Virus record (IMG/VR): IMGVR_UViG_3300037427_000190
Location: 1-36,815 of that record
Origin: a virus
Strand: one strand, 5' to 3'
Length of the DNA: 36,815 nt
Part shown: in pieces, positions 1-36,815 of the stretch
Layout of the letters: each line of letters starts with the position of its first letter
How positions within the stretch are numbered: position 1 is the stretch's first letter
Translations under genes and position numbers: made by a program
Notes under the pieces: model-generated
What the model saw: the letters and a program-made list of their open reading frames with translations, nothing else
The model's database searches: none
Told to the model about the DNA's origin: nothing

Positions 1-188
1 CCATTCTACCAGCTTCAGCGTCTATCTGTTGTTTTTGGGCATTGGTGTTCATTTCCTCAATGGTTCCCGTCAAACTAGACACTTTTTCTTCTAGTGCTTT
101 ATTGAGTTGTTGTAACTCTGTTTGATCTCCCTTGCCGTCTGCCATTTTTGCGACCTTGTTTTGCATATCGTCAAAGTCTGCTTCTTTA
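1..188. repeat. Direct terminal repeat of the contig (circular overlap), left copy
   Basis: Positions 1-188 are the same as 36628-36815 except at 128 (T) versus 36755 (C). Such an overlap is what an assembler leaves on a circular or circularly permuted genome, giving a unit length of 36,627 bp. The mismatch is in the third position of a glycine codon of the scaffold gene (GGA/GGG on the minus strand), so it is silent and probably reflects variation in the sampled population or a read error. A true short terminal repeat of the packaged DNA cannot be excluded from sequence alone. Confidence 0.93.
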
Positions 189-343
189 GTTTTCAGCTTA
201 CCTAATAGCTCACTGTTTTTAGCCTTTAAGCCTTTAACGGTTTCTTCTACTAGGGGGTCAGCAATTTCTCTAGCCTTTTGTTGAATAATGCTATCTAAAT
301 TAGCTTTAACTTCTTCTGGTAATTCTAGTGAATCTAAGTCCAT
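1..343 (-). CDS. Head scaffold protein, N-terminal part (continues at 36627 after circularisation)
   Basis: The ATG at 343-341 is preceded by a strong AAGGAG with good spacing. The reading frame runs off position 1 and continues at 36627 down to the stop at 36305, giving about 221 residues across the junction. The product is highly charged and strongly predicted coiled coil (many E, K, Q, L heptads), with no catalytic motif. It lies between the minor head protein and the major coat gene, which is the usual place of the scaffold in siphoviruses and P22-like phages. Scaffold proteins direct procapsid assembly and then leave. The role is inferred from position, length and coiled-coil character; a protease fusion is not seen. 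Confidence 0.8.
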   Translation of the reverse strand, partial: MDLDSLELPEEVKANLDSIIQQKAREIADPLVEETVKGLKAKNSELLGKLKTKEADFDDMQNKVAKMADGKGDQTELQQLNKALEEKVSSLTGTIEEMNTNAQKQQIDAEAGRM

Positions 344-372
344 ATCTTGCTCCTTGAGCTTGCCTTTAGCAG

Positions 373-1389
373 TTAGATAAAGTTGTCGTCATCGTCGCGT
401 AATTCTTTTAGCGTTAAAACATTACCTTGATCGTCTACAAATCTATCAAGTTTCACACCGCCTTCTCGAAATAACTTAGCGCGCTCCGCACCTAACACGC
501 GCTCTTGAAATTCCGGTGATTGCCTTCGCAACCAATCTCCATAATTCAGATCAGCATTAACGCGACCTTTTGTGTCCCCTTTTGCAGGACGAGTACCCTT
601 GATGCGCTTTCCTAGATCATATTCTGGGTTGACCACAAAAGAAATAGTAGAGCGACAATTAAAATGTGCCGGCGGTTTAGGATTTGCGTCATCTAGCTCA
701 TAAACGATTCCATCTCTGCTTCCGCAAATTAGGCTGGTGCGACTGTCGAGAGTGGCAACCCACTTATAGGCGTCCACTACATCTGTATTTTCTTTCATTG
801 TTTCGTTGCGAGCTACATTAGAGGTGTGATTTGTAATGGTTCGCGCCAAGGTTTCAGCTTTGCGTTGTTGAGTAGGGATAATATCCATAATGTCCTGCGT
901 AAGCTCTTGATTGCTTTTGCCGAGCAACAGAGCCTCTTGAGCTATAGTGTATACCTTGTTTGCATTTTTGCGCCCAAATTGCTCTAACAAGCCCCCAACA
1001 GTGTATCCCTTGGCTGGCTCTATAGACATAATATTAGTAAAAATGGCCTGTTGCAGTTGGGCTGGAGCAGGCGAGTTAAGGCTTATATTGACCGCCTTTT
1101 CTAGAACTCGCTGGTTTACGCCCACTTCATACGAGCCAAATTCTATTATTTCATTACGGAAAGTGTCTGCGTATTCGTCGCCAAGCTCTATTAAATAGGC
1201 GTTTAATTCTTGTATATTGTTTTCTGCTATTGCCCTGCCAGCTTGATCGATTTCCTTTAATCGTTCTAACCCCTTGCGTATAGCGGCTTTAATTGCTCTT
1301 GCCGCCTCTTTTTCCCTGCCCCGCGCGTACCGTTGAACAAAAATTTGGTGCCGCGTGAGGGCGTCTTGAATATCGTCATTTGTAGACAT
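373..1389 (-). CDS. Minor head protein, phage Mu F-like (head morphogenesis)
   Basis: The 338-residue product has a helical, charged N-terminal half. Around residues 205-250 it shows the typical core of the Mu gpF / SPP1 gp7 family: a T-L-D-S-R-T-S stretch followed by a C, a D-G pair, then a PPAHFNCRS motif. Members are present in a few copies in the head, close to the portal, and help assembly and DNA ejection. The ATG directly follows the stop of the upstream 44-residue gene (TGAATG), so translation is probably coupled. Portal and terminase lie upstream and scaffold and coat downstream in transcription order, the standard head-module order. Family assignment is confident; the exact role in this virion is inferred. 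Confidence 0.85.
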   Translation of the reverse strand: MSTNDDIQDALTRHQIFVQRYARGREKEAARAIKAAIRKGLERLKEIDQAGRAIAENNIQELNAYLIELGDEYADTFRNEIIEFGSYEVGVNQRVLEKAVNISLNSPAPAQLQQAIFTNIMSIEPAKGYTVGGLLEQFGRKNANKVYTIAQEALLLGKSNQELTQDIMDIIPTQQRKAETLARTITNHTSNVARNETMKENTDVVDAYKWVATLDSRTSLICGSRDGIVYELDDANPKPPAHFNCRSTISFVVNPEYDLGKRIKGTRPAKGDTKGRVNADLNYGDWLRRQSPEFQERVLGAERAKLFREGGVKLDRFVDDQGNVLTLKELRDDDDNFI

Positions 1390-1524
1390 TCACTTTTTCT
1401 TTTTGCCTTTTTTGGCGTCTTTCTTGGCAACAGCTAGGTTAGACCACGCATTGGGGTATTTGACGCCCCTCCGCTTAGACATGGCTTTAGCTCTCGCTTT
1501 TTGGCTTGGGGTTAGTTTAGCCAT
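1390..1524 (-). CDS. Lysine-rich microprotein, 44 residues
   Basis: This small gene begins at the ATG at 1524-1522 and ends with TGA at 1392-1390, directly before the start of the minor head gene. Its product starts MAKLTPSQKARAKAMSKRRG and ends in a poly-lysine tail (KKGKKKK). The start overlaps the stop of the preceding microprotein by one base (TAATG), a normal coupling arrangement here. No domain is recognised. The basic composition suggests binding to nucleic acid or to acidic head proteins, but that is inference. The gene is short, but coupling on both sides and the placement in a head operon support it. Confidence 0.68.
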   Translation of the reverse strand: MAKLTPSQKARAKAMSKRRGVKYPNAWSNLAVAKKDAKKGKKKK

Positions 1525-1619
1525 TATTTTTTGCCCTTAGACGCTTTCTTTTTTGCCGCCGCCGCTTCTTTCTTGCCTTTCTTGGTGTATGAGTACTTTT
1601 TTCCTTTTACCATCGGCAT
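1524..1619 (-). CDS. Lysine-rich microprotein, 31 residues
   Basis: The ATG at 1619-1617 follows an AAGGAAG ribosome site five bases away. The product starts MPMVKGKKYSYTKKGKK and ends in alternating alanine and lysine; roughly half the residues are Lys or Ala. Tiny proteins beginning M-P-M/V-V-x-G-K-K-x-x-Y-T are frequent near head genes of marine phages (from general recollection, not searched). It lies between the 101-residue and 44-residue basic proteins. A longer in-frame ORF reaching 1721 exists but would overlap the 101-residue gene and lacks a better ribosome site, so the short form is preferred. Function is unknown. Confidence 0.66.
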   Translation of the reverse strand: MPMVKGKKYSYTKKGKKEAAAAKKKASKGKK

Positions 1620-1620
1620 A

Positions 1621-1926
1621 TCAGCTTCCTTTTTTCCATTTAGTAGAGCTAGACTTGGTTTTGCTTGGCGACCACTTAACTTTGTTGGCCCACCATGCGG
1701 CAGACATTTTCCCCTTTGCAATGTTTTTAGCGTGGCGAGATTTAAACGCCTTGCGTTGCCCTGCTGTTTGATTAGTCTTTACGCCTTGTTGACCAAACCT
1801 TATCAGCTTAGTTTTGTCACCTTCCTTTGCAAGCACGACATGCGAGCTTTTAGAGTGCTTAGGGGTGCTTTTAGGCTTGTTATAGCCTGACAGCCCGTGT
1901 TTAGTTAAACGTGGGTCTTTAGCCAT
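1621..1926 (-). CDS. Basic head-region protein, 101 residues, unknown function
   Basis: The product is strongly basic, with S/K-rich ends and a more ordered centre containing the pattern AKEGDKTKLIRFGQQGV followed by FKSRHAKNIAKGKMSAAWWA. I recall this R-H-A-K-N-I-x-K-G-K-M-S-A-A-x-W pattern from many marine phage genomes, where it is unannotated or a DUF. It starts two bases after the portal stop and is the first of three consecutive lysine-rich small proteins. Possible roles are DNA condensation during packaging or a small virion protein; nothing in the sequence decides this. Confidence 0.82.
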   Translation of the reverse strand: MAKDPRLTKHGLSGYNKPKSTPKHSKSSHVVLAKEGDKTKLIRFGQQGVKTNQTAGQRKAFKSRHAKNIAKGKMSAAWWANKVKWSPSKTKSSSTKWKKGS

Positions 1927-1928
1927 GA

Positions 1929-3326
1929 TTACTCCATCGGGCTTAGGTCGCCTAACTCCTCGCGCACATCTTCTAGCGTCCGCGATCCCTCTATAATCCC
2001 TGCGGCTCGTAGCCTGTCAAATATATCTTGATCACTGATTATTTGTCGATCCATCAGTTGAACCATTGACATAATAAGTTGCGGGTCAACAGACTTGTCG
2101 TAAAACTCTCGGTTTATTTCAATGGAGAACTCTTGCTCTCCACCAATAAACATCATGCACCATTCTACGGCCTGCCTCAATGCAGAGCTTAAATTACCCA
2201 CAATATCGCCTAATACAGAGTTTTCTGACGCAAACCGAATGCGAGCGCCTTCTGCTGTTTCATTGCCTCCCCTGTCAGTAACGATACGCGCACCAATAGC
2301 CACCATTTGAGTCTCTTTAGCCCTCATTGCCTCCAGCACAAGATTGTTGGCATTTGGCTGTAGCAACGTAGCAGAGCCCGTCTCTCCTAGCACATGGCCT
2401 GCTCTCGCTCCTAGCTTGATGCCATCTGGATTGAACTCATGCCATTGTTCTTCGTTTAAAGAATGAGTGATAAATAATGTCGGTTGGCCCGTAATAAAGC
2501 ACGACTCTTCGTAATCTGCGGAGTTGCGGTAATGCGCTATGTTGACGTCTGCTATGTCTGCGAGGGGCGCATCATCAATAGTGCTGTCGTTGTTTTTAGA
2601 CCCTACAAAAATTGCGGGAATAACATCCCATCGCGACCCATCAGACTTTGTAGGATACGTTTCTTCACCGATTGCCAGCCCTTCTCTATATATTTGTTGG
2701 CTGTAACCCTCTGCCGTAAGGCGTAAAACCCTGTATTGCACATCGCTTTCATGACCAAATTCGTCTCCATCGTCTATGTAAGACTCTGCTAAGACAATCA
2801 TTGTCAGCAACTTGCGGCCTGCCACAGCGTCTGTCTTCCAATTAATGACTTGCTCTGCGGTATACGGAACGATGGACGGACGCAGTTGCAAGCGTTGAAT
2901 GTCCTCTACAGACAATTCCTCATTAACCTGCGGATAGTCTACAACCAGCAAAGAGCGCCCTGTCTCTAGTATGTTGGCAAGCTCATCTTTAGCTAATTGC
3001 TCTATACCTAAGCCATCGCCTGTTGCGTCTTTAGCTAGGTAATCAACAGAGCTTGGAAGATCGTATTTTATTTCTTTACGAAACGCCGCGCCGACTAAAG
3101 CGTTTTTAGTACGGCCTGTAAAGTTAGTGAACACGGCTCTTTTAATGTATTGCTTGTAGCGTAGAGTCTCTGAGCCTATGCGGTCATCGTGAGTCTCTGC
3201 ATCTGGTACAGGCAAGTAAGTGTGCTTTTTTTCTTTAACGCATACCGCGCCTTTTACCGCATCGCGGGTCTTTGTCCACACTGGAGCGTATAACGCATAT
3301 TGCGGATGTTGAGTTTCAACAGGCAT
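1929..3326 (-). CDS. Portal protein (DUF4055-type)
   Basis: The 465-residue product has the length and layout of phage portals annotated DUF4055: a conserved N-terminal region (HPQY..Y.PVW...RDAVKG), a Y-K-Q-Y-I-K-R-A-x-F-x-N-F-T-x-R-T segment near residue 57, and a C-terminal helical part with EGARIRFASENSVL near residue 365. The portal forms a dodecameric ring at one capsid vertex, binds the terminase during packaging and is the DNA exit channel. It lies 33 bp downstream of the large terminase gene and 2 bp before the basic 101-residue gene. The assignment rests on family resemblance and on its position between terminase and minor head protein. Confidence 0.88.
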   Translation of the reverse strand: MPVETQHPQYALYAPVWTKTRDAVKGAVCVKEKKHTYLPVPDAETHDDRIGSETLRYKQYIKRAVFTNFTGRTKNALVGAAFRKEIKYDLPSSVDYLAKDATGDGLGIEQLAKDELANILETGRSLLVVDYPQVNEELSVEDIQRLQLRPSIVPYTAEQVINWKTDAVAGRKLLTMIVLAESYIDDGDEFGHESDVQYRVLRLTAEGYSQQIYREGLAIGEETYPTKSDGSRWDVIPAIFVGSKNNDSTIDDAPLADIADVNIAHYRNSADYEESCFITGQPTLFITHSLNEEQWHEFNPDGIKLGARAGHVLGETGSATLLQPNANNLVLEAMRAKETQMVAIGARIVTDRGGNETAEGARIRFASENSVLGDIVGNLSSALRQAVEWCMMFIGGEQEFSIEINREFYDKSVDPQLIMSMVQLMDRQIISDQDIFDRLRAAGIIEGSRTLEDVREELGDLSPME

Positions 3327-3359
3327 GAATTGATCCTCGCAGAGATAAGGCGCAGTTTA

Positions 3360-4589
3360 TCACAGCGCGAACTTGACGTTGACGTTAGCCACTGGCTTCA
3401 CTATGGGCATTTCATAAGCAATGACATAGGTTGTGGCGTCATTTTGATGGTCAAAGCCTGTTGTTTTGTCTGGGATGCCATTTAGATAGGTCTGCTGTTC
3501 TAGGCATTCTGCGACTCGCTTACATTTAACGGGGTTAATTTTTACTCGCCCTTTTTCCAGCGCGGAATTCATAGACATTACCCTGTCTTTAACTAAAGGG
3601 TTTTGTTTCTTGGCCCTGACAGAAAAGCCTGCTTGTTGAAGCAGTGCTATGTCGCTAATACTGGCGTTGGAGCTATGCCTAGCACCTCCAGAGGCGTCAG
3701 GATATATGTAGATGTGGCTGTCTGGGTATGCAGAGTTAATGCACTCAATCATGTCGCGAGTGTCATACATATCAACAAATTCGTTTACTGCGTGAAGCTC
3801 ATCGCCTCTAATGACAAATACTGTCGCCGCTTGTTGCATGACGTTAAAGTCACAACCTATTAACACTGGCTCGCCTTTTTGATATTCCTCGTCACTGCCG
3901 CAAGTGTCTCTGTCATAGCTGGCATATACCGTCCCGCTTGTGAGGTTTACAAACTCACCGTCTAAATAGGCTTTTAAAAGGTTAGCGGAGTAAGTCTCTG
4001 ATAGCGTTTGTATGTAATTAGGCGGCAAATATTTAGCGTTTGATGCGGTTGGGGCTTTAATAAGCGCATAGCTTGGCGAGGGGTTTTTCTTCCAGCGCTC
4101 ATATACAAACCGGAATCCCTCTGGCGTTGTGCCTACTGCAACCGTATTAATCCCTGTTTCTTTTTTTTGGCGGTTACGGGCAATGATCTGCTCCCACGCT
4201 CTTTGCGCTTTTGCAAGAGGCAAGGTGTCAAGCTCATCTACGCATGAGTCGCTGACTTCATATCCAACAATACGGTCTGGGTTGTCTAAGGTGCGGAATA
4301 TAATGCGCTTGCCGTTAACGTAAATGGCGTGTTCACTGCGGTTTATGCGGAACGGTATACCAGAGCCGCCTAGTATTTCCTCAAAGCGAGGATAGCAAAT
4401 GTCCCTGACAAGCCCGTATGTCGGCATATAATAAGCAAGGTCACGCCCATCCCCAAACACTTTAGTAAGGGTTCTAAGGATTAAAGCATGAGTTTTGCCT
4501 GAGCCAAAGCCGCCCACAAAAGCAGGGAATGGTGCGGGGTGATGTATAAAATCAACCTGCGGCTTGCTCCCCGTTGTCTCCAATATCAT
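3360..4589 (-). CDS. terL: Terminase large subunit (DNA-packaging ATPase/nuclease)
   Basis: The 409-residue protein carries both terminase domains. The ATPase domain has Walker A GGFGSGKT at residues 26-33, Walker B around residues 114-121 ending in catalytic acid DELD, and a coupling-type GTTPEG at 153-158. The RNase H-like nuclease domain shows the expected acidic positions: D247 in GCDFN, D298 in YPDASGG and D384 in FDHQNDA. It pumps DNA into the procapsid through the portal and cuts concatemers. The start overlaps the small subunit gene by 38 bp. The protein is at the short end for TerL, but the motifs are complete. The packaging mode (headful or cos) is not resolved by sequence; circular permutation would favour headful. 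Confidence 0.96.
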   Translation of the reverse strand: MILETTGSKPQVDFIHHPAPFPAFVGGFGSGKTHALILRTLTKVFGDGRDLAYYMPTYGLVRDICYPRFEEILGGSGIPFRINRSEHAIYVNGKRIIFRTLDNPDRIVGYEVSDSCVDELDTLPLAKAQRAWEQIIARNRQKKETGINTVAVGTTPEGFRFVYERWKKNPSPSYALIKAPTASNAKYLPPNYIQTLSETYSANLLKAYLDGEFVNLTSGTVYASYDRDTCGSDEEYQKGEPVLIGCDFNVMQQAATVFVIRGDELHAVNEFVDMYDTRDMIECINSAYPDSHIYIYPDASGGARHSSNASISDIALLQQAGFSVRAKKQNPLVKDRVMSMNSALEKGRVKINPVKCKRVAECLEQQTYLNGIPDKTTGFDHQNDATTYVIAYEMPIVKPVANVNVKFAL

Positions 4590-4917
4590 CTTCTACGACT
4601 CTAAACCCTTTTATCTGTATATCGCCTTGCACAATTTGAGCGTCTTGCTGGCCTAACCAGTTTTTGCCAAGCCACACCATCATGGTGCTGTTGCCCTCTT
4701 GAGCGGCTTGAAATTGACGCCTCCTAAGAGATATTTTTCCTGCTTGGCGCTTTTGGGCAAAATAGTCCGAAAAACCCCTGCCTTTCTTTCTTTTACAGAT
4801 GGTATTTAATGTGTCGTAATCTATGTCAAAGAATGCCGCTATTTCTTCTCCGGTGCATTGAATAGCACATAGCTTGTCAAAATCATTCCAGTCTATCTCC
4901 TTGAGTGGCCTCGCCAT
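4552..4917 (-). CDS. terS: Terminase small subunit
   Basis: The 121-residue product lies directly upstream of and overlapping TerL. It has an N-terminal helix-turn-helix-like region (CTGEEIAAFFDIDYDTLNTI, residues about 21-40), followed by K/R-rich helices and a segment MMVWLGKNWLGQQD (about 78-91) that is typical of phage small terminases. This subunit recognises the packaging start site and feeds DNA to TerL. A GAGGAAA sequence lies upstream of the ATG. The C-terminal tail is acidic (VVEDDIGDNGEQ), and its last 38 bp also encode the TerL N terminus in another frame. Confidence 0.9.
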   Translation of the reverse strand: MARPLKEIDWNDFDKLCAIQCTGEEIAAFFDIDYDTLNTICKRKKGRGFSDYFAQKRQAGKISLRRRQFQAAQEGNSTMMVWLGKNWLGQQDAQIVQGDIQIKGFRVVEDDIGDNGEQAAG

Positions 4918-4944
4918 TGACTGTTTCCTCGTCTTGCGTTTTGC

Positions 4945-5586
4945 TTACACCTCTTTTGTGCCGTTAAACATTGGGTGGTTGTTTTCCATGCCTTCCGGTG
5001 TAGAGCTAAAAATATGGATTGGCAGAACGGTGAGTGGAGTTTCCTCCGTTCTGAAGTGGTGTGGGCACATAGGTTCAAGTATACAGGTCATGCCTGCGAC
5101 AAGCTCCGTTTCCTCATCATCCCCTTTTTGGCCGACAATACTCCAGCCTTTCCCCTCTAAAACATAAACTACTCGGACTGTAGGGTGAATATGGTGAACT
5201 TGCTCGCTCGTAAAAGGCGGCATTGTAAGTTGCTGAAACGTGGGATCGCCAATTCTTTCTGGCGCAAAAAGCTGTCTAGTAGCACAGCCATTAACGTAAG
5301 GCAGATTTACCCGCTCCCCTAGCGAGGTTTTTTTGTAGCCGCACTGATACCCTGCGATGTGAACGGCTAAATGCTCGCTGTAGACCCTTTTTCTTTCTGG
5401 CGTCCACTCAACCGATTTGAGGTCGCCGCTGACCATTAATCGACTGCCGCCTTTTTCAATCTCAGGCGTCATTTGCTTTCCAATAAACGCCGTGTAGGTA
5501 TAGAGGTCTTTATCTGAGGATTCGTAAATTTCTTCTTCCTCTTTATGCCAATAATGTGCGCCGTATCTGGTGTTATGTATTCCCAT
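4945..5586 (-). CDS. Cupin-domain protein
   Basis: In the 213-residue product a cupin beta-barrel covers about residues 125-195: HHIHPTVRVVYVLEGKG at 131-147 is cupin motif 1 and GMTCILEPMCPHHF at 165-178 is motif 2. The metal-type histidines H132, H134 and H176/H177 are present, but the usual motif-1 glutamate position is occupied by V/R (V137-R138), so the metal site may be altered. The N-terminal 120 residues are not recognised. It is the last gene of a ParB - PAPS-reductase-like - ParB - cupin run and the last before the terminase, so it is a likely partner of that cassette. Cupins include dioxygenases, isomerases and small-molecule binders; no specific reaction can be named. Confidence 0.82.
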   Translation of the reverse strand: MGIHNTRYGAHYWHKEEEEIYESSDKDLYTYTAFIGKQMTPEIEKGGSRLMVSGDLKSVEWTPERKRVYSEHLAVHIAGYQCGYKKTSLGERVNLPYVNGCATRQLFAPERIGDPTFQQLTMPPFTSEQVHHIHPTVRVVYVLEGKGWSIVGQKGDDEETELVAGMTCILEPMCPHHFRTEETPLTVLPIHIFSSTPEGMENNHPMFNGTKEV

Positions 5587-5589
5587 TTT

Positions 5590-6093
5590 TTATACTCCCC
5601 AAGATTTAGAAAACTCTGAGTCATCAATAAGATCGCTTTTTGGTATGCCGACCCTAGCGGCAAGCCTAATCACTTCTTCCTCTTCCATTTGAAGACGCGA
5701 CATGACTTCCTGCTTTGAAAGGCCGTCATCAATCATTGACTGAATAATCCCAGACATATCTAAAACGCCATGCGTTCCTCGCGCTCTATTATGTCGGATT
5801 GTGCTCATCTTTTGGTGCGCGTCATTATTTGGCGCAGTCATAACAACAGGGACGAGTCCTTTTGTCACTTCCATAAGCTCTTTGTGTCCGCTAACCGTCC
5901 AGCGATGAAACCCGTCCACTATTTCATAGTCTGGATTTACAACAATCGGCTGAGTCCATCCGTCTTCAAGTATGCTAATTTTTAAGAGCTTCATTTCTGG
6001 GCTTGCCACCCTGTTAGGGTTGTACCCGTTAGGTTTAAGCTTGTTTCTGTCTATCCATTGAACGCTGTTTATAGGTTGCGAATCGTGGCTCAT
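5590..6093 (-). CDS. IbrB-like ParB/sulfiredoxin-fold protein
   Basis: The 167-residue protein has a ParB/Srx-fold domain: W..RN.LKPN..NPN at residues 13-27, EDGWTQPIVV at 43-52 and the active-site-like block IVDGFHRW at 58-65. TIRHNRARGTHGV at 98-110 is characteristic of the IbrB branch. The C terminus has a small helical DNA-binding-like part (LSKQEVMSRLQMEEEEVIRLA). IbrB is normally encoded with IbrA; the pair was described as regulating immunoglobulin-binding protein expression in E. coli, and related ParB/Srx domains include nucleases and kinases. Here it overlaps the IbrA-like gene by 4 bp (ATGA). It lacks the HTH needed to bind parS and is not a partition ParB. Confidence 0.85.
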   Translation of the reverse strand: MSHDSQPINSVQWIDRNKLKPNGYNPNRVASPEMKLLKISILEDGWTQPIVVNPDYEIVDGFHRWTVSGHKELMEVTKGLVPVVMTAPNNDAHQKMSTIRHNRARGTHGVLDMSGIIQSMIDDGLSKQEVMSRLQMEEEEVIRLAARVGIPKSDLIDDSEFSKSWGV

Positions 6094-7265
6094 GCTCCCT
6101 CCTGTTTTTTCCCGTAAAGCATTTTTGCTTGCGCCTGCGTCATGCCTAAGCTATTAAGCCTTGTGCTGGCTTCATTACTAAGGTTTTGCAGAATGCGGCC
6201 CTTAAAATCTCCGCGCGTCACAATTTTTGATATAAAGCGCCATGAAACTCCGGTAAGCGGGTGAGCTAGCTCCTCTGGAATGGCGTCATCTGTTTTTGCT
6301 TTATGGGCGCGAATGGCCGCATTTACGTTTTTTGTTGCCGCCCTTTTGTTTTCGCCATTAAACTGATCAAGGACGTTTTGTATATGCGCTCTCCATGATG
6401 TTTGATCTGGCTTGTAGCCCTGCGAATACATCTCCGTATTGCCATATCGTGCCGCAGTTGCCGCACCTGCGACGCGATTAATCATTTTTTCCCATAACTC
6501 AGGAAAGCATTGGCTGTATAAGTACAGGCCGCGCAATGGTTCTTCTCCAAAAGGTGGGCAGACTCTTTGCTTTAACAGCGAGCCATACTGGTCAGTTCTG
6601 TTAAAAATATCGTACGTCCGGTTATAGTCCGCGTCTTTGTTTTTTACTAGTCGCCAAACATCTTTAGACGACCAATCATAAATGGGGTAAGCAAAATAAA
6701 TCCCCTTGTTTGGTTTTGATATGTAGTTTTCATTTTTTTTCATTGCGACAGCGCGGTAACGACGGATGCTTTCTTCTGTCCTGATGCCTTGTATGACCAC
6801 TTTGTTCGTGTTTTTAAAGTGGGCTAATCCAAACTCCTGCATACTCTGACCCATCACGAATCGCTCATGATCTGTAATAGCTTCTGGAGGTAAGTCTCTG
6901 ACCCATATATCTTTTTCGTCGGGATGCCAGCAATGCCAGAACGGCTGACTATTAGAACAAGCGTTTCTATGTTTTATAGGCAGACAGTACCAATCTAGCT
7001 CTACCTCTGAGGACTGTGCTACGCGCCTCACATAATCAATTGTTGGAGGGTGTATTGCCTCCTCATCATAAAACACGGCTTTAACGGGCAACCTTCCTAG
7101 CTTAGTTGCAACGTCAATAGTGCAAAGCAACATAGCGGTGCTGTCTTTTCCTCCGCTAAATGACACTATTACGTCATCATAGGTGTTATACAGATGCTCT
7201 ATCCTCGCGAGAGCGGCCTGATAAACGTCTTCCTCTTGATATTTTTTTTTGTGGATCTTCGTCAT
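6090..7265 (-). CDS. IbrA-like PAPS-reductase-family protein (DUF3440 type)
   Basis: The 391-residue product carries the PP-loop SGGKDST at residues 37-43, which binds and activates ATP or adenylylated substrates in PAPS reductases, DndC and tRNA thiolases. It also has QGIRTEESIRR near residues 188-198 and, further on, RVCPPFGEEPLRGLYLY, which I recall from the DUF3440/IbrA group. It is coupled by 4-bp overlaps to ParB/Srx genes on both sides. True PAPS reduction is unlikely in this context; the neighbours suggest nucleotide-dependent modification of DNA, RNA or a small molecule, or a regulatory role. The family call is strong; the substrate is unknown. Confidence 0.9.
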   Translation of the reverse strand: MTKIHKKKYQEEDVYQAALARIEHLYNTYDDVIVSFSGGKDSTAMLLCTIDVATKLGRLPVKAVFYDEEAIHPPTIDYVRRVAQSSEVELDWYCLPIKHRNACSNSQPFWHCWHPDEKDIWVRDLPPEAITDHERFVMGQSMQEFGLAHFKNTNKVVIQGIRTEESIRRYRAVAMKKNENYISKPNKGIYFAYPIYDWSSKDVWRLVKNKDADYNRTYDIFNRTDQYGSLLKQRVCPPFGEEPLRGLYLYSQCFPELWEKMINRVAGAATAARYGNTEMYSQGYKPDQTSWRAHIQNVLDQFNGENKRAATKNVNAAIRAHKAKTDDAIPEELAHPLTGVSWRFISKIVTRGDFKGRILQNLSNEASTRLNSLGMTQAQAKMLYGKKQEGA

Positions 7266-7873
7266 ACATCCAGCACCATGATCATTAAAGCGTCCTCGTT
7301 ACTGCTTACATCATGCTCGCGCTTTATTTCGTTAAGGCGTGAAACCAGTAAGGTTTTGTTTTCCTGTTGCATCACTACCGCAAACTCCGCGTAACCCTCG
7401 TCTGTTTTTTTGGGAGTTACATCACTTTCAGAAAATTCCTCACCGTCTTCGACCCCAAACTCATCATTCGATATTGATGGCTCAAAATCCATGATCTGCA
7501 TGTCTATATCAAATCCGGTCAGCGACATATCAAACTCAGCGGCTTGTAGATCATCTAGCTCCATCTGCAAAAGATCGACACTCCATGAGGATTTTTCAGC
7601 AAGGCGGTTGTCAGCAATAACATACGCCGCTCTATCTTCTTGCGATAACTCGCCTGTTTGTACTACAGGTATTTTTTCCATTCCCAAAAGCATAGCGGCT
7701 TTATATCTGCCGTGTCCTGATATGATGGTCATGGTGTTATCAATAAGAATGGGGGCTTTCCAGCCGAAATGCTGGATGCTGGTAGCTATTTGTTTTATTT
7801 GCTGTTCTGAGTGCTGGCGGGGGTTGCGCGCATACTCTTTAACGTCTTGGATATTTGCGTACAACAGATCCAT
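7262..7873 (-). CDS. ParB/Srx-domain protein (second, distinct copy)
   Basis: The 203-residue protein starts with a ParB N-terminal domain: YARNPRQHSEQQIKQIATSI at residues 14-33, WKAPILI at 38-44, the core IISGHGRYKAA at 50-60 and YVIADNRLAE at 84-93. This version is common in phages, alone or fused to DNA methylases. The remaining 100 residues are acidic and unknown. No methylase domain follows, so it is the unfused form. AAGGTGA precedes the ATG. It is the first gene of the coupled ParB - IbrA - IbrB - cupin run and differs from the IbrB-like copy in sequence, so the two are not a recent duplication. Confidence 0.87.
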   Translation of the reverse strand: MDLLYANIQDVKEYARNPRQHSEQQIKQIATSIQHFGWKAPILIDNTMTIISGHGRYKAAMLLGMEKIPVVQTGELSQEDRAAYVIADNRLAEKSSWSVDLLQMELDDLQAAEFDMSLTGFDIDMQIMDFEPSISNDEFGVEDGEEFSESDVTPKKTDEGYAEFAVVMQQENKTLLVSRLNEIKREHDVSSNEDALMIMVLDV

Positions 7874-8129
7874 CTATCACCTTCACATAAAAGCCGCTTG
7901 GCGGCGAAACAATTTCCAGCACTTCTTCTGGGTTTGCCTCAGTCAAAGGGACTAGGCCGTAACTTTTTGTAACGGCTATCTGCTGGGCTTGCTCTACAGC
8001 TATCTTTTCAGCTAGCCGTAAAACGCCAGTTATTGCTTCCTGTTCAGCTTTCCCGCAAGCGAAGCTGGGTGTCAACGGTTTCAGAGGCAAGCAAGTCTCC
8101 AATAAATTTGTCTTTTTGCGCGTTGACAT
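7839..8129 (-). CDS. Hypothetical protein, start uncertain (up to 96 residues)
   Basis: The C-terminal half (VEQAQQIAVTKSYGLVPLTEANP, then SGFYVKVIDGSVVRKYPRR) looks like a genuine protein and overlaps the ParB gene start by 35 bp. The ATG at 8129 has no ribosome site and lies deep inside the better supported gene 8044-8250 (86-bp overlap in another frame). A TTG at 8090 preceded by TTGGAG would give about 83 residues and is a reasonable alternative start. No family is recognised. An unused frame is possible but less likely, because otherwise about 170 bp in a packed operon would be empty. Confidence 0.55.
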   Translation of the reverse strand: MSTRKKTNLLETCLPLKPLTPSFACGKAEQEAITGVLRLAEKIAVEQAQQIAVTKSYGLVPLTEANPEEVLEIVSPPSGFYVKVIDGSVVRKYPRR

Positions 8130-8250
8130 AGCGGAGCTTGCTTAACTCTACAGCCATTGAATAAACAACATCTGGCGGTACAGTTTTCCAGTGATAACGC
8201 TGTTCAATATAACCATTCAACAGAGAATCATCAACAGTTTTGACGCTCAT
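8044..8250 (-). CDS. Hypothetical protein, 68 residues
   Basis: The ATG at 8250 follows a strong AAAGGAG with ideal spacing. The product starts MSVKTVDDSLLNGYIEQRYH and is mostly helical and charged, with no recognised family. It opens the run leading into the ParB/IbrA/IbrB/cupin genes, and a 44-bp gap separates it from the upstream HTH gene, one of the few gaps in the operon. Its 3' end is shared with the next ORF in another frame. Confidence 0.7.
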   Translation of the reverse strand: MSVKTVDDSLLNGYIEQRYHWKTVPPDVVYSMAVELSKLRYVNAQKDKFIGDLLASETVDTQLRLRES

Positions 8251-8279
8251 TGCTCAGTCTCCTTTAGACTGTCAACGCA

Positions 8280-8288
8280 AATATACCA
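8280..8288 (-). promoter_or_regulatory. Possible extended -10 promoter for the ParB/IbrA cassette
   Basis: On the minus strand the gap between the HTH gene and the 68-residue gene contains TGGTATATT, an extended -10 (TGn plus TATATT), without a good -35. A start near 8275 would give a very short leader carrying the AAAGGAG site. The sequence is AT-rich and this is one of few gaps in the operon, but the evidence is weak. Confidence 0.28.
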
Positions 8289-8294
8289 TATAAG

Positions 8295-8510
8295 TCAAAA
8301 CTTGACCGTTCGGCGCTTTTTTAAAACATATTTGGACACTACTGCTCCACTGTTAGTTTCTACAGGTACGCTCTCTATAGAATGCCCTCGCCCCCGTAGC
8401 TCGTATACCCTAGCCGCAAGCCTCATGCATCCATAGAGCTCTAGAGCTTCCTTGGGCGTGATGCCTCCTTGCTTTTTAATGTGGTTAAGAATTTGTATAT
8501 TCTGGCTCAT
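8295..8510 (-). CDS. Small winged helix-turn-helix protein (HTH_39-like)
   Basis: The ATG at 8510 is chosen because AGGAGG lies four bases upstream; an in-frame extension to 8591 has no ribosome site and would overlap the next gene. The 71-residue product reads MSQNIQILNHIKKQGGITPKE... with ALELYGCMRLAARVYELRGRGH near 23-44, followed by a beta wing. I recall this pattern for the short phage winged-HTH family PF14090. It probably binds DNA as a regulator of neighbouring genes; the target is unknown. Confidence 0.78.
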   Translation of the reverse strand: MSQNIQILNHIKKQGGITPKEALELYGCMRLAARVYELRGRGHSIESVPVETNSGAVVSKYVLKKRRTVKF

Positions 8511-8518
8511 ACTGCCTC

Positions 8519-8851
8519 CTAAAAGTTGTTGTCGTAATACTTGCAAGGCTCGTCGCTCATTTGGAACCTGCAATACTTGCCTTTTTGCCATTGGCGGTTC
8601 CGCTTGCTCCAGCGAATGCGGCTTACGGGGTTGTCAGGGTTGCTAGTAATTATCCATTGCTGGCTGTGGTCGTTAAGGCACACTCCGGAAAAACCTCCTA
8701 CGACCCACTCTGGCTTCCAATTCGGGTCTTGGACACAATCCATTGCTCTAATTTCAACGGTCTGCTCGCTAATCACCCTAACCACCTCAAAAGGCTCGCG
8801 GTCAGTCCATCCGCAATATGTGGCGAACTCTTTAATCTCTTGTGCGCTCAT
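8519..8851 (-). CDS. Conserved phage hypothetical protein, 110 residues
   Basis: The start at 8851 (MSAQEIKEFATYCGWTD) has GGGAGG upstream and overlaps the previous stop as ATGA; a longer frame to 8881 is less likely. The product is rich in W, N and P, with PEWVVGGFSGVCLNDHSQQW in the middle and an ending SDEPCKYYDNNF. The G-G-F-x-G-x-C pattern with a terminal K-x-Y-D-x-N-F is familiar from uncharacterised phage early proteins. Three cysteines are present but not in a clear zinc pattern. No function is assigned. Confidence 0.78.
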   Translation of the reverse strand: MSAQEIKEFATYCGWTDREPFEVVRVISEQTVEIRAMDCVQDPNWKPEWVVGGFSGVCLNDHSQQWIITSNPDNPVSRIRWSKRNRQWQKGKYCRFQMSDEPCKYYDNNF

Positions 8852-9186
8852 GCGACCTCCCTTTTTTGCTCTTTTAACCAAGCGTCAATAGGTCCGTCAT
8901 ATACGGTCATCCAATCTTCGCTGTCCCAAGGGCGTCTGCACATCACCCATATTAACGGGGCTTGTGTCCCGCGGATGTGGTGTATTGAGTAGTGCCACTC
9001 TGTATCGCCGTGACAGTCGCGCTCTGCGGTTATCTCGCTGTCAGGGTGCTTGCGGATAAATGCCTCTGCGGTCAAGGCATCTGTGAGGTGGTCAGCCGCG
9101 CCTTCTGGATAACCGTCGTGGTGCTTGTAGACGGTCACTTGCGGCCCGTGGGGTCTAGTAAAACTGTAGGTTGCTCTTGTTGCCAT
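8848..9186 (-). CDS. Hypothetical protein, 112 residues
   Basis: A GGGAGG eight bases before the ATG supports the start. The protein is rich in H, W and D (KHHDGYPEGAADHLTDAL near residues 21-38; HGDTEWHYSIHHIRG near 58-72) and looks like a compact alpha/beta domain. Similar proteins with H-D-G-Y-P-x-G-A occur in phage early regions without known function. It is the second gene after the 9.49-kb promoter and couples to the next gene by 4 bp. Confidence 0.76.
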   Translation of the reverse strand: MATRATYSFTRPHGPQVTVYKHHDGYPEGAADHLTDALTAEAFIRKHPDSEITAERDCHGDTEWHYSIHHIRGTQAPLIWVMCRRPWDSEDWMTVYDGPIDAWLKEQKREVA

Positions 9187-9213
9187 GCTTTTTTCCTCCC
9201 AAAAAAAGTTTGC

Positions 9214-9420
9214 TTACGCGACCTCGTCGTAACATTTAATTGCGGCTTCAGCGATATGCTCAAGCTCTTCACTGGCAAAAGTTTCACGGCCAAATACCAA
9301 GCGGATTGACTGCATGAGCTCACCCACCAGTGCCTCGTTGTTGAGATTGCTGAACCAACGTTCGGTCTCCAGCGCGTAGATGGCGAAATTATTTGCTTGC
9401 TGTTTAGTAGTTAGAATCAT
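9214..9420 (-). CDS. Hypothetical protein, 68 residues
   Basis: The first gene after the promoter at 9463-9490. GGAGG lies five bases before the ATG (9420). The product is acidic and helical (MILTTKQQANNFAIYALETE..., ending ELEHIAEAAIKCYDEVA), probably one helical bundle. No family is recognised. As the leading gene of an operon with a LexA-like box it could be an early host-takeover protein, which is only a guess from position. Confidence 0.75.
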   Translation of the reverse strand: MILTTKQQANNFAIYALETERWFSNLNNEALVGELMQSIRLVFGRETFASEELEHIAEAAIKCYDEVA

Positions 9421-9462
9421 TATTGCCTCCTATATGGTCAGCACCATGCCTTCCATATATCC

Positions 9463-9490
9463 ACGATACAATACTCACGGAAGGTGTCAA
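9463..9490 (-). promoter_or_regulatory. Leftward promoter P9.5 (TTGACA-N16-TATCGT)
   Basis: On the minus strand a perfect -35 TTGACA (9490-9485) is followed after 16 bp by TATCGT (9468-9463). It lies in a gene-free gap ahead of the gene starting at 9420 and matches the promoter at 10761-10788 in -35 context (GTGTTGACACC), spacing and upstream box. The duplication makes a real promoter likely. Confidence 0.7.
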
Positions 9491-9500
9491 CACTTTTGCA

Positions 9501-9520
9501 TACTGTTAATTCATACAGTG
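9501..9520. promoter_or_regulatory. LexA-like box upstream of P9.5
   Basis: TACTGTTAATTCATACAGTG contains CTGT-N8-ACAG, the gammaproteobacterial LexA core, and nearly the full 20-bp SOS consensus. Its CTGT-N8-ACAG core is separated from the -35 of P9.5 by 12 bp and the box overlaps the last codons and stop of the zinc microprotein gene at 9511-9657. An upstream position is unusual for LexA repression, so binding of a phage regulator with similar specificity is also possible. Confidence 0.68.
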
Positions 9521-9657
9521 TTTTTCTTGGCGCTGTCTGACGCTCTCCACGTTATGCAGACTCTGCCGCATTCCGGACATCTTTCGTACTCTGTGACCAC
9601 CTTGCCGTCTTTAACCTCTTTTCTGCTTTGAGTTGCGGCTCCGCATGAACACTGCAT
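9511..9657 (-). CDS. Zinc-ribbon microprotein, 48 residues
   Basis: The ATG at 9657 follows AGGAG. The product starts MQCSCGAATQSRKEV and carries C3, C5, C27, C30 and C34 in C-x-C ... C-P-E-C-G-x-x-C form, a likely zinc ribbon. The stop lies inside the LexA-like box of the next promoter. Between the ribbon halves is a short charged linker. Small zinc-ribbon proteins of phages bind nucleic acid or RNA polymerase; no target can be given. It closes the operon started at 10.79 kb. Confidence 0.72.
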   Translation of the reverse strand: MQCSCGAATQSRKEVKDGKVVTEYERCPECGRVCITWRASDSAKKNTV

Positions 9658-9665
9658 AACCTCTC

Positions 9666-9842
9666 CTAATTTCTGTGCTTGCTTGCGATTTCTTCACGCT
9701 CTTGGTCAACGACCTTGTCAAAACACCATTTGTGATAGTGCATTGCGTCCCAGCCAGTGCGCCACGGAATGTCATCAGGCAGGTCATCAGGGCAGGTCTT
9801 TGCCTCATGGAATATGCCCTCGTCGCAGTAATCACACCTCAT
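9666..9842 (-). CDS. Small Cys/His-rich protein, 58 residues
   Basis: Starts at 9842 (MRCDYCDEGIFHEAKTC) and ends TAG at 9668-9666, nine bases before the next start. Cysteines 3, 6, 17 and 40 with histidines 12, 35 and 37 form a probable metal site; the rest is rich in D, W and K. The start overlaps the end of the upstream gene by 11 bp and lacks a strong ribosome site, so translation is probably coupled. The frame fills the whole gap between its neighbours, and the C-x-x-C and W-rich composition is protein-like. Function unknown. Confidence 0.7.
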   Translation of the reverse strand: MRCDYCDEGIFHEAKTCPDDLPDDIPWRTGWDAMHYHKWCFDKVVDQEREEIASKHRN

Positions 9843-10065
9843 ATTGTGGGTTCCATGATGTTGACTCTAAATACTTAACAAGTCTTTGAACGCATCTGGT
9901 TTGCGTACCAGCCTCAACCACTATTTGACCCAGCGCTCGCTTGTCTATACAGACCCACATATTGACGCCGTCAGGCTCCTTGCGGAGTTCTCGCATTATT
10001 ATGTAGGGATGGTCTAGCGGCTCATGGTAAAAGCCATAAGGGGCTTCGTAAGTTACGAATCGCAT
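9832..10065 (-). CDS. Hypothetical protein, 77 residues
   Basis: The start at 10065 (MRFVTYEAPYGFYHEPLDHP) has GAGGAGG four bases upstream; an in-frame extension to 10152 would lie inside the neighbouring gene and is rejected. The protein is mixed alpha/beta with a terminal LVKYLESTSWNPQYEV. Its start overlaps the stop of the gene at 10053-10298. No family is recognised. Confidence 0.7.
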   Translation of the reverse strand: MRFVTYEAPYGFYHEPLDHPYIIMRELRKEPDGVNMWVCIDKRALGQIVVEAGTQTRCVQRLVKYLESTSWNPQYEV

Positions 10066-10298
10066 AACTCCTCCTCTGCTATAGCGTGTTCGCAACAGGT
10101 TTGGCATTGGAACCAGCCTGTTCGCCAGCCTATAACCACCTCTCGCCACCATGTGTCGCAGTCAGGCCAAACCTTTTGGACTAGCTCGCCACTTTGGTAA
10201 CGCTCTAACTCTGGCTCATGCACCAGCACATATTGGGTGTCCTCGCAGTCGTAGCAAGTCGCCGCTAGTTTGTAGAGCCCATACTCTTGGTCAAGCAT
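10053..10298 (-). CDS. Zinc-ribbon-like protein, 81 residues
   Basis: The product has C15-x-x-C18 (CYDC) near the N terminus and C65, C68, C69 (CQTCC) near the C terminus, separated by a W-rich middle, consistent with a four-cysteine zinc ribbon with a long insert. GGGGG lies six bases before the ATG, which overlaps the previous stop by 8 bp. It belongs to a run of small proteins transcribed from the promoter at 10761-10788. Nucleic-acid or protein binding is plausible; function unknown. Confidence 0.72.
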   Translation of the reverse strand: MLDQEYGLYKLAATCYDCEDTQYVLVHEPELERYQSGELVQKVWPDCDTWWREVVIGWRTGWFQCQTCCEHAIAEEELCDS

Positions 10299-10554
10299 CG
10301 TAAACCCCCACGACTCCAGCGTTTATCCACTCAAAAAAGAGGCCGTGTTTCTGCAAAATTGCAGGAATAATCGTGCGATCACCGAAGTAGTCTTCGTAAT
10401 AATCAAGAAGCCTGTCAGGTCTATCGCCGATGCGTCCGTCACCCCAACACTCTGCGCCAATTGCAAAGTGTCCTCCCCACTCTAGATCAGGGCTTAACAC
10501 ATGGACGCCTTTGTTCTTGAGTTCCGTAAAAGCCTTTCTTGCGTGTCGCTTCAT
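10291..10554 (-). CDS. Hypothetical protein, 87 residues
   Basis: The product starts MKRHARKAFTELKNKGVHVL and contains GHFAIGAECWGDGRIGDRPD and DYYEDYFGDRTIIPAILQKH, a glycine- and aromatic-rich small domain. GGAGG is upstream, and the start overlaps the previous stop as ATGA. No family is recognised. Second gene of the operon driven from about 10.79 kb. Confidence 0.73.
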   Translation of the reverse strand: MKRHARKAFTELKNKGVHVLSPDLEWGGHFAIGAECWGDGRIGDRPDRLLDYYEDYFGDRTIIPAILQKHGLFFEWINAGVVGVYDA

Positions 10555-10724
10555 GAATTAACGCCTCCTTTCAGACTAGGTCCATTACGAACGGCAACAA
10601 TGTTTGCCGCGCCATGATGCAAAGCGTTATTAAAAAGATCCCAATCGGAAAGGCTTTTAACTTCTTTGGTGTTTTTGTACACCTTGCCATCACTGCTAGT
10701 GACTGCGTACGTTATGGTCCACAT
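10551..10724 (-). CDS. Hypothetical protein, 57 residues
   Basis: The start at 10724 (MWTITYAVTSSDGKVYKNTK) is set by AGGAGG seven bases upstream; an extension to 10778 would run back into the promoter. The first part is a likely three-strand sheet, the rest helical (DWDLFNNALHHGA). First gene after the promoter at 10761-10788. No family recognised. Confidence 0.72.
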   Translation of the reverse strand: MWTITYAVTSSDGKVYKNTKEVKSLSDWDLFNNALHHGAANIVAVRNGPSLKGGVNS

Positions 10725-10760
10725 AGGGCGTCCTCCTATAAACGCAATTCCTATGTGCCT

Positions 10761-10788
10761 AGAGTAGCCCATTCGCAACGGGTGTCAA
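10761..10788 (-). promoter_or_regulatory. Leftward promoter P10.8 (TTGACA-N16-TACTCT)
   Basis: On the minus strand TTGACA (10788-10783) is followed after 16 bp by TACTCT (10766-10761). It lies in a gene-free gap between ninG and the 57-residue gene. The -35 context GTGTTGACACC, the spacing and the upstream box are repeated at 9463-9520. The -10 is poor, so activation may be required. Confidence 0.68.
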
Positions 10789-10798
10789 CACTTTTAGT

Positions 10799-10818
10799 TA
10801 CTGTTTATTTGTACAGTG
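10799..10818. promoter_or_regulatory. LexA-like box upstream of P10.8
   Basis: TACTGTTTATTTGTACAGTG contains CTGT-N8-ACAG and matches the box at 9501-9520 at 17 of 20 positions. It lies 10 bp (edge to edge) upstream of the -35 of P10.8, just after the ninG stop codon (10828). LexA or a phage protein of like specificity could bind; the position near -60 would suit activation or cooperative looping better than simple occlusion. Confidence 0.68.
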
Positions 10819-10827
10819 CTTACGGGT

Positions 10828-11259
10828 TTAAATTAGGCGCTGTTCTTGTACCTTAATGGCTGTTTGTAGACTTTCAATATAGGATGATAGCTCGGCGCGG
10901 TTCCACTTTACGACGCTGTGCTTGGTGTCCGTGAGCCACTCCACAAACTCCTCGCCATACATATCAACCATGTATCGGCGATAATCATCGTGACAGCCAG
11001 TAAAAAAGCGATTGCAACGCTTGCATTGAGGGTGCACGTTTTCTTCTCGCAAAACGTGATAGCTGTATGTCCTAGATATGAAGTGACCGCCGTCCATTGT
11101 TTTCCAGTGATCTATGCGCCCACAAGTGACGCACTGGCATGAGCCATCAATCTTTGACGCTTTCATCCTTACTAGCTTTTGCAGAAGCGTTGCCGCTTTT
11201 TGCTTTAGCTTTGGGACTGTTGGCGGCTTGCGTTTTTGCTTCGGCTTGCTCAAAGTCAT
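10828..11259 (-). CDS. ninG: NinG/Rap-like recombination protein
   Basis: The 143-residue protein shows the NinG core: KIDGSCQCVTCG near residues 36-47, a GGHFISRTYSYHVL segment near 57-70, ENVHPQCKRCNRFFTG near 73-88 and a long C-terminal helix. NinG (Rap) of lambda is a structure-specific endonuclease that resolves branched recombination intermediates. The cysteine pairs CVTC and CKRC probably bind zinc. The N-terminal KPKQKRKPP tract is shared, in another frame, with the C terminus of the zinc protein upstream (113-bp overlap). A shorter start at 11166 would reduce the overlap but cut the conserved helix. It fits beside NinB, ERF and SSB. Confidence 0.86.
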   Translation of the reverse strand: MTLSKPKQKRKPPTVPKLKQKAATLLQKLVRMKASKIDGSCQCVTCGRIDHWKTMDGGHFISRTYSYHVLREENVHPQCKRCNRFFTGCHDDYRRYMVDMYGEEFVEWLTDTKHSVVKWNRAELSSYIESLQTAIKVQEQRLI

Positions 11260-11416
11260 GCTTTCTAAAGAACCTCTCGCGGCCTACCGCTCTGTCGAAT
11301 GTTTCGCATACCGTACACCACCATCCGTTGAGCTTAAACTTAAATTTTTCTGGAAACTCTGGAACCATATCAATGTTGCACATCGGGCATTTCTTCTGGG
11401 GTAAATTCAATTTCAT
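11147..11416 (-). CDS. Small zinc-finger protein, about 89 residues
   Basis: The reading starts MKLNLPQKKCPMCNIDMVPE, with C10-x-x-C13 and C34-x-x-C37 (CTVC) forming a zinc ribbon, followed by a basic helix and an A/K/S-rich tail. The ATG at 11416 is almost in contact with GAGGAG, an unusually short spacing; TTG at 11425 is an alternative. The C-terminal third is read from the same bases as the NinG N terminus. Its low-complexity tail suggests that the overlap constrains this gene more than NinG. Probably a nucleic-acid-binding accessory protein. Confidence 0.66.
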   Translation of the reverse strand: MKLNLPQKKCPMCNIDMVPEFPEKFKFKLNGWWCTVCETFDRAVGRERFFRKHDFEQAEAKTQAANSPKAKAKSGNASAKASKDESVKD

Positions 11417-11615
11417 GCTCCTCAAAAAATAGCGCGGTCTGCCATGCGCTTATAAAATCATCAATCGTCATGTTGATAGTCACGCCGTCCGGAAAGGTAT
11501 CAGTATAGACATCAGTGTGCGATAAATTAGCGGTGTTTGTGTGAGCGCCGCCTATCGTCGCAGGCAAGAAAACAACCTGACCTTTTGTTGGTAGCTTGGC
11601 AGATATTAGTATCAT
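11370..11615 (-). CDS. Hypothetical protein, 81 residues
   Basis: The start overlaps the metallophosphoesterase stop as ATGA. The product has a beta-rich N-terminal half (ILISAKLPTKGQVVFLPATI), a T/D-rich middle and an acidic C terminus (FFEEHEIEFTPEEMPDVQH). Its 3' end overlaps the zinc protein gene by 47 bp. No family is recognised. Confidence 0.68.
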   Translation of the reverse strand: MILISAKLPTKGQVVFLPATIGGAHTNTANLSHTDVYTDTFPDGVTINMTIDDFISAWQTALFFEEHEIEFTPEEMPDVQH

Positions 11616-12772
11616 GAGCGCGGCCTTACAGTAATGCGGGATACCTCGCCCTCTATTTTATCGTAAGTGATGCACTTCGCGCCCCTAGCTGAAACCCAGC
11701 CGCCGCGAGCCGCGTATGCGTCCCTGCCTGATAAAGTAGGGTGCATTTCTGCAATAGCCCCGCCATCCTCTATGACCCGCTCATGGTGGTAGTGTCCCGT
11801 ATGCAAATACGTGAACTCCGCTTTTCCCCACATAGAACGGAATCTTGGCTCGCTTGCGAACAGCTTATGCAGGCTGGCTAATTTCATCTTATGCCCGTGA
11901 TGGAACCCTAGCATCGTTTTGCCATGCAAATGGGCGTAGTACGGAAAATCATTGTCAATTACCTGCAAGCGCGGCTCATTAGCAAACAGGTGTTTAATGT
12001 GCTTGCGGAGCCAAATGCTTCCAGAAATGTCGTGGTTGCCTTCCGCAGATATGACTAACACTTTGTCGAATTTTTTTAACATCAACGCTACGGCCTCTGT
12101 CATAACAGACATAGACATCTCTACTAATTTACCATAGCGAGTGTCAGCATCTAAGATGTGGCCGCTTTGGGGGGTAACGCTGAGAATGCCGTCCCAATGC
12201 AAAAAGTCCCCAAGCTGACAAAGCATTCCTGTCCCTGATTTAGGTGCCGCCTTAATCATGTCGTTTATGGCGTTAAGAAAAACAGCCTCTGCTATTTTTA
12301 CATCCCAATCGTCACCCGTTTCTGCCTCGTAAGCATACATTCCCAAATGAAAGTCAGTGATAGTTAAAAGGGTGAGCAATTGATTGTCGGGGGTTTTAGG
12401 TGCAGGCAACGGTTTAAAACGAGGCGCGGTTGCTAACGCTGACTCTAATCGTTCAACTAAAATTTCAAATTGTCGCTGTTCGTCTGTTTGTGACTTTACC
12501 CATTGACGTACTGGCTTGCCGTCCTCATCGTAAAACGTCGATACACCTTTAATTTTGTGTCCGTCTGGAACAGGCCGCAACCAATCGTTTTCGGGGCTAT
12601 AACCGCGAGCGCGAGCTTTGCTTTTTACGGTCCTAACATGATCTCTTACACCTGACCGTGACAAACCCATTTTAACGCCAGTTTTTTCTTGCGACATCCC
12701 GTCTACGTAGAGCAAGGTAATAACCGTTTTTTGTTTTTCAGTGGTGCAAAACTGCAAAAGCGGATGAGTCAT
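11612..12772 (-). CDS. Calcineurin-like metallophosphoesterase with N-terminal HTH
   Basis: The 386-residue product combines an N-terminal sigma-region-4-like HTH (EKQKTVITLLYVDGMSQEKT with GLSRSGVRDHVRTVK, residues 12-50) with a metallophosphoesterase domain. The metal-binding blocks are complete: D140-x-H142 (TDFHLG), GD189FLHWD, GN246HD, H291/H294 (GFHHGHK) and GH327-x-H329. Related phage proteins are called exonuclease- or SbcD/Mre11-like. The HTH suggests that the enzyme is brought to DNA. It sits between NinB and the zinc/NinG genes, which supports a role in DNA processing during replication or recombination. AGGGG precedes the ATG. Confidence 0.88.
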   Translation of the reverse strand: MTHPLLQFCTTEKQKTVITLLYVDGMSQEKTGVKMGLSRSGVRDHVRTVKSKARARGYSPENDWLRPVPDGHKIKGVSTFYDEDGKPVRQWVKSQTDEQRQFEILVERLESALATAPRFKPLPAPKTPDNQLLTLLTITDFHLGMYAYEAETGDDWDVKIAEAVFLNAINDMIKAAPKSGTGMLCQLGDFLHWDGILSVTPQSGHILDADTRYGKLVEMSMSVMTEAVALMLKKFDKVLVISAEGNHDISGSIWLRKHIKHLFANEPRLQVIDNDFPYYAHLHGKTMLGFHHGHKMKLASLHKLFASEPRFRSMWGKAEFTYLHTGHYHHERVIEDGGAIAEMHPTLSGRDAYAARGGWVSARGAKCITYDKIEGEVSRITVRPRS

Positions 12773-12773
12773 G

Positions 12774-13199
12774 TTAGCCCCTAGTAGGAAACGACACGCT
12801 TACTCCTGTAGTTTCAGCTAAATGTCGAGCAATAGTTTCTTGTATTTTATCAATATCTTGCTTTTTTAGCTTTGTGCTGGATGTTTGCTCTGTGATTGCT
12901 TCCATTATTGGGTTCCACAAAAACCTTTTAGCCATTTTTGCGTCTTTGTCCCACGGAATGTCAACGTGCGGCTTTAGCGTTTTTCTCATATCGTAGCCTG
13001 CATCATTGAGCGCTTGTGATATTTGACGAAGCCACAGCCACATTGCGTTGTTTTGTTTTCGGGTTCGCTGATCACCGACATGCCACTTAAAACTGACTTG
13101 CCCGTGTTCTGCAAATAACGACTCTACGTGAGCTATAAAAAACTTTAATTGTTTTTCGTCTGTTACGTTCCAATGATCTCCATCGTACTCAACCCTCAT
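12774..13199 (-). CDS. ninB: NinB recombination protein
   Basis: The 141-residue product contains the NinB hallmark RTRKQNNAMWLWLRQISQAL (residues about 45-64) and, in pieces, the following conserved NDAGYDMRKTL, VDIPW and F-L-W-x-P-I-M-E-A sequence, ending with the conserved GV-x-V-x-FP. NinB (Orf of lambda) binds ssDNA/SSB and helps load recombinases, replacing RecFOR. It overlaps the replication-domain gene by 11 bp. Its pairing with ERF, an SSB-like protein and NinG forms a complete lambda-style annealing and resolution set. Confidence 0.93.
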   Translation of the reverse strand: MRVEYDGDHWNVTDEKQLKFFIAHVESLFAEHGQVSFKWHVGDQRTRKQNNAMWLWLRQISQALNDAGYDMRKTLKPHVDIPWDKDAKMAKRFLWNPIMEAITEQTSSTKLKKQDIDKIQETIARHLAETTGVSVSFPTRG

Positions 13200-13545
13200 A
13201 TACCCTCCCGTATTTTTTCATAAAGTATTCCCGCATGACCGGCTTTTGGTCAGCAGGTAGCCAAGATATGTCAACAAGCTCATCGCTTACCGCAGTGTCT
13301 CTAGTCTTGCCTTGTTGTTTGCTTTTTGCCATAGGGGAGCCGCCCCTGTCCTGCGCCCTAGACAGCCACGCATTGACAAACCGCTTTACACCCTTGCTGG
13401 TTTTACGCTTCTTGGGGTTTGCATCTAGCCAACCAGCCATTGCGTTTAATTCTTGCGCTACATCTACCGCTGGATATAAACCTGTCCACTTGTCTATATC
13501 TTTTTGCTCTGGCCTATATTCACTGCCATCATTTAAAGTCATCAT
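13189..13545 (-). CDS. Replication-protein domain (phage O/DnaT-associated C-terminal type), 118 residues
   Basis: The start at 13545 (MMTLNDGSEYRPEQKDIDKW) has GGGAGG upstream. Residues 22-73 carry the pattern W..YPAVDV.QEL..M.GWLDANPKKRKTSKGVKRFVN.WLSRAQDRGG, which usually forms the C-terminal part of phage replication initiators or DnaC/HNH proteins. Here it is a stand-alone 118-residue protein without the N-terminal winged helix. It ends with a conserved short helix (QKPVMREYFMKKYG). It may recruit host replication proteins. No helicase, primase or polymerase was found in the genome, so host machinery must be borrowed. The structured gene-free stretch directly upstream is the most likely origin site. 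Confidence 0.7.
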   Translation of the reverse strand: MMTLNDGSEYRPEQKDIDKWTGLYPAVDVAQELNAMAGWLDANPKKRKTSKGVKRFVNAWLSRAQDRGGSPMAKSKQQGKTRDTAVSDELVDISWLPADQKPVMREYFMKKYGRVYEG

Positions 13546-13743
13546 AATAAATAGCCTCCCATACGACCTCACAGGTCGCCCCGTTAAGTAAACATTAATA
13601 ATGCCGAGCTGTCTATGCTGTATAGAATCTGGTCATCTTGTCCCCGTAACTGCTCTCGCTACGGAGGGGACTTGCACTCACAAGTATCGTCGTCTCCAAG
13701 GTTCTCCGGTTCCTTGGCCTCGCCCCCAGCATATATTGTCGGC
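13546..13743. other. Gene-free, hairpin-rich stretch (possible leader or origin)
   Basis: This stretch belongs to a 327-bp gene-free interval. It contains a 9-bp stem with a three-base bulge (13640-13648 with 13660-13671, GTCCCCGTA/TACggaGGGGAC) and CCAAGG-N10-CCTTGG at 13696-13717. Short AT-rich stretches (around 13590 and 13731) lie beside these. No protein frame of credible codon use and no tRNA fold was found. It could be a structured leader of the replication gene, an origin, or a second RNA. Confidence 0.5.
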
Positions 13744-13782
13744 TTGTCAATTAGGTAGGTATTGATATAATCATCAAGCCGA
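13739..13782. repeat. Inverted repeat embracing the rightward sRNA promoter
   Basis: TCGGCTTG (13739-13746) and CAAGCCGA (13775-13782) are perfect 8-bp arms 28 bp apart. The left arm overlaps the -35 and the right arm covers the expected start site of the promoter at 13744-13771, an operator-like layout. Confidence 0.6.
13744..13771 (+). promoter_or_regulatory. Rightward promoter with extended -10 (TTGTCA-N16-TGATATAAT)
   Basis: TTGTCA at 13744-13749, a 16-bp spacer and a consensus TATAAT at 13766-13771 preceded by TGA (extended -10). This is the best-matching sigma70-type promoter seen in the genome, and it points against all surrounding protein genes. Confidence 0.72.
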
Positions 13783-13874
13783 GTCCACATCGGTATATTG
13801 CCACATCCTCCCATGATGGCAATGCCTTTATAGGCACCGCCCCCGCTGATCCTCCTATTGGCGGGGGTTTTTTT
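13778..13874 (+). ncRNA. Candidate small RNA, about 97 nt, opposite to the early operon
   Basis: A transcript from the promoter at 13744-13771 would start near 13778 and end at the T-run of the terminator at 13840-13874. It would contain CCGA-N7-TCGG, a 6-bp stem ATTGCC/GGCAAT (13797-13802 with 13818-13823), TGCCT-TTAT-AGGCA (13823-13836) and the G+C-rich terminator stem. No ORF with a ribosome site lies inside. Length, promoter, stems and terminator fit a bacterial-type small RNA. It is not antisense to a predicted gene except at its extreme 3' end, which meets the HTH gene's stop. The function and the exact 5' end are unknown. Confidence 0.6.
13840..13874 (+). terminator. Intrinsic terminator, rightward
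   Basis: CCCCCGC (13840-13846) pairs with GCGGGGG (13861-13867) over a 14-base loop and is followed by seven T on the plus strand. In the leftward direction the stem is followed by no T-run, so it acts only rightward. Confidence 0.82.
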
Positions 13875-14091
13875 ACAATCGTTGATCTAGAGTAATAAAC
13901 TCGTCTACTGTCATTCCAAAAATTCCAGCGAATTGTTGGACAGTGTGTAGCTTTAGGTTTTCTTGCCGCCGCCACCTTTGTAGCTGTTGTCTGCAAATGC
14001 CAAGCTCACTGCAAATGTCGCGAGTTTTAACTTCTTTGGCTTCTTGAGCAATGCGGATGCATTTCCCAATGTTAGATAACTTTGTTGACAC
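13873..14091 (-). CDS. Small HTH transcriptional regulator (Cro/CI-like)
   Basis: The 72-residue product has an XRE-type helix-turn-helix: KTRDICSELGICRQQLQRWR (residues about 22-41), then HTVQQFAGIFGMTVDEFI. A GTG start at 14091 is chosen because AAGGGAG lies six bases upstream; the longer frame to 14136 has no site. The GTG lies inside an inverted repeat GACAC-TG-GTGTC (14087-14098), which could be its own operator. The size suggests a Cro-like or repressor protein. No partner repressor or integrase was seen, so its role in lysogeny or early gene timing is open. Confidence 0.8.
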   Translation of the reverse strand: MSTKLSNIGKCIRIAQEAKEVKTRDICSELGICRQQLQRWRRQENLKLHTVQQFAGIFGMTVDEFITLDQRL

Positions 14092-14112
14092 TGGTGTCTC
14101 CCTTGATAGTGT
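14085..14112 (+). promoter_or_regulatory. Possible rightward promoter (TTGACA-N16-TAGTGT)
   Basis: A perfect TTGACA lies opposite the first codons of the HTH gene, with TAGTGT (weak -10) 16 bp on. The spacing equals that of the other phage promoters. It would feed only the 60-bp unit ending at 14173. Confidence 0.35.
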
Positions 14113-14118
14113 AGGAAG

Positions 14119-14173
14119 GCTGGCAGACCAGCACACTCCTAAAGTTTTTGCCCCCGTAATTGGGGGCTTTTTT
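14119..14173 (+). ncRNA. Possible short rightward RNA, about 55-60 nt
   Basis: After the promoter-like sequence at 14085-14112 the plus strand has a 5-bp hairpin GCTGG-CAGA-CCAGC (14119-14132), a 17-base linker and the terminator at 14150-14173. The unit lies in the 83-bp gap between the SSB and HTH genes, over the leader of the HTH mRNA, and would be antisense to it. Low confidence because the -10 is poor. Confidence 0.35.
14150..14173 (+). terminator. Intrinsic terminator, rightward
   Basis: GCCCCC (14150-14155), loop GTAATT and GGGGGC (14162-14167), followed by TTTTTT on the plus strand. In the leftward direction the hairpin is followed by AAAAAC, so it should not stop the SSB-to-HTH transcript. 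Confidence 0.75.
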
Positions 14174-14174
14174 G

Positions 14175-14456
14175 TTAAAACGGGATGTCATCTTCTTTAA
14201 GTGGCTCCACTTCGCTGGGCCGTGAGGACTTTTTTACTTCTTGCATACCTTCCTTAAACTGCTGCTTGCTTGGTCTTGGGTCAAAGAAAAACAACGCGCC
14301 ATCCCATTTGTTGCCGGTTGGTATAGACCACAGCTTTACCATTGTTGAGCCTTTGCTAGTTTTTACTAGCTCACCGATGGTGTGCCACTTAACCTGCTCT
14401 TCTCCGTTTTGCTCCCAGCGGTCTACAATAGCCGCAACGTCTTTGATTCTTTCCAT
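14175..14456 (-). CDS. Single-stranded-DNA-binding protein, SSB-like with canonical C-terminal tip
   Basis: The 93-residue protein has a short beta-rich domain (KWHTIGELVKTSKGSTMVKL, residues about 23-42, and NKWDGALFFFDPRP near 49-62) and an acidic C terminus ending KEDDIPF. The D-D-I-P-F tip is that of bacterial SSB, which binds RecO, PriA, exonuclease I and others. It is short for a bacterial SSB but typical of small phage ssDNA-binding proteins. It lies just after the ERF gene in transcription order, which supports a joint role in ssDNA protection and annealing. GGAGAAG precedes the ATG. Confidence 0.82.
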   Translation of the reverse strand: MERIKDVAAIVDRWEQNGEEQVKWHTIGELVKTSKGSTMVKLWSIPTGNKWDGALFFFDPRPSKQQFKEGMQEVKKSSRPSEVEPLKEDDIPF

Positions 14457-14629
14457 GTCTTCTCCACATGATCTGTCTGTATTACTGAATAGCTTTTGTA
14501 ATACTTTGCAAAAGCCCCCTCCTTTATGCCGCGAATAGCCACAAGCGCATCCGCGTAGCTGTCATAAACGTGCCGCGTCAACCATAATGTTCTATCTCTT
14601 GCATCAACCACGCTTACGACATACTTCAT
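14423..14629 (-). CDS. Hypothetical protein, 68 residues
   Basis: The product starts MKYVVSVVDARDRTLWLTRH and looks like one alpha/beta domain with a C-terminal helix. The ATG follows AAGGGC and is coupled to the ERF stop (TAAATG). It overlaps the SSB gene by 34 bp. No family is recognised. Confidence 0.72.
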   Translation of the reverse strand: MKYVVSVVDARDRTLWLTRHVYDSYADALVAIRGIKEGAFAKYYKSYSVIQTDHVEKTWKESKTLRLL

Positions 14630-15346
14630 TTAGCCCTTCATGATTACGCCAATCAATCGTTGTTCGTCATCATCGAGCCTTGCCCAAATGAGCTTTTTTT
14701 CAAACGGTGTTTCTATCTCTGCAACCAACTGCTTTACAGCCATTGCATCTGCTTCTGGTTTTTTATCAAAGGCTTCGCGTAGCTGGACTACTGTTTCATC
14801 TGCCCACGCGTGAATGCCGTTTTCTAAAGCCCTAATCTTTTCTTTCCACTTCACCTTTTCGCCATACGCCGCACTGTTGACGATTTCTACCTTAATAGAC
14901 TCTTCTTGTTCCATATACCACAAAATTGCTTCTCTTTCATCGCCTTTCAGCTTTAACGTCATTTCGTAGTACGGCGTGGAAAAGCTCGCCGCTTGCCCAT
15001 CATCGTCAAAGACAGGAATATCCAGCATGGCGTAAAGGTTGTATCTGCGACAATAGGTAATCGCAGAGCCAGCACCCTGCGGGTCACGCTTCGCAATAGG
15101 CGTTATTAACGTAGCTTCAGTGTACTCGCCAGAATCTGCATCTGTTATGCGCGTAGTGACCCCTACGCCCCACTCCGTAGAAGTAGGGTTGTGTTGAATT
15201 AATAGCCCATGCTTTTGGCAAACAGGCCATATTTCCGCAATTAACTTGCCCAGACTTAGGTATTTAAACTGGCCTTGACTGTCCTTGACTAAGTCCATTT
15301 TTAAGAAGTCTGCTCTAGCATCTAAGAGTTTAGAGGTAATCGTCAT
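14630..15346 (-). CDS. erf: ERF-family single-strand annealing protein
   Basis: The start at 15346 (MTITSKLLDARADFLKMDLV) has GAGGAGG upstream; an in-frame extension to 15475 lies inside the neighbouring gene. Residues 28-120 carry the ERF core: YLSLGKLIAEIWPVCQKHGL, then GVGVTTRI, and DPQGAGSAITYCRRYNLYAM at 88-107 followed by DDDG. ERF of P22 forms rings that anneal complementary ssDNA and helps circularise or concatenate phage DNA independently of RecA. It is the third gene of the early operon and precedes the SSB-like and replication genes. Total length 238 residues, in the usual range. Confidence 0.93.
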   Translation of the reverse strand: MTITSKLLDARADFLKMDLVKDSQGQFKYLSLGKLIAEIWPVCQKHGLLIQHNPTSTEWGVGVTTRITDADSGEYTEATLITPIAKRDPQGAGSAITYCRRYNLYAMLDIPVFDDDGQAASFSTPYYEMTLKLKGDEREAILWYMEQEESIKVEIVNSAAYGEKVKWKEKIRALENGIHAWADETVVQLREAFDKKPEADAMAVKQLVAEIETPFEKKLIWARLDDDEQRLIGVIMKG

Positions 15347-15692
15347 CGTAACCCTCCTCTTTGCCAGATTTTGCGTCTTGCATTTGCGCGAGCGCGTAGC
15401 CGTCACTGTATCCTTGGCTGTACGGCTCTGACATTCTGGGACTATGAGGGCCGCGCCCAAAATAACCGTCATCAAATCCCTGCAAAAACTCTCTTTTTGC
15501 TTGGTGTCGGTATTCTTCCCAGCATTCTATGACCACCCTGTCAGGCGGCGGGTTAGGCAAGCTAAACGTCAGCCTCAACGCATCTAAAGATTCCTGTAGC
15601 CCTGCGGTATCTACATACGGAATCTGCGGCATACGCTTGTCAGTGACGTTATCAACGTAGTTGCGTGAATCAAACTTAACCTTGTTATCCAT
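15330..15692 (-). CDS. Hypothetical protein, 120 residues
   Basis: The product has a proline-rich middle (FSLPNPPPDRVV), a W-E-E-Y-R-H-Q-A-K-R-E-F helix, then an aromatic- and glycine-rich part with two similar pieces, GFDDGYFGRG and GYSDGYALAQ, and ends EEGYDDDYL. AAGGGGAG lies before the ATG. It overlaps the ERF start by 17 bp and the first early gene by one base. No family is recognised; the G-F/Y-x-D-G-Y repetition is seen in some phage early proteins. Confidence 0.78.
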   Translation of the reverse strand: MDNKVKFDSRNYVDNVTDKRMPQIPYVDTAGLQESLDALRLTFSLPNPPPDRVVIECWEEYRHQAKREFLQGFDDGYFGRGPHSPRMSEPYSQGYSDGYALAQMQDAKSGKEEGYDDDYL

Positions 15693-15925
15693 TATTTCTC
15701 CCCTTGGTAATGGTCAGCAATTAGGTCAAAGATGTAATCTTGGTTTAGGTGACGGCTTATTTCTATAGAGTCCAGCCACACCCCTATTAGCTCAAACAGT
15801 TGCGGCGAGTCACGGCTTCCGTCATGCACTAAATAGCCAATGGAGACATCTAAAGTTCCCCACGGGGCGTCTAGCTCTACCTCCATGCCATGACTACTGG
15901 TCATGATTTTTTGTGTTGGTTTCAT
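15692..15925 (-). CDS. First early leftward gene, hypothetical, 77 residues
   Basis: The ATG at 15925 has AGGAGG upstream; the frame upstream of it would run into the promoter and is rejected. The protein starts MKPTQKIMTSSHGMEVELDA, is acidic, and has a probable sheet (WGTLDVSIGYLVHDG) followed by helices. No family is recognised. It is the first gene read from the early promoter at 15989-16016, a place where phages often encode host-takeover functions. Confidence 0.78.
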   Translation of the reverse strand: MKPTQKIMTSSHGMEVELDAPWGTLDVSIGYLVHDGSRDSPQLFELIGVWLDSIEISRHLNQDYIFDLIADHYQGEK

Positions 15926-15957
15926 TTTTCCTCCTAGCAAACACTTCAATAAATTAC

Positions 15958-15988
15958 TGCACAATTAAACGTAGTACTTTCTTGTGCA
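15958..15988. repeat. Inverted repeat at the early transcript start
   Basis: TGCACAA (15958-15964) and TTGTGCA (15982-15988) are perfect 7-bp arms 17 bp apart, directly after the -10 of the leftward early promoter. They cover the likely start site and leader and could be an operator or an RNA hairpin. Confidence 0.6.
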
Positions 15989-16016
15989 CTTATAATGTAA
16001 ACGCAACCGCTGACAA
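15989..16016 (-). promoter_or_regulatory. Leftward early promoter (TTGTCA-N16-TATAAG)
   Basis: On the minus strand TTGTCA (16016-16011) is followed after 16 bp by TATAAG (15994-15989), each five of six to consensus. It faces the early operon beginning at 15925 and is the only good candidate in the 174-bp divergent gap. Confidence 0.72.
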
Positions 16017-16039
16017 ATGCAACACCTAGAATTACTGTG

Positions 16040-16068
16040 TTGACATTTTTGTTTACCTGTGACATCAT
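16040..16068 (+). promoter_or_regulatory. Rightward promoter of the lone plus-strand gene (TTGACA-N17-CATCAT)
   Basis: A perfect TTGACA at 16040-16045 with a 17-bp spacer and CATCAT (four of six) at 16063-16068. The start would be near 16075, inside the palindrome, 25 bp before the gene start. The sequence GTGTTGACA matches the -35 contexts of the promoters at 9.5 and 10.8 kb. Confidence 0.62.
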
Positions 16069-16083
16069 GTTCCACATGGAACA
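16068..16083. promoter_or_regulatory. Perfect inverted repeat TGTTCCA-CA-TGGAACA (operator; parS-like)
   Basis: Two 7-bp arms separated by CA, overlapping the end of the -10 and the start site of the rightward promoter. Placement is typical of a repressor operator. The 16-mer differs by one central base from the Pseudomonas-type parS TGTTCCACGTGGAACA. Confidence 0.7.
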
Positions 16084-16099
16084 AATAGGAGGAAAAGTT

Positions 16100-16366
16100 A
16101 TGGGAAGAAAAAACGAGTTCTGTATAGAAGTGAGCAAAGATGTTTTCGAAAAAGTCATTGATGACTTAGGGCTGATTTATAGCACCCCTTGTAATTTATA
16201 CAACGAAAAAGACTTCGTTGTGTGGGATGACTATTGGTTTGATGATTTTACTGGCCTTACGATGGCAAAGCGATTTAATGGCTATAGCGACCGACCGGAT
16301 GACGACCCTAATTCGAGGCCGCGATATTACATTACTGAATACGCCGCTAAAAAAGCTGGTCAATAG
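16100..16366 (+). CDS. Lone rightward gene, acidic hypothetical protein, 88 residues
   Basis: The start at 16100 (MGRKNEFCIEVSKDVFEKVI) has AGGAGG seven bases upstream; a longer frame to 16037 would include the promoter. The protein is acidic and aromatic, with DFVVWDDYWFDDFTG in the middle and DRPDDDPNSRPRYYITEYAA near the end. No DNA-binding motif and no family is recognised. It is the only protein gene on the plus strand and has its own promoter with an operator-like palindrome; its stop overlaps the endolysin stop by 7 bp tail to tail. The acidity would fit a protein that mimics DNA or an inhibitor of a host protein, but that is speculation. Confidence 0.82.
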   Translation: MGRKNEFCIEVSKDVFEKVIDDLGLIYSTPCNLYNEKDFVVWDDYWFDDFTGLTMAKRFNGYSDRPDDDPNSRPRYYITEYAAKKAGQ

Positions 16367-16719
16367 CTCCAAATAGTTGGTTGCGGCAGATCCTCTGCCC
16401 AATCCAAATGGATAAACCGACCTTCCCCGCGCTGGTTTACGCCAATGCGGGGGCAACCATGCGCTAAGGCGCTTTCTAAGAGCCTGTGGGCGCGCTCACG
16501 GCTTACCCCTATGTCTACGGCTACCCCAAGCGTATGCGCCCCTACAGAGCTTTTAGGGCGCTCTACGGGGTGGTCAGGGCAACGATAACCAGAAGTAACG
16601 GGCAAAGGGAAACCGCAATCACGCCGAATGCTGTTAAGTGTATCCAATACTGTTTCATCAAACTGATAGACCCCACAACCGCACTGACAGCGCAGTTCGT
16701 CTTCACTAAAGAAGCTCAT
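16360..16719 (-). CDS. Endolysin, peptidase M15 (L-Ala-D-Glu or D-Ala type)
   Basis: The start at 16719 (MSFFSEDELRCQCGCG) overlaps the holin stop as ATGA; a longer frame to 16806 lies inside the holin gene. The 119-residue protein has the M15 zinc motifs: S-x-x-G-A-H62-T-L-G-V-A-V-D69, and the late FIH104LDW. Two cysteines pairs at the N terminus (CQCGC) follow the family. It cleaves peptide bonds in peptidoglycan; no signal peptide is present, so release depends on the holin next to it. It is the last gene of the late leftward transcript. Confidence 0.92.
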   Translation of the reverse strand: MSFFSEDELRCQCGCGVYQFDETVLDTLNSIRRDCGFPLPVTSGYRCPDHPVERPKSSVGAHTLGVAVDIGVSRERAHRLLESALAHGCPRIGVNQRGEGRFIHLDWAEDLPQPTIWSY

Positions 16720-17093
16720 CGTTTTGTAAGTAGTTGTGAGATTTTGTCTGCCCCGCGTATGCCAAAGCTGGCAAAGACTGCGAGGTATAGAAGGTATTGA
16801 TACCACTCTGGCAAGGCGTTAAGTTGAGAAAACGCCAATCCCACGCGGTCAATTATATCAGGGTCATTCATTACAACACCATAAATAATGGCAAGAATGG
16901 GCAAAGATAACAGGATCGTAAACCATTCATCTTTCCAAGATTGGTTTGTGGCGTCTGCCATCTTAGCTTCCCAGATAGCAGTGTTAGACAATACCTGCAT
17001 CTGGGCGGTGTGTTTAGCTTGAGATTTATCGCGCTGGCCTTGAAGCCAATCAGTTACTAACCCAGCAACAGGGCCAATTAAGGCGGTAAGCAT
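16716..17093 (-). CDS. Holin, 3TM GTA-type (PF11351-like)
   Basis: The 125-residue product has an N-terminal hydrophobic stretch (MLTALIGPVAGLVTDWL), an amphipathic helix with Q, K and A, the family-typical SWKDEWFTILLSLPILAIIY (residues about 52-71) and a third membrane stretch LYLAVFASFGIRGADK. This layout is known for holins of gene transfer agents and many siphoviruses of Gram-negative hosts. Endolysin overlaps it by 4 bp downstream and a coiled-coil membrane protein precedes it, which supports the lysis role. Confidence 0.85.
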   Translation of the reverse strand: MLTALIGPVAGLVTDWLQGQRDKSQAKHTAQMQVLSNTAIWEAKMADATNQSWKDEWFTILLSLPILAIIYGVVMNDPDIIDRVGLAFSQLNALPEWYQYLLYLAVFASFGIRGADKISQLLTKR

Positions 17094-17311
17094 TATTGCT
17101 TGTCTGCCTTGTCGTCTAGCTTTTCGAGAATCTTGTCCAGCTTGCCTTTAATCTCACCGATCTCTCTATCGTGGGATTGTCGCGCCATGTCAGTTTCAGT
17201 ACGCAATACCGCAAGTTGAGTAGAGTGATCTTGCTGGCGAACAAACATAAGCCAAACAAATCCGACTACGGGCATAATCACCCATCTCAGAATAGTCTCT
17301 AAAACATCCAT
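17093..17311 (-). CDS. Small membrane protein with coiled coil (lysis accessory)
   Basis: The 72-residue product (MDVLETILRWVIMPVVGFVW...) has one N-terminal membrane segment at about residues 8-25 and a charged coiled coil (EIGEIKGKLDKILEKLDDKA) behind it. A GTG at 17323 is a longer alternative; the ATG at 17311 follows the upstream stop by one base. Similar one-helix plus coiled-coil proteins (XhlA- or spanin-like) lie in phage lysis cassettes. No lipobox was seen, so it is not an o-spanin. An i-spanin or holin partner is possible. Confidence 0.72.
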   Translation of the reverse strand: MDVLETILRWVIMPVVGFVWLMFVRQQDHSTQLAVLRTETDMARQSHDREIGEIKGKLDKILEKLDDKADKQ

Positions 17312-17312
17312 G

Positions 17313-17600
17313 TCATACAGCACTCTTTAGCAACAGTGACGCCCTAGCAACATCTGCATTATGGGCTTTCTTGCAATGGTCTTTGTGGAAACACAAAAAC
17401 AAGCAATCAATTAAGATGTGCATTTTACCCCAAAACCAATTTTGCTTCTGCCTGTAACTTCTGCCTGACAGCGATTCATTAGGGTTCTCGCTTAGAAAAA
17501 TAACGCAATTAACTAGCTGAGATAGTGCATCGCCACAGCGATGGAGATAAGTACCAATCCCAAAAAACCAATCATAACCGCTATCACCAACGCGCCACAT
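17313..17600 (-). CDS. Conserved small phage protein of the lysis region, 95 residues
   Basis: The product has the pattern L-V-N-C-V-I-F-L-S-E-N-P-N-E-S-L-S-G-R-S-Y-R in two parts (residues about 29-51), then W...MHILIDCLFLCF and KDHCKKAHNA near 73-82. I recall this N-P-x-E-(S/T)-(L/T)-S-x-R ... W ... I-D-x-L-F ... H-C-x-x-A pattern from many small unannotated phage proteins near lysis genes. AAGGAA lies before the ATG. The hydrophobic stretch is not long enough for a sure membrane span. Function unknown. Confidence 0.75.
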   Translation of the reverse strand: MWRVGDSGYDWFFGIGTYLHRCGDALSQLVNCVIFLSENPNESLSGRSYRQKQNWFWGKMHILIDCLFLCFHKDHCKKAHNADVARASLLLKSAV

Positions 17601-17628
17601 AACAACATTCCTTCAGTCATTTTAGATG

Positions 17629-18459
17629 TTAGTTGCAAGTCACTACGACTTTGTTGTTTGAGTCTGTAGTAATAACGCAACCGTTAGCCTTCAGCATGTC
17701 CTGCATAATCAAGTCGCTTTTGTTGAGGTAACTCAGCCAATCCGTAGTGTTTCCTCGAATATTAATCATGCCTTGGATGCCTGCGTTCTCAACCGAGTCT
17801 ATGCCGTTATTGCCAAGCGTGACAAGGTTTGCCATGCCGTTAGTGCCAAGACCGTAAAGGTTATTCATGCCGTTAGTGCCAAGCGTGGTTAAGCTGTTCA
17901 TGCCAGTAGTGGCAATAGCCGTATTAGCGTCAAACCCTGACTCGCCTAGCTGGGTAAGGTTATCCATGCCTGTAACGCCAAGCGTTACCATGCCGTCCAC
18001 AAACGGGGTGTAGTCAATATTGCTGGCTACCGTTGCAGTGGTCTCGCCCATGCTGACAAACGAGCCGTAGAGCGCTTGTTGAGTTGTGGCGTCAGCAGAA
18101 ATTCTAGCCATGTCTACGCGAGCGTTATACCTTGCAAGAGTTTTACTTGCATCATGTTGTAAATACATACCAGCGACATTGCTCAATGGCGCGGCTAATA
18201 TTGAAGCCCATTGGATTGCGGTAGATTGTTGCGGTATTGGATTAATAGAAGGGGTCTGACTTAAAGCTAAAGCCATGACAGCGGCACTTGCGGCCTGCCC
18301 GTCACCAGCAGAAGCTATAACAGCCAGCGCATCAAACTTAGCTTGCGCGGCGGCGGCATTTGCTTGAGCCGCTTTTTCTACCGCTTGGTAGTAATCAGTT
18401 GCGGCAGTAGTACACCCGCCTAGAGCAACGAATAAAACAACAATAAGCAACTTATACAT
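17629..18459 (-). CDS. Lipoprotein with 11-residue repeats
   Basis: The 276-residue product starts with a lipoprotein signal (MYKLLIVVLFVALGGC, cysteine 16 in lipobox LGGC). An alanine-rich helical part follows, then from residue 164 a run of 11-residue repeats, with G at 164, 175, 186, 197, 208, 219 and 230; the unit is G-M-x-x-L-x-x-L-G-x-N. Two C-terminal cysteines (GCVITTDS and VVTCN) may pair. It should be tethered to a host membrane. Because it lies between the fibre genes and the lysis cassette it may be a superinfection-exclusion lipoprotein or a lysis factor; both are inference. No spanin partner relation is evident. Confidence 0.8.
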   Translation of the reverse strand: MYKLLIVVLFVALGGCTTAATDYYQAVEKAAQANAAAAQAKFDALAVIASAGDGQAASAAVMALALSQTPSINPIPQQSTAIQWASILAAPLSNVAGMYLQHDASKTLARYNARVDMARISADATTQQALYGSFVSMGETTATVASNIDYTPFVDGMVTLGVTGMDNLTQLGESGFDANTAIATTGMNSLTTLGTNGMNNLYGLGTNGMANLVTLGNNGIDSVENAGIQGMINIRGNTTDWLSYLNKSDLIMQDMLKANGCVITTDSNNKVVVTCN

Positions 18460-18472
18460 TTATCTTCTCCCG

Positions 18473-19555
18473 TTATGTCGTTTTGTAAGTAACACTCATA
18501 TAAAGGTTAGTACTACCCGTGCCTAGATTGCTGGGGTAAATAGATTCAGAGTTGTTTCGACGGCCCGTGTTATACAAATAAAGAGCTGTCATTCCAGTGC
18601 CAGTTGAGCCAGAAGTGGCAAAAACAGTGTTATAGCCGTAACAATATCCAATAGCACAGCTTTGATAAGCGGCGTTGTGGCAAGTGAAAGGAAGACTGCC
18701 GACAAGCAAGTACCCACCCGCTGATCCAATAGACATTGAGCTAGTGTCTAATCGACAGTTAGCAGTAACGAGGTCGCCAATTTTTGTGTAATGCCCAACT
18801 CTAAAGCCGTAACTTAGTGACCCAAAACTGCCAGAAGTGGCGACATACGTTGGTGTCCATGTCCCTTCCTCGTAGTCATCAAGAGCATTAGCGGCGGCTG
18901 TGTCATTCCCAAACTTCAACCCATCAGTATCAAGGCGCATACGCTTTATTGGGGATGTAGATCCACTAGCGCAAGTGTCAAACTCAAGATAACCACCATC
19001 TGCACCTGTTGCTGTTTGCTCTATACGTATTTGACCGACTATGCCGCGATTTGTGGAGCCAATGTATCGACCCCCTGCTGTAGCAACATCAAGGCTTTGC
19101 TTGCTGGTAATTTGACCGCTAGCGCCTAACGTAATAACGCCACCAGACGGGCTAACAGAAACATTCTCACTAGAATCAATCGTAATAGCCGTAGACGTAG
19201 CGTTATCGTCTATGCCCGTGGAGCTAAAGTTACCTAACGGATAACTCATCTGCGCCGTGCCAACCGTGCCGTCACTAGGCGTACCAATGTCTAGCGCGTC
19301 CCCCATTACTAAGATGTAGTCAATTACATCGCTACTGGTGAGCGCAGAATCAAAGACAATGTTAGACCCTGATACGGTGTAAGCAGAGTCGGGAGCCTGC
19401 GTTATGCCGTTTAATGAAACTAATAGGTTTCTAGCTGACGCAGGAAAGTAAGCAGTGCCGCCCACCGCCAGCGCAAAGGTAGCGGTAGCTGACGTCGTGA
19501 TACTGTCAATTAGCTGATACGCGCCTACTTCTGGCTGTTTTCCAATGAACGGCAT
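18473..19555 (-). CDS. Tail fibre-like protein, 360 residues
   Basis: Starts MPFIGKQPEVGAYQLIDSIT, a short N-terminal peptide shared with the fibre gene at 20486-21805 (MPFLGKKP). The middle has the fibre module ATSTAITIDSSENVSVSPSG, then LKFGNDTAAANALDDYEEGTW, a tag found before C-terminal adhesin domains of many phage fibres. The last 120 residues, rich in G, S, T and Y, are probably the receptor-binding tip. The C-terminal part is paralogous to that of the gene at 19875-20486 (both have YG-x-R-x-GHYTKIG). It likely binds host surface structures. Confidence 0.82.
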   Translation of the reverse strand: MPFIGKQPEVGAYQLIDSITTSATATFALAVGGTAYFPASARNLLVSLNGITQAPDSAYTVSGSNIVFDSALTSSDVIDYILVMGDALDIGTPSDGTVGTAQMSYPLGNFSSTGIDDNATSTAITIDSSENVSVSPSGGVITLGASGQITSKQSLDVATAGGRYIGSTNRGIVGQIRIEQTATGADGGYLEFDTCASGSTSPIKRMRLDTDGLKFGNDTAAANALDDYEEGTWTPTYVATSGSFGSLSYGFRVGHYTKIGDLVTANCRLDTSSMSIGSAGGYLLVGSLPFTCHNAAYQSCAIGYCYGYNTVFATSGSTGTGMTALYLYNTGRRNNSESIYPSNLGTGSTNLYMSVTYKTT

Positions 19556-19559
19556 TTAC

Positions 19560-19820
19560 TTACTCCTGCGGTGGCGCGTTAGCGGCATCATTTGCTTGCT
19601 TGGCGTCGATAACTTCCTGAGTGTGAACTGCGGCACAAATGGCCTGCACCTCTGAGGTTTCGTTGCTGTAGTCATCACCTGCACTAATAACGTGGCGATG
19701 AAACCCGCGAGAGATTTCTACGTCATCCTTATAGATAACCGTAGCCGTGCGAACTTGCACCGCCTTGTACGGCCCAACGATCTCAACCTTGTCTACTTCT
19801 ACTGCTTCTGTGAGTGCCAT
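19560..19820 (-). CDS. Small fibre-associated protein, 86 residues
   Basis: AAAGGAG precedes the ATG. The product (MALTEAVEVDKVEIVGPYKA...) has strands followed by a C-terminal helix (VIDAKQANDAANAPPQE). Similar small proteins with V-Q-V-R-x-x-T-V-I-Y-K-D lie among tail fibre genes of other phages; chaperone or fibre-adaptor roles are possible. It lies between two paralogous fibre genes. Confidence 0.76.
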   Translation of the reverse strand: MALTEAVEVDKVEIVGPYKAVQVRTATVIYKDDVEISRGFHRHVISAGDDYSNETSEVQAICAAVHTQEVIDAKQANDAANAPPQE

Positions 19821-19874
19821 GTTTATCTCCTTTGGCTATGGACTGTCTGCCCCAATCTCTGAGAGAGGTAATTG

Positions 19875-20486
19875 TTAGGCGGCGAGATAGATAAATGTGC
19901 CAATTAAATAATTATTAACCGAGCCCGAATAGGTATGAGTGGTATTCCCATCAACGTAACAGAAAAAATAAGTGGTTCCTTGCGCTCCGTAAAATTGCAC
20001 CGTTTTGCCAACTAAATCTGCATAGGATGACGTCCCGCCGCCTCTAATATAATTTGAGTTTTTTTGCGTGTAAGGCAAACTAGAAACAATAAACTGCGCA
20101 CCACTGCCAGTGCCTGAATAATTGATATACAAATCACAATAAACCATGTTGCCTATTTTGGTATAATGACCACTACGAGCGCCGTAGCTAATACTATTTA
20201 CGCCGCTGGTGATTGTAGGAGTAAAAGTGCCTTCTTCGTAATCATCCAGTGCATTAGCGGTGGCTGTGTCTGTTCCAAACTTTACGCCATCACTGTCAAT
20301 TCTAACTTTAGTAGAGGTATTGCTAACTATTAGCCCTGCACCAGACGTATCAATGTGCAATTTAGCGCCTAAGCTAGAACCAATACCAACGCCGACATTA
20401 CCTGAGCCATCTAGCGTAAGCGCAGTGCTAGAAGCATCATCGTCAATGCCTTTAGAAAATTTACCTTGCGTCTTGGTAATAGCCAT
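19875..20486 (-). CDS. Tail fibre-like protein, 203 residues (paralogue of 18473-19555)
   Basis: The product starts MAITKTQGKFSKGIDDDASS, has the fibre module ALTLDGSGNVGVGIGSSLGA and then VRIDSDGVKFGTDTATANAL followed by DDYEEGTFTP. The final 90 residues resemble the C-terminal tip of the fibre gene at 18473-19555 (SYGARSGHYTKIG). It is shorter and lacks the long N-terminal stalk, so it may attach to another fibre subunit or be an alternative tip. It starts one base after the previous gene's end (overlap TAATG). Confidence 0.8.
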   Translation of the reverse strand: MAITKTQGKFSKGIDDDASSTALTLDGSGNVGVGIGSSLGAKLHIDTSGAGLIVSNTSTKVRIDSDGVKFGTDTATANALDDYEEGTFTPTITSGVNSISYGARSGHYTKIGNMVYCDLYINYSGTGSGAQFIVSSLPYTQKNSNYIRGGGTSSYADLVGKTVQFYGAQGTTYFFCYVDGNTTHTYSGSVNNYLIGTFIYLAA

Positions 20487-21805
20487 TAGTTAGCCTCCAG
20501 CGCAGAGAGTCGAGTCTGTAAATTTTCGATAATAATTTGTTGCTCTTTTACAGCGTTAATTAAAGGAGCTATTAGCTCTTGATACTGTAACTGTTGTTGG
20601 TCTTCCAGTATTTCTCCGTTACATTCTCCTTTATCAACTGACCACAGACCAAGATCCTCTGTTATAGAGTTGTCATCAAGAACCTGCTTAACGTCTTGGG
20701 CAATTAAACCCCATTTTTTAACCCCGTTAGGTTGGTCTAGCCTGCCGTCCTTATAAATCCCTTCTTCATTTTTATCTTTGTACTTAAACTTTTTAGGTTG
20801 TAATGACTTAATAAAATCTAAACCTACATCAAGATTTTCTATTTCTTCTTTTGTTCTTTCGTCAGATGTGCTGACTCCATTAACAGCATAAACTGTGTGG
20901 AACCTATAGCTCGACTCACCTAATCTTAAATCACCATTGTTTCGTGTCTCTTGAATAAGAGGGTGAACATAGTAGTACTCAAAAGAAAAACCTGCATAGC
21001 CACCGTAAACACCTCCAATTTTGCAAGAAAAAGAGTTATTCTCAATAATGCCGAATCTGCCAGCTATGTATGTAGACCTATTCCCAGAGCCATAAAGCTC
21101 AACCAACTGCGAATATCGAACATTATCTTGCAGAGTAAGCAAGCCGTTAGCGGGTGCCGCGCCAATAGTTACTTTTCCTCCCGCTGGATTTAAGGATAGA
21201 GTTTGAGCGCCTGCCGACAGGTTTCGTGATTGAATAAAACCAATGGCGGTTGCGCCACTGTTATCCATGCCAAACTCTAACTGATTGTTAGCGTTGCCAC
21301 CTTGTATTGAAAACTGTGGTGACTGCGAACCAAGTGCCCCGTCTGCATCTGCTGTTGGCCCAGCGACCTGTAGCTTATAGAGGGGATCGCTTACGCCAAT
21401 ACCTACGTCACCAGCGCCGTCAAAAGTCAGCCTATTTGCGCTATCTGTAAAATCATATAAATGAAATTTATCGGCGCTACTATCAACATACCAAGCATAA
21501 GAACCTTGATTATTTGTTGCTTTTAAGCCAGCGACATTTGTTGTGCTTTCTACTTCTATTCTTGAAACACCTGTTGTGTAAACGTGTAGCTGTTCTTGAG
21601 GACTCGCAGTGCCAATACCTACGTTCTCTGAGCTATCAATCGTGATTGCAGTAGCGTCAGCATTATCGTCAATGCCATTAGACGTAAAAGTCGTGACCGT
21701 AGCGGGTGACGCAGAGCCACCTCCAATAGTAGTGCCGTCTATAGACCCGCTGTTAATGTCTACTGGACTAGCGACCTCTGTTGGCTTTTTACCAAGAAAC
21801 GGCAT
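20486..21805 (-). CDS. Tail spike/fibre with C-terminal S74 self-cleaving chaperone
   Basis: The 439-residue product starts MPFLGKKPTEVASPVDINSG, has two fibre modules (AITIDSSENVGIGTASPQEQ and NRLTFDGAGDVGIG), a beta-rich middle, and from about residue 310 an intramolecular chaperone of the peptidase S74 family: STSDERTKEEI at 312-322 with the expected S/K positions, KKWGLIAQDV near 363-373 and a terminal coiled coil. Such chaperones trimerise the fibre and then cleave themselves off. The protein is therefore a trimeric fibre or spike. It is the largest of the fibre set here. Confidence 0.9.
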   Translation of the reverse strand: MPFLGKKPTEVASPVDINSGSIDGTTIGGGSASPATVTTFTSNGIDDNADATAITIDSSENVGIGTASPQEQLHVYTTGVSRIEVESTTNVAGLKATNNQGSYAWYVDSSADKFHLYDFTDSANRLTFDGAGDVGIGVSDPLYKLQVAGPTADADGALGSQSPQFSIQGGNANNQLEFGMDNSGATAIGFIQSRNLSAGAQTLSLNPAGGKVTIGAAPANGLLTLQDNVRYSQLVELYGSGNRSTYIAGRFGIIENNSFSCKIGGVYGGYAGFSFEYYYVHPLIQETRNNGDLRLGESSYRFHTVYAVNGVSTSDERTKEEIENLDVGLDFIKSLQPKKFKYKDKNEEGIYKDGRLDQPNGVKKWGLIAQDVKQVLDDNSITEDLGLWSVDKGECNGEILEDQQQLQYQELIAPLINAVKEQQIIIENLQTRLSALEAN

Positions 21806-22137
21806 TAGGTGATCTCCATTACGCCTAGAACAACATCCAACGCGGAGGCTGTTCCTGATTTAACTTTTAGAATGTCACCCGTTTCCAAAATATACTTTTG
21901 ACCAGCCAATGTTTCCAGCGTGGTGTTACTAGGAATTGACACGTTCTCTAAAAGCTGGTGAGTTGTAGAGCCTGACGAATCAGTAAACTGCACCTGCACC
22001 GTTACAGCGTTTGTAGCTTTATTGGCAATAGCCAAGCCAAGAACAACCGTTGTCGTGCTAGACGGGGCCGTGTAAAGAGTGCTGTAAGCGGAGTGATTCA
22101 CGTTAGCCAGAGCCGCATTTTTAAATGTGTTAGCCAT
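21805..22137 (-). CDS. Virion/tail-associated protein, 110 residues
   Basis: The product (MANTFKNAALANVNHSAYST...) is beta-rich, with LYTAPSSTTTVVLGLAIANK near the N terminus and ILETGDILKVKSGTASALDV near the C terminus. Small proteins with this T-x-x-x-x-L-Y-T-A-P opening occur next to fibre genes of marine and other phages, probably as structural or decoration subunits. The gene overlaps the start of the S74 fibre gene by one base. Confidence 0.77.
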   Translation of the reverse strand: MANTFKNAALANVNHSAYSTLYTAPSSTTTVVLGLAIANKATNAVTVQVQFTDSSGSTTHQLLENVSIPSNTTLETLAGQKYILETGDILKVKSGTASALDVVLGVMEIT

Positions 22138-22141
22138 AAAA

Positions 22142-22795
22142 TTATCCTAGTGCAATAGCCAATGCTGTTGCGTCATCTACACTTGCGTAACCAGTAAGAG
22201 CGGAACTCGTCACATAATTACTGTTGTTAGTCCACTGGCTTATGTTTCCAGACTTATTGGTAAACGTGTCAGTACTGGACGGAGTAACTGTTCCAGTATT
22301 AGTTGTGTAACCGCTGTCGTTTGTCCACTGGCTTATGTTTCCTGATTTGTTGGTAAACGTGTCAGTTGTAGCTTTGCCAACCAAAGTATCTGTGGCGGCT
22401 GGGAGCGTAAGCGTTACATTGCCGCTATATGCACCGTGGGCAGATGATTGAAGTTGCGTGTAATGAGCGTTGCTCACCTCACAATACAACTTAATGTTAG
22501 ATACTGAACCCGCGTTTTTAAGAGCAATCTCACCGGACTGAATATCTACATTGCCGTCTAGCCGCACAACACCAGTGCCGTTAGGCGTAACAGCAATGTT
22601 TGCGTTAGACAAACTAACTATCGCATTGCCGTTCACATCTAAACTGCCGCCAAGTTGTGGCGTAGTATCCTCTACAATGTTCTCTAGCTTATCCTGTTGA
22701 AGCTCTACAAAGTTAGTGTCAACTTCCGCATTAGTTAGGGGGCTACCCTTATTCGTTACGCCTGTCGCTGTTGTTTGGCGAGTTGTAATAGCCAT
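22142..22795 (-). CDS. Fibre-like protein with internal 31-residue tandem repeat
   Basis: The 217-residue product starts MAITTRQTTATGVTNKGSPL, then NAEVDTNFVELQQDKLEN, a common opening for phage fibre proteins. A central beta-helical part (GGSLDVNGNAIVSLSNANIA) is followed by two copies of DTFTNKSGNISQWTN-x-S. At DNA level the copies are 44-bp stretches (22230-22273, 22323-22366) with three differences, 93 bp apart. It lies in the fibre block. Confidence 0.8.
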   Translation of the reverse strand: MAITTRQTTATGVTNKGSPLTNAEVDTNFVELQQDKLENIVEDTTPQLGGSLDVNGNAIVSLSNANIAVTPNGTGVVRLDGNVDIQSGEIALKNAGSVSNIKLYCEVSNAHYTQLQSSAHGAYSGNVTLTLPAATDTLVGKATTDTFTNKSGNISQWTNDSGYTTNTGTVTPSSTDTFTNKSGNISQWTNNSNYVTSSALTGYASVDDATALAIALG

Positions 22796-22814
22796 AAGAA
22801 ATAGCCCCTATTAA

Positions 22815-23261
22815 TTAAGATGCAGAAAGCGTAATCGTCCAAGTCACAGACATCGTATCGTCTGCGGCTTTGTTAATCGCAGAAAACACCACGCGGCAAA
22901 GCATAGTACCTGAGCTAGAAGCATTAAAAATACCTGCCTCCGTAACCGCGCCCGTAGCGTCACCTGCTTCAAACGATGAGACGTAAGCAATCGTATTAGT
23001 TGACACTGTTGTGCTGTCCAGCGCCTCTCTAGAGCCCAACAAGGTCACCAAATCAGTTTGCCCAGCCGCCGCCGCTGTAGTGCCTGATCCCAAGCCCATG
23101 TGCGACATAGCGCCAGCAGAGGTATCTTTCATGCGAGAGCAAATGAAGTTTAGCCCCGCAGTAACAATTAGATTTTTTTCATGGCGCTGTTCTTTGACAT
23201 TGCCGTCTTTGTCTTTAACGGTAATGAGAACATCACCTTTTAGCTTTAAATTATCTTCCAT
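22815..23261 (-). CDS. Tail fibre-region structural protein, 148 residues
   Basis: The product starts with a charged strand-rich part (LKGDVLITVKDKDGNVKEQR), then NLIVTAGLNFICSRMKD, MGLGSGTTAAAAGQTDLVTL and a final AGDATGAVTEAGIFNASSSG. This order (N-x-x-V-T-x-G-x-x-x-I near the N terminus, then G-x-G-x-G/S-T-x-A and A-x-x-x-E-A-G-I-F-N) is typical of a common phage tail or baseplate-appendage protein without known function. It sits in the structural block; no other role is suggested. Confidence 0.8.
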   Translation of the reverse strand: MEDNLKLKGDVLITVKDKDGNVKEQRHEKNLIVTAGLNFICSRMKDTSAGAMSHMGLGSGTTAAAAGQTDLVTLLGSREALDSTTVSTNTIAYVSSFEAGDATGAVTEAGIFNASSSGTMLCRVVFSAINKAADDTMSVTWTITLSAS

Positions 23262-23269
23262 GTGTCACC

Positions 23270-24415
23270 TCAAAAGGTTAATGACTCTCCAACATAAACC
23301 TCGTCAAAATAAGTTATGTCGCAATAGCCTTGATTTTCGATAGAGCCAGAGTCAGTTAAATTGGTTGAATCTGAAGCCACCTTCCCAAATTGATTAGTTT
23401 GATTGTCAGATGCGCCTACCAAATTGGTTACATTTTTGAAAAAACTTGCAACTTGGTCGTCACCTACAGCCGCTCCATTAGAATCGTCTGTAACAATCAT
23501 TGTATCAGAAAGCGATTTATTTATAGATCGCAGTTGACTATCAGATGCGGTAGCCGTGTTGGTCGCAAACTTAGCAAAATTAATGACATTAGTATCCGTA
23601 ACGCCTGTTGAGTCACCAAAAGGCTTACCCATTTCTGCAAATTGCACATCATTAGCCGCGACGCCGTCTGCTGTAGGCCGCGTAACGCTTTTGGATGCTG
23701 TATCAGAAGCTGACGGCGCTTCATTTACATTTTTAGAAACTGCTTTAGCGTCGCTGTCTATAAACGCCACAGAATCAGCAAACTCTCTACCCAAGACAAG
23801 AATGGCAAGGTCTGTGAAACCCGCGCTGTCTGTTAGCTCTTGGTTAAACGCCACAGCTACAGCGTCACCCAAAGACACATCTTCAGAAAACGCTCTGCTA
23901 AACGCCGCTACTATGTCTATTTCGTCAACTAGCGCAACAGAATTGCTTTCATTCTTGCTAAACGAGGCCGTTTGATTATCAATAGCCGCCGCGCTGTCGC
24001 TAAAAGGCCGCGTAAGGCCTTTAGACGCTACATCAGACACGGAGGCTTGGTTAGCTGTTACCTTTCCAAACGTCTTGGTGTCATCGTCCTGCGCGGTTGT
24101 AGTGTCGCTTGCTGTTTTGCCTGCGCTTGCGGTTTGCGAATCTGTAGCAGACGGCGATTCGCTGAAGCTTTTTCCTACAGCGTTGCTAGAGCTATCAGAC
24201 ACAGACGCCGCATCTGACGCCTGCCTGCCAACCACTTTGCTTATAACCTCTCTAACAACTGCTGTGTCAGTAAATGTCTTTAAAATTTCTATTAGTTTAA
24301 GCGTTGCAATGCTGTCTATGACAGGTCGCAAAGAGGTAACGGTTGCCTTGGCGTGGGTTTTTACTACTTTAGATATTGCCCTTAGACTAGTAATTGTTGG
24401 CTTTATGCCTGACAT
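23270..24415 (-). CDS. Long repeat protein with 18-residue repeats (fibre-like)
   Basis: The 381-residue product has a 62-residue helical head, then from about residue 63 to 355 at least fourteen repeats of 18 residues with the unit G-K-x-x-x-D-S-x-x-x-x-D-x-x-x-x-x-x. Examples are GKSFSESPSATDSQTASA (81-98) and GREFADSVAFIDSDAKAV. Two repeats are longer (20 and 27 residues). The tail ends with an unrelated ITYFDEVYVGESLTF. An 18-residue period fits a beta-solenoid or a fibrous stalk; regular D residues could bind metal. It overlaps the BppU-like gene by one base. The gene-scale 54-bp period would allow copy number change. Confidence 0.82.
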   Translation of the reverse strand: MSGIKPTITSLRAISKVVKTHAKATVTSLRPVIDSIATLKLIEILKTFTDTAVVREVISKVVGRQASDAASVSDSSSNAVGKSFSESPSATDSQTASAGKTASDTTTAQDDDTKTFGKVTANQASVSDVASKGLTRPFSDSAAAIDNQTASFSKNESNSVALVDEIDIVAAFSRAFSEDVSLGDAVAVAFNQELTDSAGFTDLAILVLGREFADSVAFIDSDAKAVSKNVNEAPSASDTASKSVTRPTADGVAANDVQFAEMGKPFGDSTGVTDTNVINFAKFATNTATASDSQLRSINKSLSDTMIVTDDSNGAAVGDDQVASFFKNVTNLVGASDNQTNQFGKVASDSTNLTDSGSIENQGYCDITYFDEVYVGESLTF

Positions 24416-24747
24416 TAGAAGTCCTCGCGGATAACTATCTCAACCCTCTCAAATACGGTTTCTACAGAACTATCGCTAAACGTAAGCTCTACTTCGCCTT
24501 CGTAATTGCCAGCGGCGATAGTGGCTAATTGCGCGCCGTCTAAAGAAAACAGCAATATGCCGTTTGCTAAACTTGAGCCAGCAGTAGACGCAGTTAGCGT
24601 AAAGGCTATCGTTGTAGATCCTTTTTTTCTAACTTTGAGCTTTGCAGAGCCGCCGCCAACGTCTATTGCGCTTCCAGTATCTTCACGCGTTACAGTTATT
24701 TTGATTTGCGGCCCTGTGTCACCTTGCACTAGGTAAATAGTAGTCAC
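24415..24747 (-). CDS. BppU N-terminal-like baseplate/tail protein
   Basis: The 110-residue protein (MTTIYLVQGDTGPQIKITVT...) has the fold signature of the N-terminal domain of phage baseplate upper protein: an opening Q-G-D-T-x-P, a K-L-x-V-R-K-x-G-S-T centre and a final G-x-Y-x-G-E-V-E-L. This domain clips fibre-type proteins to the tail tip or baseplate. Here it is a separate protein right before the repeat protein in transcription order and overlaps DUF4376 (4 bp). Confidence 0.78.
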   Translation of the reverse strand: MTTIYLVQGDTGPQIKITVTREDTGSAIDVGGGSAKLKVRKKGSTTIAFTLTASTAGSSLANGILLFSLDGAQLATIAAGNYEGEVELTFSDSSVETVFERVEIVIREDF

Positions 24748-25310
24748 CAGACAATGGCCTCCAGTTCCGTTTGAGTAGTAGCGGCAATAATTTGCTCCCT
24801 TAGTATTCTACCACGCTCATGGCATTCGTTGACATGATCAGCGAGAGCCTGACCCATTTGTTTTAGCTCCAAAGCATTGAGGGTCACTGTCGTATTGTCT
24901 GCTGTTGTCCAAAGCATATTTAAAGCACTGTCTATTACTGCCGCCTGTACTGCTGAATGTATACGCATTTGGCTTATTTGGTCACATTGAAAACTTTTAT
25001 CTTTAAATTCAAATTGCGACCACTCAGCAACATTGCGATCTTTTTTTATCCGTATCCACGCATCTGCTTTAGCGTCTTCTATGTCTAGCGTCCATTCGCC
25101 AGACGTATAATCAAATTGATGCGATATAGACGGACGTTCAGGTATTTCTACAGGCTGGCCGTCATTGATGTAATGATTTAACGTGACCTCTATGTCGCCT
25201 TCGTAATCTATGTAATCGCCCGTAGGCGGCTCTGTTGCATTACGCGCACCTGTAATAATCGCTGTGATGCGCCCCTGCTCATACGCAATAAAGCAGGCTT
25301 GATTGCTCAT
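24744..25310 (-). CDS. Tail protein with DUF4376-like C-terminal domain
   Basis: The start at 25310 (MSNQACFIAYEQGRITAIIT) overlaps the hub stop as ATGA and has GGGGCGAG upstream; the longer frame to 25355 is rejected. The 188-residue product has a beta-rich first half and a helical last part (WIRIKKDRNVAEWSQFEFKD, then NALELKQMGQALADHVNECH), typical of DUF4376 domains on tail fibre or fibre-assembly proteins. Its position between the tail-tip protein and the fibre block supports a tail role. Confidence 0.8.
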   Translation of the reverse strand: MSNQACFIAYEQGRITAIITGARNATEPPTGDYIDYEGDIEVTLNHYINDGQPVEIPERPSISHQFDYTSGEWTLDIEDAKADAWIRIKKDRNVAEWSQFEFKDKSFQCDQISQMRIHSAVQAAVIDSALNMLWTTADNTTVTLNALELKQMGQALADHVNECHERGRILREQIIAATTQTELEAIVW

Positions 25311-28300
25311 CGTCTCGCCCCTAATAAACTTATATTGGCATCTGACGCTCGCCACCAGCCAGTAGCAGAGCCACTTTCAGCGGAGACCTCTAACGTCAAG
25401 AAAAAGTAGCGCGTTCCCGTCCACCCGTTTATTGTTTTAGACAGGTTTAACGATGGCGGCCCACCTTTGCGAGCATTTAATTGAACGCCATCAACGCTTC
25501 CACTGCCGCTAATAGTAGTGCTGTTACTAGTGTTATATCGCAATCTCAATACCGCCGCCGCAAAATCGCTACCAAACCCTGATGATTGCAGGTCAGCTAA
25601 CGCCAAACAAATAACTTTGTCAGGTGCGTTAGTGCCAAACCCTGCCGCCAACGCAGAGGTGCTAATTACCGTTTCCACGCCATTAGTCGTATATGCAGAC
25701 ATGGCCCCGTATTGAATGGTAAGCGGCACCGTCACCGCTTGATTGGCTATCTGCAGAGTATCAACAGATAAATCGCGGATATAAGTAGAAGCATAAGCGG
25801 GGTCAATAACAGGGGGGGCTTTAGAAACCCCAACTTGATGCCATGTTGTTGTACTTCCGCCGCTACTTGTGCCAAACCTTGCAAGAGCATACAAATATGG
25901 ATTGCCAGAGTAAGAAGGGTAATCTACTTTTGCGACTCTAAATTGTTGACTATTTCCCGCAGAAGGCGACCAACCGGACGTTAGTACCGTACTAGAGGTA
26001 AACGAGCCATCTGCTTTAACAAAAAGAATTGTGCAATACGCATTAGCTCCATACACATCAGCGTAAACATAAAGCGGCTCATTAAGGCTTAGTGGTATTT
26101 TAATTTGGCTTTGAATATATTCATTTGAATCGGTATACGCTCGGCCTAACGTGGTGTTAAAGAAAACAGAACCGCCAGTAGACCAGCCATTTGCTCCTTC
26201 TACAAAACTTCCGTTGTATAGGCTGTTATTGCCCTCTGAAGATCGTAACCCGCCAGAGTCTAAAATAGTTGTATTGTCTGAGTCTTTAACCTCTAGCCCT
26301 GTAGTTGTTAGGTTAGTGCCATCCCACTTTAGGTTTTTGGTGGAGCTTCCAATATTAAACTTTGCAGTCCCACTGTCATTACCTAAGAAAAACCCTGATG
26401 TAGTGCTTGAAAAAGAAGTTTTAGCTTGCCTTACCGCCATGCCACTTTGATTAGCTAAATCTACTACGCCAGTTTTAATCAGCCCCCCGTCTATAGTTGT
26501 AACTAGACTAGATGCGGAATCTGCTAACTCTGTGTTTAGGTTCTTAAACGTAACCAGCCCATCAAACACAGTGCTTTGAAAAGCCGAGCTAAACTGTACA
26601 GTTACAGTGCCGTTGTATTGGCTTTCCGTGACGTAAAACCTTGCTACCCAAAAGGGGTTTCCAGTGGTGGCGCTGTTAGTGCTTGGAGCAGGCGGGTTTA
26701 TGCCCCAACCGCTCGTGAGTCCGGTAAACGGGTTAGCTCCCGCCGCCGCCTCATAATCATAGTCGCTCGCGCTAGGAGTGCTTGGCTGTGCTGTTTGGGC
26801 TGTTTGATAATAGACATACCCATGCACCGTTCGCGGCTGTAGGCTAGATGTACTAATTGGTGCCGCATTGGTTGCGGCTTGAACTACGTTGCTTAGTGAG
26901 CTTTGATTATTAGACCAATCATAAGCGTATGCGCGATATTGGTAAGTGACATTGTCTGCAAGACCTGCATCTGCAAACAAAGACGTTGCGCTAGGCTTGC
27001 CAAATACGTCTTTTATGCTGACATAGTTGCCCGTGTTTAAGACCCTGCGCTGTATTCGTGCATAAGCAAAATCCGTTGCTGATGGATTAGTCCACGACAA
27101 ACCTATGCTTTTTACTCCGCCTACTGGTGTATTTAGCGTAATAGCAGACGGGGCTGTTGTGTCTCCGGTTATAGCGACGGTGCCTGATATGCTCGCTGAC
27201 CTAACGCCAGCGTCATTCACTGCGCTAACCAACACTGTATAAGTAGTCACTAATGCAGGGCTAACTAGATACGCTACTGGAGAGGAACCTGCTAATTGCG
27301 CGGCTGTCATTTGCGCCGTGCTTAGTCGCACCTCAAAAGGATCAAATCCTTGGGGCGTAATATTAATGATGTATTCAACAACAAAAACGTCTCGTGACGT
27401 AGTAAAGGCTATATCTAAGTATGGAATAGCAGAGCCGTCTGCCGCTACATTAACGCCTTGCGTCAAACTCAAGCCAGTGGGCGCTCTAACGTCAAACGGG
27501 TTTGGTATTGTAGAGGCGGGAGAATCGCTTTCTTCTGGCCCCGCCGCATAGGTATATATGTTTGTATATTCTTGTAGCGTTAGCTTAACCTCGCCATCTT
27601 CTTGCAACTGCATATTTAAAACACGACAGTCTTTTATTGAGCCGCCTGTCCACCCCAACGAGTCATGCTCTAGCTCCACAACATCACCTACAGCAAGCTC
27701 TAGCGCCTCTGAGGTTGCCGTAACCTGTATGGTTAATTGATGCTCTCTTGATGCCCTGCAAATAATTCGCGCTAAGTCTCTCGCAGAATAATAGCTGGTG
27801 ATGGTGTTTAGAGTTACGTTTCTAAGTAGCTCTTCGCCGTTGTCCTCTGCTTTAAATGTCGCGTAAGTGCTGTCGTTTGGGGGCCAATCTACGCTGTCTT
27901 CTTGCCAATTAGCCTCTGGATTAACAAACTTAGCTCGAACTCTGTTGTATTTTTTATTTTTGCCGCTAGCGGTAACAGTAATCGCCGATGTTATATTGGA
28001 ACCATCAAGCCTAAACGGAGTACCTGCGGGAGCCGCCGCGTCAATTAAAAGCGAGTATGTGCCATCTTGAAACGGCATAAGGCCGCGCATACCCTGCAAA
28101 AGTATTTTTACGTTATCAAAAAGCTGTTTTTTTGTATCAATAACTGCATTGCATTCCAGCAACTTTACCGTGCCGCTTGCACCGTCATATTCTGTAACCG
28201 TGCTATCGCAGACGTTTGCCGCCGCAGAAATAGCAGTGTCGTTTATTTGGCTGGATGCCAGCCCTTTTCCATATCTAGAGTTAGTTAAATAGTCGCGCAA

Positions 28301-28861
28301 GCATAACGCTGGATTTGTAGAAAAAGCGTCTGCGGCACTAGAGTTTCTAGGGTCATGAACTTTTCTGCCATTAACTATGGCCTGTATGTCAGGGATGCTA
28401 CCAAACGCGTCTTGGTCGTACTTTAATTTTATAGCTAAATACGCGACCCCACTAAGTTTATGATTAGACCCCCAAGTATCAGTAGACCCTGCAAGCAGGG
28501 TGCTGTAAGTCTGGGTGTCCGTCCCTACATATTTAGCAATAGTAACTAAGCCGCTGTATTTAGAGTCTGTAGAAAGCACATCATTAATATAGACGTCGCC
28601 AATAGATGACACCTCGCCTTCGCAAAGAACAAGCGCCATATATAAAAATTCGTTGTCATTGCCGCCAGTAGACAAAAATACTCTTGTGCCGCCTACTTTT
28701 CTCGTTCCATAAATAACGGGTATGTTTGCTATGTTGCTACTCTTGTTGAGTAACACTCCTTGCGCTTGGCTTTGATCGTCAAAGTCAGCACCAACCAAAA
28801 ACCCAATAACATCACCAATTAGGTTAGTAATGCCTTTAAATATTTTAGAGAAAAAGCCCAT
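25307..28861 (-). CDS. Tail tip/host-specificity protein (gpJ-like) with FN3
   Basis: The largest gene, 1184 residues. The N-terminal part (GFFSKIFKGITNLIGDVIGF, then SNIANIPVIYGTRKVGGTRV) and the following beta-rich block up to residue 430 are typical of siphovirus tail-tip attachment proteins. A tail_3-type hub, two or more fibronectin-III-like modules (about residues 455-660; PTGLSLTQG, then TAPSAITLNTPVGGVKSIGL) and a long C-terminal beta-rich part follow. It forms the tail tip that contacts host receptors and DNA ejection. Its position after the small tail-tip proteins is canonical. Family strong; domain edges are approximate. Confidence 0.88.
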   Translation of the reverse strand: MGFFSKIFKGITNLIGDVIGFLVGADFDDQSQAQGVLLNKSSNIANIPVIYGTRKVGGTRVFLSTGGNDNEFLYMALVLCEGEVSSIGDVYINDVLSTDSKYSGLVTIAKYVGTDTQTYSTLLAGSTDTWGSNHKLSGVAYLAIKLKYDQDAFGSIPDIQAIVNGRKVHDPRNSSAADAFSTNPALCLRDYLTNSRYGKGLASSQINDTAISAAANVCDSTVTEYDGASGTVKLLECNAVIDTKKQLFDNVKILLQGMRGLMPFQDGTYSLLIDAAAPAGTPFRLDGSNITSAITVTASGKNKKYNRVRAKFVNPEANWQEDSVDWPPNDSTYATFKAEDNGEELLRNVTLNTITSYYSARDLARIICRASREHQLTIQVTATSEALELAVGDVVELEHDSLGWTGGSIKDCRVLNMQLQEDGEVKLTLQEYTNIYTYAAGPEESDSPASTIPNPFDVRAPTGLSLTQGVNVAADGSAIPYLDIAFTTSRDVFVVEYIINITPQGFDPFEVRLSTAQMTAAQLAGSSPVAYLVSPALVTTYTVLVSAVNDAGVRSASISGTVAITGDTTAPSAITLNTPVGGVKSIGLSWTNPSATDFAYARIQRRVLNTGNYVSIKDVFGKPSATSLFADAGLADNVTYQYRAYAYDWSNNQSSLSNVVQAATNAAPISTSSLQPRTVHGYVYYQTAQTAQPSTPSASDYDYEAAAGANPFTGLTSGWGINPPAPSTNSATTGNPFWVARFYVTESQYNGTVTVQFSSAFQSTVFDGLVTFKNLNTELADSASSLVTTIDGGLIKTGVVDLANQSGMAVRQAKTSFSSTTSGFFLGNDSGTAKFNIGSSTKNLKWDGTNLTTTGLEVKDSDNTTILDSGGLRSSEGNNSLYNGSFVEGANGWSTGGSVFFNTTLGRAYTDSNEYIQSQIKIPLSLNEPLYVYADVYGANAYCTILFVKADGSFTSSTVLTSGWSPSAGNSQQFRVAKVDYPSYSGNPYLYALARFGTSSGGSTTTWHQVGVSKAPPVIDPAYASTYIRDLSVDTLQIANQAVTVPLTIQYGAMSAYTTNGVETVISTSALAAGFGTNAPDKVICLALADLQSSGFGSDFAAAVLRLRYNTSNSTTISGSGSVDGVQLNARKGGPPSLNLSKTINGWTGTRYFFLTLEVSAESGSATGWWRASDANISLLGARR

Positions 28862-29415
28862 TACTTACGGCCCCATTTAATATCTCGGACAGTATGCGCG
28901 GCGTATTGAAAGCCTACGTCAGTAGAAAAATAAAACTGCTGAGAGCTGTTATTAGTCAAACGCCCTTGCTTTTTTTCAAAGTCTGCCCAATGGGATGAAA
29001 GTGAAACTTGAACCTTAGAGTTGCCCGCACTTTCTTGGAATTGCCAATTAGTAATTTGACCATCAAAAACCAAAAGTGGAGCGCCTACTATGGCCCCGCT
29101 GTCATTCATTACCAATTTAAACACCTTGCCCTGCTTGTTCATCCAGTTATTAGATTGAAATATGCTTTGGTATGCTTGTCCAACGCCAGAGAATTGAACG
29201 CCTAATTGATTAACGCGCAAATCTCTAGATTCAGATGGTGAGCCTACTTCTACTAAATATGCAGTTGCCTGCCAAGTTTGACTGTCATACGAAATGTCTG
29301 ACGCATAGTCTGTCAAATACAAACCAGAGGCTATGTCTAAAAAAATTAGGTGCGCCATGCGAAAGCCGTCTGTGGCTAACGCGGCTTTCATCGTTGCGTT
29401 GACATTTCTTGGCAT
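28861..29415 (-). CDS. Tail tip/baseplate hub protein, 184 residues
   Basis: The product (MPRNVNATMKAALATDGFRM..., then HLIFLDIASGLYLTDYASDI) has the opening typical of DUF2163-like and lambda gpL/gpK-region proteins. Beta-rich body, ending in the ssDNA-free QYAAHTVRDIKWGRK. Its start and stop overlap neighbours by one base. It probably joins the tail tube end to the tail-tip protein. Function inferred from position and fold. Confidence 0.78.
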   Translation of the reverse strand: MPRNVNATMKAALATDGFRMAHLIFLDIASGLYLTDYASDISYDSQTWQATAYLVEVGSPSESRDLRVNQLGVQFSGVGQAYQSIFQSNNWMNKQGKVFKLVMNDSGAIVGAPLLVFDGQITNWQFQESAGNSKVQVSLSSHWADFEKKQGRLTNNSSQQFYFSTDVGFQYAAHTVRDIKWGRK

Positions 29416-29984
29416 TAAATGGCCTCTACCAAATCAATTTCTAATTGGTATTGCTCAAATCCAGACAGCTTAAACTGCTGTGCGTCATTTGTAACTCGCA
29501 TGGTGAACGCTACGCTGTTAAATGTAACGACTTCATTATCTGCTACGGCCTCATGCAATGCAGGCTCTATTGTCATTGTCCCTGATGAAAAATCAGACAC
29601 AACCATATAAACCTTAGTGTGACTCGCAAACTTAATGAAATCACCAGCTTTGACTGTGCCGCTGATGCCGTCCATCGTGATGGTGTTGTCGCCAGCGGTA
29701 TGCGCTCCATTGGCTCTCAGCGTCCCTGTAGCGTTTCCTGTGGATAAGCTAATCACTGGCGGGGTGATGCTAAAAGAGCTTGTGCCGCCCTGCTTGCCTG
29801 CTAGGAACGCATAAATTGGAGCCATTTGCGCTCTTGTCAGGTTGTTGTATTTAGCAGTAAATGACCATAACGCCGCGCCGATATTACGAACTTGCGATCT
29901 TCCGCTACGGGTTTGCGACCTAACATTGTTGTAATTTAGGCGCACATCAATAGCTTCAAACTCTGGGTCTGTTGGGTAGCTCAT
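29415..29984 (-). CDS. Minor tail protein (distal tail region), 189 residues
   Basis: The product starts MSYPTDPEFEAIDVRLNYNN, has QSRSGRSQ-like and WSFTAKYNNLTRAQMAPIYA (residues about 41-60), then a beta-rich insert carrying GTLRANGAHTAGDNTITMDG and returns to a terminal strand. The W-x-F-x-x-x-Y-x-x-L-T-x-x-x-x-x-P-I-x-A-F pattern is known from lambda gpM-type minor tail proteins. The inserted domain has G-D-x-I-x-F repeats as in baseplate proteins. The gene overlaps the tape measure by 4 bp. Confidence 0.8.
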   Translation of the reverse strand: MSYPTDPEFEAIDVRLNYNNVRSQTRSGRSQVRNIGAALWSFTAKYNNLTRAQMAPIYAFLAGKQGGTSSFSITPPVISLSTGNATGTLRANGAHTAGDNTITMDGISGTVKAGDFIKFASHTKVYMVVSDFSSGTMTIEPALHEAVADNEVVTFNSVAFTMRVTNDAQQFKLSGFEQYQLEIDLVEAI

Positions 29985-31909
29985 ATGATTGCCGCCCTCC
30001 CTTGGTCTTCTATGGCGTCATTTATAATGTTAATAATAAGGCCGCGCCGATTAACCAATAGCTCATCAAACCCTTGCGAGTCATTGGCTGTAATGTTGAA
30101 GTTGACGTTAGCAGTTTTGTTGACCACGCCACTAGATCCCTGCCCTAGAGCGGAGTTAGGCGTAATGTTGCCCATGCCGCCCATTGTTAAGACCTCTGGC
30201 CCTCGCTCTCCTACTACATAGGACTCTCCAGCGCGTACTTGACCGCCTAATGCCCTGCCTGACAAAGATTGTGCCGCAAACGACACGCCAGCCGCCAATA
30301 TGGTTGCCGCCGCCGCCGCGCCTAATGCAGGGCCAATGAGTGGAATGCCTGCTAACGATTTATACGCTTTCATTGCCGCGTCATACGAGTTGCTAATGAT
30401 GCTTTTTGCATTTTCACGCTTTTCTGCATTAGCTAGATTAACCGCTGTACGGAAAGCCATTTTTTCCTTTTCTGATTTGCCTTTCATGAGTATGTCTTCA
30501 AACGCCAAAAGAGTTTGCGTTGTTTGGTCAGCCTGCTCTTTGCGCTTTTCGTCTTGCTCAATAATGCCTTCCATTAACGCATCGTTTTCTGCGTGTAAAT
30601 CTTCTAAGTCTTGCAGGCGTATATCTTTGCGCTCTGCGTGACCATTACGCATAATCTCTGTCAAAGCATCTTGATATTCTTGCTCTGTAATAAGACCTTG
30701 GGTGCGGAAGTCTTGGAGCATTGTTATCTGCTCTGCTTCTGATCGCTCTAAAGCCTCTAGCTTTGTGTCGTTCATAGCCATTATTTCAGCCATGTACTCT
30801 TGAGCGTCAACTAAGTCTTCTGCGCGAGCCTCTTCTTTTTTTCTATTTTCTTCTGCCAAGGCCGCGTCTTGTCGCTCTTGAAGCGCGTCTGCCTCATCTT
30901 TTGCGGCCTCACCTGCCGCAATTCCTATAGACGTTAATAGCTCCGCTCTGCGTACCAATAAGTTATTGATTTCATTCTGGTTAAATTTGTATCTTTTATC
31001 TTCTTCTGTAATTGTTTTTTGGGCGGCAATTCGCACATCTAATTCTTCGTTGATTCGTTCTAGCTGTGCCGCTTCTGACGCCGTGCCGTTTGCCAAGGCA
31101 ATAGCTCCGGTAATTCCCTCTACGGCAGAAGTAGTCATGCGAACAAAGTCATTCATGATGCCCTTGTCGCCTTTGGCAATAGTTAAGAAAAGTTGGTCTA
31201 TAGAATCGCCAAGGTTAGATATAGCACCATCTAAGGTGTTTGCCCGCTCTGCCATAGCACCCGCAAACTCTACACGGCCTATGTCTAGCAAAAACTTTTG
31301 TATCTCGGCAGATGATTTGCCTATAGTTTTCGTTGTGCCTCTAAAAGTAAAGCTGACAGAATCCGTTTCTTGCCGCGCCTTAATACCAAACTCTTTAAGC
31401 CTTTCGAACTCAAATGTTGTCGCATCTGCAACGGCCTCTATCATTTGATTAAGGTCTTTGCCCATCGCGGACGCAGTGTTGCCGTAACTTAAAAGAGCCT
31501 CGCTAGACGGGTCTAAACCAAACGCTTTGAGCTTTACAAACGCATTGCCTACCTGTTGAAGATCAAACGGGGTCGTAGCGGCGAACTCTTGAATTGCGGC
31601 AAACGCCCTAGACGCGCCTTCTGCAGAGCCAGTAACGGTAACTAGCGAGGCGTTAATAACATCAAACTCTCTAGCCACAGAAACAACTTTGGCGACCGCC
31701 CCTAAACTAGCGAGAGCGGCAACTAATGGCCCTATAAACCTAACGGCACTTTTTGCCCCTGCGCTAGTGGCTTTCATTTCTTTGCCAACACCGTCAAGGT
31801 TATGCTCGGCAGAATTAGCGGCTTTGGATAGGCGTTTGAGGCGAGCCTCTGCTTTAGAGAGGTCTGTAGTGTCTGCCTTGAACTGGAGAGTAGCTACTTC
31901 AACGGCCAT
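29981..31909 (-). CDS. Tape measure protein
   Basis: The 642-residue product has the N-terminal tape-measure domain (VATLQFKADTTDLSKAEARL; FDVINASLVTVTGSAEGASR; FAAIQEFAATTPFDLQQVGN), a long helical, E/Q/A-rich middle (about residues 290-510) and a hydrophobic stretch near 545-570 that fits the membrane-active segment. The tape measure sets the tail length and is ejected with the DNA. At about 1.5 A per residue, 642 residues suggest a tail of about 95 nm. It overlaps the chaperone ORF by 16 bp and the minor tail gene by 4 bp. Confidence 0.93.
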   Translation of the reverse strand: MAVEVATLQFKADTTDLSKAEARLKRLSKAANSAEHNLDGVGKEMKATSAGAKSAVRFIGPLVAALASLGAVAKVVSVAREFDVINASLVTVTGSAEGASRAFAAIQEFAATTPFDLQQVGNAFVKLKAFGLDPSSEALLSYGNTASAMGKDLNQMIEAVADATTFEFERLKEFGIKARQETDSVSFTFRGTTKTIGKSSAEIQKFLLDIGRVEFAGAMAERANTLDGAISNLGDSIDQLFLTIAKGDKGIMNDFVRMTTSAVEGITGAIALANGTASEAAQLERINEELDVRIAAQKTITEEDKRYKFNQNEINNLLVRRAELLTSIGIAAGEAAKDEADALQERQDAALAEENRKKEEARAEDLVDAQEYMAEIMAMNDTKLEALERSEAEQITMLQDFRTQGLITEQEYQDALTEIMRNGHAERKDIRLQDLEDLHAENDALMEGIIEQDEKRKEQADQTTQTLLAFEDILMKGKSEKEKMAFRTAVNLANAEKRENAKSIISNSYDAAMKAYKSLAGIPLIGPALGAAAAATILAAGVSFAAQSLSGRALGGQVRAGESYVVGERGPEVLTMGGMGNITPNSALGQGSSGVVNKTANVNFNITANDSQGFDELLVNRRGLIINIINDAIEDQGRAAII

Positions 31910-32202
31910 GTCGGTTGCACCTCGCGATATTTAGCTAATTTTACAATAGCTTTGACTTCCCAAGGGTCTAAATCGCGGCTTGTCAGTGCTATGAAGTTGT
32001 TTATTTCTGTATAGCTAAACTCTGATAATGAATTAAATGCGTCCCATGTAGGCTCTAGCTCTAGGCTTAACTCTGGAGCCTCTAGTAGCTCTTGAGGCAT
32101 TTTGCCTGTTGTGTTTCTTACCTGCTGTAACGAATCAAAGCGGCTGACCGTGGAGCCTTCTGGCTTTGCGTGGATATACATCATCCACCTGCCAAACGTC
32201 AC
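31894..32202 (-). CDS. Tail assembly chaperone, T-like extension (DUF1799-like), read by -1 frameshift
   Basis: This ORF has no good ribosome site; its first possible start is GTG at 32202. The frame is open further upstream to the slippery site at 32226-32232 at the end of the G-like gene, so it is most likely translated as a G-T fusion of about 234 residues. It resembles DUF1799, the lambda gpT-like part: MPQELLEAPELSLELEPTWD, then EVKAIVKLAKYREV. It overlaps the tape measure start by 16 bp. G-T fusions bind tape measure and tube protein during assembly and are absent from the virion. Confidence 0.82.
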   Translation of the reverse strand: MTFGRWMMYIHAKPEGSTVSRFDSLQQVRNTTGKMPQELLEAPELSLELEPTWDAFNSLSEFSYTEINNFIALTSRDLDPWEVKAIVKLAKYREVQPTWPLK

Positions 32203-32213
32203 AAACTCATCAA

Positions 32214-32597
32214 TCAGCCTTTCATAAAATTTACCCGTTCACCGCAAAAGTCCAAGACTCTGTCAACATTAACGGGAGATTTTGCAAAAAACTTTTTACA
32301 AGAGCTTTTAGAAAACTTAATAGGGCTACCATCTTTAGTTATCTCACCCCAGCCTGTAACGATGTCTGATGCAAATTCTGCGTCTAAAGGGAAAAAGTCA
32401 TAGCTATCAAACTTAGTCCCTTTTTCTCTGAGCTTTATAATTGAGTTTCTTTGCTTCCGCTTTGCCAGCCTGTACGCTGGCGAATCTGGCCCTTGCACCA
32501 CTACAAACGCATCTGACACAGAGCCATCAGCCTGTATCAAATGGCATTTGCTTCCTGCGGTGTGGGCCTCGCTTGTTTCAAGGAGACCTATTTCCAT
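32214..32597 (-). CDS. Tail assembly chaperone, G-like
   Basis: The 127-residue product sits between tail tube and tape measure, the place of lambda gpG. It has a beta-rich N-terminal half (GSKCHLIQADGSVSDAFVVV) and a helical C-terminal half. Translation ends at TGA (32216-32214), but a heptamer A-AAT-TTT eleven to seventeen bases upstream would allow a -1 shift into the T frame. The protein coats the tape measure during tail assembly. No gpG sequence signature is strong; the call rests on position, size and the shift. Confidence 0.82.
   Translation of the reverse strand: MEIGLLETSEAHTAGSKCHLIQADGSVSDAFVVVQGPDSPAYRLAKRKQRNSIIKLREKGTKFDSYDFFPLDAEFASDIVTGWGEITKDGSPIKFSKSSCKKFFAKSPVNVDRVLDFCGERVNFMKG
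32226..32232 (-). promoter_or_regulatory. Slippery heptamer A-AAT-TTT for -1 frameshift
   Basis: On the minus strand the G frame reads GTA AAT TTT ATG AAA GGC TGA. Slipping back one base after TTT gives TAT GAA AGG CTG ATT GAT GAG TTT GTG ACG, open into the T-like ORF without a stop. It fits the X-XXY-YYZ rule. Confidence 0.78.
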
Positions 32598-32601
32598 AGT
32601 T

Positions 32602-33519
32602 TTATGCCGTGCTTCTCGTAATTACAATATTGCTGGCATCAGAAACGTCGTACAAACCCACAAAGTCCATTGCTATTGTTATTGGCCCTTCGCCAGCAAC
32701 ATCAGGCTGACCAGAGTTGTACTTCACATTGCCAATTTCAATAATGTAATCATTTCCGTCTAGATCAGTCAAGGTTAAACGGATACTAGAACTAGTTTCG
32801 TTTACAAACTTCTCATATAGGGTTTTGCTATTAAAGTACGTTGTGAGGGTTCCAGTAACTCGCGACTTGCCAATAGCAGGCTGGGTCGTAGTTTGGCTAC
32901 CCACAGAAAACAATGGCTCCAGACCGTTCTCTAAGGTTAGGTCTAAGGCTGTAACTACTGCGATTGTAGCCCCGCCTTCTTGTATAGAGCCTGTGAATGA
33001 ATCAAAAGGCGTTTCTACGGCGGCGGCAGAATAAGTGCTGTTAGCCACTGAAGCTGTAGCAAGCGCCAAGTCTTTGCCCACAACCCCAAAGGTTAAGCCG
33101 ATAAGCTGGTTAGGGGCTACGGACAGCGCGAAAGAGTTTATTTCACAACCGGAATAGCGGTGAAACTCTGCCGTTGCAAGATCTGCAAACTTTCTTTCAA
33201 AGGTAAAAGAACGGCGAGTAGTGCCAGCCTTTAAAACGTCAGATGACCAAGCGCCACCGAGCGCGGCCTCTAATAGCCCGTCAAACGCGGCATACTCTAA
33301 CTCGCATGATATATCGCCGCCAATGGACTTATTGCCGTGGCGAAAGTCTTCTACTTGTCTGTCACCGCGCAGTTTTTCGCTTTCAATGGCGTCTTTTGTC
33401 AAGGCCAAGGTGGTTCCAGTGTGAGGGCATGGAGTCCATGTAGGACTAGATGGCGTAGTGCCATACGTTGATTCTGCTACAAAGTGCAGACTGTGTTGTG
33501 CGCCGTTCGCAATAGTCAT
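32602..33519 (-). CDS. Major tail tube protein
   Basis: The 305-residue protein (MTIANGAQHSLHFVAESTYG, then TTPSSPTWTPCPHTGTTLAL) has the opening A-E-x-T-Y-G-T-T-P common in the tube proteins annotated Phage_tube_2 or similar. It is beta-rich with few charged clusters and shows G-D-I-S-x-E-L near residue 67. It polymerises into the tail tube around the tape measure. It overlaps the tail terminator gene by 4 bp and precedes the chaperone gene by 4 bp. No extra C-terminal Ig-like domain was seen. Confidence 0.88.
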   Translation of the reverse strand: MTIANGAQHSLHFVAESTYGTTPSSPTWTPCPHTGTTLALTKDAIESEKLRGDRQVEDFRHGNKSIGGDISCELEYAAFDGLLEAALGGAWSSDVLKAGTTRRSFTFERKFADLATAEFHRYSGCEINSFALSVAPNQLIGLTFGVVGKDLALATASVANSTYSAAAVETPFDSFTGSIQEGGATIAVVTALDLTLENGLEPLFSVGSQTTTQPAIGKSRVTGTLTTYFNSKTLYEKFVNETSSSIRLTLTDLDGNDYIIEIGNVKYNSGQPDVAGEGPITIAMDFVGLYDVSDASNIVITRSTA

Positions 33520-33926
33520 GATCTAGCCTCTGTAAATGTTTGAAAATTGACGGAAACAGGAACGGAATACCATGCCGTGTCAGTCACTAGAGCTATGCCA
33601 ATACTCACAGACCTAACCCTTACTTTGACTCCATTATACGTCAAAACCGTTCCGCGTTTGAAAGCGTCAGCTATAGAATCTATGGTTTGTGGCCTGCCAG
33701 AGCCTCGCGGCACGACAACCTCTATTTGATACACGCCGTTTGTTTCATCTTTACCCGTAGCGCCTAATGAAGCCTGCGTAGTTTCAGCAGGCAAAAAAGT
33801 AGGCCGAACGTATACCGTACCAGCAGATGGCTCATACGGGACATTAGGGAAGGCTATGGGGTCGCTGACGCTTTGCCCCATTTTTGCATCAAATGCCGCT
33901 TGTATGTCATTAAAAAAAGTGCTCAT
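33516..33926 (-). CDS. Tail terminator protein
   Basis: The 136-residue product (MSTFFNDIQAAFDAKMGQSV) has the typical features of DUF4128/gpU-like tail terminators: N-terminal helix, V-x-P-x-F-L-P-A near residue 38, a strand with V-Y-Q-I-E-V-V-V-P-x-G-x-G, then A-D-A-F and V-R-x-x-S. It caps the tail tube before head joining. It overlaps both neighbours (one or four bases). Family by pattern and position. Confidence 0.85.
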   Translation of the reverse strand: MSTFFNDIQAAFDAKMGQSVSDPIAFPNVPYEPSAGTVYVRPTFLPAETTQASLGATGKDETNGVYQIEVVVPRGSGRPQTIDSIADAFKRGTVLTYNGVKVRVRSVSIGIALVTDTAWYSVPVSVNFQTFTEARS

Positions 33927-34273
33927 TACGCCCCCAGCTTAGACGTTAGCCGCGACATCTCTCGCCGCACCATACCTGCTTTCATTTCCTGTATCGCCGC
34001 ATAAGCTAAATTGTTAGTTAAATAAAAAACACTTCCGAGCTTTATAGAAAGGGCGCGGCTTGCGGCTTCAGATTGCGCTGTAGCCTCCCCCCTGTTCGCC
34101 ACTGACCCTTGAGCGCCTGTGTCTACAGTGGCCTGCCAATTAGAGCGCAAAAGGCCCGTGTCAACGGGCGTGTCTTGTATTATGCGGCTAGCAGAACCTA
34201 GCAATGTGCCGCGTATTAGCTTTTCTGTTCTGGCTAATATTTTCTTCGCGGCTTGTTCTACAGATTGGCTCAT
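33926..34273 (-). CDS. Head-tail joining protein (HK97 gp10-like)
   Basis: The 115-residue protein has a N-terminal helix (MSQSVEQAAKKILARTEKLI), then DTPVDTGLLRSNWQA at about 35-49, the well known P-V-D-T-G-x-L-R-x-S-W-type core of gp10-like proteins, and AYAAIQEMKAGMVRREM at the end. These proteins help join heads and tails in HK97-like phages. It overlaps the adjacent genes by 1 and 4 bp. Confidence 0.88.
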   Translation of the reverse strand: MSQSVEQAAKKILARTEKLIRGTLLGSASRIIQDTPVDTGLLRSNWQATVDTGAQGSVANRGEATAQSEAASRALSIKLGSVFYLTNNLAYAAIQEMKAGMVRREMSRLTSKLGA

Positions 34274-34620
34274 TTGCGTATCTGCAAATTAACTGCGAGC
34301 GTTGTAGCCGCTGGCCTATTAGGGCTTACTGCAATAACGCGGAAAGTCTCGCTGTCTATAGAAACGGTGTCGCCTACTGCATAAACGTGACCTTCTGCCA
34401 GCATACGTCGATCACCTGCAACAACTGAAAACCCGCCAGAGTCTTGGTCAGACAGGTCAAAAACGCAAGCGTATTTAGCGAATGTGGTTGTGGTGTCTGT
34501 TGTTGTGCCTGTTGCCGCGCTATACGCCCCCTTTGTTGTGCGGGTAAACGTATATTGCCTACCAAACTTCTTTATCATTTGGCTTGCAGACGCCTGCAAA
34601 GGCGCATAGTTGTAGCTCAT
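34270..34620 (-). CDS. Head-tail adaptor/head closure protein
   Basis: The 116-residue product (MSYNYAPLQASASQMIKKFG) contains FTRTTKGAYSAATGTTTDTT and then AEGHVYAVGDTVSIDSETFR, the features of small beta-barrel head-closure proteins (gpFII or SPP1 gp16-like). These close the head after packaging and give the tail-binding surface. It starts inside the connector stop (ATGA) and ends inside the gp10-like start. Confidence 0.8.
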   Translation of the reverse strand: MSYNYAPLQASASQMIKKFGRQYTFTRTTKGAYSAATGTTTDTTTTFAKYACVFDLSDQDSGGFSVVAGDRRMLAEGHVYAVGDTVSIDSETFRVIAVSPNRPAATTLAVNLQIRK

Positions 34621-35090
34621 GCTCGGCTCACTGACCCACTGCTATGCGTAATTTTTCGCAATGCCTTGGTTAAAGCGGGAGTTTCGCGCTTCATGCCTGA
34701 GCTATTTGCGTATGTGACTGATATATCCCCAATGGTTTCGCTAACAGTCTCTCGCTCTGAAGGGGTCATTTTGCTGTCATTCTCTATTTCTAACTTAACG
34801 GACTCATAGACAGCTACCTTTACCTCTTTAGGTATTTCGTTAGATTCTACAGAGTAACCATCAATTAGAACGTAATCTCTAGGCCATTGAAGTGATTGCG
34901 TTTCTTCGTGTTTTTGGCCTACAAAGTGTAGCGACTCTATAAAATCCATAGACCGCAAGATTTTTTGTTCTAGCTCTGGAATTGCTGGATAAACAATTCC
35001 TCTTCCATCTGCCCATGACACAAAATCTGCAACGCTGACATAGCTGTTTGCGTTAGCTACACCCGTTCCATTTTCTACGATAAGAGTCAT
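34617..35090 (-). CDS. Head-tail connector (gp6/DnaT-like fold annotation)
   Basis: The 157-residue protein (MTLIVENGTGVANANSYVSV) has the pattern NANSYVSVADFVSWADGRG, then EQKILRSMDFIESL and LQWPRDYVLIDGYSVESNEI. This is a large phage family often annotated as DnaT-like or as the head-tail connector next to HK97-gp10 genes. It is the first gene after the coat gene and the terminator, with GAGG before the ATG. Its position is that of the connector ring which attaches to the portal. Confidence 0.85.
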   Translation of the reverse strand: MTLIVENGTGVANANSYVSVADFVSWADGRGIVYPAIPELEQKILRSMDFIESLHFVGQKHEETQSLQWPRDYVLIDGYSVESNEIPKEVKVAVYESVKLEIENDSKMTPSERETVSETIGDISVTYANSSGMKRETPALTKALRKITHSSGSVSRA

Positions 35091-35118
35091 GCTTAACCTC
35101 GACAGACTGCGATGCGGT

Positions 35119-35140
35119 AAAAAGGGGGCTTGCGCCCCCT
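35119..35140 (-). terminator. Intrinsic terminator after the coat gene, leftward
   Basis: On the minus strand AGGGGGC-GCAA-GCCCCCT (35140-35123) is followed by TTTT and then A. The stem of 7 bp with a tetraloop and a T-run lies in the 57-bp gap between the coat gene stop and the connector start. It probably lets part of the transcripts end after the coat gene, raising coat and scaffold over the genes that follow. Confidence 0.83.
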
Positions 35141-35147
35141 GTTTGCT

Positions 35148-36293
35148 TTAGCCCATAAGGGTAGCGATGAAGTCAGACTTCCATGCCTTAACGCCCCAAG
35201 CAGAGGCAACTTCAATCATGGTCTTGCGGTAGCCTTTGTAAACTCGCACCTCAAAAACCAACCCGCTTACGGGATCTTGCACGGTGATTGCATCATCAGC
35301 CGAATCGCCGCCTGCTGGAACAGCGGGAGCGCGAACAGCAAGCTCTATAGCTCGACGGTGGAACGCTACGTTAGGCGTATAGCTGTTGCCTACAGTAATC
35401 GCGTCGTTGTCACTTTCTGCTGATCGCAAGCCAGTGCCGCCAATAACAAAGTTACCGCCAGAAAGCGCGGTATTCACTGCATAAGCGTCTGAAGTGCCAG
35501 CGAAGGTAACAATGTCACCCGCAAGAATCGTGCCAGAGCCGCCATCTACGGCGATAGTAGTGTCGCCAACAGCAGATGAAGCATCGTTTAACAGATAAGA
35601 AGCGCCCGTGCCTTTGGTGTGCAAGCCAACTTGAGATGACTCGCGAACAGCCATGCCCATAAGGTCAAGCAATACGCCTTGGCGCAGAAGGTCTGAGCCT
35701 CCAGATGTGTTGACCTGCTGGAGAGTGGACTGCTTACGCAAATTTGCACCTGCCGCAGTGTTCATTACAAGCGACACTTGCCCGTCATTCATGGGCATTC
35801 CGTTGTCAGCTAGGATTTGACGCAAATCAGCGAGAGCATCAAAGTTAGAGCCAAACGGAGTTGTGCCAGCCGTTCCGGTAGCGCGAGAAGAGTTTTTGTA
35901 GGCTTCTTCCCACAAATCTACTTCAATCTCATTACACAAAGTACGCATAGCTTGTGCAATTTGATCGCCGTATACAGTCTCGTAACCGATACCGTTGTTG
36001 AGGTGCCGAATGTCCTCACCAGTGTAAGGAATTTGTACGGCGCGGCTGTTGCTGATTGTCAAAGTCTTATTGTCTACCGTCTGGTCAGTGCCTTCTGGGA
36101 CAGTCATAGACTCGCTGACATTTACAGCAGTCGCGGCTCTAGTGAATGAAGCTCTTACAGTGTCGCCTTTTGCAACACGCTCAGAACCGTTAGCGTTAAT
36201 GGTAGACGCAGGGATAAAGCCTACAAGCTCGCGCCCTACTACGTCAGCCGCCTTATAAATATCTGCGGCGAGATCAGTTAATACGTTAGCCAT
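35148..36293 (-). CDS. Major capsid protein, P22-type coat
   Basis: The 381-residue product begins MANVLTDLAADIYKAADVVG, with RELVGFIPASTINANGSERV and GDTVRASFTRAATAVNVSES, features of the P22 coat protein family. The TISNSRAVQIPYTGEDIRHL segment (about 79-98) is strongly conserved there. A middle insertion rich in G, S and D (about 225-300; GDTTIAVDGGSGTILAGDIV) is the usual I-domain place. It makes the icosahedral shell with the HK97 fold. It follows the scaffold gene by 11 bp and precedes a terminator. Confidence 0.92.
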   Translation of the reverse strand: MANVLTDLAADIYKAADVVGRELVGFIPASTINANGSERVAKGDTVRASFTRAATAVNVSESMTVPEGTDQTVDNKTLTISNSRAVQIPYTGEDIRHLNNGIGYETVYGDQIAQAMRTLCNEIEVDLWEEAYKNSSRATGTAGTTPFGSNFDALADLRQILADNGMPMNDGQVSLVMNTAAGANLRKQSTLQQVNTSGGSDLLRQGVLLDLMGMAVRESSQVGLHTKGTGASYLLNDASSAVGDTTIAVDGGSGTILAGDIVTFAGTSDAYAVNTALSGGNFVIGGTGLRSAESDNDAITVGNSYTPNVAFHRRAIELAVRAPAVPAGGDSADDAITVQDPVSGLVFEVRVYKGYRKTMIEVASAWGVKAWKSDFIATLMG

Positions 36294-36304
36294 TAGTGGC
36301 CTCC

Positions 36305-36815
36305 TTACTCGTCATATATCTTGCCGCCTGATTTAACGAACTCAGCCCTGTTACGGTGATCCATTGCATCAAAGTCAGCCCTAGTTACCTCAAGTTTTGC
36401 TTGGGCTTTACCCTCACTTCTAACAGCCCCGCCGCCTTGCGCTTGGCTACCATCTATGAGGAAAGGAAATGCCGACCTAATCGACCCTTCCAACTCCTCC
36501 ATGCTACTTACGGTCAGTTGCCCATTGTCATCCGTCACTCTAATTTGATCTTCAACCAGCGTCAGCCTTGCTGATATTTGCGATTGAAGTAAATTAGCTT
36601 TTTGAATATCTTTGGTCAGCTTTGCCGCCATTCTACCAGCTTCAGCGTCTATCTGTTGTTTTTGGGCATTGGTGTTCATTTCCTCAATGGTTCCCGTCAA
36701 ACTAGACACTTTTTCTTCTAGTGCTTTATTGAGTTGTTGTAACTCTGTTTGATCCCCCTTGCCGTCTGCCATTTTTGCGACCTTGTTTTGCATATCGTCA
36801 AAGTCTGCTTCTTTA
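36305..36815 (-). CDS. Head scaffold protein, C-terminal part (5' end lies at 1-343 after circularisation)
   Basis: The frame is open to the contig end and joins the N-terminal piece at 1-343. This part is coiled coil (LQQLNKALEEKVSSLTGTIE; EMNTNAQKQQIDAEAGRMAA), then a link and a C-terminal helix-turn-helix-like end (TRADFDAMDHRNRAEFVKSG) ending GGKIYDE. A basic C-terminal helix-loop-helix is the coat-binding element in P22 scaffold; here the ending has mixed charge. The stop at 36305 lies 11 bp before the coat gene start. An internal ATG at 36793 is only a Met within the full-length gene. Confidence 0.82.
   Translation of the reverse strand, partial: KEADFDDMQNKVAKMADGKGDQTELQQLNKALEEKVSSLTGTIEEMNTNAQKQQIDAEAGRMAAKLTKDIQKANLLQSQISARLTLVEDQIRVTDDNGQLTVSSMEELEGSIRSAFPFLIDGSQAQGGGAVRSEGKAQAKLEVTRADFDAMDHRNRAEFVKSGGKIYDE
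36628..36815. repeat. Direct terminal repeat of the contig (circular overlap), right copy
   Basis: Second copy of bases 1-188 with one silent difference (36755 C against 128 T). Removing one copy gives a 36,627-bp circle and restores the scaffold gene. Confidence 0.93.

Follow-up and report, generated by a model that had tools for sequence, protein, structure and literature searches.

Predicted small RNA with conserved anti-Shine-Dalgarno loops opposite the early operon of an uncultured phage and its relatives

Results

The DNA analyzed here (the window) is the whole 36,815-nucleotide stretch of the viral record IMGVR_UViG_3300037427_000190. Its minus strand carries a small HTH (Cro/C1-like) gene at 13873 to 14091 (Pfam HTH_26, 22.1 bits; cut-off, 22), for which a GTG start was assigned by homology with L002, and, just downstream on the same operon, a replication-type gene at 13189 to 13545, so called for its weak similarity to a phage "replisome organizer" and preceded by the ribosome binding site (RBS) GGGAGG at 13555 to 13560. 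L002, a metagenome viral contig whose HTH is 92% identical, is the closest relative and also contains the block. In Vibrio phages that have a relative of the downstream gene, other genes precede it. Between the two genes lie a predicted small RNA on the plus strand and, adjoining its promoter, an operon-strand structured RNA of 129 nt.

The small RNA is preceded by a promoter with the sequence TTGTCA-16-TATAAT on the plus strand (13744 to 13771), with the −35 hexamer at 13744 to 13749, the −10 hexamer at 13766 to 13771, a 16-nt spacer, and an extended −10 (TG at 13763 to 13764, one base ahead of TATAAT), just as an earlier note on this DNA had read it. Both hexamers are unchanged in L002, where the spacer is 17 nt rather than 16 nt. 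The same note had called this the strongest promoter-like sequence in the genome, which is fair in view of the extended −10, yet the margin is narrow: the window has two promoter-like sites with 11 of 12 matches, of which only this one has the extended −10. The second (CTGACA-16-TATAAT, plus strand, 4405 to 4432) lies opposite the terminase gene, with no strong terminator listed close by.

The promoter is flanked by 8-bp inverted arms, TCGGCTTG at 13739 to 13746 and CAAGCCGA at 13775 to 13782 (no strand applies), which had been taken as a sign of regulation. The arms are present, but their regulatory meaning found no support beyond the closest relative: although L002 retains 7 of the 8 pairs, no comparable arms were seen in more distant relatives, and chance alone would give about 20 arm pairs (roughly estimated as 36.8 kb × 40 spacings/4^8). 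The arms are not significant, and their interpretation as an operator, unsupported past L002, was dropped.

The predicted small RNA of about 97 nt (13777 to 13874, plus strand), with its start placed 6 to 7 nt past the −10, folds into three small hairpins and then a terminator, with an energy of −41.8 kcal/mol compared with −26.3 ± 3.1 kcal/mol in shuffles (z = −4.9). The hairpin at 13797 to 13823 has the loop CCUCCC (13807 to 13812). The intrinsic terminator (13839 to 13874) is a 12-pair hairpin at 13839 to 13868 with CCUCCUA (13851 to 13857) in its loop, followed by seven T at 13868 to 13874, about 70 nt downstream of the promoter; the T-run overlaps the stop codon of the HTH gene. The stem with seven T and the stable transcript without an ORF, both claimed from the letters alone, were thus recovered. 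A competing 51-amino-acid minus-strand ORF (13659 to 13814) was rejected, as it has no PHROG match and its start and frame are lost in L002. CCUCC/CUCCU is the anti-Shine-Dalgarno sequence of 16S rRNA, and both loops are therefore anti-Shine-Dalgarno sequences, a point absent from the earlier note. The L002 RNA folds comparably (z = −4.6): the pair closing its first C-rich loop is changed on both sides with the loop intact (CAU-CCUCCC-AUG to CAA-CCUCCC-UUG), and the terminator stem is rebuilt around the unchanged loop CCUCCUAUU.

A promoter with at least 11 of 12 matches and a strong terminator no more than 160 nt downstream of it occur together once in the window, and 2 of 60 dinucleotide-shuffled whole windows contain such a pair. 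Taken alone, this coupling makes a chance origin moderately unlikely. We gathered relatives through a search with the nearby exonuclease (80 contigs); counting the window, 39 sequences proved to have an HTH gene belonging to this family. A corresponding unit, with an opposite-strand intrinsic terminator at most 25 nt from the HTH stop, was present in 29 of the 39; in the remaining 10, the HTH gene and the next gene follow each other without a gap. Other terminators of such strength on the same strand numbered only 20 in 402 kb. That promoter and terminator are a functionless coincidence, as the shuffled windows would allow, is very improbable given that the arrangement recurs at the same place in 29 sequences.

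Near-duplicates occur among these relatives, and the 16 transcripts below 80% identity to which the 23 distinct transcripts reduce are therefore the better measure of independent evidence. CUCC lies ahead of the terminator in all 16, compared with 6.3 expected from dinucleotide shuffles. Furthermore, a promoter, an exposed C-rich loop, and a terminator were found jointly at 15 of the 29 HTH-end sites but at none of 59 other terminators. An exact TATAAT stands at the right distance in many relatives; the promoters of L010, L048, L054, L062, and L069 are weaker or uncertain. Each small RNA was folded separately because the aligner misplaced the hairpins of L054 and L062.

The proposal of a small RNA opposite the early operon is thus supported by the conserved terminator, the TATAAT upstream of it in many genomes, and the persistent C-rich loops. 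The earlier note had asked for conserved stems; what the relatives share is the locus, the strand, the terminator, and the loops, while the stem sequences differ. Judged from these sequences, it is highly likely that the small RNA exists in this phage, and many uncultured relatives very probably also make such an RNA opposite their early genes. We found no DNA match to the region, or to the regions of two relatives, in 50,697 phage records and no match of the HTH protein among cultured phages; the portal and tape-measure proteins were less than 40% identical to their best full-length matches from cultured phages, and scans of bacterial genomes with the HTH pattern and the structured-RNA pattern found nothing.

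The unit comes in two forms. In the window type (the window, L002, L010/L011, L048, L054, L062, and L069), a hairpin with a CCUCCC, CUCCCC, UCCCC, or ACCCC loop is followed by a second loop with CUCCUA and then by the terminator, the second loop lying within the terminator itself in the window and L002. CUCCUA is inside a loop in 7 of 7 window-type genomes, and again the stem sequences vary while the loops persist. In the short forms (e.g., L036, L015, and L056), the RNA is about 40 to 60 nt long and the −10 adjoins the RBS of the following gene, which we take to resemble a primase gene, judging from its N-terminal sequence.

These forms bear on which strand is functional. The small-RNA strand outfolds its complement in 7 of 8 window-type genomes, mostly with more G-U pairs, which in the window favors the plus strand as the functional one. 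Among the short forms, folding of the complementary strand is equally good or slightly better, and the complement of the loops reads UAGGAG or GGGAG in hairpin loops; both would suit an operon strand whose GGAG-loop hairpins are protein sites (CsrA/Rsm-like A(N)GGA) or RBS decoys, with the opposite promoter and terminator being incidental. We consider this unlikely, since many genomes have T-runs and −10 elements in this same position on the opposite strand and the energies and G-U pairs of the window type point the same way.

Several neighboring elements were also recorded. In L048 (4166 to 4260, minus strand), the small-RNA strand has AGGAG-8-ATG and a possible 14-codon ORF whose end falls in the CUCCUAG loop; its start codon is missing from L010 and L011. 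In L077, on the opposite strand and away from the HTH gene (about 7134), a terminator with TATAGT and CUCUCCCC ahead of it may be another such unit. In the window, a second small-RNA-like unit lies at the start of the HTH gene (14085 to 14173, plus strand), with TTGACA-16-TAGTGT and a TG, a hairpin, CACUCCUA, and a strong terminator; it was not found at the corresponding place in relatives.

The structured RNA of the operon strand (13605 to 13733, minus strand), which the earlier note had missed, has counterparts in L002 (373 to 501), L010 (1760 to 1889), L048 (4285 to 4414), L054 (4778 to 4907), L062 (2564 to 2693), and L069 (3413 to 3542). In the alignment, 96% of cells are paired and 13 of 29 pairs are changed on both sides, which none of 500 shuffles matched. 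G-U cells outnumber C-A cells (16 versus 4), and we therefore assign the RNA to the operon strand. Its features include a GAGA loop of the GNRA type and a long 3′ stretch that is unpaired and conserved. Of the sources searched, only window-type genomes contained it, and no Rfam family matched it. It always follows the HTH/small-RNA unit; the genes after it differ among genomes, which makes a riboswitch of a single gene unlikely. In L010, L048, L054, L062, and L069, a short hairpin and then AAAAGGG stand between the structured RNA and the next gene.

Discussion

The sequence comparisons support the locus, strand, terminator, and loops; the transcription, timing, target, effect, and any cleavage proposed below are inferred. 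Our best explanation, which we hold with slightly better than even confidence, is a phage regulatory small RNA that occludes the RBSs of early mRNAs through its anti-Shine-Dalgarno loops. Starting at the strong promoter of sigma-70 type, host RNA polymerase would transcribe it counter to the early operon as far as the intrinsic terminator where the HTH gene ends. The hairpins would expose the C-rich loops CCUCCC and CUCCUA, which would pair with the RBSs of early mRNAs and block their translation, probably that of early or replication genes. The most plausible target would be the RBS of the replication-type gene just downstream, and, since the RNA is a perfect complement of the stretch of operon mRNA that separates this gene from the HTH gene, additional cleavage may occur there, as with lambda OOP.

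The loop CCUCCC is predicted to pair over 8 to 9 bp with the GGGAGG of this gene (13189 to 13545). As a target, the downstream gene headed the ranking in L002 and L062, came close to its head in the window, and stood lower in others; of 7 genomes, 4 have native loops that fit this gene best, and in two it ranked 5th and 7th. The search for targets by pairing, which the earlier note had suggested, thus yielded one candidate, weakly, with mixed ranks in the relatives. The evidence for this gene is suggestive, and C-rich loops, being generic, name no target.

The RNA could instead act solely on the mRNA of the opposing operon, as an OOP-like cis-antisense RNA whose duplex, begun by kissing between its C-rich loops and the G-rich ones of the complement, is cut by RNase III, lowering the HTH gene and/or the downstream gene. 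Lambda oop, between cII and O, has the same layout, the position by itself makes the RNA fully complementary to the operon mRNA, and read-through to the second plus-strand terminator of the window, past the HTH start, would span the whole HTH gene. That terminator, however, was seen only in the window, and all relatives have the end of the RNA at the stop codon of the HTH gene, which in the window is the only part of the gene that the T-run overlaps, whereas OOP overlaps cII by 52 nt (PMC5869508). Moreover, a cis-antisense RNA always matches its partner and needs no fixed loop sequence, so that the kept CUCC loop would go unexplained. For this reason, we favor pairing with Shine-Dalgarno sequences and regard purely cis action as possible but doubtful.

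With a strong promoter facing the operon beside a replication-type gene, the unit might also work through transcription rather than through the RNA, with opposing transcription, or DNA opening close to the replication gene, as the means of regulating replication or early transcription. A similar role has been proposed for the lambda pO promoter; according to a review, OOP is not a replication primer, yet pO matters for replication (PMC12197685). Such a mechanism would leave the conserved loops and stems unexplained, and we judge it quite unlikely.

RBS occlusion by a small RNA remains our preferred reading. If it is true, uncultured phages use a ribosome-mimicking RNA for timing early or replication genes. 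Being compact and clearly delimited, the locus lends itself to tests with reporters, and a second structured RNA comes along with it. As a speculation that we think unlikely to hold, the HTH gene, the small RNA, and the 129-nt RNA could belong together as a single control module of the phage, novel in its entirety. Two RNAs read from opposite strands would then govern the changeover from early regulation to replication between them, with the small RNA silencing RBSs and the structured RNA acting on the operon transcript, e.g., by antitermination or processing.

At the gathering threshold, no Rfam family was found in the window or in nine relatives. Among the subthreshold matches to the window, anti-hemB, ar14, and CcsR1 carry anti-Shine-Dalgarno-type loops. 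The best of them by E value was anti-hemB (RF02837, Burkholderia RNA 7), which likewise has a UCCUCCC hairpin loop, a short hairpin, and a terminator; at 24.5 bits against a threshold of 49.5, the window RNA is not a member by the Rfam standard. The alpha-r14/cuckoo RNAs (NfeR1, RF02344) share with it several anti-Shine-Dalgarno-loop hairpins on freely varying stems, followed by a terminator (PMC10746234, PMC3927594), and the score again falls short of the gathering threshold (22.9 versus 58.8 bits). NfeR1 occludes RBSs through three redundant anti-Shine-Dalgarno loops (PMC10746234), and Rhizobiales families with such loops on variable stems block RBSs (PMC3927594). These RNAs, however, are encoded on bacterial chromosomes and carry the full CCUCCUCCC in each hairpin loop, whereas the RNA described here is phage encoded and its loops have only CCUCCC and CCUCCUA. 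Staphylococcal C-rich small RNAs and Xanthomonas sX13 also direct C-rich sequences at Shine-Dalgarno regions but are host chromosomal; staphylococcal RsaA uses a C-rich sequence against the Shine-Dalgarno region of mgrA (PMC3961350), and sX13 gave a weak Rfam match to L048 only (13.7 bits; threshold, 50).

Among phage RNAs, the P1/P7 c4 RNA blocks translation and has RBS-complementary sequences in loops (PMC12197685); compared by description alone, it differs in being specific for ant mRNA and in its genomic context. Lambda OOP is, like the RNA here, a short intrinsically terminated RNA (77 nt) opposite an early operon, between a small regulator gene and a replication gene, a likeness in which the replication role of our downstream gene rests on weak similarity. 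The RNA here has conserved anti-Shine-Dalgarno loops, and we found none described for OOP. In having exposed anti-Shine-Dalgarno loops conserved on variable stems and, by sequence, its own promoter and intrinsic terminator, it resembles trans-acting anti-Shine-Dalgarno small RNAs in general. The predicted RNA family is new and joins two known themes: anti-Shine-Dalgarno-loop RNAs serve bacteria as regulators, and lambda is known for opposite-strand RNAs next to replication genes. None of the sources searched describes the two together.
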